In this document: positions 1 through 42,999 of the stretch, piece by piece
Layout: each line of letters opens with the position of its first letter
Numbering within the stretch: position 1 is the stretch's first letter
Assembly: GCA_012838135.1 (NCBI GenBank)
Contig: DUPV01000057.1
Coordinates: forward strand, 1-42,999
DNA length: 42,999 nt
Direction: 5' to 3'
DNA from: Clostridiaceae bacterium
GTDB lineage: Bacteria; Bacillota; Clostridia; Saccharofermentanales; DTU023
The notes under the pieces: generated by a model
The model's input: the letters and a program-made list of their open reading frames with translations, nothing else
Told to the model about the DNA's origin: nothing
Database searches by the model: none
Translations under genes and position numbers: made by a program

Positions 1-464
1 AAGACTTCATTGCCGACGCGAGTCATAATTATCATATTAACTACAACGTAAGGACTGTCAGTAATTTCAACCCCGATTTTTGCAATCGGCGAACCGATCG
101 GACCCATTGAGAAAGGAATAACATACAAGGTACGCCCTTTCATACAACCGGTATAAAGATCAGTCATAGTAGCCTTCAACTGTACAGGATCTATCCAGTT
201 ATTAGTCGGGCCGGCATCTTCCTCTTTGACCGTTGCAATAAATGTACGGTCTTCAACACGTGCAACGTCGGAAGGGTCACTACGGAATAAATAACAACCG
301 GGACGTTTTTCTTGATTTAATCTGATTGCCGCTCCGCTTTCAACCATTTCATCCAAGAGCTGTTGATTTTGTTCTTCGCTGCCATCAATCCAGACGATAT
401 TATCGGGTTGACACATGGCTGCTACTTCGTCAATCCATGATTGCAATTCTTTATGTTTTATCAT
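1..464 (-). CDS. pckG: Phosphoenolpyruvate carboxykinase (GTP), N-terminal part, cut by window edge
   Basis: The reading frame starts at an ATG at 464 on the minus strand, behind a GGAAAGG ribosome binding site, and runs off the left edge, giving about 154 residues of a family usually near 600. The translated start ([20 protein letters not shown]) and later pieces such as [27 protein letters not shown] and [20 protein letters not shown] match the substrate-binding N-terminal domain of GTP-dependent PEP carboxykinase. The enzyme interconverts oxaloacetate and PEP in the cytoplasm. The catalytic and GTP-binding loops lie outside the window. It is divergent from the malic enzyme gene, so one intergenic region may control both pyruvate/PEP-C4 enzymes. 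Confidence 0.93.
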
Positions 465-837
465 AAGATTTCCTTTCCTTATTAAGCTTACGCAAAAAAG
501 TTTTAATTCTGTAATATAAATTAAGTCTATAAGATCCAATTAAAAATATCGAAAATTGCCTTAGCATAATTTACCAAAAATCAATTACTATTACAAATAT
601 ATGGTAATTATTGTAAATTATTTGCACAGAATTGTGATGAAACATTAAACGTTTACAGGAATAATTGTTATTATGCTAAAAATCAAGTATGTACTTGTTA
701 AGAAAATTACAATCAATTAGAATAATACAAGTACGAAATACCGGATATACAAATATACAATGAATATACAATTGGTCAATTGGTTTTATTCCTTTAAATA
801 CAAAAATTAAATATAAACATTCAGGGAGGTATATGAA
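465..837. promoter_or_regulatory. Divergent pckG / malic enzyme intergenic region
   Basis: This AT-rich 373-bp region has no plausible gene and must carry the promoters of both divergent genes. The only motif I can point to is ATTAAACGTTTACA at 644-657. Its right half fits a catabolite-responsive (cre) element, CGnnnnCA, but its left half does not. No convincing -35/-10 pair was fixed. The malic enzyme has a good AGGGAGG ribosome binding site just before its ATG. Confidence 0.4.
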
Positions 838-2028
838 ATGGAAGCAAAAGACATGAAAAGAAAAGCAATTGAAAAGCATCTCGAATGGGGTGGCAAAATT
901 GAAGTTATCGGCAAAGCACCGGTCGGAACAAGTGAGGAATTATCGCTTGCTTATACACCGGGTGTTGCAGAACCTTGTTTAGAGATTGCTGAAGATGTAA
1001 ATAAATCATATATCTATACAAGACGCCATAATCTTTGCCTTGTTGTAACAGATGGTTCAGCTGTTTTAGGTTTGGGAGATATCGGCCCTGAAGCCGGAAT
1101 GCCGGTTATGGAAGGAAAATGTGCTTTGTTCAAAGCTTTTGGTGATGTGGATGCCTTCCCGCTTTGTATCAAATCACAAGATGTTGATGTAATTGTTGAT
1201 ACTATCTATAATATTTCCGGCAGTTTCGGCGGTGTTAATTTAGAAGATATTGCAGCACCTCGTTGTTTTGAAATTGAAACAAAACTTAAAGAAAAATGTG
1301 ATATTCCGATTTTCCATGATGATCAACATGGTACGGCGGTTGTAACATTGGCCGGCTTGATCAACGCATTGAAAGTTGTTAAAAAAGATATTTCTGATGT
1401 GAAAATAGTCATGAATGGGGCAGGTGCTGCTTCCATAGCGATTACCAAACTGTTAATTTCCGCAGGAGCCAAAGGTGAAAATGTTTTAGTGTGTGATAGC
1501 CGCGGCATTATATATGCCGGACGTCCTGAAGGAATGAATAAATATAAAGACGAATTATGTGAAATTATCAATTTAGAACATAAATCAGGTACATTGACAG
1601 ATGCTTTAGTCGGTGCGGATGTTTTTGTCGGAGTTTCAGCTCCCGGAACAGTAACTACTGAAATGGTAGCAACAATGGCTGATGATGCAATCGTATTTGC
1701 ATGTGCCAATCCGACACCTGAAATTTTCCCGGACGAAGCCAAAGCTGGTGGTGCCAGAGTTGTAGCAACCGGTCGTTCCGACTTCCCCAATCAAATCAAT
1801 AATGTGTTGGCTTTCCCGGGAATTTTCCGCGGAACTTTTGATGTTCGTGCTTCGGATATTAATCAAGAGATGAATGTTGCAGCAGCACACGCAATTGCCA
1901 ATATTGTTTCCGATGCTGATTTAAATGAAGAAAATATTATGCCGCATGCATTTGATGAAAGAGTTACACCTGCAGTTTCAGAAGCTGTTGCGGCAGCAGC
2001 ACGCAAAACCGGTGTTGCCAGAATCTGA
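838..2028 (+). CDS. NAD-dependent malic enzyme (oxaloacetate-decarboxylating)
   Basis: This 396-residue protein has the usual length of short bacterial malic enzymes. It carries the YTPGVAEPC motif near residue 39, the DGSAVLGLGDIGPEAGMPVM block with the following EGKCALFK catalytic lysine region, the FHDDQHGTA metal-binding motif, and a Rossmann loop NGAGAASIAI. The enzyme oxidatively decarboxylates malate to pyruvate in the cytoplasm. The ATG at 838 has an AGGGAGG site 8 bases upstream. The gene is divergent from pckG, consistent with a shared role in the C4/C3 node. NAD rather than NADP use is assumed from the subfamily and not proven. A decayed copy of the 3' end of this gene lies directly downstream. 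Confidence 0.95.
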   Translation: MEAKDMKRKAIEKHLEWGGKIEVIGKAPVGTSEELSLAYTPGVAEPCLEIAEDVNKSYIYTRRHNLCLVVTDGSAVLGLGDIGPEAGMPVMEGKCALFKAFGDVDAFPLCIKSQDVDVIVDTIYNISGSFGGVNLEDIAAPRCFEIETKLKEKCDIPIFHDDQHGTAVVTLAGLINALKVVKKDISDVKIVMNGAGAASIAITKLLISAGAKGENVLVCDSRGIIYAGRPEGMNKYKDELCEIINLEHKSGTLTDALVGADVFVGVSAPGTVTTEMVATMADDAIVFACANPTPEIFPDEAKAGGARVVATGRSDFPNQINNVLAFPGIFRGTFDVRASDINQEMNVAAAHAIANIVSDADLNEENIMPHAFDERVTPAVSEAVAAAARKTGVARI

Positions 2029-2039
2029 TTCAAAATACA

Positions 2040-2120
2040 GTATTTGACGAAAAGATTGCACCTGCAATTTTGGATGCTGTTTGTTGCACCGGCAACACGA
2101 AACTCGCTTTTCTGCGTTGA
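2040..2120 (+). pseudogene. Decayed second copy of malic enzyme 3' end
   Basis: In the frame starting at 2040 the DNA reads VFDEKIAPAILDAV before diverging to CCTGNTKLAFLR and a TGA at 2118-2120. The end of the intact gene reads AFDERVTPAVSEAVAAAARK. The shared F-D-E-[KR]-[IV]-x-P-A-[IV] pattern at the same distance from a stop shows an independent, diverged copy of the malic enzyme C-terminus. It is out of frame with the intact gene, has no start of its own, and is followed by a terminator. The likely origin is loss of a tandem paralogue by deletion, leaving its tail and terminator. This is inferred from a short match. Confidence 0.72.
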
Positions 2121-2122
2121 AT

Positions 2123-2185
2123 TTGCACACTTTTTAAGGTTATCCGATCATCTGGCGGCATAACCTTAAATATGTGCAATTTTTT
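2123..2185 (+). terminator. Rho-independent terminator after malic enzyme
   Basis: A long hairpin pairs TTGCACA (2123-2129) with TGTGCAA (2173-2179) and, inside it, TAAGGTTAT with ATAACCTTA. It is followed by six T residues at 2180-2185. It probably ends the malic enzyme transcript and may have belonged to the lost second copy. Confidence 0.8.
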
Positions 2186-2271
2186 AATGTAATAGTGTAC
2201 AATTTCTTTAGCAAGCTTAACTTGCAATTCAAGCTGGTTATCAGAGAGAAAGATAATATTAGGAAAACAAA

Positions 2272-3066
2272 ATGATTTATAATTTAATAAATGGTGCAGC
2301 TGTTCTGTTTGGAGGATTGCTGGGTATGTTAATCGGTAAATTTTTACCAAAAAAAATAAGTGATACCCTGATGAGGGCAGTTGCACTAGGCGTAATGTAT
2401 ATCGGAATTTCAACCATGCTGACTGATGCGAATTCTTTAATAGTTTTGCTTTGTTTAGCGTTTGGTGCAGTTATTGGTGAGTTGCTTCGAATAGAAGATA
2501 GTGTCAATAAACTTGGTGAATATATCGAAAATCGAGTTCGAAATAATGAGCAAGAAAAATTGAAAACAGCAAGGATAGAAAAAGAAAAAACAGAAGCTTC
2601 TTCAGAAGTGTTATCAGATGTTCCTTTAGTCAACAATTCTATAAAATCAACGCCAAAAGCAAAACCTGATATAGCAACCGGTTTTGTTTCATCAGTGATT
2701 CTATTTTGTTCGGGAAGTATGGCGATTGTCGGTTCGATCCAGGCGGGACTGCTCAATGACGGTACGACTTTGTTGGCGAAATCGGTTCTGGACGGTGTTA
2801 TCGGTATGATTTATGCTACAACTATGGGTTTTGGTGTATTGTTATCAGCCATTCCTTTGATTATCTATCAAGGGTTATTTGTATTATTAGCATCAAGTAT
2901 CAGCAGTTTATTGAATAATGAAGCCATAACAATTCTCTCTTCTGTCGGTGGTATAATTATTTTAGGTATCGGAATAAATTTAATGTTTGATACTAAAATT
3001 CGCATCGGCAGTTTCATACCGGCAATTTTTATTCCGATTATTCTATCTGCGTTGAAAATAGTTTAG
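2272..3066 (+). CDS. DUF554 family membrane protein
   Basis: This 264-residue protein starts with a hydrophobic glycine-rich segment (GAAVLFGGLLGMLIGKFLP) and has the LALGVMYIGISTM-type and AFGAVIGELLRIE segments typical of the DUF554 (YqgA/YdfK) family. A polar region at roughly 85-135 (Glu/Lys/Ser-rich) splits the N-terminal membrane segments from a C-terminal half with GFVSSVILFCSGSMAIVGSI and four further hydrophobic stretches. The family is a predicted inner-membrane transporter of unknown substrate. The long charged insert is unusual for the family as I recall it. The ATG at 2272 has only a weak AGGA-like site. The gene stands alone between a terminator and the amylase gene. Confidence 0.88.
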   Translation: MIYNLINGAAVLFGGLLGMLIGKFLPKKISDTLMRAVALGVMYIGISTMLTDANSLIVLLCLAFGAVIGELLRIEDSVNKLGEYIENRVRNNEQEKLKTARIEKEKTEASSEVLSDVPLVNNSIKSTPKAKPDIATGFVSSVILFCSGSMAIVGSIQAGLLNDGTTLLAKSVLDGVIGMIYATTMGFGVLLSAIPLIIYQGLFVLLASSISSLLNNEAITILSSVGGIIILGIGINLMFDTKIRIGSFIPAIFIPIILSALKIV

Positions 3067-3076
3067 CGGAGAATTG

Positions 3077-3105
3077 TTGACAGAAGCATAAAAACTTAAT
3101 ACTGG
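3077..3105 (+). promoter_or_regulatory. Possible promoter before amylase gene
   Basis: A perfect -35 box TTGACA lies at 3077-3082, followed after 17 bases by TACTGG, a poor -10 box. The position 40 bases before the amylase start is suitable, but the weak -10 makes this tentative. Confidence 0.3.
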
Positions 3106-3146
3106 AAATTTTGTACAGAAATTGTGTAGATGGTAGAGGCATGTAC

Positions 3147-4622
3147 ATGAAAAACGGATTAGCTATACAGTATTTTGAGTGGTATTTGCCGAATGATGGC
3201 AAGCTTTGGCAGCGTATACGTGAAGATATACCGAATCTTAAAGAGATGGGTGTTACCGCGATATGGATTCCGCCTTGCTATAAAGGTCAGAGCTCGAATG
3301 ATGTAGGTTATGGTGCTTACGATCTGTACGACTTAGGTGAATTTTATCAAAAAGGTACAGTGCGGACTAAATACGGAACTTTGGAGGAATTACAAGAAAC
3401 AATTACTGCTCTACAGGAGAACGGCATTCAAGTTTATGCTGATACCGTGTTGAATCATAAAGCAGGTGCTGATCAAACGGAGCTATTCAGGATAGTAGAA
3501 GTAGATCCGGAAGAACGCGAAACAGAAATTTCTGAACCATATGATATTGAAGGTTGGACGAAGTTTGTCTTTCCGGGACGGGCCGGAGAATATTCTCAAT
3601 TTGAGTGGTATCATCAACATTTTACAGCGGTTGATTTTGATCAAAGAACCGGAAATAAGGGTATTTTTAAAATTCTCGGTGAAATCGAGGGGGAATTAAA
3701 AGATTTTTCAGAAAATGTTAATGGCGAAGAAAAAGGTAATTACGATTATTTGATGCATGCCGATGTGGATTATAATAATCCAGATGTGATTGAAGAAATC
3801 AAACGTTGGGGTTCTTGGTTTGTTAAAAAATTGAATTTGGACGGTTTGCGTTTAGATGCTTTGAAACATATTGATTTAGAGTTTATTAATGATTGGACCA
3901 ATCATGTCAGGCAAGAAAGCGGTCGTGAGTTATATGTAGTCGGTGAATATTGGAACGGTGACTATGATGTTTTGCGTGAAGTTTTGGACAAAGTAGGAGA
4001 GAGATTGGCATTGTTTGACGTACCTTTGCATTTTCGTTTTTTTGATGCTGCAAAGCAGGGACAGAAATATGATTTGAGCAGAATTTTTGACAAAACTTTG
4101 GTTAATGATGACCCGGATCATGTGATGACTTTTGTCGATAATCATGATTCTCAATTAGGACAATCCCTGGAATCTTGGGTTGATGATTGGTTTAAACCTT
4201 TAGCTTATGCATTGATTCTATTGCGCAAAAACGGATACCCTTGTCTGTTTTACGGTGATTATTACGGCTGTGGCGGTGAAAATCCGGTGGAAAGCAAACG
4301 AGCAATGCTTGATCCTTTACTGCAAGCAAGAAAAAATTATGCTTATGGTGAGCAAATTGACTATTTCGATCACCCGAACTGTATTGCTTTTCAAAGAATG
4401 GGTGACCCGGAAATTCCTGATTCGGGCCTATTATGTATTATAAGTAACGGCGAAGCAGGCTATAAAGATGTAACCTTTAATCAAGAGTTTGCCGGCAGAG
4501 TTTTTTATGACATTACCGGCAACAGGGAAGAAATGATTACTTTGGATGAGCAAGGACAAGGTCGTTTCTTCTGTGACGGAAGTTCAGTTTCTGTTTGGGT
4601 ACCGCAACCGCAAAAACAATAA
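3147..4622 (+). CDS. Cytoplasmic alpha-amylase, GH13
   Basis: This 491-residue enzyme lacks a signal peptide and begins MKNGLAIQYFEWYLPNDG, the classic start of liquefying bacterial alpha-amylases once the export signal is removed. The four GH13 regions are present: DTVLNHK (D99), GLRLDALKH with nucleophile D237, VVGEYW with acid/base E267, and FVDNHDSQ with D334. Spacing matches the Bacillus enzymes (231/261/328) offset by six. It hydrolyses internal alpha-1,4 links of glycogen or maltodextrins inside the cell. I chose the ATG at 3147 because an AGAGG site sits 7 bases upstream. An in-frame ATG at 3141 and a TTG at 3111 are less well placed. It is followed after 25 bases by a small redox protein in a likely operon. 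Confidence 0.94.
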   Translation: MKNGLAIQYFEWYLPNDGKLWQRIREDIPNLKEMGVTAIWIPPCYKGQSSNDVGYGAYDLYDLGEFYQKGTVRTKYGTLEELQETITALQENGIQVYADTVLNHKAGADQTELFRIVEVDPEERETEISEPYDIEGWTKFVFPGRAGEYSQFEWYHQHFTAVDFDQRTGNKGIFKILGEIEGELKDFSENVNGEEKGNYDYLMHADVDYNNPDVIEEIKRWGSWFVKKLNLDGLRLDALKHIDLEFINDWTNHVRQESGRELYVVGEYWNGDYDVLREVLDKVGERLALFDVPLHFRFFDAAKQGQKYDLSRIFDKTLVNDDPDHVMTFVDNHDSQLGQSLESWVDDWFKPLAYALILLRKNGYPCLFYGDYYGCGGENPVESKRAMLDPLLQARKNYAYGEQIDYFDHPNCIAFQRMGDPEIPDSGLLCIISNGEAGYKDVTFNQEFAGRVFYDITGNREEMITLDEQGQGRFFCDGSSVSVWVPQPQKQ

Positions 4623-4647
4623 CCGACTCGGAAGGAGAATTAATAAA

Positions 4648-4905
4648 ATGAAAAAGATCAAATTATTTATGTTTGATTCATGTCCGTATTGCCAATTGGC
4701 CTTAAAGCATTTGACAGAATTACAAAGTCAAGACAAGTACAGAGATCTTGAAATTGAAATGATTAACGAACGCAAACAACCGAAAATTGCTGATCAATAT
4801 GACTATTATTATGTTCCGACATTTTATGTAGAAGAAGAAAAAATCCATGAAGGTCATGCCGCAAAGGAAGATGTTCAACGTGTTCTGGATTTAGCATTGA
4901 GATAA
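4648..4905 (+). CDS. Glutaredoxin-like thioredoxin-fold protein
   Basis: This 85-residue protein has a CPYC active site at residues 12-15 after a beta strand (KIKLFMFDS), a cis-proline region YYYVPTFYV, and the ending HEGHAAKEDVQRVLDLAL typical of small glutaredoxin/NrdH-like thioredoxin folds. It is likely a cytoplasmic disulfide reductant or thiol transfer protein with an unknown partner. The start ATG at 4648 has an AAGGAG site 11 bases upstream. It follows the amylase by 25 bases and is probably co-transcribed with it, although no functional link is obvious. Confidence 0.85.
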   Translation: MKKIKLFMFDSCPYCQLALKHLTELQSQDKYRDLEIEMINERKQPKIADQYDYYYVPTFYVEEEKIHEGHAAKEDVQRVLDLALR

Positions 4906-5281
4906 AATAATTGGTTGCCAAATTCAATCAAACATATATTTTGAAATTCAATCGAATATATTCTAGAGATATCATAGCCATAATAATATGATTACTGCAA
5001 TCAGCAGTGAAGGTCTGACAGATGTTGAACGTGGCGAAAGTATGGAAACTTTTTGCGTAATTTCAGTTGCACCAATTGCTGAATGGTTTAGTCAAATTTT
5101 TAGATGATTTAATTAGTAATTATTTAGCTATCCCCAATAATATAACAAAATAAACGACATTACCTTTGGATATTTGTGAATCCCAAAATCCTGACAGGGA
5201 TGGAGAGAGGGTTTATCATGTTGAAAGAGTCTGTAAATTTGTAATTAGAAGAAAATTTCTCACAAAATAGCTAGAAAAAAC
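4906..5281. other. Gene-free stretch with small coding remnants
   Basis: No intact gene is seen here. A 10-bp direct repeat (AAATTCAATC at 4920-4929 and 4944-4953) lies at the left. The frame at 4988-5107 reads a 39-residue peptide ending VAPIAEWFSQIFR, without a ribosome binding site, which looks like the tail of a lost gene that I do not recognise. At 5218 an ATG with a strong GAGAGAGG site opens an 8-codon frame (MLKESVNL) that stops at 5244, resembling a decapitated gene start. The stretch therefore looks like a deletion scar. Confidence 0.4.
4988..5107 (+). pseudogene. Unrecognised C-terminal gene remnant
   Basis: The 39-codon frame starts with MITAISSEGLTDVERGE and ends with IAEWFSQIFR and a TGA. 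It has protein-like composition, but no ribosome binding site and no upstream open frame beyond a TAG at 4964. I do not recognise the family. It could be a chance ORF. Confidence 0.25.
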
Positions 5282-5647
5282 TTAAATGATGTTATTAGTA
5301 TCATTTAATATTTCCATTTGTTTTTTATAGGCATCGGAATAATTAAGACTCCACACGATTAATGATTTGAAAACAGGAAGTAGAGAGCAACCTATCTTAG
5401 TTAATGAATACTCTACTCGTGGTACAGCTTCATCATAAGATATTCTATATACTATACCCAATTTCTCTAGTTCGCGCAGATTTTCCGATAATACTTTATT
5501 GGAAATATTGTCTATTTCGTATAATAATTCACCAAATCTTCGCTTACCGTTAAATAAATGAGTAATAATTAGAAATTTCCATTTGTCACCTGAAATTCTA
5601 CGTATTATATCAAAGCTAGAAATCATATCTTGACCAATGTCTATCAT
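5282..5647 (-). CDS. HxlR-family winged-helix transcriptional regulator
   Basis: This 121-residue protein is a typical HxlR-family DNA-binding protein: ISGDKWKFLIITHL, RFGELLYEI, ISNKVLSENLRELEKLGIVYR and the wing plus tail VPRVEYSLTKIGCSLLPVFKSLIVWSL. Family members bind as dimers to near-palindromic operators and often sense electrophiles through an N-terminal cysteine. Here the equivalent position (MISSFDIIRRISG) has no cysteine, so a redox trigger is doubtful. The gene is divergent from the PTS operon at 5906, and a palindrome between them is a good operator candidate. The ATG at 5647 has a weak GGTG site. The in-frame ATG giving MISSFDII is a possible alternative start. Confidence 0.9.
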   Translation of the reverse strand: MIDIGQDMISSFDIIRRISGDKWKFLIITHLFNGKRRFGELLYEIDNISNKVLSENLRELEKLGIVYRISYDEAVPRVEYSLTKIGCSLLPVFKSLIVWSLNYSDAYKKQMEILNDTNNII

Positions 5648-5786
5648 ATACTACACCTATCATCATACTATCAAGAGAATAATAGAAATTTAAATGCTGT
5701 TGCAATAGTTTTACCTTATTAATAAATATTAACATAAACAACATACAATTCAAACTACATTAAAAATGTCAAGTAATGCACTGAAT

Positions 5787-5810
5787 AGTGGTTACGTTAA
5801 AGTAACTACT
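5787..5810. promoter_or_regulatory. Palindromic operator, probably for the HxlR regulator
   Basis: AGTGGTTAC and GTAACTACT form an inverted repeat around GTTAAA, with ten of twelve base pairs symmetric. The GTTAC-TTAA-GTAAC architecture resembles the sites I recall for HxlR-type regulators. It lies between the divergent regulator and PTS genes and touches the -35 region of the proposed PTS promoter, so binding could block or guide RNA polymerase. Confidence 0.65.
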
Positions 5811-5838
5811 GTACAAAATAATTTGCAAATGTTATATT
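5810..5838 (+). promoter_or_regulatory. Extended -10 promoter for PTS operon
   Basis: TGTTATATT at 5830-5838 is an extended -10 element (TGn followed by TATATT). Seventeen bases upstream of TATATT lies TGTACA at 5810-5815, a fair -35 box. The palindromic operator ends at this -35 box. Transcription would start near 5845, about 60 bases before the first PTS gene. Confidence 0.45.
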
Positions 5839-5905
5839 ATTTTTGTGCAAAACGCTCAAATGTGAAATATCGATCAATAAATTGCCAGCGTAGAGGATAA
5901 AATAT

Positions 5906-6319
5906 ATGATTCCAATTTTATTAATTTCTCATGGTTCGTTTGCAGCATCAATGATAGAAAGTGCAGAAATGATTTTAGGAAAAAAATCAGATTTATATCT
6001 GTGTTCTATTTCTCAAGATGAAAGTCCAAGTGAGTTCGCAAAAAAAATTATACCTTTGATTGAAAGGCTGTCTGATAAAAATGATTTAATTGTTTTAAGT
6101 GATTTTCCGTTAAGCACACCATTTAATCAACTGGTTTCATTAAGTAGAAAACATCGTTTTTTTCATTTAACGGGTATAAATATGCCACTGTTACTGTACC
6201 TGCTAAATAATAGAGAAGAATACGTAGATTGTGAATTGCTGTGTCAAAAAGCTTTAGCAGCGGGATCTGAGCAAATGTTTGATGTGTGTGAATTTATAAA
6301 AGAATTTGTCCAAGACTAG
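5906..6319 (+). CDS. PTS mannose-family EIIA component (first copy)
   Basis: This 137-residue protein has the fold signature of mannose/fructose/sorbose-family IIA. The strand IPILLISHG contains the phosphorylatable histidine (H9), then SFAASMIESAEMILG, then the LIVLSDFPLSTPFNQLVSLS block corresponding to the usual DLxxGSPxN region, and FFHLTGINMPLLLYLL. It would accept phosphate from HPr in the cytoplasm and pass it to EIIB. It is the first gene of the PTS operon, and its stop lies 13 bases before the EIIB start. It is only distantly like the second EIIA at 6912, so the pair is not a recent duplication. Confidence 0.92.
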   Translation: MIPILLISHGSFAASMIESAEMILGKKSDLYLCSISQDESPSEFAKKIIPLIERLSDKNDLIVLSDFPLSTPFNQLVSLSRKHRFFHLTGINMPLLLYLLNNREEYVDCELLCQKALAAGSEQMFDVCEFIKEFVQD

Positions 6320-6332
6320 TATCGAGGTAAGC

Positions 6333-6809
6333 ATGATAAATATTGTATTAGCTAGAGTTGATGATAGATTGATTCACGGACAAATTGTTAATGAGTGGAT
6401 TGCTTCGGTAAATCCAACCCACTTGGTGGTTATAGACAATGAGTTGGTTAATGATAAATTCATGTCCAACGTATATAAGGCTCTTCTTCCTATATGGCTT
6501 GAATCTTGCATTCTACCGGAGAATAAAGCAGTAGAATATTTGAAAAATCTGGATGATAAGGGTGTAAGAATTTTTATAATTGCAAGAACTTCAAGAGTGT
6601 TTGAAAAATTAGTTGCTGCAGGAATAGCAATTAAAGAAATTACTTTTGCTGACAAAATGTATTTTAACAACAAAATTGAGATACCGGAAATAGATAAAAA
6701 AAGCATGAAAAACTTGTTAAACTTTGGTGTAGTCTTAGTTGCGATTCATCATCCTGACGATGAATCGCAAATCATAAAAGAAAAAATCGAAGATTATGAT
6801 CAGGGATAA
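6333..6809 (+). CDS. PTS mannose-family EIIB component (first copy)
   Basis: This 158-residue protein begins INIVLARVDDRLIHGQIVNEW, the hallmark start of mannose-family IIB proteins, with the phospho-accepting histidine in the RLIHGQ loop. It transfers phosphate from EIIA to the incoming sugar. The ATG at 6333 is preferred because a CGAGGTAA site lies just upstream. A longer in-frame start at 6306 would overlap the EIIA gene. The region normally reading VGGMxxxxG is altered here to ITFADKMYFNN, and the C-terminal QMVPxD motif is replaced by IHHPDD. This copy has therefore drifted more than the second one and may differ in substrate or partner contacts. Confidence 0.92.
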   Translation: MINIVLARVDDRLIHGQIVNEWIASVNPTHLVVIDNELVNDKFMSNVYKALLPIWLESCILPENKAVEYLKNLDDKGVRIFIIARTSRVFEKLVAAGIAIKEITFADKMYFNNKIEIPEIDKKSMKNLLNFGVVLVAIHHPDDESQIIKEKIEDYDQG

Positions 6810-6846
6810 ACACTTTATTTGAGTAATAGGTATATCAAGATATAAG

Positions 6847-6884
6847 AAAAAATCAACTTTTATTTAATTAGTTTTTGATTTTTT
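6847..6884 (+). terminator. AT-rich hairpin between the two IIA/IIB pairs
   Basis: AAAAAATCAA at 6847-6856 pairs with TTGATTTTTT at 6875-6884 in a stem made almost entirely of A-T pairs, ending in a T run. It could be a weak attenuating terminator or an mRNA processing/stability element that sets different expression of the first and second IIA/IIB pairs. Confidence 0.4.
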
Positions 6885-6911
6885 AAATTCTTTAATAAGA
6901 GGATGTCATGT

Positions 6912-7313
6912 ATGTATAAAATAATCTTATTTACACATGGAAAACTTGGAGATGGTTTATTAGATACAGCAGAAATGGTCAGTGGAACTATAAAAGATGT
7001 TGATCATATTAGATTATTACCCGGAGACGATCCCGATGATAAATTTGAATTTGTCAAAAAAACACTGGACCGTTATTCGAAAGAACAAACACCGGTCTTG
7101 GTTTTTACGGATATTTTTTTCGGGACTCCTTTCAATCTAATGTTAAAACTTAGTCAAGATTATGAATTTGCACATATTACAGGTGTAAATCTTCCGATGT
7201 TGATTGAAGCACTAAGTTATCGTAATGAAGCAAATTCAGTATTAACTGACTTAATCTCATATTTTATAGAAATTGGAAAAAACGGCATTGTTGATTGTAA
7301 TAAAATAGCATAA
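6912..7313 (+). CDS. PTS mannose-family EIIA component (second copy)
   Basis: This 133-residue protein starts MYKIILFTHGKLGDGLLDTA, with the conserved histidine in the FTHG strand-end, and continues with VLVFTDIFFGTPFNLMLKLS and FAHITGVNLPMLIEAL, close to the family consensus. It is the phosphate carrier from HPr to EIIB. The ATG at 6912 is chosen because an AGAGG site lies 9 bases upstream. The in-frame ATG at 6903 directly abuts that site and would be poorly used. It follows the AT-rich hairpin and precedes the second EIIB by 25 bases. Confidence 0.93.
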   Translation: MYKIILFTHGKLGDGLLDTAEMVSGTIKDVDHIRLLPGDDPDDKFEFVKKTLDRYSKEQTPVLVFTDIFFGTPFNLMLKLSQDYEFAHITGVNLPMLIEALSYRNEANSVLTDLISYFIEIGKNGIVDCNKIA

Positions 7314-7338
7314 TTTATTACCGGAATCGGAGGAGAGT

Positions 7339-7815
7339 ATGAGAAATATTTTAGTTGCACGAGTAGATGACAGATTAATTCATGGTCAAGTGATGACTGC
7401 TTGGGTTAAAAGTTATCCAATCAATCATATTTTGATAATAGACGATGAATTGGAAAAAAACAAACTTCTTGTAAATGTTTATAAAGCTGCAGTTCCTACA
7501 AGTATTAAATTGAGTGTAAGTAATATAAACGATGGAATCAGTTTTCTTAAGGGGGATTCACCAATTGGAGAAAATTTGCTGATTCTAGCAAAAGTTCCGG
7601 AAGTATTTTTATTGCTCTTGGAAAATGATATTTACTTTGAAAAATTAGTGGTAGGTGGTATGGGGGCAAAAGCAGGGAGAAAAAAATTAATACGAAATCT
7701 TTCTGCAAGTCTTGATGAAATTGAATGTCTCAAAAAAATCGAAAAGAAAAATGTGAAAACAATTTATCAAATGGTTCCTGCTGATAAAGAAATAAGATTA
7801 GCAGATTATTTTTGA
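7339..7815 (+). CDS. PTS mannose-family EIIB component (second copy)
   Basis: This 158-residue protein opens RNILVARVDDRLIHGQVMTAW, with the phospho-accepting histidine in RLIHGQ. It keeps the LVVGGMGAKAGRKKLI region and the YQMVPADKEIRL ending of canonical IIB proteins, so it is the more orthodox of the two IIB copies here. A GGAGGAG site precedes the ATG. It likely works with the fused EIIC-EIID protein encoded further downstream. The substrate cannot be read from the sequence. Confidence 0.94.
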   Translation: MRNILVARVDDRLIHGQVMTAWVKSYPINHILIIDDELEKNKLLVNVYKAAVPTSIKLSVSNINDGISFLKGDSPIGENLLILAKVPEVFLLLLENDIYFEKLVVGGMGAKAGRKKLIRNLSASLDEIECLKKIEKKNVKTIYQMVPADKEIRLADYF

Positions 7816-7843
7816 TCCGAATAAATGAAAGGAGGTTTTATTT

Positions 7844-9064
7844 TTGGATATTTATAAATCATTTAGTGAAGATGAATTTAAGTTGCACATAACAAAATTA
7901 CAAAAAAGTATGCAAGATACTTCGATCGATTTACTGATGTTAACTAGTACGGGCAGTATATTTTATGCTTCCGGATATAGATCATGGTATTTATCAAGTT
8001 TATTTCGTCCGGTATTTGTTTTAGTACCGAAAATTGGTGATCCTGCCATAGTTTTAAGATATTTGGAGAAAAGCACGGTTTTGAATTGCAGTTGGATAAA
8101 AGCCATATACTGTGCCGGATCTGCTTCACGAAATTACGGGAAGTTGGATTGTTCGGATTATATTGAAGGTATTTCAAAATTTATCAAGACGCTTGATTTT
8201 GAAGTCAAGACAGTAGGATATGAAGGCGGAAATGGTTTAAGTTTTCAATGGCCTCTTCAAATTTTAGATGACATTCGCAAATGCATGGAAAAAATAGCAA
8301 TTATTGATGGTTCTCTAACGATCATGAAAGCCAGAATGATTAAAACTCCTTGGGAAATAGAGCGAATCAGAACAGCGGGATATATTACAGAAAGAGCAAT
8401 TTCAGATAGCTTTAAGGATATTATGCCCGGCTACTCAACAGAAAAAGATTTAGCGGCTGGAATTGCGTCAAGAATGTGTGCAAATGGTATAGACAATATT
8501 TCATACCTTACTGTGAATAGCGGAACAAAAAAATTGTCTACATTTAATAGTTATGCTACCTCGCGTGTGATTCAACCTAAAGACTTGGTATTAGTTGATA
8601 TTAGCGGACACATTGATGGCTACGCATCAGATCTTACACGTACATTTTATGCAGGTTATGAATTGCCAAACGAATATTTGGAAATGTCAGAATTGGCACA
8701 GGGATCAATCGTGACAGGATTTAATAAGATGAAACCGGGTATGACTGTTTCAGAATTAAACAATGTAATTGAAGATTATTTACTTAAGTCTAAATATGGA
8801 GAATATGTTGTTCATTCAAGTGGTCATTCCATCGGATTGAATGTTGTTGAATACCCGATGTTAGAAGCAAATGGAACTGAAGTAATTGAATCCGGCATGG
8901 TTTTTGCTTTGGAAAACGGAATTTACCCATATGACAAAAGCATTGGAGCTGAGTCCATTTATTTATCTTTTAGACTAGAGGATGAAGCTTTAGTAGGCGA
9001 GAATGGCTCAGAGTGGCTGTCTGGACCCGGCAAAGCGATATATTCTTTTGCTGATTTTGTATAG
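7844..9064 (+). CDS. M24-family metallopeptidase (Xaa-Pro dipeptidase/creatinase-like)
   Basis: This 406-residue protein has an N-terminal creatinase-type domain (about 1-160) and a C-terminal pita-bread M24 domain. The five metal ligands appear in order: D252 in VDISGHIDGYASDLTRT, D263 in the same block, H328 in SSGHSIG, E357 in FALENGIY and E379 in FRLEDEA. It should therefore be an active dinuclear metallohydrolase. Family members release N-terminal residues before proline or cleave related C-N bonds (creatinase). The start is a TTG at 7844, with an AAGGAGGT site 7 bases upstream. Its location inside a PTS operon suggests that the imported compound carries an amino acid or peptide part. 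There is no signal peptide, so it acts in the cytoplasm. Confidence 0.9.
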   Translation: MDIYKSFSEDEFKLHITKLQKSMQDTSIDLLMLTSTGSIFYASGYRSWYLSSLFRPVFVLVPKIGDPAIVLRYLEKSTVLNCSWIKAIYCAGSASRNYGKLDCSDYIEGISKFIKTLDFEVKTVGYEGGNGLSFQWPLQILDDIRKCMEKIAIIDGSLTIMKARMIKTPWEIERIRTAGYITERAISDSFKDIMPGYSTEKDLAAGIASRMCANGIDNISYLTVNSGTKKLSTFNSYATSRVIQPKDLVLVDISGHIDGYASDLTRTFYAGYELPNEYLEMSELAQGSIVTGFNKMKPGMTVSELNNVIEDYLLKSKYGEYVVHSSGHSIGLNVVEYPMLEANGTEVIESGMVFALENGIYPYDKSIGAESIYLSFRLEDEALVGENGSEWLSGPGKAIYSFADFV

Positions 9065-9109
9065 GTTTGTTGTTGAGATGTAAAAACATTATGAAAGAGA
9101 GGTTTTTAG

Positions 9110-10711
9110 ATGTATATTATTCAATCTTTGCTGTTGGCAATCACTGCTAATTTAGCATGTGGACGAGTATGGAGTCCCATTACTTGGCCTTTTTGTTATC
9201 CGCTTATAAATGGAACAATAGTAGGGTTTATATTGGGAGATCCGCTTACGGGTTTACTCGCAGGAGCGACCATTAATTTAGCGTATATAGGATGGATTTC
9301 TGCCGGTGGTACAATGCCTTCAAATATAGGGATAGCTGGTGTATACGGCACTGCGATTACAATTTTGGCAAAGGCTGACCCTAGTATAGCAATTACTTTT
9401 GCACTTCCTATTGGTTTATTAGGAGTATTGTTGTTTCAGCTTCAAATGACGATCAATTCAATATGGGTACATAGGCTTGACCGTAATGCGGAAAAAGCCG
9501 AACTGAACAAAGTCTGGATTAATGCTGCTTTACTGCCGCAATTAACAAATTTATTGATTAACGGAACACCTGCTTTCATTTTGTTAGCTGTTGGAGGAGA
9601 TACCTTTAGTAACATGATGCAAAACATACCGGAATCTGTAGTCGGCGCTCTGACTGTGACAGGAGGAATGTTGCCGGCTTTGGGAGTAGCTATGTTGTTA
9701 AATTATTTGGGAAAGAAACATCTCTTACCTTATTTCTTTATCGGATTTTTTGCGTCGACTTATTTAAATTTGAATTTAATGGCTTTATCAATTTTGGGTG
9801 CATGCATTGCTGTTTTATATTACTTTAGACAGCGTACAGAATCTGAAGAGTCATTCTCTGAAGATCATGTTGAAGAAGAAATTATTCTCAAGAAAAAATT
9901 AACTAAAAGTGATTTACGTAAACATTGGCTGGTTGGTTTAGGTGCAGAAATTGGATACAATTATGAACGTATGCAAGCATCTGGTAATTTGTTGGCTATG
10001 GTTCCAATCATTCGTCGTCTATACACAGAACCTGAAGATATTAGTGCCGCGATGAAAAGGTATTTAGTATTCTTTAATACGGAACCCTCATTTGTAGGTA
10101 ATATCATTCCCGGTATTTGTGCCTCTTTGGAAGAGAAAAAAGCGAATGGTGCCGATATTTCAGATGAAATGATTAATGGATTACGTACAGGATTAATGGG
10201 GCCCTTAGCCGGTGTAGGTGATAGTCTGGCCGGTGGAATTATATATCCCATAGGTATTTCAATCGGTTGTTCTCTAGCGCTAGAAAATCATAGTTTTTTG
10301 GGTCCCATATTTTTCTTTATTCTGTTTACGGGGATAATGCTTGTTTTAGGTAATTTCTTATATAGAATGGGATATAAACAAGGAGGATCTTCAATTATGA
10401 ATATCCTCGGTGAAGGAAAATACTCGATAACAAAGCTAACTGATGCATTTAGTATTTTAGGTTTGATTGTTATTGGAGCTATAGGTTCAAATAATGTTAT
10501 TGTAAACACACCTTTAGTATTTAATATTGGGCAAACATCTGTCATATTACAAGATGTACTTAACGGTTTAATTCCTAATTTGTTGCCAATAACATTAATA
10601 TTTGGTGTCTCTAGCCTTTTAAGGAATAAAATAAATGCAACAATTGTTGTTGTTATTTTAGCTGCGTTGGCTTTTGTTGGTTATTATCTTGGTATATTTG
10701 GTGTTATGTAA
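9110..10711 (+). CDS. Fused PTS mannose-family EIIC-EIID permease
   Basis: Residues 1 to about 235 form a IIC-type membrane domain (MYIIQSLLLAITANLACG, TINLAYIGWISAGGTMPSN, IGIAGVYGTA). A charged linker rich in Glu, Ser and Lys at about 236-262 leads into a IID domain starting LTKSDLRKHWLVG, with LGAEIGYNYERMQASG, YLVFFNTEPSFVGNIIPGI, GLMGPLAGVGDSLAGGIIYP and a C-terminal hydrophobic pair. Normally IIC and IID are two adjacent genes of about 260 and 280 residues. Here one 533-residue protein carries both, with no stop or frameshift between them. It forms the membrane channel of the PTS and works with the IIA and IIB proteins of this operon. It is the last gene before a terminator. Confidence 0.93.
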   Translation: MYIIQSLLLAITANLACGRVWSPITWPFCYPLINGTIVGFILGDPLTGLLAGATINLAYIGWISAGGTMPSNIGIAGVYGTAITILAKADPSIAITFALPIGLLGVLLFQLQMTINSIWVHRLDRNAEKAELNKVWINAALLPQLTNLLINGTPAFILLAVGGDTFSNMMQNIPESVVGALTVTGGMLPALGVAMLLNYLGKKHLLPYFFIGFFASTYLNLNLMALSILGACIAVLYYFRQRTESEESFSEDHVEEEIILKKKLTKSDLRKHWLVGLGAEIGYNYERMQASGNLLAMVPIIRRLYTEPEDISAAMKRYLVFFNTEPSFVGNIIPGICASLEEKKANGADISDEMINGLRTGLMGPLAGVGDSLAGGIIYPIGISIGCSLALENHSFLGPIFFFILFTGIMLVLGNFLYRMGYKQGGSSIMNILGEGKYSITKLTDAFSILGLIVIGAIGSNNVIVNTPLVFNIGQTSVILQDVLNGLIPNLLPITLIFGVSSLLRNKINATIVVVILAALAFVGYYLGIFGVM

Positions 10712-10763
10712 TTGATAGTAATTTAGAACATATAATAATTAGAATAAAAATAATCTACTACTT

Positions 10764-10789
10764 AGTGCTGATTTCATATCAGCACTTTT
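10764..10789 (+). terminator. Rho-independent terminator of PTS operon
   Basis: AGTGCTGAT (10764-10772) pairs with ATCAGCACT (10778-10786) and is followed by a short T run. It sits 53 bases after the EIIC-EIID stop. A group II intron fragment begins immediately behind it. Confidence 0.88.
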
Positions 10790-10792
10790 AAT

Positions 10793-10907
10793 GTACGCCC
10801 GATATGTTTTATTACTAAGAGGTGAAAGTCCTCTATACGCCTGGCAGTAGGAAGTATTAGCAAAAGGCAAGGGTGTCCATCGTGAGGTGGAATCTGAAGG
10901 AAGCTGG
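10793..10907 (+). mobile_element. Truncated group II intron, 5' domain I fragment
   Basis: The stretch begins GTACGCCCGATATG, close to the GUGCGCCC-type 5' end of bacterial group II introns. It continues through GAGGTGAAAGTCCTCTA, GGCAAGGGTGTC and GGTGGAATCTGAAGGAAGC, which are strongly conserved pieces of domain I that I recognise from clostridial introns. It then breaks off. No reverse transcriptase gene or domain V/VI follows, so it is a dead remnant. Its position directly after a terminator hairpin is the known target preference of class C (bacterial C) introns. Confidence 0.72.
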
Positions 10908-10931
10908 TTCTGCTTGTGCTGCAATCGGCGG

Positions 10932-11037
10932 TTACTGATTGAATCAAATATCCTGTAGCTTGCAGTTTCTTGATTGCATGCCAAATTGTATTGCGGCTGA
11001 CTTTTGCTTGTTGTGCCAAATGCTGCAGGAAATTCAT
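10932..11037 (-). pseudogene. Fragment of a BirA-type biotin operon repressor HTH
   Basis: Read on the minus strand from an ATG at 11037, the frame encodes MNFLQHLAQQAKVSRNTIWH and then AIKKLQATGYLIQSVT. This matches the winged-helix DNA-binding domain of BirA (LAxxLGVSRxxVWxxIxxLxxxGY). The similarity ends at about 10932, where the frame runs into the intron fragment as antisense sequence. Stops lie directly upstream of the ATG and the biotin ligase catalytic domain is absent. It is a decayed fragment, not a working regulator. Confidence 0.6.
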
Positions 11038-11040
11038 TTA

Positions 11041-11300
11041 TCAGTATTAGATTCTAATTTATGTAAAACTAATATTTCAGTATTGTTTTTATTTTTTTGC
11101 TCAGTAAGATTATCAATATTTTTGTTCTCAAATTTTAGTTGATTCAAATACGCTTTCCAGTTTTTTTGAAATTTTATTCAAAAATTGACCTCAAAATAGC
11201 TTTTTTTAATTGATAAGCAAATCTGTTTTTTATTAGTAACGAATTATATTACTAAGTTTATTTTATTTTACAACTCGCCCACAAAACTAAATAGAAAATT
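11041..11300. other. AT-rich gene-free stretch
   Basis: I see no gene, strong hairpin or repeat between the birA fragment and the pyr promoter. Short open frames here have no ribosome binding sites and no recognisable protein pattern. Confidence 0.5.
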
Positions 11301-11305
11301 TTTGC

Positions 11306-11334
11306 TTGCAATTTGAATTGTTTAGCAGTAACAT
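11306..11334 (+). promoter_or_regulatory. pyr operon promoter
   Basis: TTGCAA at 11306-11311 and TAACAT at 11329-11334 are separated by exactly 17 bases. Transcription would begin near 11341, just ahead of the PyrR attenuator, which is the position expected for a pyr leader. Confidence 0.55.
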
Positions 11335-11354
11335 CAGAACAGTGAATGTTGAAA

Positions 11355-11457
11355 ATCCTTTAATCAGTCCCGTGAGTCTGAAAGGGTGAGTAGCAAAAGA
11401 TTAGGAAACTGTTTGGTTTTCCGCCTTTTTTCTTGCCCTTGTACGGAGGGTTTTTTT
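11355..11457 (+). promoter_or_regulatory. PyrR-dependent transcription attenuator
   Basis: The PyrR binding loop has CCTTT (11357-11361) paired with AAAGG (11381-11385) around CAGTCCCGTGAGTCTG at 11365-11380, matching the known PyrR RNA consensus. AAGGGTGAG (11382-11390) can instead pair with CTTGCCCTT (11432-11440) as a 9-bp antiterminator. The latter segment is also the 5' arm of the terminator CCCTT...AGGG (11436-11450) with seven T residues at 11451-11457. The three structures exclude each other: UMP-bound PyrR frees the terminator and shuts off the operon. Confidence 0.87.
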
Positions 11458-11601
11458 ATGTGAAAAATCAGAACTGACTTTTTTGCATAATTTTAGTTGA
11501 TTATACAATTTACAGAAATACTGTTTGAAAAATTATCAAACCATAAAACCAGGTACTCCAATTAAGGAAAAATAACTACAAGCGGAAAGGAAATCTATGC
11601 A

Positions 11602-12162
11602 ATGCAAGTCAAAGCACATCTGATGGATCAAGCAACAATGGATCGGGTCATTACTCGGATCGCCCATGAGATTTTAGAATGTAATCGCGGAACTGAAGAT
11701 ATCTATTTAGTTGGTATTCAGCGTAGAGGAGTTCCTTTGGCAAAAAGAATTGCCGCCAGAATTAAAAAAATTGAAAATGTAACAGTCGGTGTCGGTGTCC
11801 TGGATATTACTTTTTATCGGGATGATTTGAGTTTACTTGCGAGGAATCCGATTGTCAACGCTACGCAAATTGATATTAATATTTACGGTGCCAAGATAAT
11901 TTTGGTAGACGACGTATTATATACAGGACGAACGGTAAGAGCCGCGATTGAAGCAATTTTTGATATGGGACGCCCGAACAGTATTCAATTAGCAGTCCTG
12001 ATTGATCGGGGGCATCGGGAATTACCGTTTAGACCGGATTATGTCGGTAAAAATGTACCTACTTCCCGTTCGGAAATGATTGATGTCCAAGTTAAAGAGA
12101 TTGACGGTAAAGATCAGGTGCTCCTCCTGGGACCTGAAGTTCGCATTGATCTCAACCACTGA
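11602..12162 (+). CDS. pyrR: PyrR, pyrimidine operon attenuator / uracil phosphoribosyltransferase
   Basis: This 186-residue protein shows the PyrR pattern [18 protein letters not shown], the segment DITFYRDDL and the PRPP-binding motif [17 protein letters not shown], followed by [21 protein letters not shown]. It binds the leader RNA at 11355-11390 when UMP is plentiful and promotes termination. The family also has weak uracil phosphoribosyltransferase activity. The ATG at 11602 has a GGAAAGGAAA site at the right distance. The ATG at 11597 is out of frame. It is the first gene of the pyr operon. Confidence 0.96.
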
Positions 12163-12164
12163 TG

Positions 12165-12188
12165 ATACGGTTTTATACCGTATTTTTT
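12165..12188 (+). terminator. Short hairpin between pyrR and pyrB
   Basis: ATACGGT (12165-12171) pairs with ACCGTAT (12177-12183), followed by a T run to 12188. The 45-base gap is too short for a second PyrR binding loop, so this is a plain partial terminator or an mRNA processing site that may lower expression of the genes after pyrR. Confidence 0.65.
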
Positions 12189-12207
12189 ATTAGAAAGGAA
12201 AATCTAT

Positions 12208-13152
12208 ATGCATCTTAAATCAAAAGATCTGCTCGGGATAGAACAATTGAGTTCCAAAGAGATATGCCTGATCTTAGATACTGCAACAACAATGAAACGG
12301 GTGTTATCTCAACCGACAAAAAAGACTTCGCATCTACAGGGAAAATCCGTTGTCAATTTATTTTTTGAGAATTCTACCAGAACACGGATGTCTTTTGAAA
12401 TGGCAGCAAAATATATGGGTGCTGCATCAATCAACATTTCTTCATCCGGCAGTTCAGTTAATAAAGGAGAGACTTTACTTGATACGGCAGTAACAATCGA
12501 CATGATGGCAACCGATTTCCTGGTTATGCGCCATCGGGAATCCGGAGCAGCCGAGTTCTTGGCAAAAAGAGTCAATGCTTCCGTAATCAATGCCGGTGAC
12601 GGTATGCATGAGCATCCGACCCAGGCTCTGCTCGATGTTTTTACGATGCGGGATAAACTTGGACATTTGGATAAATTAAAGGTTGCAATCATCGGAGATT
12701 GTCTGCACAGCAGAGTATTCAGAAGTAATTTATTAGCATTGACCAAACTCGGTTCAGAGGTCTGGGTTTCAGGTCCGGCAAGTTTGATGCCGCTTGATGT
12801 TGAAAGCACGGGTGCCCGGTACACAAAACATGTTGAAGAAGCCATTCAGGATGCCGATGTAGTTATGAGTTTGCGAATTCAACTTGAACGTATAGAAAAA
12901 GGACTTTTTCCGTCAGTTAATGAATATTTCCGTTATTACGGTCTGGACGATAAAAAAATAAAATTAGCAAAGAAAAATGCTTTGGTTATGCATCCCGGTC
13001 CTGCAAATAGAGGTGTGGAGATTAATTCCGCCTTATATGAAAGCGACCGGTCGGTTATTTCCGAGCAGGTTACAAACGGTGTAGCTGTGAGAATGGCTGT
13101 ACTTTATTTATTAAGTCTAAGGAGAAACATCTATGAACGCGAGAATTTATAA
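12208..13152 (+). CDS. pyrB: Aspartate carbamoyltransferase catalytic chain
   Basis: The protein has 314 residues, the usual length. The carbamoyl phosphate loop FFENSTRTRMSFE, the SSGSSVNKGETLLDT loop, the HEHPTQALLD motif and VMHPGPANRG are all present. It condenses carbamoyl phosphate with aspartate to carbamoyl aspartate, the committed step of pyrimidine synthesis, in the cytoplasm. An AGAAAGGAAA site precedes the ATG. No pyrI regulatory chain is present, as expected when control is by PyrR. Its last 20 bases overlap the start of pyrC, implying translational coupling. Confidence 0.97.
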   Translation: MHLKSKDLLGIEQLSSKEICLILDTATTMKRVLSQPTKKTSHLQGKSVVNLFFENSTRTRMSFEMAAKYMGAASINISSSGSSVNKGETLLDTAVTIDMMATDFLVMRHRESGAAEFLAKRVNASVINAGDGMHEHPTQALLDVFTMRDKLGHLDKLKVAIIGDCLHSRVFRSNLLALTKLGSEVWVSGPASLMPLDVESTGARYTKHVEEAIQDADVVMSLRIQLERIEKGLFPSVNEYFRYYGLDDKKIKLAKKNALVMHPGPANRGVEINSALYESDRSVISEQVTNGVAVRMAVLYLLSLRRNIYERENL

Positions 13153-14431
13153 TGCAAAATTGATTTTCCCAAGGGAAATCTCTACTGTTCAAAGCAATAT
13201 CCAAAACATAAATCAGGAATTATCTGAAATTTTTATCAAAGACGGCTGTTTTACAGAAGCTTATGACGGACCTTTTGATTATGAAATTGATGCCGAAGGC
13301 ATGGTTGTATTTCCCGGCTTGATTGATGTACATGTTCACTTACGGGAACCGGGTTTTGAATATAAAGAAGATATTGCAAGCGGAACCAGAGCCGCAGCCG
13401 TCGGCGGCTTTACATCTGTTGCTTGTATGCCGAATACAAATCCGATTTGTGATAATGCCGCTGTTGTCGGATTTATCAAGGAAAGAGCGGCAGAGGTCGG
13501 TATAGTTAACGTATGGCCGATCGGTGCCGTAACAAAAGAACAAAAAGGTGAACAACTTGCCGAGATTGGTTTGATGAAAGAAGCCGGTATAGTTGCACTT
13601 TCCGATGACGGTGCCTCCGTTAAAACGGCGGATATGATGCGTAAAGCAATGGTGTATGCAGCGGATTTTGATTTAACGATCATTGATCATTGCGAAGATC
13701 CCACTATTTCAAACGGTGGAATTATGAACGAGGGTTTAGCCTCAACCCAAATGGGAGTTCCCGGTTCGCCTTCAATTGCGGAAGATATTATTGTTATGCG
13801 TGATATTCTGCTGGCGGATTATCTGGATTTGCCTGTTCATATAGCTCATGTCAGCACTAAACGCAGTGTTCAACAAATTAGAGCAGCTAAAGCCCGAGGG
13901 ATCAAGGTTACAGCCGAAACCTGTCCGCAATATTTTATTTTTACCGATGATGATTGTCGCGGTTACAATACATTGTTCCGTGCTTATCCTCCGATGCGCA
14001 GACCGGAAGATATTGCAGCGATTATCGTAGGACTTCAAGACGGCACCTTGGATATGATTGCTACTGACCATGCACCTCATCATGAAGATGAAAAAGACAT
14101 TGAATTTTGTCTGGCCAAAAACGGCATGAGCGGATTGGAAACAGCATTTAGTGCTTCATATACTTATTTAGTGAAACCGGGATATTTACAGCTTGAAGAT
14201 TTAGCTCGCCTATTTTGTTCGGCGCCCGAACGCTTAATCAAAGTCGGACGAGGATCTTTTGCTAACGGAGCACCGGCTGATCTCACGCTGATTGATCTTG
14301 AGCAATCATGGGAAGTCGACCGTTTTAAAATGGTTTCTAAAGGGAAAAATTCTGCTTTTCATGGTATGACCTTAAACAGTAAAGTCAAATATACAATAGT
14401 CGACGGCAAGATAGTTTATCATGATATTTGA
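13133..14431 (+). CDS. pyrC: Dihydroorotase
   Basis: This is a 432-residue type I dihydroorotase. The zinc motif DVHVHLREPG, the IIDHCEDPT and HIAHVST histidines, and DMIATDHAPHHEDEK with the catalytic aspartate are all intact. It closes carbamoyl aspartate to dihydroorotate. The ATG at 13133 lies inside the end of pyrB and is preceded by AAGGAG. The N-terminal region (about 20-45) is slightly longer than usual. Confidence 0.97.
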   Translation: MNARIYNAKLIFPREISTVQSNIQNINQELSEIFIKDGCFTEAYDGPFDYEIDAEGMVVFPGLIDVHVHLREPGFEYKEDIASGTRAAAVGGFTSVACMPNTNPICDNAAVVGFIKERAAEVGIVNVWPIGAVTKEQKGEQLAEIGLMKEAGIVALSDDGASVKTADMMRKAMVYAADFDLTIIDHCEDPTISNGGIMNEGLASTQMGVPGSPSIAEDIIVMRDILLADYLDLPVHIAHVSTKRSVQQIRAAKARGIKVTAETCPQYFIFTDDDCRGYNTLFRAYPPMRRPEDIAAIIVGLQDGTLDMIATDHAPHHEDEKDIEFCLAKNGMSGLETAFSASYTYLVKPGYLQLEDLARLFCSAPERLIKVGRGSFANGAPADLTLIDLEQSWEVDRFKMVSKGKNSAFHGMTLNSKVKYTIVDGKIVYHDI

Positions 14432-14456
14432 AATAAATAACTGAAAGGCAAGACTA

Positions 14457-15398
14457 ATGCTTAGTTTTAGTGAAAAATTAACAATTGCGATTAAAAGCAA
14501 AAACAATCCGACAGTGATGGGTTTAGATCCGAAATTAGAATATATTCCTGTGAGCTTATTGCAAAAATGGCGTGCAGAGTTTAGCAATGATGAAAAATAT
14601 ATCGAAGAAGCCTTAGTGCGTTTTAACAGTGCTTTAATTGATGCGGTTTACGATATTATTCCGGCAGTTAAGCCTCAAGCCGCTTACTATGAAATGTATG
14701 GTTTGCCCGGAATGAAAGCTTTGGCTCGTACGATAGATTTAGCTAAAGCTAAAAACATGTTGGTGATTTTGGACGGCAAGCGTAACGATATAGGCAGTAC
14801 AGCTTCTGCATATGCCGCTGCCTGGCTGGGTCAGACGCAACTTGGAGAAAGTGAGCGTGCTTTTTGGAATGCTGATGCTTTGACAGTTAATGCTTATCTC
14901 GGAATTGACGGAATTCAACCGTTTATTGATGTTGCGGAAAAAAACGGTAAAGGCATTTTTATTTTGGTACGGACTTCCAATCCATCGGCGGCAGATTTTC
15001 AAGATTTGGAATTGACCGGCGGGAGAAAAGTATATGAAGTTGTAGCTGAAACTTTAACCGAATGGTCAAAAAATCATCTGGGTCCGGACGGATATTCTCC
15101 GCTTGGTGCAGTAGTCGGTGCAACTTGGCCGGAACAGGCGGTAAAAATGCGTCAGGTGTTGCAACATTCCTGGATTTTAGTTCCCGGATACGGTGCGCAA
15201 GGCGGAACGGCAGCCGATTGTGCAAAACAATTTAAAGCAGACGGAACAGGTGCAATTGTAAATGCCTCTCGTTCATTAATGTGCGCTTATAAACAACAAA
15301 CAAAACTTCCGCCGGAAGAATTTGCGGAAGCGACCAGGCGTGAAGCACTTAGAATGCGTGATGATTTAATCCAGGCACTTAGAGAGAGGGACAATTAG
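14457..15398 (+). CDS. pyrF: Orotidine 5'-phosphate decarboxylase, type 2
   Basis: This 313-residue protein belongs to the long (type 2) OMP decarboxylases. VMGLDPKLEYIP at the start, AVKPQAAYYEMYG, the catalytic block LVILDGKRNDIGSTASAYA, and the phosphate-binding end VPGYGAQGGTAAD are all seen. It makes UMP from OMP. It precedes carB without any gap (TAG followed directly by ATG). In Bacillus pyrF sits near the 3' end of the operon, so the position here differs. Confidence 0.95.
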   Translation: MLSFSEKLTIAIKSKNNPTVMGLDPKLEYIPVSLLQKWRAEFSNDEKYIEEALVRFNSALIDAVYDIIPAVKPQAAYYEMYGLPGMKALARTIDLAKAKNMLVILDGKRNDIGSTASAYAAAWLGQTQLGESERAFWNADALTVNAYLGIDGIQPFIDVAEKNGKGIFILVRTSNPSAADFQDLELTGGRKVYEVVAETLTEWSKNHLGPDGYSPLGAVVGATWPEQAVKMRQVLQHSWILVPGYGAQGGTAADCAKQFKADGTGAIVNASRSLMCAYKQQTKLPPEEFAEATRREALRMRDDLIQALRERDN

Positions 15399-18300
15399 AT
15401 GCCCAAAGATGACAAAATAAAAAAAGTTATGGTTATCGGCTCCGGTCCGATTATCATTGGACAAGCTGCGGAATTTGATTATGCAGGAACTCAGGCTTGT
15501 CGAACTTTGAAACAGGAAAATGTCGAAACTGTTTTAATCAACAGTAATCCGGCAACGATTATGACGGATCGGGACATGGCTGCTCAGGTTTATTTGGAAC
15601 CTTTGCAAGTCGATGTCATTCAAAATATTTTATTACGTGAAAAGTGTGATGCACTATTGGCATCATTGGGAGGCCAAACTGCGATTAATCTGGCGATGGA
15701 ACTTTCCGAGTCGGGTTTTTTAACTGAACATAAAATCAAGCTTTTAGGAACTCAGGCGGCAGGTATTAAAAAAGGCGAAGATCGTGAAGAATTTAGAGAT
15801 GCGATGCTCAAAATTAACGTACCCTGCATACCCTCCGGTATTGCGCATAATCTTGATGAATGTGCAGAACTGGCTGAAGAAATTGGTTATCCGGTTATCG
15901 TTCGACCTGCTTTTACTTTGGGAGGCACAGGGGGCGGTATTGCTGCCAATCTTGAAGAGCTGCGTGAAATTGCCGCAACCGGTTTGGAAGTGTCGCGAGT
16001 TCAGCAAGTATTAATTGAAAAAGCGATTGCCGGTTGGAAAGAAATCGAATATGAAGTTATTCGTGATGCCAGCGGGTATGCAATTACTGTGTGCTCAATG
16101 GAAAATTTTGATCCGGTAGGAGTCCACACCGGTGATTCAATAGTTATGGCACCGGCTTTGACTTTGAATCCTCAAGAATATAATATGTTGCGTAATGCTG
16201 CCTTGCGAATTGTCGAGGAATTGCAAATTGAAGGTGGCTGTAATGTTCAATTTGCTCTACATCCTGACAACGGAGAATACGCGGTAATTGAAGTAAATCC
16301 GCGACTTTCCCGTTCGTCTGCTCTGGCCTCGAAAGCAACCGGTTATCCGATTGCCAAGGTTGCAACAAAAATTGCCCTGGGCTATACCCTGCATGAAATC
16401 CGTAACGAGTATACCGGCAAAGCCTGGGCAGCGACAGAACCTGTTATTGATTATGTGGTTACCAAAATTCCGAAATGGCCGTTTGATAAATTTGTTCATG
16501 CCAAGCGCAACTTAGGTACGCAAATGAAGGCAACCGGTGAGATTATGGCTATAGCGAGCACAACAGAGGGATCTCTGCTCAAGGCAATACGCTCATTGGA
16601 GCAAGGTTATGTCACATTGACAAAACCGTCAATGAAGAAACTTTCAGATGCAGATTTGATGGAAATTATCTTGCAAGTCGATGATCGCCGACTATTTTAT
16701 CTTGCAGAAGTGATACGTCGCGGCAAATCATTAGATGAACTTTATAACCTTACTCAAATCAGTCCGTATTTTCTCAATGTGATAAAAAATATTGTAGATC
16801 TGGAATCTGCCTTGACCAAGTTAAAAGATAACCGGCACCTGCAAGATTTGTCACTCCCGGAATTATTAGAAATCCCGGAATTAAAGCAATTAATAATTAA
16901 AGCTGCAAAATGGAGTTTTTCTGAAACGGCTTTAAGTAATTTACTGGGTATTGATCATTCATATATTCAGCAAATTGGGCAAAAAATCGGTATTAGGACA
17001 ATTTACAAAACAATTGATACCGGAGCAGGTGAATCAAAAGCAGAGAGTCCTTATTATTACGGTTGTTTGGAAATAGCAGGTCATAAAGACGAATTACATT
17101 CAAATTCCGGGTTGAACTCATATCTTGAATTAAAGTCTTTGAATGACAGAAATTCTGTAGATAACGAAGTTTCAGAATATAAGGAAATTTCAGAATCTTC
17201 CTCAACAGTTGCAACTGAAAAGAGAAAAAAAATAGTAGTACTCGGATCCGGTCCGATTCGAATCGGGCAAGGCATTGAATTTGATTATTGTTCGGTTCAT
17301 TGTGTGCAAGCCTTAAAAGCTGGTGGTTATGAATCGATTATTATCAACAATAATCCGGAAACAGTTTCAACCGATTTCGACACTTCAGATCGTCTGTACT
17401 TTGAACCATTGACGATTGATGATGTAGCCAGAGTTTTAGCTAAAGAGAATCCGGACGGAGTTATCTGTCAATTTGGCGGTCAAACAGCCATCAAACTAAT
17501 TGAAGATGTCAGCAATTTAGGTTACACGATTCTTGGGACATCGGCTGACGATGTGGATCGAGCTGAAGATCGTGCACGATTTGATCAAGTTCTCGAGGTT
17601 TGTCAGATCCCGAGACCGCAAGCTGCATCTGTTTTTACAACAGAAGAAGCTTTGACAGCTGCTTCTGAACTGGGATACCCGGTCCTGCTCAGACCATCCT
17701 ATGTTTTAGGCGGTCAGGGTATGATGATTTGTAATAATGCTCAGGCGATTGAGGAATACATGGCAATCATTAATCTTCAGACTCAGGAACATCCGATTTT
17801 GATTGACAAATATCTCAAAGGCACTGAACTGGAAGTTGATGCATTAAGTGATGGTACCAACGTTTTAATTCCCGGCATAATGGAACATTTGGAAAAAGCA
17901 GGTGTCCATTCCGGCGATTCAATTTCGATTTTTCCGGCATATATTTCGGATAAAGTTAGAGAAAAGATTGTTACCTATACCGAACGTTTAGCCAAAGAGC
18001 TAAATGTGATCGGTCTGATTAATATCCAATTTATTTTATATAACTATGAAGTCTACGTTTTGGAAGTTAATCCGCGTTCAAGCCGTACCGTACCTTACAT
18101 CAGCAAAGTGACAGGTCTGCCGATAGTAGATCTTGCAACCCGTTTAATGGTTGGTATCGGTTTTGAGGAATTGGGTTTGCCAACCGGTCTTTATGCCAAT
18201 TATCCCGGTGTCTATGCGATTAAAGCACCGGTATTTTCTTTTGAAAAATTACATAATGTGGATACCGTACTAGGACCTGAAATGAAAAGTACAGGTGAAG

Positions 18301-18878
18301 TTCTGGGTTTATCGGAGCATTATGCCGATGCGATGTATAAAGCGATTCTGGCTTCAGGTTTTAAATTTCCCGTTAAAGGCAGTGCAATTTTAATATGGGT
18401 TAGTGATGCTGATCGGGCAGAACTTCTGCCTTTAGCAGAACGTCTTTATGCTTTGGGTTTTGACTTTTATGCAACGGGCGAAACTGCGAATTATCTGAAC
18501 AGGCACGGACTTCCCACCAGTGTAGTAAAATATTCCGACACGAACGGTCGCGATATTAAATCGTTTATTCGCAGCGGTAAAGTGAAATTGTTTATCAATA
18601 CCGTAAAATCGGGTGAAACCAAAGGTCTGGGTTTTGCTTTACGCCGCCTCTGCATTGAACATGGTATTGCAACGTTGACATCATTGGACACTTTAGTTGC
18701 CGTAACCGAATGTTTGGAAAAAGATATAGATGTTAATGATTTGACTCCCTATACGATTGCCGAATTTGCCGAAATTGTAAGACGAACCAGACATTTTAAT
18801 AAACCGGTCAGCGAGATGACAATGGAAGAAATTAAAACAATGCGCAATAAATTAGATAAGAATAATATTGAGTTATAA
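15399..18878 (+). CDS. carB: Carbamoyl-phosphate synthase large chain
   Basis: This 1159-residue protein has two homologous ATP-grasp halves. Each opens with a [VL]GSGPIxIGQ loop (near residues 13 and 613), and both contain VRPAFTLGGTGGG- and LRPSYVLGGQGM-type ATP loops and E-V-N-P-R motifs. The C-terminal MGS-like allosteric domain (INTVKSGETKGLGFALRR) follows. It makes carbamoyl phosphate from bicarbonate, ATP and ammonia channelled from the CarA glutaminase. It is about 85 residues longer than usual, mainly through a Ser/Glu/Asn-rich linker at about 558-606 between the halves. No carA gene is present in this operon or window. An AGAGAGGG site lies inside the end of pyrF. Confidence 0.96.
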   Translation: MPKDDKIKKVMVIGSGPIIIGQAAEFDYAGTQACRTLKQENVETVLINSNPATIMTDRDMAAQVYLEPLQVDVIQNILLREKCDALLASLGGQTAINLAMELSESGFLTEHKIKLLGTQAAGIKKGEDREEFRDAMLKINVPCIPSGIAHNLDECAELAEEIGYPVIVRPAFTLGGTGGGIAANLEELREIAATGLEVSRVQQVLIEKAIAGWKEIEYEVIRDASGYAITVCSMENFDPVGVHTGDSIVMAPALTLNPQEYNMLRNAALRIVEELQIEGGCNVQFALHPDNGEYAVIEVNPRLSRSSALASKATGYPIAKVATKIALGYTLHEIRNEYTGKAWAATEPVIDYVVTKIPKWPFDKFVHAKRNLGTQMKATGEIMAIASTTEGSLLKAIRSLEQGYVTLTKPSMKKLSDADLMEIILQVDDRRLFYLAEVIRRGKSLDELYNLTQISPYFLNVIKNIVDLESALTKLKDNRHLQDLSLPELLEIPELKQLIIKAAKWSFSETALSNLLGIDHSYIQQIGQKIGIRTIYKTIDTGAGESKAESPYYYGCLEIAGHKDELHSNSGLNSYLELKSLNDRNSVDNEVSEYKEISESSSTVATEKRKKIVVLGSGPIRIGQGIEFDYCSVHCVQALKAGGYESIIINNNPETVSTDFDTSDRLYFEPLTIDDVARVLAKENPDGVICQFGGQTAIKLIEDVSNLGYTILGTSADDVDRAEDRARFDQVLEVCQIPRPQAASVFTTEEALTAASELGYPVLLRPSYVLGGQGMMICNNAQAIEEYMAIINLQTQEHPILIDKYLKGTELEVDALSDGTNVLIPGIMEHLEKAGVHSGDSISIFPAYISDKVREKIVTYTERLAKELNVIGLINIQFILYNYEVYVLEVNPRSSRTVPYISKVTGLPIVDLATRLMVGIGFEELGLPTGLYANYPGVYAIKAPVFSFEKLHNVDTVLGPEMKSTGEVLGLSEHYADAMYKAILASGFKFPVKGSAILIWVSDADRAELLPLAERLYALGFDFYATGETANYLNRHGLPTSVVKYSDTNGRDIKSFIRSGKVKLFINTVKSGETKGLGFALRRLCIEHGIATLTSLDTLVAVTECLEKDIDVNDLTPYTIAEFAEIVRRTRHFNKPVSEMTMEEIKTMRNKLDKNNIEL

Positions 18879-19043
18879 ATAAAACAAAATCATAAAAGCG
18901 CAAAAACATAAAAATGTAAAAAGGAATTATGATTTAGAATAAAACTAGATAAATTGTTTTTGCTAAAAGGGATTGTAATTTGGAAAAACTTTGAAACATT
19001 TTAATTTTGTTGCTGTTTTAATAATTTCCGGGAGTATGAACAA

Positions 19044-19970
19044 ATGAAAAAAATTGAGCATGATTGTATTTTGATTAAGAAAACATTTCTCAATCAGGAT
19101 AATATTTTGTTAACTTTTCAGTCACAAATTATTTCTGATACGGCCCAACCGGGTCAGTTTGTGGCGATCAAGGGACCGGCCTTTTTACGCAGACCCTTCG
19201 GAATTGCACAAGTTGACCGGTCGTCAGGAACTTTTTCTTTAGGTATTCGGAAAAAAGCTGCGGGAACAGCCGCGTTTTTTAATACGAAAATTAGTGATAA
19301 TTATTCGGTACTGGGGCCTTTAGGGCATGGTTTTGAACTTGACGGTTTAGAAACATTATTTATTATCGGCGGCGGAACGGGTATTTATCCGTTGCTTTTT
19401 CTGCTGGAAACTGCACGTGAAAAAGGAATTACAACTTATATTGCAACCGGTTTTCGTTCAAGTACCGATGTTTTATTGGCCGAAGAAATGAACAGACTGG
19501 CCGATGGTTTTTGCCTTGCTACGGAAGACGGTTCAACCGGTATCAAAGGATTTGCTCAAAATGCTTTGGAAAAACTCTGGTTGGATTTTTGCAATAATTA
19601 TCGCAGAGATTTTGATAATTCGAAGTCTGATGACGACAAAGATCTTGTAGAACATTCTTTTGAAAAATCGAAAACAGCCTTATTCTGTTGCGGACCACAT
19701 CCGATGATGCAAAAAGCTGCAATGTGGGCAAAACAAATCGGTTTACAATGTCAGGTCTCTTTGGAAGAGCGGATGGCATGCGGGATCGGAATTTGCCGAA
19801 CCTGTGCTGTAGCTGTTAAACGTGAACCGGATGCCGAAGTGATTAAAACGGATGCGGGAGCGATTAAGAATGAAATAGATACAGTAGTGGTCAGACAAGA
19901 ACCGGAATTTGACTATGATCGTTGTTGTGTAGAAGGTCCGGTATTCCCGGCGGAGGTAGTTGAATGGTAG
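19044..19970 (+). CDS. pyrK: Dihydroorotate dehydrogenase electron transfer subunit
   Basis: This 308-residue protein has the FAD-binding motif RRPFGIA, an NAD-binding region FIIGGGTGIYPLLFL, the CCGPHPMM motif, and a C-terminal 2Fe-2S cluster set C246, C251, C254 and C295 in CGIGICRTC and CVEGPVF. It passes electrons from PyrD to NAD. PyrK is usually near 255 residues. The extra length is an acidic Asp/Lys-rich segment at about 190-210 and a repetitive Lys/Asp/Glu stretch of about 30 residues (260-290) between the third and fourth cysteine. A CGGGAG site precedes the ATG. It follows carB after a 165-bp gap with no clear terminator. Confidence 0.94.
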   Translation: MKKIEHDCILIKKTFLNQDNILLTFQSQIISDTAQPGQFVAIKGPAFLRRPFGIAQVDRSSGTFSLGIRKKAAGTAAFFNTKISDNYSVLGPLGHGFELDGLETLFIIGGGTGIYPLLFLLETAREKGITTYIATGFRSSTDVLLAEEMNRLADGFCLATEDGSTGIKGFAQNALEKLWLDFCNNYRRDFDNSKSDDDKDLVEHSFEKSKTALFCCGPHPMMQKAAMWAKQIGLQCQVSLEERMACGIGICRTCAVAVKREPDAEVIKTDAGAIKNEIDTVVVRQEPEFDYDRCCVEGPVFPAEVVEW

Positions 19971-20878
19971 ATTTAAGTGTAAAAGTCGCGGATTTGACTT
20001 TGAAGAATCCAATAATTGCTGCATCCGGCACTTTCGGTTTCGGTCAGGAAATGGCCGAGTTTTTCGATATTTCTGCTCTTGGCGCTATTTCAACCAAAGG
20101 CTTTACGCGTCTGCCGCGCAAAGGTAATCCGGCACCGCGAGTCGCAGAGTGTGACTGTGGAATGTTGAATGCTGTCGGACTGCAAAATCCCGGCCTGGAA
20201 GTTGTTCTGCAAAAAGAACTTCCGTTTATGCGTTCGGCCAATGCGACGATTATTGCAAATATTGCCGGCGATACTGCGGAAGACTATATCTATATTACTG
20301 AACGGCTGGCACAAGAAAATATCGCAGCAATTGAACTGAATTTTTCCTGTCCCAATGTCAAAGAAGGTTGCATTACATTCGGCTCCGATCCCCAAATTAT
20401 AGAATCGCTCACAGCGGAATGTGTAAAACGCAGTCCTCATCCGATTTGGGTAAAATTAACACCGAACGTTACCTCAATTTCCGATATGGCAAAAGCTGCT
20501 GAACAAGGCGGGGCCACAGCTGTAAGTTTAATTAATACTTTGTTAGGCATGATAATTGACATCGAAACCAGAAGACCGATTTTGCATAATAATACCGGCG
20601 GTTATTCCGGACCGGCTGTTAAACCGGTGGCACTACGCATGATTTCAGAAGTTTACAATTCCGTATCTATTCCGATCGTGGGATTGGGCGGCATCAGCTC
20701 AGCCGAAGACGTAGCGGCTTTCATGATTGCCGGTGCATCTGCCATCCAAATAGGAACGGGATTATTAGTTGAACCTTCATTGCCATGGAAAATTCTGGCT
20801 GAATTACCTGAGTTATGTCGAAAGCTGAAGGTTGACAGAATCTCAGAATTGACCGGAACATTAGAACTTTGGACCTAA
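19964..20878 (+). CDS. pyrD: Dihydroorotate dehydrogenase, class 1B catalytic subunit
   Basis: The protein has 304 residues. ASGTFGFGQEM, ELNFSCPNVKEG with the catalytic cysteine, WVKLTPNVTSI, and the FMN phosphate site VGLGGISSAEDV plus IQIGTGLL match class 1B enzymes. It oxidises dihydroorotate to orotate and works with PyrK in a heterotetramer. The start overlaps the pyrK end by 7 bases, so the two subunits are translationally coupled. Confidence 0.96.
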   Translation: MVDLSVKVADLTLKNPIIAASGTFGFGQEMAEFFDISALGAISTKGFTRLPRKGNPAPRVAECDCGMLNAVGLQNPGLEVVLQKELPFMRSANATIIANIAGDTAEDYIYITERLAQENIAAIELNFSCPNVKEGCITFGSDPQIIESLTAECVKRSPHPIWVKLTPNVTSISDMAKAAEQGGATAVSLINTLLGMIIDIETRRPILHNNTGGYSGPAVKPVALRMISEVYNSVSIPIVGLGGISSAEDVAAFMIAGASAIQIGTGLLVEPSLPWKILAELPELCRKLKVDRISELTGTLELWT

Positions 20879-20900
20879 TCTGACAAAAGGAGAATTAAAA

Positions 20901-21812
20901 ATGACATCAATTATTACCGATGCTTTATTTGCAACAGAAGCTTTGAAAGTGTGCCCTGAAAATCAGCCGTTCTGGTACACATCAGGTCTTTTCGGACCTT
21001 ATTATGTCAACACCCATTTTCTGTTCGGTTCGGAAACTGAGGCCAAGATGTTGCTGCAATTTATCGAAAAAATGGCAGAACAAGAAAATCGAGAATATTT
21101 GTGTAAAGAGCTGGCTACAGTTTGCAAAGCGCAATATGAAAAATCGGAAATTTATCGTTCGGTAATTGATACCGCAGTCGCAGCTGTTAAAGATGTTACT
21201 TGCGATTTTATATCAGGCGGAGAACGCAGAGATTATTTTTTCTCAATCGAAATTGCCAGACAGCTCAACAAACCGCACCTGACCTTATTCAAAGATAATC
21301 AAGCCTGGTATTCATCCGACGCAACTGAAAAAGCAGTACGTGCGGATAACAGGCAATCTGACGATATCACAGAATGTAATATTAACTCGGAACACTCTCC
21401 GGAGAAGGTTGACTCAGACCTGAAATTGGGTCAGGCTTTACATATCGCAGACTTAATCACCGAAGCTTCAAGCTATACCAGAAATTGGATCGGCAGTGTG
21501 GCAGCAAGTGGCGGCAAAATCACAGATACTCTGGCAATCGTTGATCGTTGTCAAGGAGGTGTTGAAATTCTCGCTCAGCAAGGAATCAAAGCCACAGCAC
21601 TGATTCAGATATCTCCCGCCTTATTTGCCGATGCACTGGATAAGAACTTGATCAGCAGTGCCCAAGAGAAACTTTTACTTGACTATTATGCTGATCCGCA
21701 TCAATTTGTCCGCAATTTCTTAGAGGAAAACCCGCAATATTTAGACCAACAAGCCAAACTGGATCCGAAAACCGCGGAACGAGTTGAACGTCTCAGAAAC
21801 ATGAAACTTTAG
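20901..21812 (+). CDS. PyrE-like orotate phosphoribosyltransferase, long divergent form
   Basis: This 303-residue protein begins with an OPRT-like substrate loop (FWYTSGLFGPYYVNTH) and has a PRTase core DFISGGERRDYFFSIEIARQL-PHLTLFKD. The usual PRPP loop (VxDDxxTTG) is altered to ALHIADLITEASSYTRNW, and DRCQGGVEIL stands where OPRTs have DREEGG. It is about 100 residues longer than standard PyrE, with an insert (about 135-170) and an extra C-terminal helix region. Its place at the end of a pyr operon with no other pyrE argues that it makes OMP. The altered PRPP loop leaves activity open. It may represent a clostridial PyrE subtype. Confidence 0.8.
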   Translation: MTSIITDALFATEALKVCPENQPFWYTSGLFGPYYVNTHFLFGSETEAKMLLQFIEKMAEQENREYLCKELATVCKAQYEKSEIYRSVIDTAVAAVKDVTCDFISGGERRDYFFSIEIARQLNKPHLTLFKDNQAWYSSDATEKAVRADNRQSDDITECNINSEHSPEKVDSDLKLGQALHIADLITEASSYTRNWIGSVAASGGKITDTLAIVDRCQGGVEILAQQGIKATALIQISPALFADALDKNLISSAQEKLLLDYYADPHQFVRNFLEENPQYLDQQAKLDPKTAERVERLRNMKL

Positions 21813-22015
21813 TTTTTATAAATTGCCTTAAAATTTAAATTAGCACACAAAACTATAGTAACTTTCTTTTTTAAAAATCTATTGCCTGGAAATTAAAAAA
21901 ATAGATAATTATAATTAGATGATAAGAACTTGCATATTTGCGTATATGTAATATTAATTGTATACTGATTAGAAGATTAATTAGACTAAGATCTGCTCAG
22001 TGAGGATTCAAGGAC

Positions 22016-23044
22016 ATGAAAAATGTAGAGTTAAACAAAAAGGAGATATGTGAATTGCCCAAAATAATCAGAGTCGGTTTATTAGGTTTTGGAACAATCG
22101 GTAGCGGAGTATTCAAGCTTTTAAATAACGAGCGAGAATTGATTACACGTAGACTTTACAATGCAACAGGACGAAATGTAGAAATTCAAATAACAAAGGT
22201 CCTTGTTTTACCTGATGAGTATCCGCCGGAATTACCGGAAGAATTGCGGGTCACTGATTATAATGTAATTTTGGAAGATGAATCAATTGATATTATAGTG
22301 GAGCTGATTGGTGGTTTGAATCCTGCAACGGATTTTATGATGCAGGCGATGGATAAAGGCAAACACGTAGTTACGGCTAATAAATACGCAATTTTCACAG
22401 CTCAAGGTGCTTTGGAAGCCAAAGCAGATGAAACTGATGTTCATTTGCGCTATGAAGCAGCTGTTGCCGGAGCCATTCCAATTTTGCGCAGTATAACTGA
22501 AGGTTTGATCGGTGATCAGATTGAAAGTGTAGTTGGTATTCTGAACGGATCAACCAATTATATTTTAACCGGTGTTAAAAACGGCAAAACTCTTGAGCAA
22601 GCTCTGGATGAAGCTAAACAAAACGGTTATTTAGAGGCTGATCCTACAGCAGATCTGGAAGGATATGATGCGATGCACAAATTAGGTATTTTAGGATACT
22701 TAATTACCGGAAAATATCCTCCCGCTTCAAGCATTGAACGCAAAGGTATCGAAAATATTACGGCACAAGATATTGAAAAAGCTAAGCAAAATGGTCAAGC
22801 TTATAAATTAGTTGCTCGTGCAACGAAAAATGCCGATGGTGAATTTACCTACAGTGTGAAACCGGAAGCATTAAGTCAGGATCATCCGCTTTATCATACA
22901 GAAGGTGTGCTTAATACTATTTTGCTTACAAGCAAATATGCTAAAGAATTAGTTTTCACCGGGTATGGTGCCGGTTCACTTGAAACTGCTACAGCGGTTT
23001 CCGGTGATATTGTGTCAATCGCCAGAGATCTTCATATTTGTTGA
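22016..23044 (+). CDS. hom: Homoserine dehydrogenase, short form
   Basis: The NAD(P) loop VGLLGFGTIGSG, HVVTANKYA, the catalytic region GILNGSTNYIL and EADPTADLEGYDA identify homoserine dehydrogenase. It reduces aspartate semialdehyde to homoserine for threonine and methionine. At about 340 residues it lacks the C-terminal ACT regulatory domain found in 430-residue forms, so threonine feedback through that domain is absent. The start is uncertain. A TTG at 22055 has an AAGGAG site 9 bases upstream and begins PKIIRVGLLG, the usual family start, whereas the ATG at 22016 adds 13 residues of no known similarity. No threonine pathway neighbours are seen. Confidence 0.93.
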   Translation: MKNVELNKKEICELPKIIRVGLLGFGTIGSGVFKLLNNERELITRRLYNATGRNVEIQITKVLVLPDEYPPELPEELRVTDYNVILEDESIDIIVELIGGLNPATDFMMQAMDKGKHVVTANKYAIFTAQGALEAKADETDVHLRYEAAVAGAIPILRSITEGLIGDQIESVVGILNGSTNYILTGVKNGKTLEQALDEAKQNGYLEADPTADLEGYDAMHKLGILGYLITGKYPPASSIERKGIENITAQDIEKAKQNGQAYKLVARATKNADGEFTYSVKPEALSQDHPLYHTEGVLNTILLTSKYAKELVFTGYGAGSLETATAVSGDIVSIARDLHIC

Positions 23045-23070
23045 TTAAAAAAACGTATAAAACATTAAAA

Positions 23071-23099
23071 TTGACATTTGGCTTATTTACTCATAGAAT
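23071..23099 (+). promoter_or_regulatory. Strong promoter before TPP riboswitch
   Basis: TTGACA at 23071-23076 and TAGAAT at 23094-23099 are spaced by 17 bases. Transcription would start just before the riboswitch. This is the best-matching sigma-70/A-type promoter in the window. Confidence 0.82.
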
Positions 23100-23109
23100 A
23101 AGAATACAA

Positions 23110-23200
23110 ACAGGGGAGCTGAGCGAACTCGGCTGAGACTTACGATAAATCTCGTAGAAACCCTTAGAACCTGTTCGGATAATGCCGGCGTAGGGATTCA
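23110..23200 (+). ncRNA. TPP riboswitch (THI element)
   Basis: The highly conserved THI-box segments are present in order: AGGGGAGCTGAGC, CTGAGACTTACG, AACCCTTAGAACCTG, TCGGATAATGCCGGCGTAGGGA. The arrangement (P1 stem AGGGG...TAGGGA, CUGAGA and the CCxUxxxACCUGAU-like pyrophosphate side) is canonical. It senses thiamine pyrophosphate. A terminator follows at once, so thiamine sufficiency should stop transcription of the downstream thiamine-related transport genes. Confidence 0.95.
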
Positions 23201-23214
23201 TATAACTTTTTAAG

Positions 23215-23241
23215 AACCTCCAGCCGACTTGGAGGTTTTTT
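23215..23241 (+). terminator. Riboswitch expression-platform terminator
   Basis: AACCTCC (23215-23221) pairs with GGAGGTT (23231-23237), followed by a T run. It lies directly after the TPP aptamer and before the first gene, as in transcription-terminating TPP riboswitches. Confidence 0.87.
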
Positions 23242-23256
23242 AATTTTGGAGGATTT

Positions 23257-23565
23257 ATGATCAACTCATCAATTGCAATTCAAGTATTACCGAAGTTTGA
23301 TCAGGGAAGTTCAGATCAGGAAATTATTCGTGTTGTAGATGCGGTAATTTCTTATATTGCTTCATTAGATGTACGATACGAAGTCGGTCCTTTTGAAACT
23401 ACTGTAGAAGGTCCGTATGAAACATTAATTGAAATTATTCGGCGTTCAAATGAAATTTGTATCGAACAAGGTGCAGACCAAGTCTATACATATGTAAAAA
23501 TTAATTATGCCCCAAAGAAAGCAATCTTGACGATAGATGAAAAAATTTCCAAACATAAACATTAG
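23257..23565 (+). CDS. MTH1187/YkoF-type thiamine-binding protein
   Basis: This 102-residue protein belongs to the small thiamine-binding (formerly DUF77) family. It has the beta strand start SSIAIQVLPKF, the helix RVVDAVISYIAS, the YEVGPFETTVEG segment and a closing VKINYAPKKAILTIDEKI. It is probably a cytoplasmic binder of thiamine or its pyrimidine part. It is the first gene under the TPP riboswitch and just ahead of the ABC importer genes. TTGGAGGA precedes the ATG. Confidence 0.9.
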   Translation: MINSSIAIQVLPKFDQGSSDQEIIRVVDAVISYIASLDVRYEVGPFETTVEGPYETLIEIIRRSNEICIEQGADQVYTYVKINYAPKKAILTIDEKISKHKH

Positions 23566-23626
23566 AATTAAAACAAAAGATAAAATTTACAAAATTAAAT
23601 TGAAAATCGAGGAAATGAAAGCTTAA

Positions 23627-24430
23627 ATGAAACAGTTATTCAATAACAAAAGAATCTCAGAAAGGTTTTACGGTATATCTTTGGTAGCAGTTTTACTGAT
23701 TGTGTGGCAAGTTGTTTCGGATATCGAGCTTGTACCTTCCTTTATGTTGCCTTCACCGGTTACTGTTGTCAAAGCTTTTGTTAAAGATTTTCCTGTACTT
23801 ATGGATAATCTTTCAATTACTTTGATTGCAGGTTTGCTGGGACTGACTTTTGGAGTAATTGCCGGTTTTTGTCTGGCGGTTTTGATGGATTATCGCACGG
23901 GATTGTGCAAAGCGATTTATCCGATTTTGATTTTTTCACAAACTGTACCTACGGTTGCAATAGCTCCGCTATTAGTGTTATGGATGGGATACGGTTTGGC
24001 TCCGAAGATCACGGTAATTTTTCTGGTAACTTTTTTCCCTGTGACGGTAAATTTATTGGAAAGTTTTCAGGCAGCCGACCCGGATCAGATTAGTCTTTTG
24101 CAAGCTATGGGAGCGACAAAATTTCAAATTTTTTATTATGTAAAATGGCCGGGTGCTTTGGACAGTTTTTTTGCAGCCTTAAAAGTATCAGCATCTTATT
24201 CAATTGTCGGGGCTGTAATTGCGGAATGGCTCGGAGGATCGAAAGGACTTGGAGTATATATGACACAGGTTCGAAAATCATTTGCTTATGACAAAATGTT
24301 TGCTGTGATTTTCTTAATTTCAGCCCTTAGTCTGGTTTTACTTTTTGGATTAAATATTATCCAAAATAAAGTTATGCCCTGGAAGAAATTCCAATTGGAG
24401 GAGGATACAAATAATGAAAAAAAATCTTAG
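23627..24430 (+). CDS. thiX: ABC importer permease for thiamine precursor (ThiX-like)
   Basis: This 267-residue membrane protein has six predicted hydrophobic segments and the binding-protein-dependent permease signature EAA-like loop (SLLQAMGATKFQIFYYVKWP), plus MLPSPVTVVKAF and PILIFSQTVPTVAIAPLLV typical of the SsuC/TauC/ThiX family. The riboswitch and the ThiY-like partner downstream point to the hydroxymethylpyrimidine or formylaminopyrimidine type of substrate. Its end overlaps the start of the binding-protein gene by 17 bases. Confidence 0.9.
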   Translation: MKQLFNNKRISERFYGISLVAVLLIVWQVVSDIELVPSFMLPSPVTVVKAFVKDFPVLMDNLSITLIAGLLGLTFGVIAGFCLAVLMDYRTGLCKAIYPILIFSQTVPTVAIAPLLVLWMGYGLAPKITVIFLVTFFPVTVNLLESFQAADPDQISLLQAMGATKFQIFYYVKWPGALDSFFAALKVSASYSIVGAVIAEWLGGSKGLGVYMTQVRKSFAYDKMFAVIFLISALSLVLLFGLNIIQNKVMPWKKFQLEEDTNNEKKS

Positions 24431-25595
24431 TACTTTATTGGTATGTATGTTAATAGGATTACTGATTTGTTCTTGCAATCAAAGTTCTGATAGAAAAGAA
24501 AAAGATTCTTCTGATTTATCCGGTACCGATTCCGGTTTAGCTGCAGAATCATATTCGGATTCCATGGGTACTAAAGAAAACACCAAAAAAAACACAGAGA
24601 TTAAAGACAATAGAGATTCAGAACATGATACAGATACAATGACTTCTGCTGATTCTACGGAAATTGAAACGGATGTTGTTTTGCCGGAATTGCAAAAGAT
24701 AAATTTTGTACTTGATTGGATTCCGAATACAAATCATACTGGAATTTATGTAGCAAACGAACTTGGTTATTTTGCCAAAGAGGGTTTGGCTATAGATATT
24801 CAGAGTCCGCCGGAAGATGGAGCGGAAGCTTTGGTAGCAGCAGGTCGTGCAGATATCGGCGTATCATTTCAAGATTATTTGGCACCGGCTTTCGCCATGG
24901 AAAATCCGTTGCCGTTAACTGCGATAGCGACATTAATCAATCATAATACGTCAGGTATTGTTTCTCTTAAAGACCAAGCAATTACTTCACCGGCAAAGCT
25001 TGAGGGGCATACTTATGCAACCTGGAATTTACCGATTGAACAAGCAATACTAAAACAAGTTATGGCAGATGATCAAGGTGATTGGTCAGAAGTAGAACTT
25101 TTTCCTTCAACGGTTACCGATATTCAAGCATCTTTACAGACACAAGTTGATGCTGTCTGGATTTATTACGGTTGGGACGGTGTAGCTCTGGAGCAAACCG
25201 ACCTTGAAATAAATTACTGGTACTTCAAAGATATAAATTCCGTATTTGATTATTACAGTCCGCTCTTATTTGCCAATAACAATTTCTTAGAAAAAAATCC
25301 GGATACGGCAAAGGCTTTCTTACGTGCTGTCAATAAAGGATATCAATATGCAATTGACAATCCGAAAGAGGCCGCGGAGATTTTACTTAAAGCAGCACCC
25401 GGTCTTGATCATGAGATTGTTATGGCAAGTCAAAAATGGTTAGCGGACGAATATATTGCAGATGCTCCGTATTGGGGATATATGGATGCCAAGCGCTGGG
25501 ATGGCTTTTATGCCTGGCTTTGGGAAAAAGAACTGATTGATCATGAAATTCCTGCCGGAATGGGATTTACCAATGAATATTTACCGGGAAAATAA
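24414..25595 (+). CDS. thiY: ABC importer substrate-binding lipoprotein (ThiY/NMT1-like)
   Basis: The 393-residue precursor has a lipoprotein signal ending ICSC (lipid-anchored C21), a Ser/Asp/Thr-rich spacer to about residue 85, then an NMT1/THI5-like periplasmic-type binding domain. This domain opens INFVLDWIPNTNHTGIYVA and continues ELGYFAKEGL, ADIGVSFQDYLAPAFA and VDAVWIYYGWDGVAL. ThiY homologues bind N-formyl-4-amino-5-aminomethyl-2-methylpyrimidine or the HMP moiety. The substrate here is inferred from the TPP riboswitch and partners. The acidic spacer is longer than usual. It is anchored on the outer face of the membrane. Confidence 0.91.
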   Translation: MKKNLSTLLVCMLIGLLICSCNQSSDRKEKDSSDLSGTDSGLAAESYSDSMGTKENTKKNTEIKDNRDSEHDTDTMTSADSTEIETDVVLPELQKINFVLDWIPNTNHTGIYVANELGYFAKEGLAIDIQSPPEDGAEALVAAGRADIGVSFQDYLAPAFAMENPLPLTAIATLINHNTSGIVSLKDQAITSPAKLEGHTYATWNLPIEQAILKQVMADDQGDWSEVELFPSTVTDIQASLQTQVDAVWIYYGWDGVALEQTDLEINYWYFKDINSVFDYYSPLLFANNNFLEKNPDTAKAFLRAVNKGYQYAIDNPKEAAEILLKAAPGLDHEIVMASQKWLADEYIADAPYWGYMDAKRWDGFYAWLWEKELIDHEIPAGMGFTNEYLPGK

Positions 25596-25602
25596 GATAC
25601 TT

Positions 25603-26367
25603 ATGGATAGATACCAAAGCGATAAAATACCAATTCTGGAAATCAAAGGAATCAGCAAAGCATTTGACGGGAAGCCTATTTTGCGCGATTTAAATTTAAA
25701 ATTATTTCAGGGAGAAATAATTTCTTTGTTAGGAACGAGTGGTAGTGGCAAGACTACATTGTTTAATATTGTTGCGGGAATTCTTAAACCGGATCAAGGT
25801 GTCATTTTTTTGAAAGGTGAAGAAATTACGGGTGAAACCGGACATCTTGCTTATATGTTGCAAAAAGATTTGCTGTTACCCCATTTAACGATCTTGGATA
25901 ATGTAGGACTGCCGCTGCGAATTCGCGGCAAAAGCAAGACGGAATCCAGAGCGGAAGCATTACAATTAATTCCTAAATTCGGATTAACCGGATATGAGAA
26001 ACTCTACCCCGGTCAACTCTCCGGCGGAATGGCTCAACGAGCGGCTTTTCTTCGAACATATCTTTTTCATTCCGAGGTTGCTTTGTTAGATGAACCGTTT
26101 TCAGCTTTAGATGCTTTGACCAAAGATAAAGTCCAAGCCTGGTATATTGAAATGATGCAGGAATTGGAACTTTCAACTATTTTTATCACGCATGATATAG
26201 ATGAAGCAATCAGGCTCTCGGACAGGGTTGTGATTTTGCAACCTCAAACTCAAAATATTCAGCAGCAAATAATTATTGATCTGCAATTACGCAAACAAAA
26301 AGACTTCACGCTTCGCACTGAATTTTTGGAATATAAAAAACAAATTCTCAAATATCTGACTGTTTAA
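25603..26367 (+). CDS. thiZ: ABC importer ATPase for thiamine precursor (ThiZ-like)
   Basis: This 254-residue ATPase has Walker A LGTSGSGKTT, the Q-loop MLQKDLLLPHLT, signature LSGGMAQRAA, Walker B VALLDEPFSALD and the H-loop FITHDIDEA. It powers the importer encoded by the two preceding genes. I chose the ATG at 25603, 8 bases after the binding-protein stop. In-frame ATGs at 25543 and 25573 and a TTG at 25537 would overlap that gene. It closes the riboswitch operon. Confidence 0.9.
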   Translation: MDRYQSDKIPILEIKGISKAFDGKPILRDLNLKLFQGEIISLLGTSGSGKTTLFNIVAGILKPDQGVIFLKGEEITGETGHLAYMLQKDLLLPHLTILDNVGLPLRIRGKSKTESRAEALQLIPKFGLTGYEKLYPGQLSGGMAQRAAFLRTYLFHSEVALLDEPFSALDALTKDKVQAWYIEMMQELELSTIFITHDIDEAIRLSDRVVILQPQTQNIQQQIIIDLQLRKQKDFTLRTEFLEYKKQILKYLTV

Positions 26368-26381
26368 TACGGTTTACTTCA

Positions 26382-26390
26382 TGGTAGAAT
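26382..26390 (+). promoter_or_regulatory. Extended -10 promoter for DUF4767 lipoprotein
   Basis: TGGTAGAAT is a TGn-extended -10 element, 34 bases before the lipoprotein ATG. No good -35 is present (TGTTTA near 26361), which is tolerable for extended -10 promoters. Confidence 0.4.
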
Positions 26391-26423
26391 ATTATTGAAT
26401 CCGAGTAATTGCGAGGTTTTATC

Positions 26424-27236
26424 ATGAAGAGAATACTTATTATCTGTATTATTTTAATTAGTTTTTTATTCACTGGCTGTTCTAAAATTGATAAAGTTAC
26501 CGGTGAGCTAAAAAAGATTGAGCAGGCTTTGGAACAATCTTCAAACAACAAACAAAGTGAAAAAATTACAGAAACAAATAACATAGGCTCTGATTCGTCC
26601 AGGTCGGGTAAATCCGGTAAATTATCGGACACATCTGCGCCCAAATTACCAACTTCACCTACAACATCAGCAACCACTTCGGAATCAAGATCTCCAACAA
26701 CTACGAAACCAACAACTCCTACAACAACGCCGACAACTACTCCAGCAACGGTTCCGACAACCACACCGGCACCGACAACTACGCCAACGACGACTTTGCC
26801 GAAAGTAGAATACTGGAATCAGGAAAAAGCTGCTGAGTTGGCAAATTTTATGGTAACTTGGGGCAATTGGATGAATCAAAAATATTATCAGTATTGGCAA
26901 GGTAACAGTGTCGATCTATGCGGTTTAATGGTTCCGGATGATGTAATGGGCGATTCCAGAATTTGGGATATTGCCTATCTTGGTGAAACGATTACACTGA
27001 AATGGTCAAATAACGGAGTAAATAATCCGGGTGAGTATGCTCTAGTCGCAATCTATTCTGATGCGGCAACTCAACCGGCCGATGCGGATAAGCATGTGTA
27101 TTTATTTACGATCAAAGATGGTGTGCCGATAGTAATGATAACCATGCAGACTCAGGGGATTGATAATCGTTTGCATTTTTATGAAACGGAAAACTATGAT
27201 TTGAAGGTAGGCTTTGCTGCTATTGTTAATGACTAG
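26424..27236 (+). CDS. DUF4767-domain lipoprotein with Thr/Pro linker
   Basis: The 270-residue precursor has a lipoprotein signal with FTGC (lipid-anchored C19) and a Ser/Lys-rich stretch. A long Thr-Pro linker (about 80-130) made of TTP and TTTP units follows. The C-terminal domain begins EYWNQEKAAELANFMVTWGN and continues WMNQKYYQYW, DIAYLGETITLKWS and YEL/VAIYSD-like strands. This matches the DUF4767 family of surface lipoproteins, known mostly from lactobacilli as far as I recall, with no established function. The Thr/Pro linker should hold the domain away from the membrane. GAGG lies 8 bases before the ATG. Confidence 0.8.
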   Translation: MKRILIICIILISFLFTGCSKIDKVTGELKKIEQALEQSSNNKQSEKITETNNIGSDSSRSGKSGKLSDTSAPKLPTSPTTSATTSESRSPTTTKPTTPTTTPTTTPATVPTTTPAPTTTPTTTLPKVEYWNQEKAAELANFMVTWGNWMNQKYYQYWQGNSVDLCGLMVPDDVMGDSRIWDIAYLGETITLKWSNNGVNNPGEYALVAIYSDAATQPADADKHVYLFTIKDGVPIVMITMQTQGIDNRLHFYETENYDLKVGFAAIVND

Positions 27237-27256
27237 CAGAATGTCAGGTTGATGTG

Positions 27257-27322
27257 AAAGTTAAGTTAAAATTGTACAATTAAGATAAAAGTTAAGTAAT
27301 GTAAAATTAAAGTTAAGTTAAA
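27257..27322. repeat. Three direct repeats of AAAGTTAAGTTAAA
   Basis: Copies start at 27257 (AAAGTTAAGTTAAA), 27288 (AAAGTTAAGTAA) and 27309 (AAAGTTAAGTTAAA). The starts are 31 and 21 bases apart, close to three and two helical turns, so all three lie on one face of DNA. They end 7 bases before the SixA-like gene. They could be a regulator binding array or a simple AT-rich repeat. Confidence 0.6.
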
Positions 27323-27331
27323 GGTGCAATG

Positions 27332-27787
27332 ATGAAGATTATTTTGGTCAGACATGCAAAAGCGGAACATTCATTTGGCAAAACTGATCGTGAACGGAAT
27401 TTGACGCCGGAAGGTATCAGAAATTTTGCAGAAAAGGCACAAGCATTGGCAGAAAAAATTATTGGCCGGAAGAACATAGTAATTTGGTCCAGTCCGGCGA
27501 ATCGAGCTCAGGAAACAGCAGATATTATTGTAGAAAACTTGCAAATTAGTCCAGAGAGGAATGTGGAACAATCAATATATTATGGTGATTTTGACGACTT
27601 GTATTCAAAATTTGCACTATTGGATGCGACCACAACTTTGATTATTGTCGGCCATCAACCCAGTCTCAGTTATTGGTCAAGTTACTTGAGCGGGAATTTG
27701 GTTCCGTACAGCACCGGCGATATGGCTTGTTTTGATGTGATTAATCTTGATCCGTTAGATGCGGAATTAATTTGGACAATATCCTGA
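27332..27787 (+). CDS. SixA-type histidine phosphatase
   Basis: The protein is 151 residues from the ATG at 27332. An ATG one codon earlier (27329) is equally possible. LVRHAKAE near the start holds the phosphate-accepting histidine, DRERNLTPEG follows, then VIWSSPANRAQETADII with the second arginine, and IIVGHQPSLS with the second histidine. These are the four features of the SixA branch of the phosphoglycerate mutase-like superfamily. SixA removes phosphate from phosphohistidine, in E. coli on the nitrogen-PTS NPr or ArcB. The partner here is unknown, although a PTS is encoded in this window. GGTG is a weak ribosome site. Confidence 0.88.
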   Translation: MKIILVRHAKAEHSFGKTDRERNLTPEGIRNFAEKAQALAEKIIGRKNIVIWSSPANRAQETADIIVENLQISPERNVEQSIYYGDFDDLYSKFALLDATTTLIIVGHQPSLSYWSSYLSGNLVPYSTGDMACFDVINLDPLDAELIWTIS

Positions 27788-27926
27788 AACAAAGAGAACA
27801 ATTATAGATTGTGCTGACTTAAAAATTAATAAAATATGCAGATAATCCGAGCAAGAGCCTTTTAAAGTAAGAACTAAGTTTAAGTAAAAGTTGTGAAATC
27901 CAAAACATTATTAGAGGAGGTTTCCG

Positions 27927-29408
27927 ATGAATGATAGTAAAAACTTTGGAATTTTGAAAGCATATGCCGTACCTCATCCGCCGATTGTCTTGCCTGAAAT
28001 AGGCGGGGGCAGAGAATCTGAAATCGAAGCTACGACAATCGCCCTGAAAAGAGTTGCTCGGGAAATTGCTGAGCTGGCTCCTGACACAATTATACTGTCT
28101 TCACCGCATGCACCGCTATATCGCGATGCATTTTTTATATCTTTTTCGGAGATTGATCAAGGTGATATGGGTCATTTTGGATTTCCTGCTGTTGGTGAAA
28201 CATTAAATAATGATTTGGAATTAGCGGAGTTAATTTTGGAAAAAGCTGACCGCAAGAATATCCCGATGTTTGCCGATGATCGAGATAATCGACTGGATCA
28301 CGGCAGTCTGGTACCGTTACGCTTTATTTGCAGTCAATATGAAGAATTCAAATTCTTACGTTTAGGATTGTCCGGATTTTCCGCTGAAATACATTATGGA
28401 TTAGGTCAAATAATTGCCGAATCAGTCAAAATTTTAAAGCGGCGAGCTGTTTTTATTGGATCGGGCGATTTATCCCATGTTCTGAAATATGATGGACCAT
28501 ATGGATTTAAACCGGAAGGTCCGAAATTTGACCAAGCTGTAACCGATATTTTGGCCAGAGCTGCTTTTGATGAATTATTAACCATGCCGAAAAGTTTAAC
28601 TGAACCGGCAGCTCAATGCGGATTGCCATCTTTTCAGATTATGGCAGGAACTTTTGACGGAAAAAATGTTGCGGCTGAACTTTTATCATATGAGGGAACT
28701 TTCGGTGTAGGTTATGCTGTTTTGGAATTTGAACCGTTGGATGATAATTCACAGCGTAAGTTTCTCGATTTATCTGCAGACGAACAAAAAGAGACCGGAT
28801 CAGATTCCAAGCCGCAGAATGAACGAAATTCTGAAACAAGCAATGCATCAAGCGGTACACAAAATGATAAACAAAAAGAATCAGCGGCAGTACCGGAAGA
28901 GAATCCTTATGTTTCTTTAGCTCGCTATACAATTGAAGAATATATAACCAAAGGAATCCGACCTGATTTGTTCGATGATTTACCGGCTGAAATGACGCAA
29001 AAGCGTGCGGCGACTTTCGTCTCTTTACATAAAAACGGACGGTTGCGCGGCTGTATCGGTACTTTAGAACCGTATCAGGATTCGCTTGCTGCAGAAATAC
29101 AACATAATGCGATTTCTGCTGCCACCGGTGACCCGAGATTTAGTCCGGTGCGAGCTAATGAGTTACAAGATCTCGAAATCAGTGTTGATGTACTTTCACC
29201 GGCTGAGAAAATCAATAATATCAGTGATTTAGATCCGAAGCGTTATGGAGTAATTGTCAGTTCGGGTTCAAGGCGCGGCGTTTTGCTGCCTGATTTGGAA
29301 GGTGTTGATACTGCAGAAGAACAAGTGGCAATAGCCAGACAAAAAGCCGGTATCGGAGCAGATGAAAAATATCAATTGAAGCGTTTTGAGGTTATCCGCT
29401 ACGAATAA
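27927..29408 (+). CDS. AmmeMemoRadiSam protein A: LigB-like plus AMMECR1 fusion
   Basis: This 493-residue protein has an N-terminal LigB/Memo-like domain (about 8-270; AVPHPPIVLPEIGGGRE, TIILSSPHAPLY, DHGSLVPLRF, IGSGDLSHVL with histidines placed as in class III dioxygenase folds). A Ser/Asn/Gln-rich linker (about 275-325) leads to an AMMECR1 domain (KRAATFVSLHKNGRLRGCIG, FSPVRANELQDLEISVDVLS, GVLLPDLEGVDTAEEQ). The three-part AmmeMemoRadiSam system is conserved in bacteria and archaea, but its reaction is not settled. It is next to the partner radical SAM gene. AGAGGAGG precedes the ATG. Confidence 0.9.
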   Translation: MNDSKNFGILKAYAVPHPPIVLPEIGGGRESEIEATTIALKRVAREIAELAPDTIILSSPHAPLYRDAFFISFSEIDQGDMGHFGFPAVGETLNNDLELAELILEKADRKNIPMFADDRDNRLDHGSLVPLRFICSQYEEFKFLRLGLSGFSAEIHYGLGQIIAESVKILKRRAVFIGSGDLSHVLKYDGPYGFKPEGPKFDQAVTDILARAAFDELLTMPKSLTEPAAQCGLPSFQIMAGTFDGKNVAAELLSYEGTFGVGYAVLEFEPLDDNSQRKFLDLSADEQKETGSDSKPQNERNSETSNASSGTQNDKQKESAAVPEENPYVSLARYTIEEYITKGIRPDLFDDLPAEMTQKRAATFVSLHKNGRLRGCIGTLEPYQDSLAAEIQHNAISAATGDPRFSPVRANELQDLEISVDVLSPAEKINNISDLDPKRYGVIVSSGSRRGVLLPDLEGVDTAEEQVAIARQKAGIGADEKYQLKRFEVIRYE

Positions 29409-29473
29409 GCAGGCGGCTCCAAACTACATTTGTATGTTGTGCAATAAAGCTTTAGGATTTGAGGTTATTCAAT

Positions 29474-30304
29474 ATGAATCATCGTGTAACTTGTCAGTTG
29501 TGTCCGCATTATTGCAAATTAAATGAAGGACAAATCGGTTTTTGCGGTGCCAGACAGGCCAAGTCAGGTAAGATTATTCCTTTAAATTATGGCAAAATCA
29601 CAGCTTTGGCCTTGGATCCGATTGAGAAGAAACCTCTGGCATATTTTTTCCCGGGCAGTATGATTTTGTCAGTCGGAAGTTTTGGCTGCAATATGTCATG
29701 TCCTTTTTGTCAAAATTATCATATTGCAACGAGTAAAAAAGAGCAGGTACGAATTCGGGATATTACTCCGGAACAATTAATTGAATTGGCACAAGTTGAA
29801 AAGAAAAGGGGCAATATCGGAATTGCTTTTACTTATAATGAACCGTTGATTGCTTTTGATTTTATTTTAGATACGGCAAAATTGGCGGAAACTGAAGATT
29901 TGGAAATTGTGATTGTCAGTAACGGGCAAATTAATGAACCGTATCTTAAACAATTGTTGCCTTATGTTTCGGCTTGGAATATTGATTTGAAAAGTTTTTC
30001 TGAAACAGGTTATCGCAAACTGGGTGGAGATCTGAATACTGTATTGAAAACAATTGAACTGATACAAGCCGCAGCCCATGTTGAAATTACAACCTTGGTT
30101 GTTCCGGGAATTTCTGATGATCAGGAAGAAATGAGAGCACAGGCTGAATATTTGGCTTCTCTTGATCCGAATATGCCATTGCATTTGAGCAGATATTTTC
30201 CTTGCTATAAATATACTGAACCGGCTACAGACAAAATGAAAATCAGAGAACTGAAACAAATCGCCGAGCAATACTTGAATCGAGTCAGATTAGGTAATAT
30301 GTAG
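29474..30304 (+). CDS. amrS: AmmeMemoRadiSam system radical SAM protein
   Basis: This 276-residue protein begins with a cysteine-rich segment (CQLCPHYC and GFCGARQ: C8, C11, C15, C25), followed by the radical SAM cluster GCNMSCPFCQ with C72, C76 and C79 (CxxxCxxC). The IAFTYNEPLIAFD and VSNGQINEPYLKQLLP motifs belong to the AmrS/PflA-like branch. It should bind 4Fe-4S and SAM and make a radical on an unknown substrate. The ATG at 29474 has GAGG 9 bases upstream. A TTG at 29459 is a less likely start. It lies 65 bases after the LigB-AMMECR1 gene, so the two are probably co-transcribed. Confidence 0.93.
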   Translation: MNHRVTCQLCPHYCKLNEGQIGFCGARQAKSGKIIPLNYGKITALALDPIEKKPLAYFFPGSMILSVGSFGCNMSCPFCQNYHIATSKKEQVRIRDITPEQLIELAQVEKKRGNIGIAFTYNEPLIAFDFILDTAKLAETEDLEIVIVSNGQINEPYLKQLLPYVSAWNIDLKSFSETGYRKLGGDLNTVLKTIELIQAAAHVEITTLVVPGISDDQEEMRAQAEYLASLDPNMPLHLSRYFPCYKYTEPATDKMKIRELKQIAEQYLNRVRLGNM

Positions 30305-30883
30305 AGTGGTCTATATATAACTATCCGGCTTTCTCTCACTACTCGTTTACGGTTAAACCGCTCTGTTTTTGTGATTGGATATCCATATACCGGCTGTTTA
30401 ATTTGGCATTGTTTTTTAGCTCTACAAGTTTACCACCCATTTCAAGACACCTTTACACTATTCATTTTTAGACGTCTTAAGCCATCCGGTTTCAGAGAGT
30501 CTAACTGTGTTGTGCTTCGGTAGCCAGACGCCGATAGCTTTGACGCTTACGTTTAACCAGTTTACTACCCCATTCAAGATACCTTCAAACTATTCATTTT
30601 GACACGTCTTAATATATCCGGTCTTGGATAGTCCGGCTGTTTTCAACTTCGGTGGCTAAACGCCGATAAATTTTATGTTTACGATGTTACTGTCGCGATT
30701 TTACTTTGGCTTAGTCAGAATATTACTTTTGTTTAGCTTGAAAATTACTTAGCGTATTTATAATGTGGAAGGCATTTAAATGGAGTTTTAGTTTGAAATT
30801 GATATTAATACTTCAGACTGAAACTCATAATTTTTAATGAGCTATATAGAGAAAAAATTATTTTATAATAAAGCGAGGTGGGT
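30305..30883. other. Gene-free stretch before NRPS cluster
   Basis: No convincing gene is present on either strand. The left two thirds is less AT-rich than the flanks and holds a 132-bp imperfect tandem repeat (listed separately). The right third (30720-30880) is AT-rich and should carry the promoter of the ABC/NRPS operon, but I could not fix its boxes. No terminator with a T run was seen after the radical SAM gene. Confidence 0.5.
30428..30690. repeat. Two-copy imperfect tandem repeat, unit about 132 bp
   Basis: Copy 1 spans about 30428-30559 and copy 2 about 30560-30690. Shared blocks in order include GTTTAC[CT]ACC, ATTCAAGA or TTTCAAGA followed by ACCTT, ACTATTCATTTT, ACGTCTTAA, ATCCGGT, CTTCGGT and ACGCCGATA. 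Spacing is conserved within each unit. The reverse strand gives short basic peptides such as KRKRQSYRRLATEA that hit stops, so coding is unlikely. It may be a structured RNA or a remnant of a repeated element. Confidence 0.68.
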
Positions 30884-33337
30884 ATGAGGCTTTTACTAAA
30901 GCACATTTTCCGAAATATAAATGAAAATAAAATAAGAGGTTTTTTGATTATATTTTCACTTGCAATTTCATCGTTTGTTCTATACATAAATTTTGTTACA
31001 AAAGATGAGATTGTAGATCAGTATGAATCATTAATGACTGATATATTTAATGGCTATGAGATTAATGTAGTGTCTGAATCAGTTGATGCATCTATAGAAA
31101 AAGATGTCATTAATAAAATAAAAGAACATGATTTAGTAACAGATACGATTCCAATACATTCTGAGTTTTGTGCATATATTGACGAAGATTCTATGACGGC
31201 TCAATTATATTCAACAGATTTGAAAAAATTAAATGATGCAGAATTAATAGAGACAAATATCCAAGAGTTAAAGGCAGAAGAAATTGTTATCAGTCATAGT
31301 TTTTCGAGTGAATATGATTACGAAAAAGGCGATACTCTGGAATTAGTTACAAATGAAGGTGTTTCCACTTATAAAATTGTTGATGTTGCTAATAATTATG
31401 GTCTGTTTACAGAATTCGAGAATGTTAATACTTTTGTTACGAAGGAAAAGTCTCTTGCTGAAACAAATTTACTTCTAGTTCAAGCAAAAGAAAATGATAT
31501 CGGCGATTTGCTTACAGAATTTAAAGAAGAATATGATGACGATGATTTGGCTGTTGTTTCTGCGGTAGATCGTACATATATGGAATCGAATGTTTTCATG
31601 TTAGAGCAGGCGCTTATAATAGTGCTTATTATTACGGCATTGTTAAATATTTTAATTATATCCAGTAATGCTAAAGCGATTTTAATTTCCAGACGCTCGT
31701 CAATGGGAACATTCCGTAGCTTAGGTGCAACAAGCGGCCAAATTGCATTTGTACTTTCATTGGAAAATATTATTTATGGTGCGATCGGTGGTGCAGCAGG
31801 AGTAGTTTTGATTGTATTTGGTAAAAATATCTTGATGTCGTTTATATTGCAGGGTGTTTTAGGTATAAATAAGTCAGCTAATGTTGCCTTAGAACCATTA
31901 TATTTATTGATTACCGTAATTTTTGCAGTAGTTGTTCAAATAATTAGTGTTGTTCCGCAGATCCGAAAAATGGCAAATGAGCCGATTAAGGGTTTGATTC
32001 TGGGATACGCGAGACAAGAGAAATCGCGTTTTATTCTAAAAACAGTTTTAGGTATAGCTTTACTTGTAATTTCGCTTTTTTTATGGAATATAAATACTTT
32101 TTACTCTTTAGTTTATGCGATTTTAGCGTTGCTCTCAGCTATTGCAGGCGGGATGCTTATTCTGCCGTTAATTACATATTGTCTTAGTTTTTTTATAGAA
32201 AAAATCGGACAGTTTATCTCAAAAGTATTCAAACTTGCTACCAAAAACATTTGTACAAGTGAATCTACAGCAAATAATATTCGTTTGAGTGCATTATCGA
32301 TTACACTTGTTTTATTACTGGTTATTACTACCCTATCCATACAAAATATATTCTCTAATATTTCTAAGTACCTGGATGCAGATTATCAAATTTACGGGAT
32401 CACTCAAAAAGAAAAAGAATATGATGATTTAGCTGATGTTAAGGGAGTGAAAGATATCAGCTTTGCATCACAAATTTGGGACGAGTTTAAAGTTAATGGA
32501 GAAAAATATAATTTTATTTTAGCCAGCTTTGATAAAGAAGAACTCGGTGTAGTCAATGAAATAGGTGATATTTCAAAACTTAAATCCGGTGAAGCGATGA
32601 TAGACTCTTTTTATGCTGTGAGTATGGGTGTTGAAATTGGTGATTTTCTAACTATTGAAAATACTGATTTTAAGAGTAAGAGTAACAAAATTGAAGTAAA
32701 AATAGTTGGAACACTTGACACAAAATCTTATACAGCTCAAAGAAATGTTTTAGTGATCACACCGGAACAGTTCAAAAAAGAAGTAAGAGATTATCCGAGT
32801 GTAATATATGTATATTGTGATCAAAATGCAAATTATGAACAAGTTAAAAGAGATTTATATACAGAATTAACTGGTGAAAATGTAGTAGTTCAATCAGTAG
32901 ATGATTATTTTGCTCACCAGGAGCAGTCAATTGTTTCTATCATTTCTATTCTTTGGGTATTTTTAGGTTTAGCAGTATTTGTAGCGATTATAGGTATTGT
33001 AAATAATCAAATTATAAACTTTGTGCAAAGAAAACGTGAATTTGCGGTTTTGAATTCTATTGCGATGAGTAAAAGCCAGATATCTTTGATGGTCTTTTTT
33101 GAGGTCGCAATTTCATTCTTCATTGGTGTTATGTCAGGTTTGGTATTAAGTCTTTGGGCAAGCAAATTAATGGAGAAATTAATGGAAAGTTTAGGGCTTT
33201 TTGTAGAGTTTACATTTAAATGGGAAACGATAATAATTTTACTTTTAATATTATTTGCGCTCTTATTACTGACAGCATTAATTCCCATCAGAAAAATTTT
33301 TAACATGAAAATTATCAATGAAATTAAATACGAGTAA
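30884..33337 (+). CDS. FtsX/MacB-like ABC transporter permease
   Basis: The protein is 817 residues from the ATG at 30884, preceded by GAGGTGGG. A GTG at 30878 is an alternative start. The layout is an N-terminal membrane helix, a soluble extracytoplasmic domain (about 35-240), three or four helices with the FtsX signature (ILIISSNAKAILISRRSSMGTFRSLGATSGQI), two more hydrophobic pairs near 385-475, a second extracytoplasmic domain (about 480-690), and three closing helices with the second FtsX repeat (REFAVLNSIAMSKSQISLMV). It is the long two-repeat permease type that works with a MacB/LolD-like ATPase. It lies ahead of the NRPS genes on the same strand, so it is the likely exporter or self-resistance pump of the peptide. 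Confidence 0.88.
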   Translation: MRLLLKHIFRNINENKIRGFLIIFSLAISSFVLYINFVTKDEIVDQYESLMTDIFNGYEINVVSESVDASIEKDVINKIKEHDLVTDTIPIHSEFCAYIDEDSMTAQLYSTDLKKLNDAELIETNIQELKAEEIVISHSFSSEYDYEKGDTLELVTNEGVSTYKIVDVANNYGLFTEFENVNTFVTKEKSLAETNLLLVQAKENDIGDLLTEFKEEYDDDDLAVVSAVDRTYMESNVFMLEQALIIVLIITALLNILIISSNAKAILISRRSSMGTFRSLGATSGQIAFVLSLENIIYGAIGGAAGVVLIVFGKNILMSFILQGVLGINKSANVALEPLYLLITVIFAVVVQIISVVPQIRKMANEPIKGLILGYARQEKSRFILKTVLGIALLVISLFLWNINTFYSLVYAILALLSAIAGGMLILPLITYCLSFFIEKIGQFISKVFKLATKNICTSESTANNIRLSALSITLVLLLVITTLSIQNIFSNISKYLDADYQIYGITQKEKEYDDLADVKGVKDISFASQIWDEFKVNGEKYNFILASFDKEELGVVNEIGDISKLKSGEAMIDSFYAVSMGVEIGDFLTIENTDFKSKSNKIEVKIVGTLDTKSYTAQRNVLVITPEQFKKEVRDYPSVIYVYCDQNANYEQVKRDLYTELTGENVVVQSVDDYFAHQEQSIVSIISILWVFLGLAVFVAIIGIVNNQIINFVQRKREFAVLNSIAMSKSQISLMVFFEVAISFFIGVMSGLVLSLWASKLMEKLMESLGLFVEFTFKWETIIILLLILFALLLLTALIPIRKIFNMKIINEIKYE

Positions 33338-33348
33338 AAGGAGATTTC

Positions 33349-34053
33349 ATGAATACAGTTATTAAGGTTAGTAATTTACACAAGACATTTAAAAATGGTG
33401 AAACAGAAGTACATGTGCTCAAAGGCTTAGATTTCAATGTAGAAGCAGGGGAGTTTATTTCTATCATGGGTCCGTCAGGATGTGGAAAGTCAACACTTCT
33501 ATATTTGTTAGGCGGATTAGATTACCCAACAAAGGGCCAAATATTTATTAACGGTGAAGATTTAAATAAAAAGAAAGATCGAGAATTAAGCCATATGCGC
33601 AGATCGGATATTGGTTTCGTTTTTCAATTTTATAACTTGGTTCACAACTTAAGTGTTTATGAAAATATTGCTCTTCCTTTAGTTATGGGTGGCGTAAGCA
33701 CATCATCTTTTAAGAACCGTATTTATGAAATACTTGACATTGTGGGGCTTAGTGATAAAAAAGATAATTTACCAAGTCAGCTGTCAGGTGGTCAACAACA
33801 GAGAGTAGCAATTGCAAGAGCAGTTATAGTCAATCCATCAATTATTTTAGCAGATGAGCCTGTGGGAAATCTAGACAGTAAGAATGGGCAAGATGTTATG
33901 AAATTATTTTATGAAATAAACCAACGTTATAAAATTTCGATTGTTCAAGTGACACACGATCCGGACATGGCACTTTATGGTTCTCGTTTAATTAGAATAA
34001 AAGACGGTATTATTGAAAAAACAGAAGATATAGAGAGTCGAATAATCCTTTAA
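33349..34053 (+). CDS. MacB/LolD-like ABC transporter ATPase
   Basis: This 234-residue protein has Walker A MGPSGCGKST, Q-loop VFQFYNLVHNLSV, signature QLSGGQQQRVAIARA, Walker B IILADEPVGNLDS and switch H VTHDPDMA. It is the ATPase partner of the preceding FtsX-like permease, 11 bases upstream. An AAGGAG site precedes its ATG. It is followed after 29 bases by the first NRPS gene, which supports a single operon. Confidence 0.93.
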   Translation: MNTVIKVSNLHKTFKNGETEVHVLKGLDFNVEAGEFISIMGPSGCGKSTLLYLLGGLDYPTKGQIFINGEDLNKKKDRELSHMRRSDIGFVFQFYNLVHNLSVYENIALPLVMGGVSTSSFKNRIYEILDIVGLSDKKDNLPSQLSGGQQQRVAIARAVIVNPSIILADEPVGNLDSKNGQDVMKLFYEINQRYKISIVQVTHDPDMALYGSRLIRIKDGIIEKTEDIESRIIL

Positions 34054-34082
34054 TTGATTAGATATTTATGCGGAGGTTTATT

Positions 34083-37000
34083 TTGTTAAAGTTAAGTAAA
34101 GTACAAGAACAGATTATAAATATAGATCGTTTTTACGGAAAAACAAGCATTAATACTTTGGGATATGAAGGTGTGTACAGAGCTGAATTTACTAAGGAAG
34201 ATATAGTAAATGGTTTAGTACAATTCATCAGGAATACAGATGCGTTACATGTTCAATTTGTTGAAAAAGATGGTGAGGTATATCAAAAGTTTGTTAAACC
34301 CACGAAAGTTGATATCGGAGAATTAGTTTTTTCTAATCAAGAAGAATTTGATAATTTTATCAATGATCGAATGAGTACCTGCTTATTCGGATACAATCAG
34401 CCTTTGTATCAATTTTATATTGTTGAGCGACCTGATGGAAAACTGTCGAGTTTAAGTTTTATACATCATTCTATTGCTGATGGCTGGTCAATAGTAAATA
34501 TTTATACCAAGCAAATGATAAATGTTCATCATCATGACAAGAATGTTAATACAGCATCATATTCTAAATATCTTGAAAAATTGAAACCTATCAGTAACAA
34601 AACAAAAGAACGTGCCCAAAAATATTGGAAGGAAAAATTAAGCAGCTACGACAAAACTTATGAAGTTACTTTAAAAGGGGAAGAAAATGACTTTAGCAGT
34701 AAAAGAGTAATTCGAAATTTAGATTTAGAGTTAGTGAAAGCTATTCACGAATTAGCTACCGGGTTAGATGTTACTGTACCGGTAGTTTTTTTAGCAGCTT
34801 TTATTCTTATGCAATCCAGACAATATTCAGAGTCTTCGTCAGCGATAGGTATGGCAACACTTGGACGCCATAAAAAAGAAAGGGATATTTTTGGATATTT
34901 TATTCAATATCTTCCATTTATAACGACAGTTGATGAAGAATGCAGTGTGGAAAAGTTTATTAAGTATATTTCAAAAGAACAATTTAAATTTTTTCGCAAC
35001 CTGTCATATAGTTACGAATCAGTTATGGAGTTAATGGAAAAAGTTACCGGCTCCAAGAAAAATTTGATATCCTCCAACTTTTCCTTTCAAAATGCATCTT
35101 TTGATGAGAATATGTGGAAAGTATATGACGATGCAAGATGGCTTAGAAGCACAGAACAAAATATACCTCTTAGTTTTTCAATTAGTAGTCGTGAAAATGA
35201 AGAGCACTATTTTCTTGAAATAGATTATCGATTAGCATATTACAACGAAGAAGATATAAACCTTTTAATAGATCGGTACATTCACATTTTAGCTCAGTTT
35301 TGTAAAAATGCCGAGCAAAGTATAAGTCAAGTTTCTGCGATAGATAAAGAAGAACAGGCAACTGTAATCTACAAGTTTAATCCCACTACATATGAAATTG
35401 ACGAAAGTGACGATGTTATTAGTGTGTTTAAAAAATCGATTAGAGAAAATCCTGATAAAATAGCTGTGACTTATCAAGAACAAGAGATGACTTTTAACGA
35501 GTTAGATAAATTATCTGATGATTATGCAGCTTATTTGATTAGCAGAAACATTTCAAAAGGTGATGGTATTGTTATCTATGCAAGCAGATCTCTTGAAATG
35601 ATTGCGGCAATTTTCGGAATTTTAAAGGCCGGAGCTTATTATATACCAATTGATATAAAAGCACCGGAAACGCGTGTGAATTACATTATTGCGGATTCAA
35701 ATGCAAAACTTGTTTTTATTTCAGAGGATTTAGAAACAGATTTTATACATACTCAAGGGGAAATTGTTGATTTAAAAAGTGTTCCATCAAGTACAAAGAA
35801 AATTAAAATTAAAAGCAATCTTGATGATTTGGCATATTGTATGTATACATCCGGTACTACAGGGAATCCAAAAGGCACATTAATAAAACATAGAAGCATT
35901 ATTCGCTTAGTCAAATATTCTGACTTTTTACCGTTTGATCAGGGCCTATCTTTTATGCAAATTGGCTCAATGGCTTTTGATGCCGCTACATTAGAGATAT
36001 TTGGCGGCCTGCTGAATGGCGGAAGCTTACACTTAGAGTCCGAAGAAAATTTATTAGATTTAATCATCTTAGAAGAAACCATGAGAAAAAGAGATGCAGA
36101 TGCTGTTTTTATGACTTCTAGCTTTTTTAATCTTTGTGTAGATAATCAGATTACTATTTTTGAGCCTTTAGACCATGTGATGGCTGGCGGAGATGTTTTA
36201 TCCGAAATCCATTTAAAGCGTTTTCGTGAATATTATCCTGATAAAAAACTTTACAACGGCTATGGTCCAACAGAAACTACAACTTTTGTTACAACTTATG
36301 ATATTCCTAAAGAAATTCCTAATCCTATCAGTATTGGCAGACCAATTGGGCAAACACGAGTTTATATTTTACATGGCAATCAGTTACAAGGCATAGGAAT
36401 GATAGGTGAGCTTTGTGTTGCCGGTGATGGATTAAGCCAGGGCTATCTCAATAATGATCGTCTGACAGAAGAAAAGTTTGTTGCTAATCCGATTGAAGAT
36501 GGAATTATTTATCGAACAGGCGATATTGCTTATTGGTCAAGTGAAGGACTTTTATATTTTTTAGGACGAAGAGACCAGCAAGTTAAAATTCGCGGGTTCA
36601 GAATTGAACTTAAAGAAATTCAAATACAAATTAATCAATTTGATAATGTTGCAGAATCTCATATTGAAGTTCGAGAGTTTGATGGATCTAAGTGCCTTGT
36701 AGCCTATATTGTCTTAAAAGATGATGAACAGAAAGAGGAATTTGTTTTTGATAATTTAAGAAACTATCTGTCAAAGCAATTCCCGGAGTACATGATTCCC
36801 ATTGCATACAAAATTATAGATAAAATTCCCTTAACAATGAATGGCAAAGTTGACAGGGCAACTTTGCCAAGTATTGAAATTCAAAGTCGCAGGTTCTATG
36901 AACCTGCACAAAACGTAATTGAAGCAAAAATTATAAATATATACAAACAAGGACTGGATTTAAAAACAATTGGACGTAATGATAACTTTTTTGAGCTTGG

Positions 37001-38237
37001 TGGCGATTCAATTAAAGCTATGAAAATTGCATCTTTGGCAAGGAAAGACAATGTTTATCTTAATGCCCAAGAAATTTTACGCTATCCTACACCTAAATTC
37101 TTGGCGGATTTTATTCAGGAAAAGGGGAACATGGAGGTAAAGACAAGTTTTTCCATACCAAATTTAAATATCTTTTCGGAATCATCAATATACCGTTCAA
37201 TTAAAACAAGTGATTCATCAATAGATAACTTATATAAGAGTATTGAAAAATTGTTGAATAAATATGAAGTTTTAAATCTAAAGATACAAAACAAAAAATT
37301 AATAATTCCCAGTCCTTCTGAAGATAAATCTTTTGAAGTTATTATTCTAAAAAACAGTTCTAATTTATTAAATATTTATGATTATGTAAGACATCATTTC
37401 ACAGTTCTGTTAGATGACAGAGGGGATGATAAAACTATTTATTTAATTCTGCCGGCAGCGATGCTGGATTCTTATTCTTGGGAAACTGTAATTAAAGATT
37501 TTGAAAAAATTTATAATAACAATGAATTTGAAGAAGAACTAATTAATTTTTCGGACTATTGTCAAGAAAATCCTGGTGAATTCTCTGTTTTCTCGCAAGA
37601 TAATTTAAATGAAAATTACTTAGAAACAGAAAGAAAAATCAAAACAAAAAGTTTGGTTGAACTAGGCATCAAAGACAAAATACGTGAAATTCAAGATGTT
37701 CATGATTTAGAGCTTACAGATATTTTATCAATAGCACTTTATTTACTGAAAACTCAGGATGAAAAGTTTGACTACACAATCGTTGTTTATTCTGATTTAA
37801 GGAAAGCAATTTATAAAAAAGCTCCCCGAAATGCAATTGGGCCATTTTCTGTTCCGAAAATTTTAAATATAAATAATGCGGAAGAAAAGAAGTTGTTTAA
37901 TTCTGTACGAACAGCTTTAAGTGAGCGTGATTTGTTGCAAAAATTTACTCTCTCAAATATTACGGGAGAAGAAGTTTTTGTTTTTGTAAAACAGGATGTC
38001 AATCAAAATAACAAACAAGCTTTTTTGAAAAACAGTATTGAATGTTCCTTAGATTCAGAACGATTGGTAATTAATGCATCAACCAGTTTTGATGATTTAG
38101 AAATTAATAATTTTATGGAAAGTTTAAAAACGAAAATTAAAGAAATTGCCATACTTGATCCGGTTGAGAGTATTGATTTTGAAGCTGATGGTTTGACTAT
38201 AGATGAACTGTTAGAAATGGAGGCTTTCTTTGGCTAA
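34083..38237 (+). CDS. Non-ribosomal peptide synthetase 1: C-A-T-degenerate E
   Basis: The protein is 1384 residues. The start is a TTG at 34083 with GGAGG 6 bases upstream. The ATG at 34068 lies before that site. Domains: condensation (about 1-430, HHSIADG at 128-134), adenylation (about 435-920; YTSGTTGNPKG at 588, FDAATLEIFG with D633, YGPTETT, YRTGD, NGKVDR), and carrier (phosphopantetheine S976 in LGGDSIKAMK). The last region (about 1010-1370) is epimerase-like, but the HHxxxDG site reads PAAMLDS at 1124-1130. My reading of the specificity residues is D-A-L-F-M-G-G-T-F-K, close to the valine code DAFWIGGTFK, so Val or Ile is a tentative guess. A condensation domain on the first module suggests an acyl starter. 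Confidence 0.92.
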   Translation: MLKLSKVQEQIINIDRFYGKTSINTLGYEGVYRAEFTKEDIVNGLVQFIRNTDALHVQFVEKDGEVYQKFVKPTKVDIGELVFSNQEEFDNFINDRMSTCLFGYNQPLYQFYIVERPDGKLSSLSFIHHSIADGWSIVNIYTKQMINVHHHDKNVNTASYSKYLEKLKPISNKTKERAQKYWKEKLSSYDKTYEVTLKGEENDFSSKRVIRNLDLELVKAIHELATGLDVTVPVVFLAAFILMQSRQYSESSSAIGMATLGRHKKERDIFGYFIQYLPFITTVDEECSVEKFIKYISKEQFKFFRNLSYSYESVMELMEKVTGSKKNLISSNFSFQNASFDENMWKVYDDARWLRSTEQNIPLSFSISSRENEEHYFLEIDYRLAYYNEEDINLLIDRYIHILAQFCKNAEQSISQVSAIDKEEQATVIYKFNPTTYEIDESDDVISVFKKSIRENPDKIAVTYQEQEMTFNELDKLSDDYAAYLISRNISKGDGIVIYASRSLEMIAAIFGILKAGAYYIPIDIKAPETRVNYIIADSNAKLVFISEDLETDFIHTQGEIVDLKSVPSSTKKIKIKSNLDDLAYCMYTSGTTGNPKGTLIKHRSIIRLVKYSDFLPFDQGLSFMQIGSMAFDAATLEIFGGLLNGGSLHLESEENLLDLIILEETMRKRDADAVFMTSSFFNLCVDNQITIFEPLDHVMAGGDVLSEIHLKRFREYYPDKKLYNGYGPTETTTFVTTYDIPKEIPNPISIGRPIGQTRVYILHGNQLQGIGMIGELCVAGDGLSQGYLNNDRLTEEKFVANPIEDGIIYRTGDIAYWSSEGLLYFLGRRDQQVKIRGFRIELKEIQIQINQFDNVAESHIEVREFDGSKCLVAYIVLKDDEQKEEFVFDNLRNYLSKQFPEYMIPIAYKIIDKIPLTMNGKVDRATLPSIEIQSRRFYEPAQNVIEAKIINIYKQGLDLKTIGRNDNFFELGGDSIKAMKIASLARKDNVYLNAQEILRYPTPKFLADFIQEKGNMEVKTSFSIPNLNIFSESSIYRSIKTSDSSIDNLYKSIEKLLNKYEVLNLKIQNKKLIIPSPSEDKSFEVIILKNSSNLLNIYDYVRHHFTVLLDDRGDDKTIYLILPAAMLDSYSWETVIKDFEKIYNNNEFEEELINFSDYCQENPGEFSVFSQDNLNENYLETERKIKTKSLVELGIKDKIREIQDVHDLELTDILSIALYLLKTQDEKFDYTIVVYSDLRKAIYKKAPRNAIGPFSVPKILNINNAEEKKLFNSVRTALSERDLLQKFTLSNITGEEVFVFVKQDVNQNNKQAFLKNSIECSLDSERLVINASTSFDDLEINNFMESLKTKIKEIAILDPVESIDFEADGLTIDELLEMEAFFG

Positions 38238-41200
38238 TAACAATATTCAGAATGCTTATGAGTTGTCGCATTTACAAGAAGGTATATTATTTGAAAAAAT
38301 ACGTGATAAAGCATCGTCAAATTATATACTGCAGCATGTTTTTAAAATTAATGGACAAATAGACACTGATCTAATAGAACAAGTGCTTGAATTATTGAGT
38401 TTAAAATATGAAAGCTTACGTACAGCTATTTATCGTGTCCGGAAAACCGGAAACTATTATCAAATAATATTACGCAACCGAAAAATTGAGTTCAACATTG
38501 TACCAATTTTGGAAACACAAATTGATGAGTATATTGAAAGAGATTTAGAGCGCGGGTTTAATATTGAACTTGATTCTTTAGTGCGGATCAATTGTTGGCA
38601 AATTGATAAAACCAGGTGCTATTTGGGGATTACTGCAGACCATATTTTATTTGACGGATGGTCAATGTCAATATTTTTAAATGATTTTCAAAAATTCTAT
38701 AAATCTTTGAGCTCAGGAGAAGATTTTGAATTAATTCGCAGTCAATTAATAACCGATCAATCTGCTACCGGTCTATATTCAAACTACATCAGATTTCTAA
38801 AATGTGTTGATAAAGAAGACAAAAAAGATTCTCAATTATATTGGTCTGATCTTACAAGCGAAATCAATGTTAAGACAAAAATTGATTTACGACATGACTC
38901 TTCAGGAAAAGAATTGAAAACAGATGGTCATTATCGCTATATTGTTTCGAAAACAATTTATCAAGACTTAAAAAAATTTTCCTATGAATATCATTTTACT
39001 TTAAATCATATTATGGAAAGTACTTGGGGATTATTACTCCAATATTATAATATTTTTGAAAAAACTTGTTTTGGCAAAATAGTTTCCGGCAGGGATATAA
39101 AGCTCGAAAACATCGAAAACAGCATTGGTTTATATATAAATACTAATCCGGTTATTGTTGAATATGATACGGATCTTACAGTCGTTGAATATCTGAACAA
39201 AATGCAAGAACAGGCTTTTAACTCAAAGAAACATGAAGTATATCCTTTACAAAAAATACTGAAAAACAGTTCCTTACCACAGGGATTATTTGATACGATT
39301 TTTGCTTATGAAAACTTTGAAAAAAATTCCTATGACGAAAATAATTTTTTAGATTTGACGACAGAAGTATATTGTCAACATGGAGCAACAGGATTTGAGT
39401 TTGCAATAACAGTTAATGAAACTGAAGAGTTGATTTTAGATGTTATTTATAATGCATCAAGTTATCAGCAAAAAGATATTAAAAAAATTGTGAAGAATTA
39501 CGTTTCGATTTTGGATTCTTTAATTGATAATCCTAATGGCAAGTGCCAGGATTTATTAAGAGCAGATGAAGATGAAGCCAGAGCGGTTATCAATCTTGTT
39601 AACAACAATATGAGTGAATCTGTTATTCATGCTTTTAATAAATACGTAGAAAAATATCCCGATAAGCATGCAGTCTTTTATGATGATATTGGTTTGAGTT
39701 ATCGTGATTTGGATTATCAGTCAAATAAAGTAGCTAATTATTTAATACAACATAATTATGCGGGTGAAGCAATTTTGGTTGATTGTGTTCGTTCACTGGA
39801 GCTGATAATAGCTATTATGGGAATACTCAAGGCATCATCTGCTTACGTACCTATTGATTCAAAGAGCCCCCAAAAACGTATTGAATATATCATTGAGGAC
39901 AGTCAGGCCAAAATAGTTTTAACAAATAGAGAATTAGATTACAGCAATGAAGGGCTGGAGATTAAAAATATTTCTGAAATCTTAGCCGGCTCTGATGATT
40001 CTTGTATTCTGAATAGTGATAGCAGCACACTGCGTCAAAATACACTGGCATACATTATTTACACTTCAGGTACAACAGGTCAACCCAAAGGAAGCATGAT
40101 TGAACATGGTAACATTTTACGACTTGTCGAAAATGTTACATACACAACTATGAATGAAAATACTCGTTGGTTACAAACGGGTTCTATTGCATTTGACGCT
40201 TCTACACTGGAAATTTTCGGCTCTTTATTAAATGGAGGAACTCTCTATTTGATGAAGGATTCTGATTTGCAAAATACAGAAGTTTTAAATGGTTTTATTA
40301 AGAAAAATAAAATTAACACAATGTTTTTAACAACATCTTTCTTTAATCAACTTATTGATTTAAAACCGGAGATTTTTGAGACGGTGGATTATGTGATGAC
40401 CGGCGGTGAGCTTGTTTCTAACAAACACATCAAAAAGTATAAGGAAAATTTTCCTTACAACAAGATTTACAATGTGTATGGTCCGACCGAATGTACATCT
40501 CTTGCTACGTATTATGAAATACCGAATGATTATGACATCATTTCCATTGGAAAACCGATTGACCGGACACAGGTTTACATCATGAATGGAAACCATCTTG
40601 TAGGATTTGGCGTTCAAGGAGAACTTTGTATAGCAGGTGACGGTGTTTCGCGAGGTTATTTAAACAAAGACGATTTGACGGCAGAAGTATTCCAGGATAA
40701 TCCATTTGGCCCCGGTAAGTTGTATCGGACAGGCGATTTAGCTTGTATACTGCCCGACGGGAATATACAAATAATGGGAAGAATTGATAAACAAGTGAAA
40801 ATTCGTGGATTCAGAGTTGAGATTGCGGAGATAGAAGATACCATTAATAAATATCCCGGTGTGAAGAATTCTGTAGTAATCGCACGTGAAGATGTTAACG
40901 GCAGTAAGTCTCTTTATGGTTATGTTCAAACTGATGAATTAAATGAAGCAGCTTTACTTGACTTCTTGGGAACTCAATTACCAACGTATATGATACCTTC
41001 AGGTTTTCAACAACTTGAGGACATACCTCTTACAATTAACGGAAAAGTTGATTACAATGCACTGCCTGAACCCGTGATTGAGCGGAGAACTGAATATGTT
41101 GCCCCTACTAATCAGATTGAAGAGATTATTTGTAATACCTTAGAAGAAGTTCTTGAAGTAGAATCTGTGGGTATTAATGATGACTTTTTTGATTTAGGTA

Positions 41201-41352
41201 TGCATAGCTTATTAGCATTAAAGGTTATTAATATTTTAGAAAACCAATATCAAATAACGTTGGAAATAAATGATATTTTTAATTGTACTACACCGAAAAC
41301 ATTATCTGATCAGATTATGTTATCGTTTCTGTCTGCTAAGGGAGGCCAATAA
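38230..41352 (+). CDS. Non-ribosomal peptide synthetase 2: C-A-T
   Basis: The protein is 1040 residues. The TTG start at 38230 overlaps the end of NRPS 1 by 8 bases and has GGAGG at 38219-38223. The N-terminus NIQNAYELSHLQEGILFE resembles the communication plus C1 region of condensation domains that follow an epimerase-ending protein. Its active site is DHILFDGWS (D137, H138), keeping the catalytic second histidine. The adenylation domain has YTSGTTGQPKG near 611, FDASTLEIFG (D656) and YGPTECTS. The carrier has LGMHSL with S993 (LGGHSL is usual). My specificity reading is D-A-L-F-M-G-V-S-L-K, which I cannot assign to an amino acid. It ends with a one-base overlap into NRPS 3. Confidence 0.93.
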   Translation: MANNNIQNAYELSHLQEGILFEKIRDKASSNYILQHVFKINGQIDTDLIEQVLELLSLKYESLRTAIYRVRKTGNYYQIILRNRKIEFNIVPILETQIDEYIERDLERGFNIELDSLVRINCWQIDKTRCYLGITADHILFDGWSMSIFLNDFQKFYKSLSSGEDFELIRSQLITDQSATGLYSNYIRFLKCVDKEDKKDSQLYWSDLTSEINVKTKIDLRHDSSGKELKTDGHYRYIVSKTIYQDLKKFSYEYHFTLNHIMESTWGLLLQYYNIFEKTCFGKIVSGRDIKLENIENSIGLYINTNPVIVEYDTDLTVVEYLNKMQEQAFNSKKHEVYPLQKILKNSSLPQGLFDTIFAYENFEKNSYDENNFLDLTTEVYCQHGATGFEFAITVNETEELILDVIYNASSYQQKDIKKIVKNYVSILDSLIDNPNGKCQDLLRADEDEARAVINLVNNNMSESVIHAFNKYVEKYPDKHAVFYDDIGLSYRDLDYQSNKVANYLIQHNYAGEAILVDCVRSLELIIAIMGILKASSAYVPIDSKSPQKRIEYIIEDSQAKIVLTNRELDYSNEGLEIKNISEILAGSDDSCILNSDSSTLRQNTLAYIIYTSGTTGQPKGSMIEHGNILRLVENVTYTTMNENTRWLQTGSIAFDASTLEIFGSLLNGGTLYLMKDSDLQNTEVLNGFIKKNKINTMFLTTSFFNQLIDLKPEIFETVDYVMTGGELVSNKHIKKYKENFPYNKIYNVYGPTECTSLATYYEIPNDYDIISIGKPIDRTQVYIMNGNHLVGFGVQGELCIAGDGVSRGYLNKDDLTAEVFQDNPFGPGKLYRTGDLACILPDGNIQIMGRIDKQVKIRGFRVEIAEIEDTINKYPGVKNSVVIAREDVNGSKSLYGYVQTDELNEAALLDFLGTQLPTYMIPSGFQQLEDIPLTINGKVDYNALPEPVIERRTEYVAPTNQIEEIICNTLEEVLEVESVGINDDFFDLGMHSLLALKVINILENQYQITLEINDIFNCTTPKTLSDQIMLSFLSAKGGQ

Positions 41353-42999
41353 TGAATTTAAGAACTGCCAACCCAATAGAGCAAAAGATTCTCAACATAT
41401 TAGAAAAATGTACGAATCAAAGAGTTGATTTAGATGAATCTTTGTCAGCGATTAGCTTGAACGAAGATAAACTGGAAGATCTGAAAGTAGTTATTAAAGA
41501 AGAATTTATTTTAAATAATCTGAATTTCGATTTGACTCAAGAGGATGATGCAGTCAGCATAGCTAACAAAATAATCGGTCAATTAATGAACAGGAAGTCC
41601 GGTTCTGACGTTAAGAAAACCAAACTGCATCAATCTTTTCATAAAGCGGAGGAAAAAGAATTTTATATGGCCAGCTCTCCGCAAAAGCGTCTTTATGCTA
41701 TTCAAAGAACGATGCCTGAAGATACAAGTTATAACATGCCTCTCTGTATGCGTTACAGAAATTTGGAAAATGAAAAAATATTAGTTGAGGCCTTTGAAAA
41801 AATTATACAAAGGCATGAGAGTTTACGGACTAACTTTGTAGAACTTGATGGAGAGATCTATCAAAAAATAAGGGAGCGTGTAGATTTTAAAGTTGACGTT
41901 CAATATTTGGATAATGAAAAAATTGAAGAGAAATTGGAGGAATTTGTACAACCATTTAACCTGACTGAAGATATCTTATTTCGAGTTTCACTGGTTAAAG
42001 AAAATCAAAAAGATGGATATCTTTTTATTGACAGTCATCATATTGTTTTTGATGGCGCCAGCTATGCAGTTCTTTTTGATGAGTTGAGAGATTTTTATGT
42101 GGGAAATCCCAAAACAGAATTAGCCTACCAATTTAAAGATTATTCTGAACATTTAAAAACAATCGACTATGAAAAACAGGGAAGTTATTGGCGTAAAGTA
42201 CATGAAGAGCCTGTTGAGGTTGTTGATTTGCCTTTGGATTCACCTCGTTCTGCAGATAATTCTAATGTTTCTCAAAGTATCACTTCTGAGTTTTCGGTAT
42301 TTGAAACAAACAAAATAAAGACCTATCTGCAAGAAGCAAAATTAACCCCATATGTGTTTTTTATTGCCAGTTTGATGATTATAGTTTCAAAATATACAAG
42401 GCAAGAAGATATTGTTATAGCTTCATCTTTCTCCGGACGAAAAAATGAAGAAACTCAAAAGATGATAGGAATGTTTGTTAATACTCTGATTTTAAGAGGG
42501 AATGCAGATGCTGATAAGGTAGTAAAATCATTTTTACTGGAAATAAGAGAGCATGCTCTGAATGCACAATCAAATTCAGAATATCCATATGAAGATTTGC
42601 TCTCAGATCTTAAAATATCAAACCTTGATCCTAATCGTAATATGCTGTATGACATCATGTTTACGATGCAAAATAATACACTGCCTGATTTTCATATCGG
42701 CGAGTTGTTATTAGAATCGCCCGAATTTGGAACGATAGAAGCAAAGTGTGATTTAGATATTGATGCATATGAAAATGAAGAGCAAGAATCCTTTGTAATC
42801 CATATTGCCTATAATAGTTCTCTATTTAAAAAGGAGAATATAGAATATTTTGCAGAACACTGGAGAGCACTGATCCTGTCGCTGATAGATAATCCGGATA
42901 AGAAGATTTCGGATTTAACTTGTCTATCAGAAGAAGAGAAGAAAAAAGTCATCTATGAATTTAATCCTGATCGTCAAAGTGGTCTGGAATACAGCCAAA
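41352..42999 (+). CDS. Non-ribosomal peptide synthetase 3, N-terminal part, cut by window edge
   Basis: The ATG at 41352 overlaps the NRPS 2 stop (TAATG), and GGAGG lies at 41341-41345. The visible 549 residues start with an approximately 90-residue carrier-like helix bundle (DLDESLSAISLNEDKLEDL, with S35 at the position of the phosphopantetheine serine). A full condensation domain follows from about residue 110, with C1 ASSPQKRLYAIQ, active site SHHIVFDG (H229, H230) and IASSFSGRKNEETQKMIGMFVNT. At the edge an adenylation domain begins (IYEFNPD). The condensation type looks like an L-L former. The N-terminal extra domain is unusual and may be a docking or additional carrier domain. Confidence 0.9.
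   Translation, partial: MNLRTANPIEQKILNILEKCTNQRVDLDESLSAISLNEDKLEDLKVVIKEEFILNNLNFDLTQEDDAVSIANKIIGQLMNRKSGSDVKKTKLHQSFHKAEEKEFYMASSPQKRLYAIQRTMPEDTSYNMPLCMRYRNLENEKILVEAFEKIIQRHESLRTNFVELDGEIYQKIRERVDFKVDVQYLDNEKIEEKLEEFVQPFNLTEDILFRVSLVKENQKDGYLFIDSHHIVFDGASYAVLFDELRDFYVGNPKTELAYQFKDYSEHLKTIDYEKQGSYWRKVHEEPVEVVDLPLDSPRSADNSNVSQSITSEFSVFETNKIKTYLQEAKLTPYVFFIASLMIIVSKYTRQEDIVIASSFSGRKNEETQKMIGMFVNTLILRGNADADKVVKSFLLEIREHALNAQSNSEYPYEDLLSDLKISNLDPNRNMLYDIMFTMQNNTLPDFHIGELLLESPEFGTIEAKCDLDIDAYENEEQESFVIHIAYNSSLFKKENIEYFAEHWRALILSLIDNPDKKISDLTCLSEEEKKKVIYEFNPDRQSGLEYSQ

Follow-up and report, generated by a model that had tools for sequence, protein, structure and literature searches.

The 42,999-base window analysed here is an entire contig (C37) of the source genome, that of an uncultured Clostridia-type bacterium, and carries what is probably the front half of an acquired nonribosomal peptide synthetase (NRPS) island. 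The peptide that this island most likely makes has four or more residues and an N-acyl group, probably a lipid tail. The cluster is real and undescribed, an assembly line of a familiar kind and of lipopeptide type, and its product is unmatched among the NCBIfam models, plasmids and genomes searched. Two additions extend the cluster as read from the window: the other end of the island with a lysine 2,3-aminomutase gene, which is well supported, and an unusual junction between the first two synthetases. The source genome comprises 2.05 Mb in 72 contigs (completeness 94%) and, because the window is all of C37, no sequence past position 42999 can be read from the contig. The first-pass annotation had described an ABC permease/ATPase pair followed by three NRPS genes overlapping by 8 and 1 nt, and this operon front was reproduced; the order is MacB/FtsX-type permease, ATPase, NRPS1, NRPS2 and NRPS3 (Table 1), with overlaps at 38230–38237 and at 41352, and the third NRPS is truncated at the contig end. 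The TTG codon at 34083 that had been chosen as the start of NRPS1 is backed by a GGAGG a few bases 5′.

Table 1. Features of the island front on the window (contig C37).
Feature	Coordinates	Strand	Remarks
Island left boundary and intergenic leader	30305–30883	.	empty-site homology with the sister species ends at stop codon 30304
MacB/FtsX-type ABC permease, about 817 aa	30884–33337 (start 30878/30884)	+	two FtsX domains, one MacB core domain
ABC ATPase, LolD/MacB type, 234 aa	33349–34053	+	ABC_tran 128 bits (Pfam)
NRPS1, C(starter)-A-T-E-like, about 1384 aa	34083–38237	+	TTG start, GGAGG upstream
NRPS1 starter-type C domain	34089–35360	+	PF00668 151 bits; HHSIADG intact
NRPS1 adenylation domain A1	35400–36893	+	code DALFMGGTFK
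NRPS1 carrier (T) domain	36912–37121	+	GGDSI intact
NRPS1 degenerate C/E-superfamily domain	37122–38234	+	HHxxxDG replaced by PAAMLDS
NRPS2, C(DCL type)-A-T, 1040 aa	38230–41352	+	TTG start; code DALFMGVSLK
NRPS3, truncated by contig end	41352–42998	+	about 95-aa helical N-terminal extension, then LCL-type C domain (41655–42947)
Possible carrier-protein-like adaptor without phosphopantetheine serine (weak)	41352–41636	+	

Pfam resolves NRPS1 into condensation (C), adenylation (A) and carrier (T) domains followed by 371 further residues, NRPS2 into C-A-T and NRPS3 into a C domain only. The repeated C, A and T modules of an NRPS assembly line are found in NRPS1, in NRPS2 and in a protein on a second contig, C46. 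The C motifs are retained (HHSIADG; DHILFDG, with the second His kept; HHIVFDG; HHIISDG), as are, in the translated C37 genes, the carrier serine motifs GGDSI and GMHSL, and all three C37 NRPS genes and the 1570-aa frame of C46 are open with their C, A and T motifs intact. Both specificity codes previously read by eye, DALFMGGTFK for NRPS1 and DALFMGVSLK for NRPS2, were recovered by alignment. The codes that the same alignment yielded for a reference cluster of fengycin type, assigned to fengycin from its gene context, were also plausible. The placement of the first code near that of valine also holds, since A1 sits among domains coded DALWLGGTFK and DAFFMGVTFK.

The site of the island is defined by comparison with G001, a sister species that shares 90% identity in carB with the source genome. 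In G001 an AmmeMemoRadiSam-type gene (88% identical to C37:29459–30304) is followed after 10 nt by a hydantoinase-like gene (87% identical to C64:8645–10366), and the outer neighbours on C37 and on contig C64 are colinear in G001 on both sides. DNA homology to G001 extends on C37 as far as the stop codon and begins again on C64 6 nt into the ORF; the two flanks are adjacent in G001, and the two contig ends therefore belong to one insertion. The island end of C64 is a low-G+C operon encoding a 235-aa ORF, a fused ABC exporter, a type II thioesterase (the sole PF00975 match in the genome), a lysine 2,3-aminomutase and an Sfp-type phosphopantetheinyl transferase (PPTase); the genes other than the 235-aa ORF are open and overlap as in an operon. 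Neither the permease nor the aminomutase occurs in any of the other six genomes available for the genus. A deletion in G001, rather than a gain in the source genome, is possible, but absence from the genus and codon usage count against it. We regard the island as acquired. Excluding unassembled gaps, it spans at least 17.9 kb on C37 and C64 and reaches 22.9 kb if C46 is counted; it offers a defined insertion site and an accessory gene set. The last part of the line and the release domain are missing from the assembly. At the inner end of C64 (L185), positions 15433–15558 hold the 3′ end of an IS-like element, of which about 125 nt recur at 95–100% identity on C6, C69, C56 and C5. This element is the probable cause of the assembly break and may have interrupted a gene, leaving its last 235 codons; given this copy at the inner end, the 3′ part of the cluster may be broken. 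The 235-aa ORF was tested as the tail of an epimerization (E) domain, which was not supported.

Apart from C37, the genome has C domains on a single contig, C46 (5,001 bases). It reads T-C-A-T-E and then the C domain of a new gene, the first 90 residues of which resemble the start of NRPS2, and direct sequence comparison found no overlap between C37 and C46. In a maximum-likelihood tree of 80 C and E domains (drawn from the source genome, from related genomes and from Bacilli clusters carried on plasmids), the C domains of NRPS3 and C46 fall in the LCL group, the support for C46 being weak (94/75), and the A domain of C46 joins the sister pair A1/A2 at just 26% support. The codon-usage distance from the NRPS genes is 0.43 for the C64 operon and 0.52 for C46, compared with 0.68 and 0.92 for host genes. 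By its architecture, its codon usage and this weak tree support, C46 very likely lies between C37 and C64; a position after NRPS3 would suit it, provided that one A domain is missing. The nearest relatives of the C46 protein (36–41% identity) are large NRPSs of another family within the order (G160:C50, G150:C9, G170:C1 and G171:C17), which share similar A-domain codes, for example DALWLGGTFK, but differ in architecture, carry C-terminal tails of their own and are not the same cluster.

These assignments can be set against other readings of the same contigs. If C46, the accessory genes of C64, or both came from another NRPS cluster, lost or unbinned, only the C37 part would form one cluster and no beta-lysine would be involved. 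Such a reading draws on the lack of a direct sequence link among C37, C46 and C64 and on the IS at the inner end of C64, but it has to contend with the empty site of G001, which places C37 and C64 on the flanks of one insertion, with a genome that has no further C-domain contig, and with matching codon usage; we consider it unlikely. A second alternative, also unlikely, is that the island is decaying and is no more than a non-functional remnant, as the IS insertion and the degenerate E-like domain would then indicate. The IS 3′ end does lie directly upstream of the 235-aa ORF, and the E-like motif of NRPS1 is dead, but the intact C37 genes and C46 frame, together with the operon-like overlaps of the remaining open C64 genes, argue against decay.

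The third alternative, which we likewise consider unlikely, concerns where the line begins. N-acylation had been proposed from the opening C domain, and the phylogeny supports this proposal insofar as it places the NRPS1 C domain among starter C domains of the N-acylating kind; starter C domains are a described class (PMC1894796). Specifically, it clusters with the fengycin starter and three further line-opening C domains (99/97). Forcing it together with DCL domains was rejected by the AU test (p 0.033), and forcing it together with LCL domains was borderline and not rejected (p 0.083); the domain also sits on a long branch. It could accordingly be an ordinary LCL or mid-line domain in a line whose loading A-T protein is encoded elsewhere, such as in an unassembled gap, and the product would then not be N-acylated. 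Against this stand the best tree, the position of NRPS1 as the first NRPS gene after the transporter pair and the host gene, and the PF00501 matches of the genome, none of which fits as a free loading module by base composition. One such match is an A domain at the end of contig C14 (L010), beside a PPTase and an acyltransferase-like gene; it was dropped as a part of the cluster because the sampled stretch has 51% G+C, in a genome of about 36–38% G+C, and C14 is perhaps a contaminant contig. Among other loci, L083, L084 and L080 have stand-alone A-T genes (about 620 aa) beside lines with a first-C-domain clade of their own (100), perhaps as loading modules in trans.

An acyl-starting line on C37 would next pass through the junction of NRPS1 and NRPS2. 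The 371 residues beyond the T domain of NRPS1 contain a domain that was absent from the first-pass annotation. Comparison with a C+E profile gave an HHalign probability of 72% and a score of 41, compared with 12–19 for shuffled sequences, and PF00668 (Condensation) touches the motif region at E=0.02; the domain closes with an acidic tail resembling that behind the E domain of C46. Its active site is lost, with VYSDLRK, as aligned by eye, in place of EGHGR in addition to the replacement given in Table 1, and from its sequence the domain should not epimerise. The AlphaFold2 model of this C-terminus was unusable (mean pLDDT 34). The C domain of NRPS2 clusters with C domains that follow E domains (100/97), as is characteristic of the DCL type, and its best PDB matches are TycB, SrfA-C and BacC, all of them C domains located behind E domains. 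The junction is an odd one, in which an E-like domain without the catalytic motif precedes a predicted D-accepting (DCL) C domain. A precedent exists in glycopeptide NRPSs, where C domains that follow an inactive E domain show altered stereoselectivity (PMC1894796). These systems share an inactive former E domain ahead of a DCL-like C domain, but belong to an actinomycete heptapeptide line, whereas the NRPS1 E-like domain is further degenerated and ends its protein. The junction may serve as a natural test of the strictness of D-selectivity, and of whether an E domain can persist purely for docking. Condensation-like tails of about 420 aa, with NHALWDRSS-like stretches replacing HHxxxDG, occur in several proteins of L083/L084 and of G160:C50 (L079–L081), a very large NRPS region with an 8463-aa open frame.

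The N-terminus of NRPS3 may hold a second handover element. In low-confidence structure prediction it consists of helices only (pLDDT about 50), the AlphaFold2 model of NRPS3 as a whole being unusable (mean pLDDT 36), and alignment to T domains gave a mean z of 2.0 (p 0.03). A PCP-like adaptor domain precedes a C domain in TomB of the tomaymycin system (PMC11186497), and the two have in common some 90 residues before the C domain, a four-helix prediction and no phosphopantetheine serine. They differ in that the carrier-domain likeness of the NRPS3 segment reaches only p 0.03 and its structure is not reliable; the assignment as a carrier-like adaptor is weakly supported. It is an unlikely reading that one line in an anaerobic Clostridia lineage combines two non-catalytic handover devices in making a beta-lysine-containing lipopeptide, namely a dead E-like domain retained solely to hand the chain to a DCL-type C domain and a serine-less carrier-like adaptor at the junction that follows.

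The beta-lysine prediction originates from the C64 aminomutase, which scores 566 bits against the NCBIfam lysine 2,3-aminomutase equivalog (cut-off 525 bits), aligns with PDB 2a5h over 352 residues (513 bits), and keeps both the cluster cysteines (CxMYCRHC) and the PLP lysine motif (DAPGGGGK). The location of the gene between those for the thioesterase and the PPTase points to a biosynthetic role; lysine 2,3-aminomutases at 57–64% identity are also found in more distant family members. None of the three visible A-domain codes (A1, A2 and C46) is a recognisable beta-lysine code, and at least one A domain lies outside the assembly. Literature searching on beta-lysine, aminomutases and nonribosomal peptides found no such cluster. 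Since C64 adds an exporter, a thioesterase, a lysine 2,3-aminomutase and a PPTase, the product is probably an acyl-peptide containing beta-lysine. In a colinear line, the Sfp-type PPTase would load the carrier domains, and the starter C domain would couple an acyl-CoA to a first, Val-like residue on module 1. NRPS2 would contribute a second, hydrophobic residue, NRPS3 a third, and the C46 module a fourth together with its epimerisation, with a further protein following. The aminomutase would provide the beta-lysine building block, the type II thioesterase would clear mis-loaded groups, and the leading MacB-type pair and the trailing fused ABC exporter may export the product or protect the producer.

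The permease matches FtsX (PF02687, 90 bits) and PF12704 (30 bits), and an FtsX permease with a MacB core domain beside a LolD-type ATPase constitutes a MacB-type exporter. Across the other 37 genomes of its family, no relative of the permease was found at E≤1e-20, and the best relative (32%) lies in another family of the same order. This permease/ATPase family is common in the order without adjoining NRPS genes. The claim that the cluster has its own exporter stands as far as operon position goes, but the same pair occurs in related genomes without NRPS neighbours, and it is therefore tied to the product by position only. In the intergenic leader, 30320–30550 recurs in dispersed copies at 79–88% identity, on C44 and twice on C61, and 30424–30683 is spanned by a direct repeat of 128 nt (76%); the repeats at 30320–30683 look like a repeat family of the source genome.

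The product was not recognised in the first reading, and the database comparisons agree. No equivalog-level NCBIfam match was found for the NRPS proteins of the cluster, and comparison with 72,556 plasmids gave no match at ≥60% identity; scanning 84,980 genomes for an NRPS1 pattern, which detects near-identical stretches only, likewise gave none, and the best NRPS1 relatives in 59 related genomes reach about 27–34% identity. By domain, the best solved-structure matches are the tyrocidine, gramicidin and surfactin synthetases (PDB 9bfd, 6mfz and 2vsq), which share the E-to-C handover between proteins but differ in domain order and specificity, at about 30% identity. The fengycin/surfactin-type lipopeptide NRPSs of Bacillus also have a multi-protein operon, a line opened by a starter-type C domain, and a protein ending in E followed by one opening with a DCL-type C domain. 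However, the fengycin and NRPS1 starter domains are only 22% identical, and the present cluster is unlike these systems in its degenerate E-like domain, its codes, the MacB-type pair in front and the lysine 2,3-aminomutase. To our knowledge, few NRPS products are known from strict anaerobes. The chemical prediction for this one, namely an acyl group, a hydrophobic start, a D-residue and beta-lysine, would be accessible to metabolomics or heterologous expression. A separate line at L075 (G066:C13, 11640–18734) has a starter-type C-A-T-C-A-T architecture with a thioesterase-like tail and codes DVWHFSLVDK and DFWNIGMVHK; it looks like an N-acyl Ser-Thr dipeptide synthetase, pieces of which are also present in G067.
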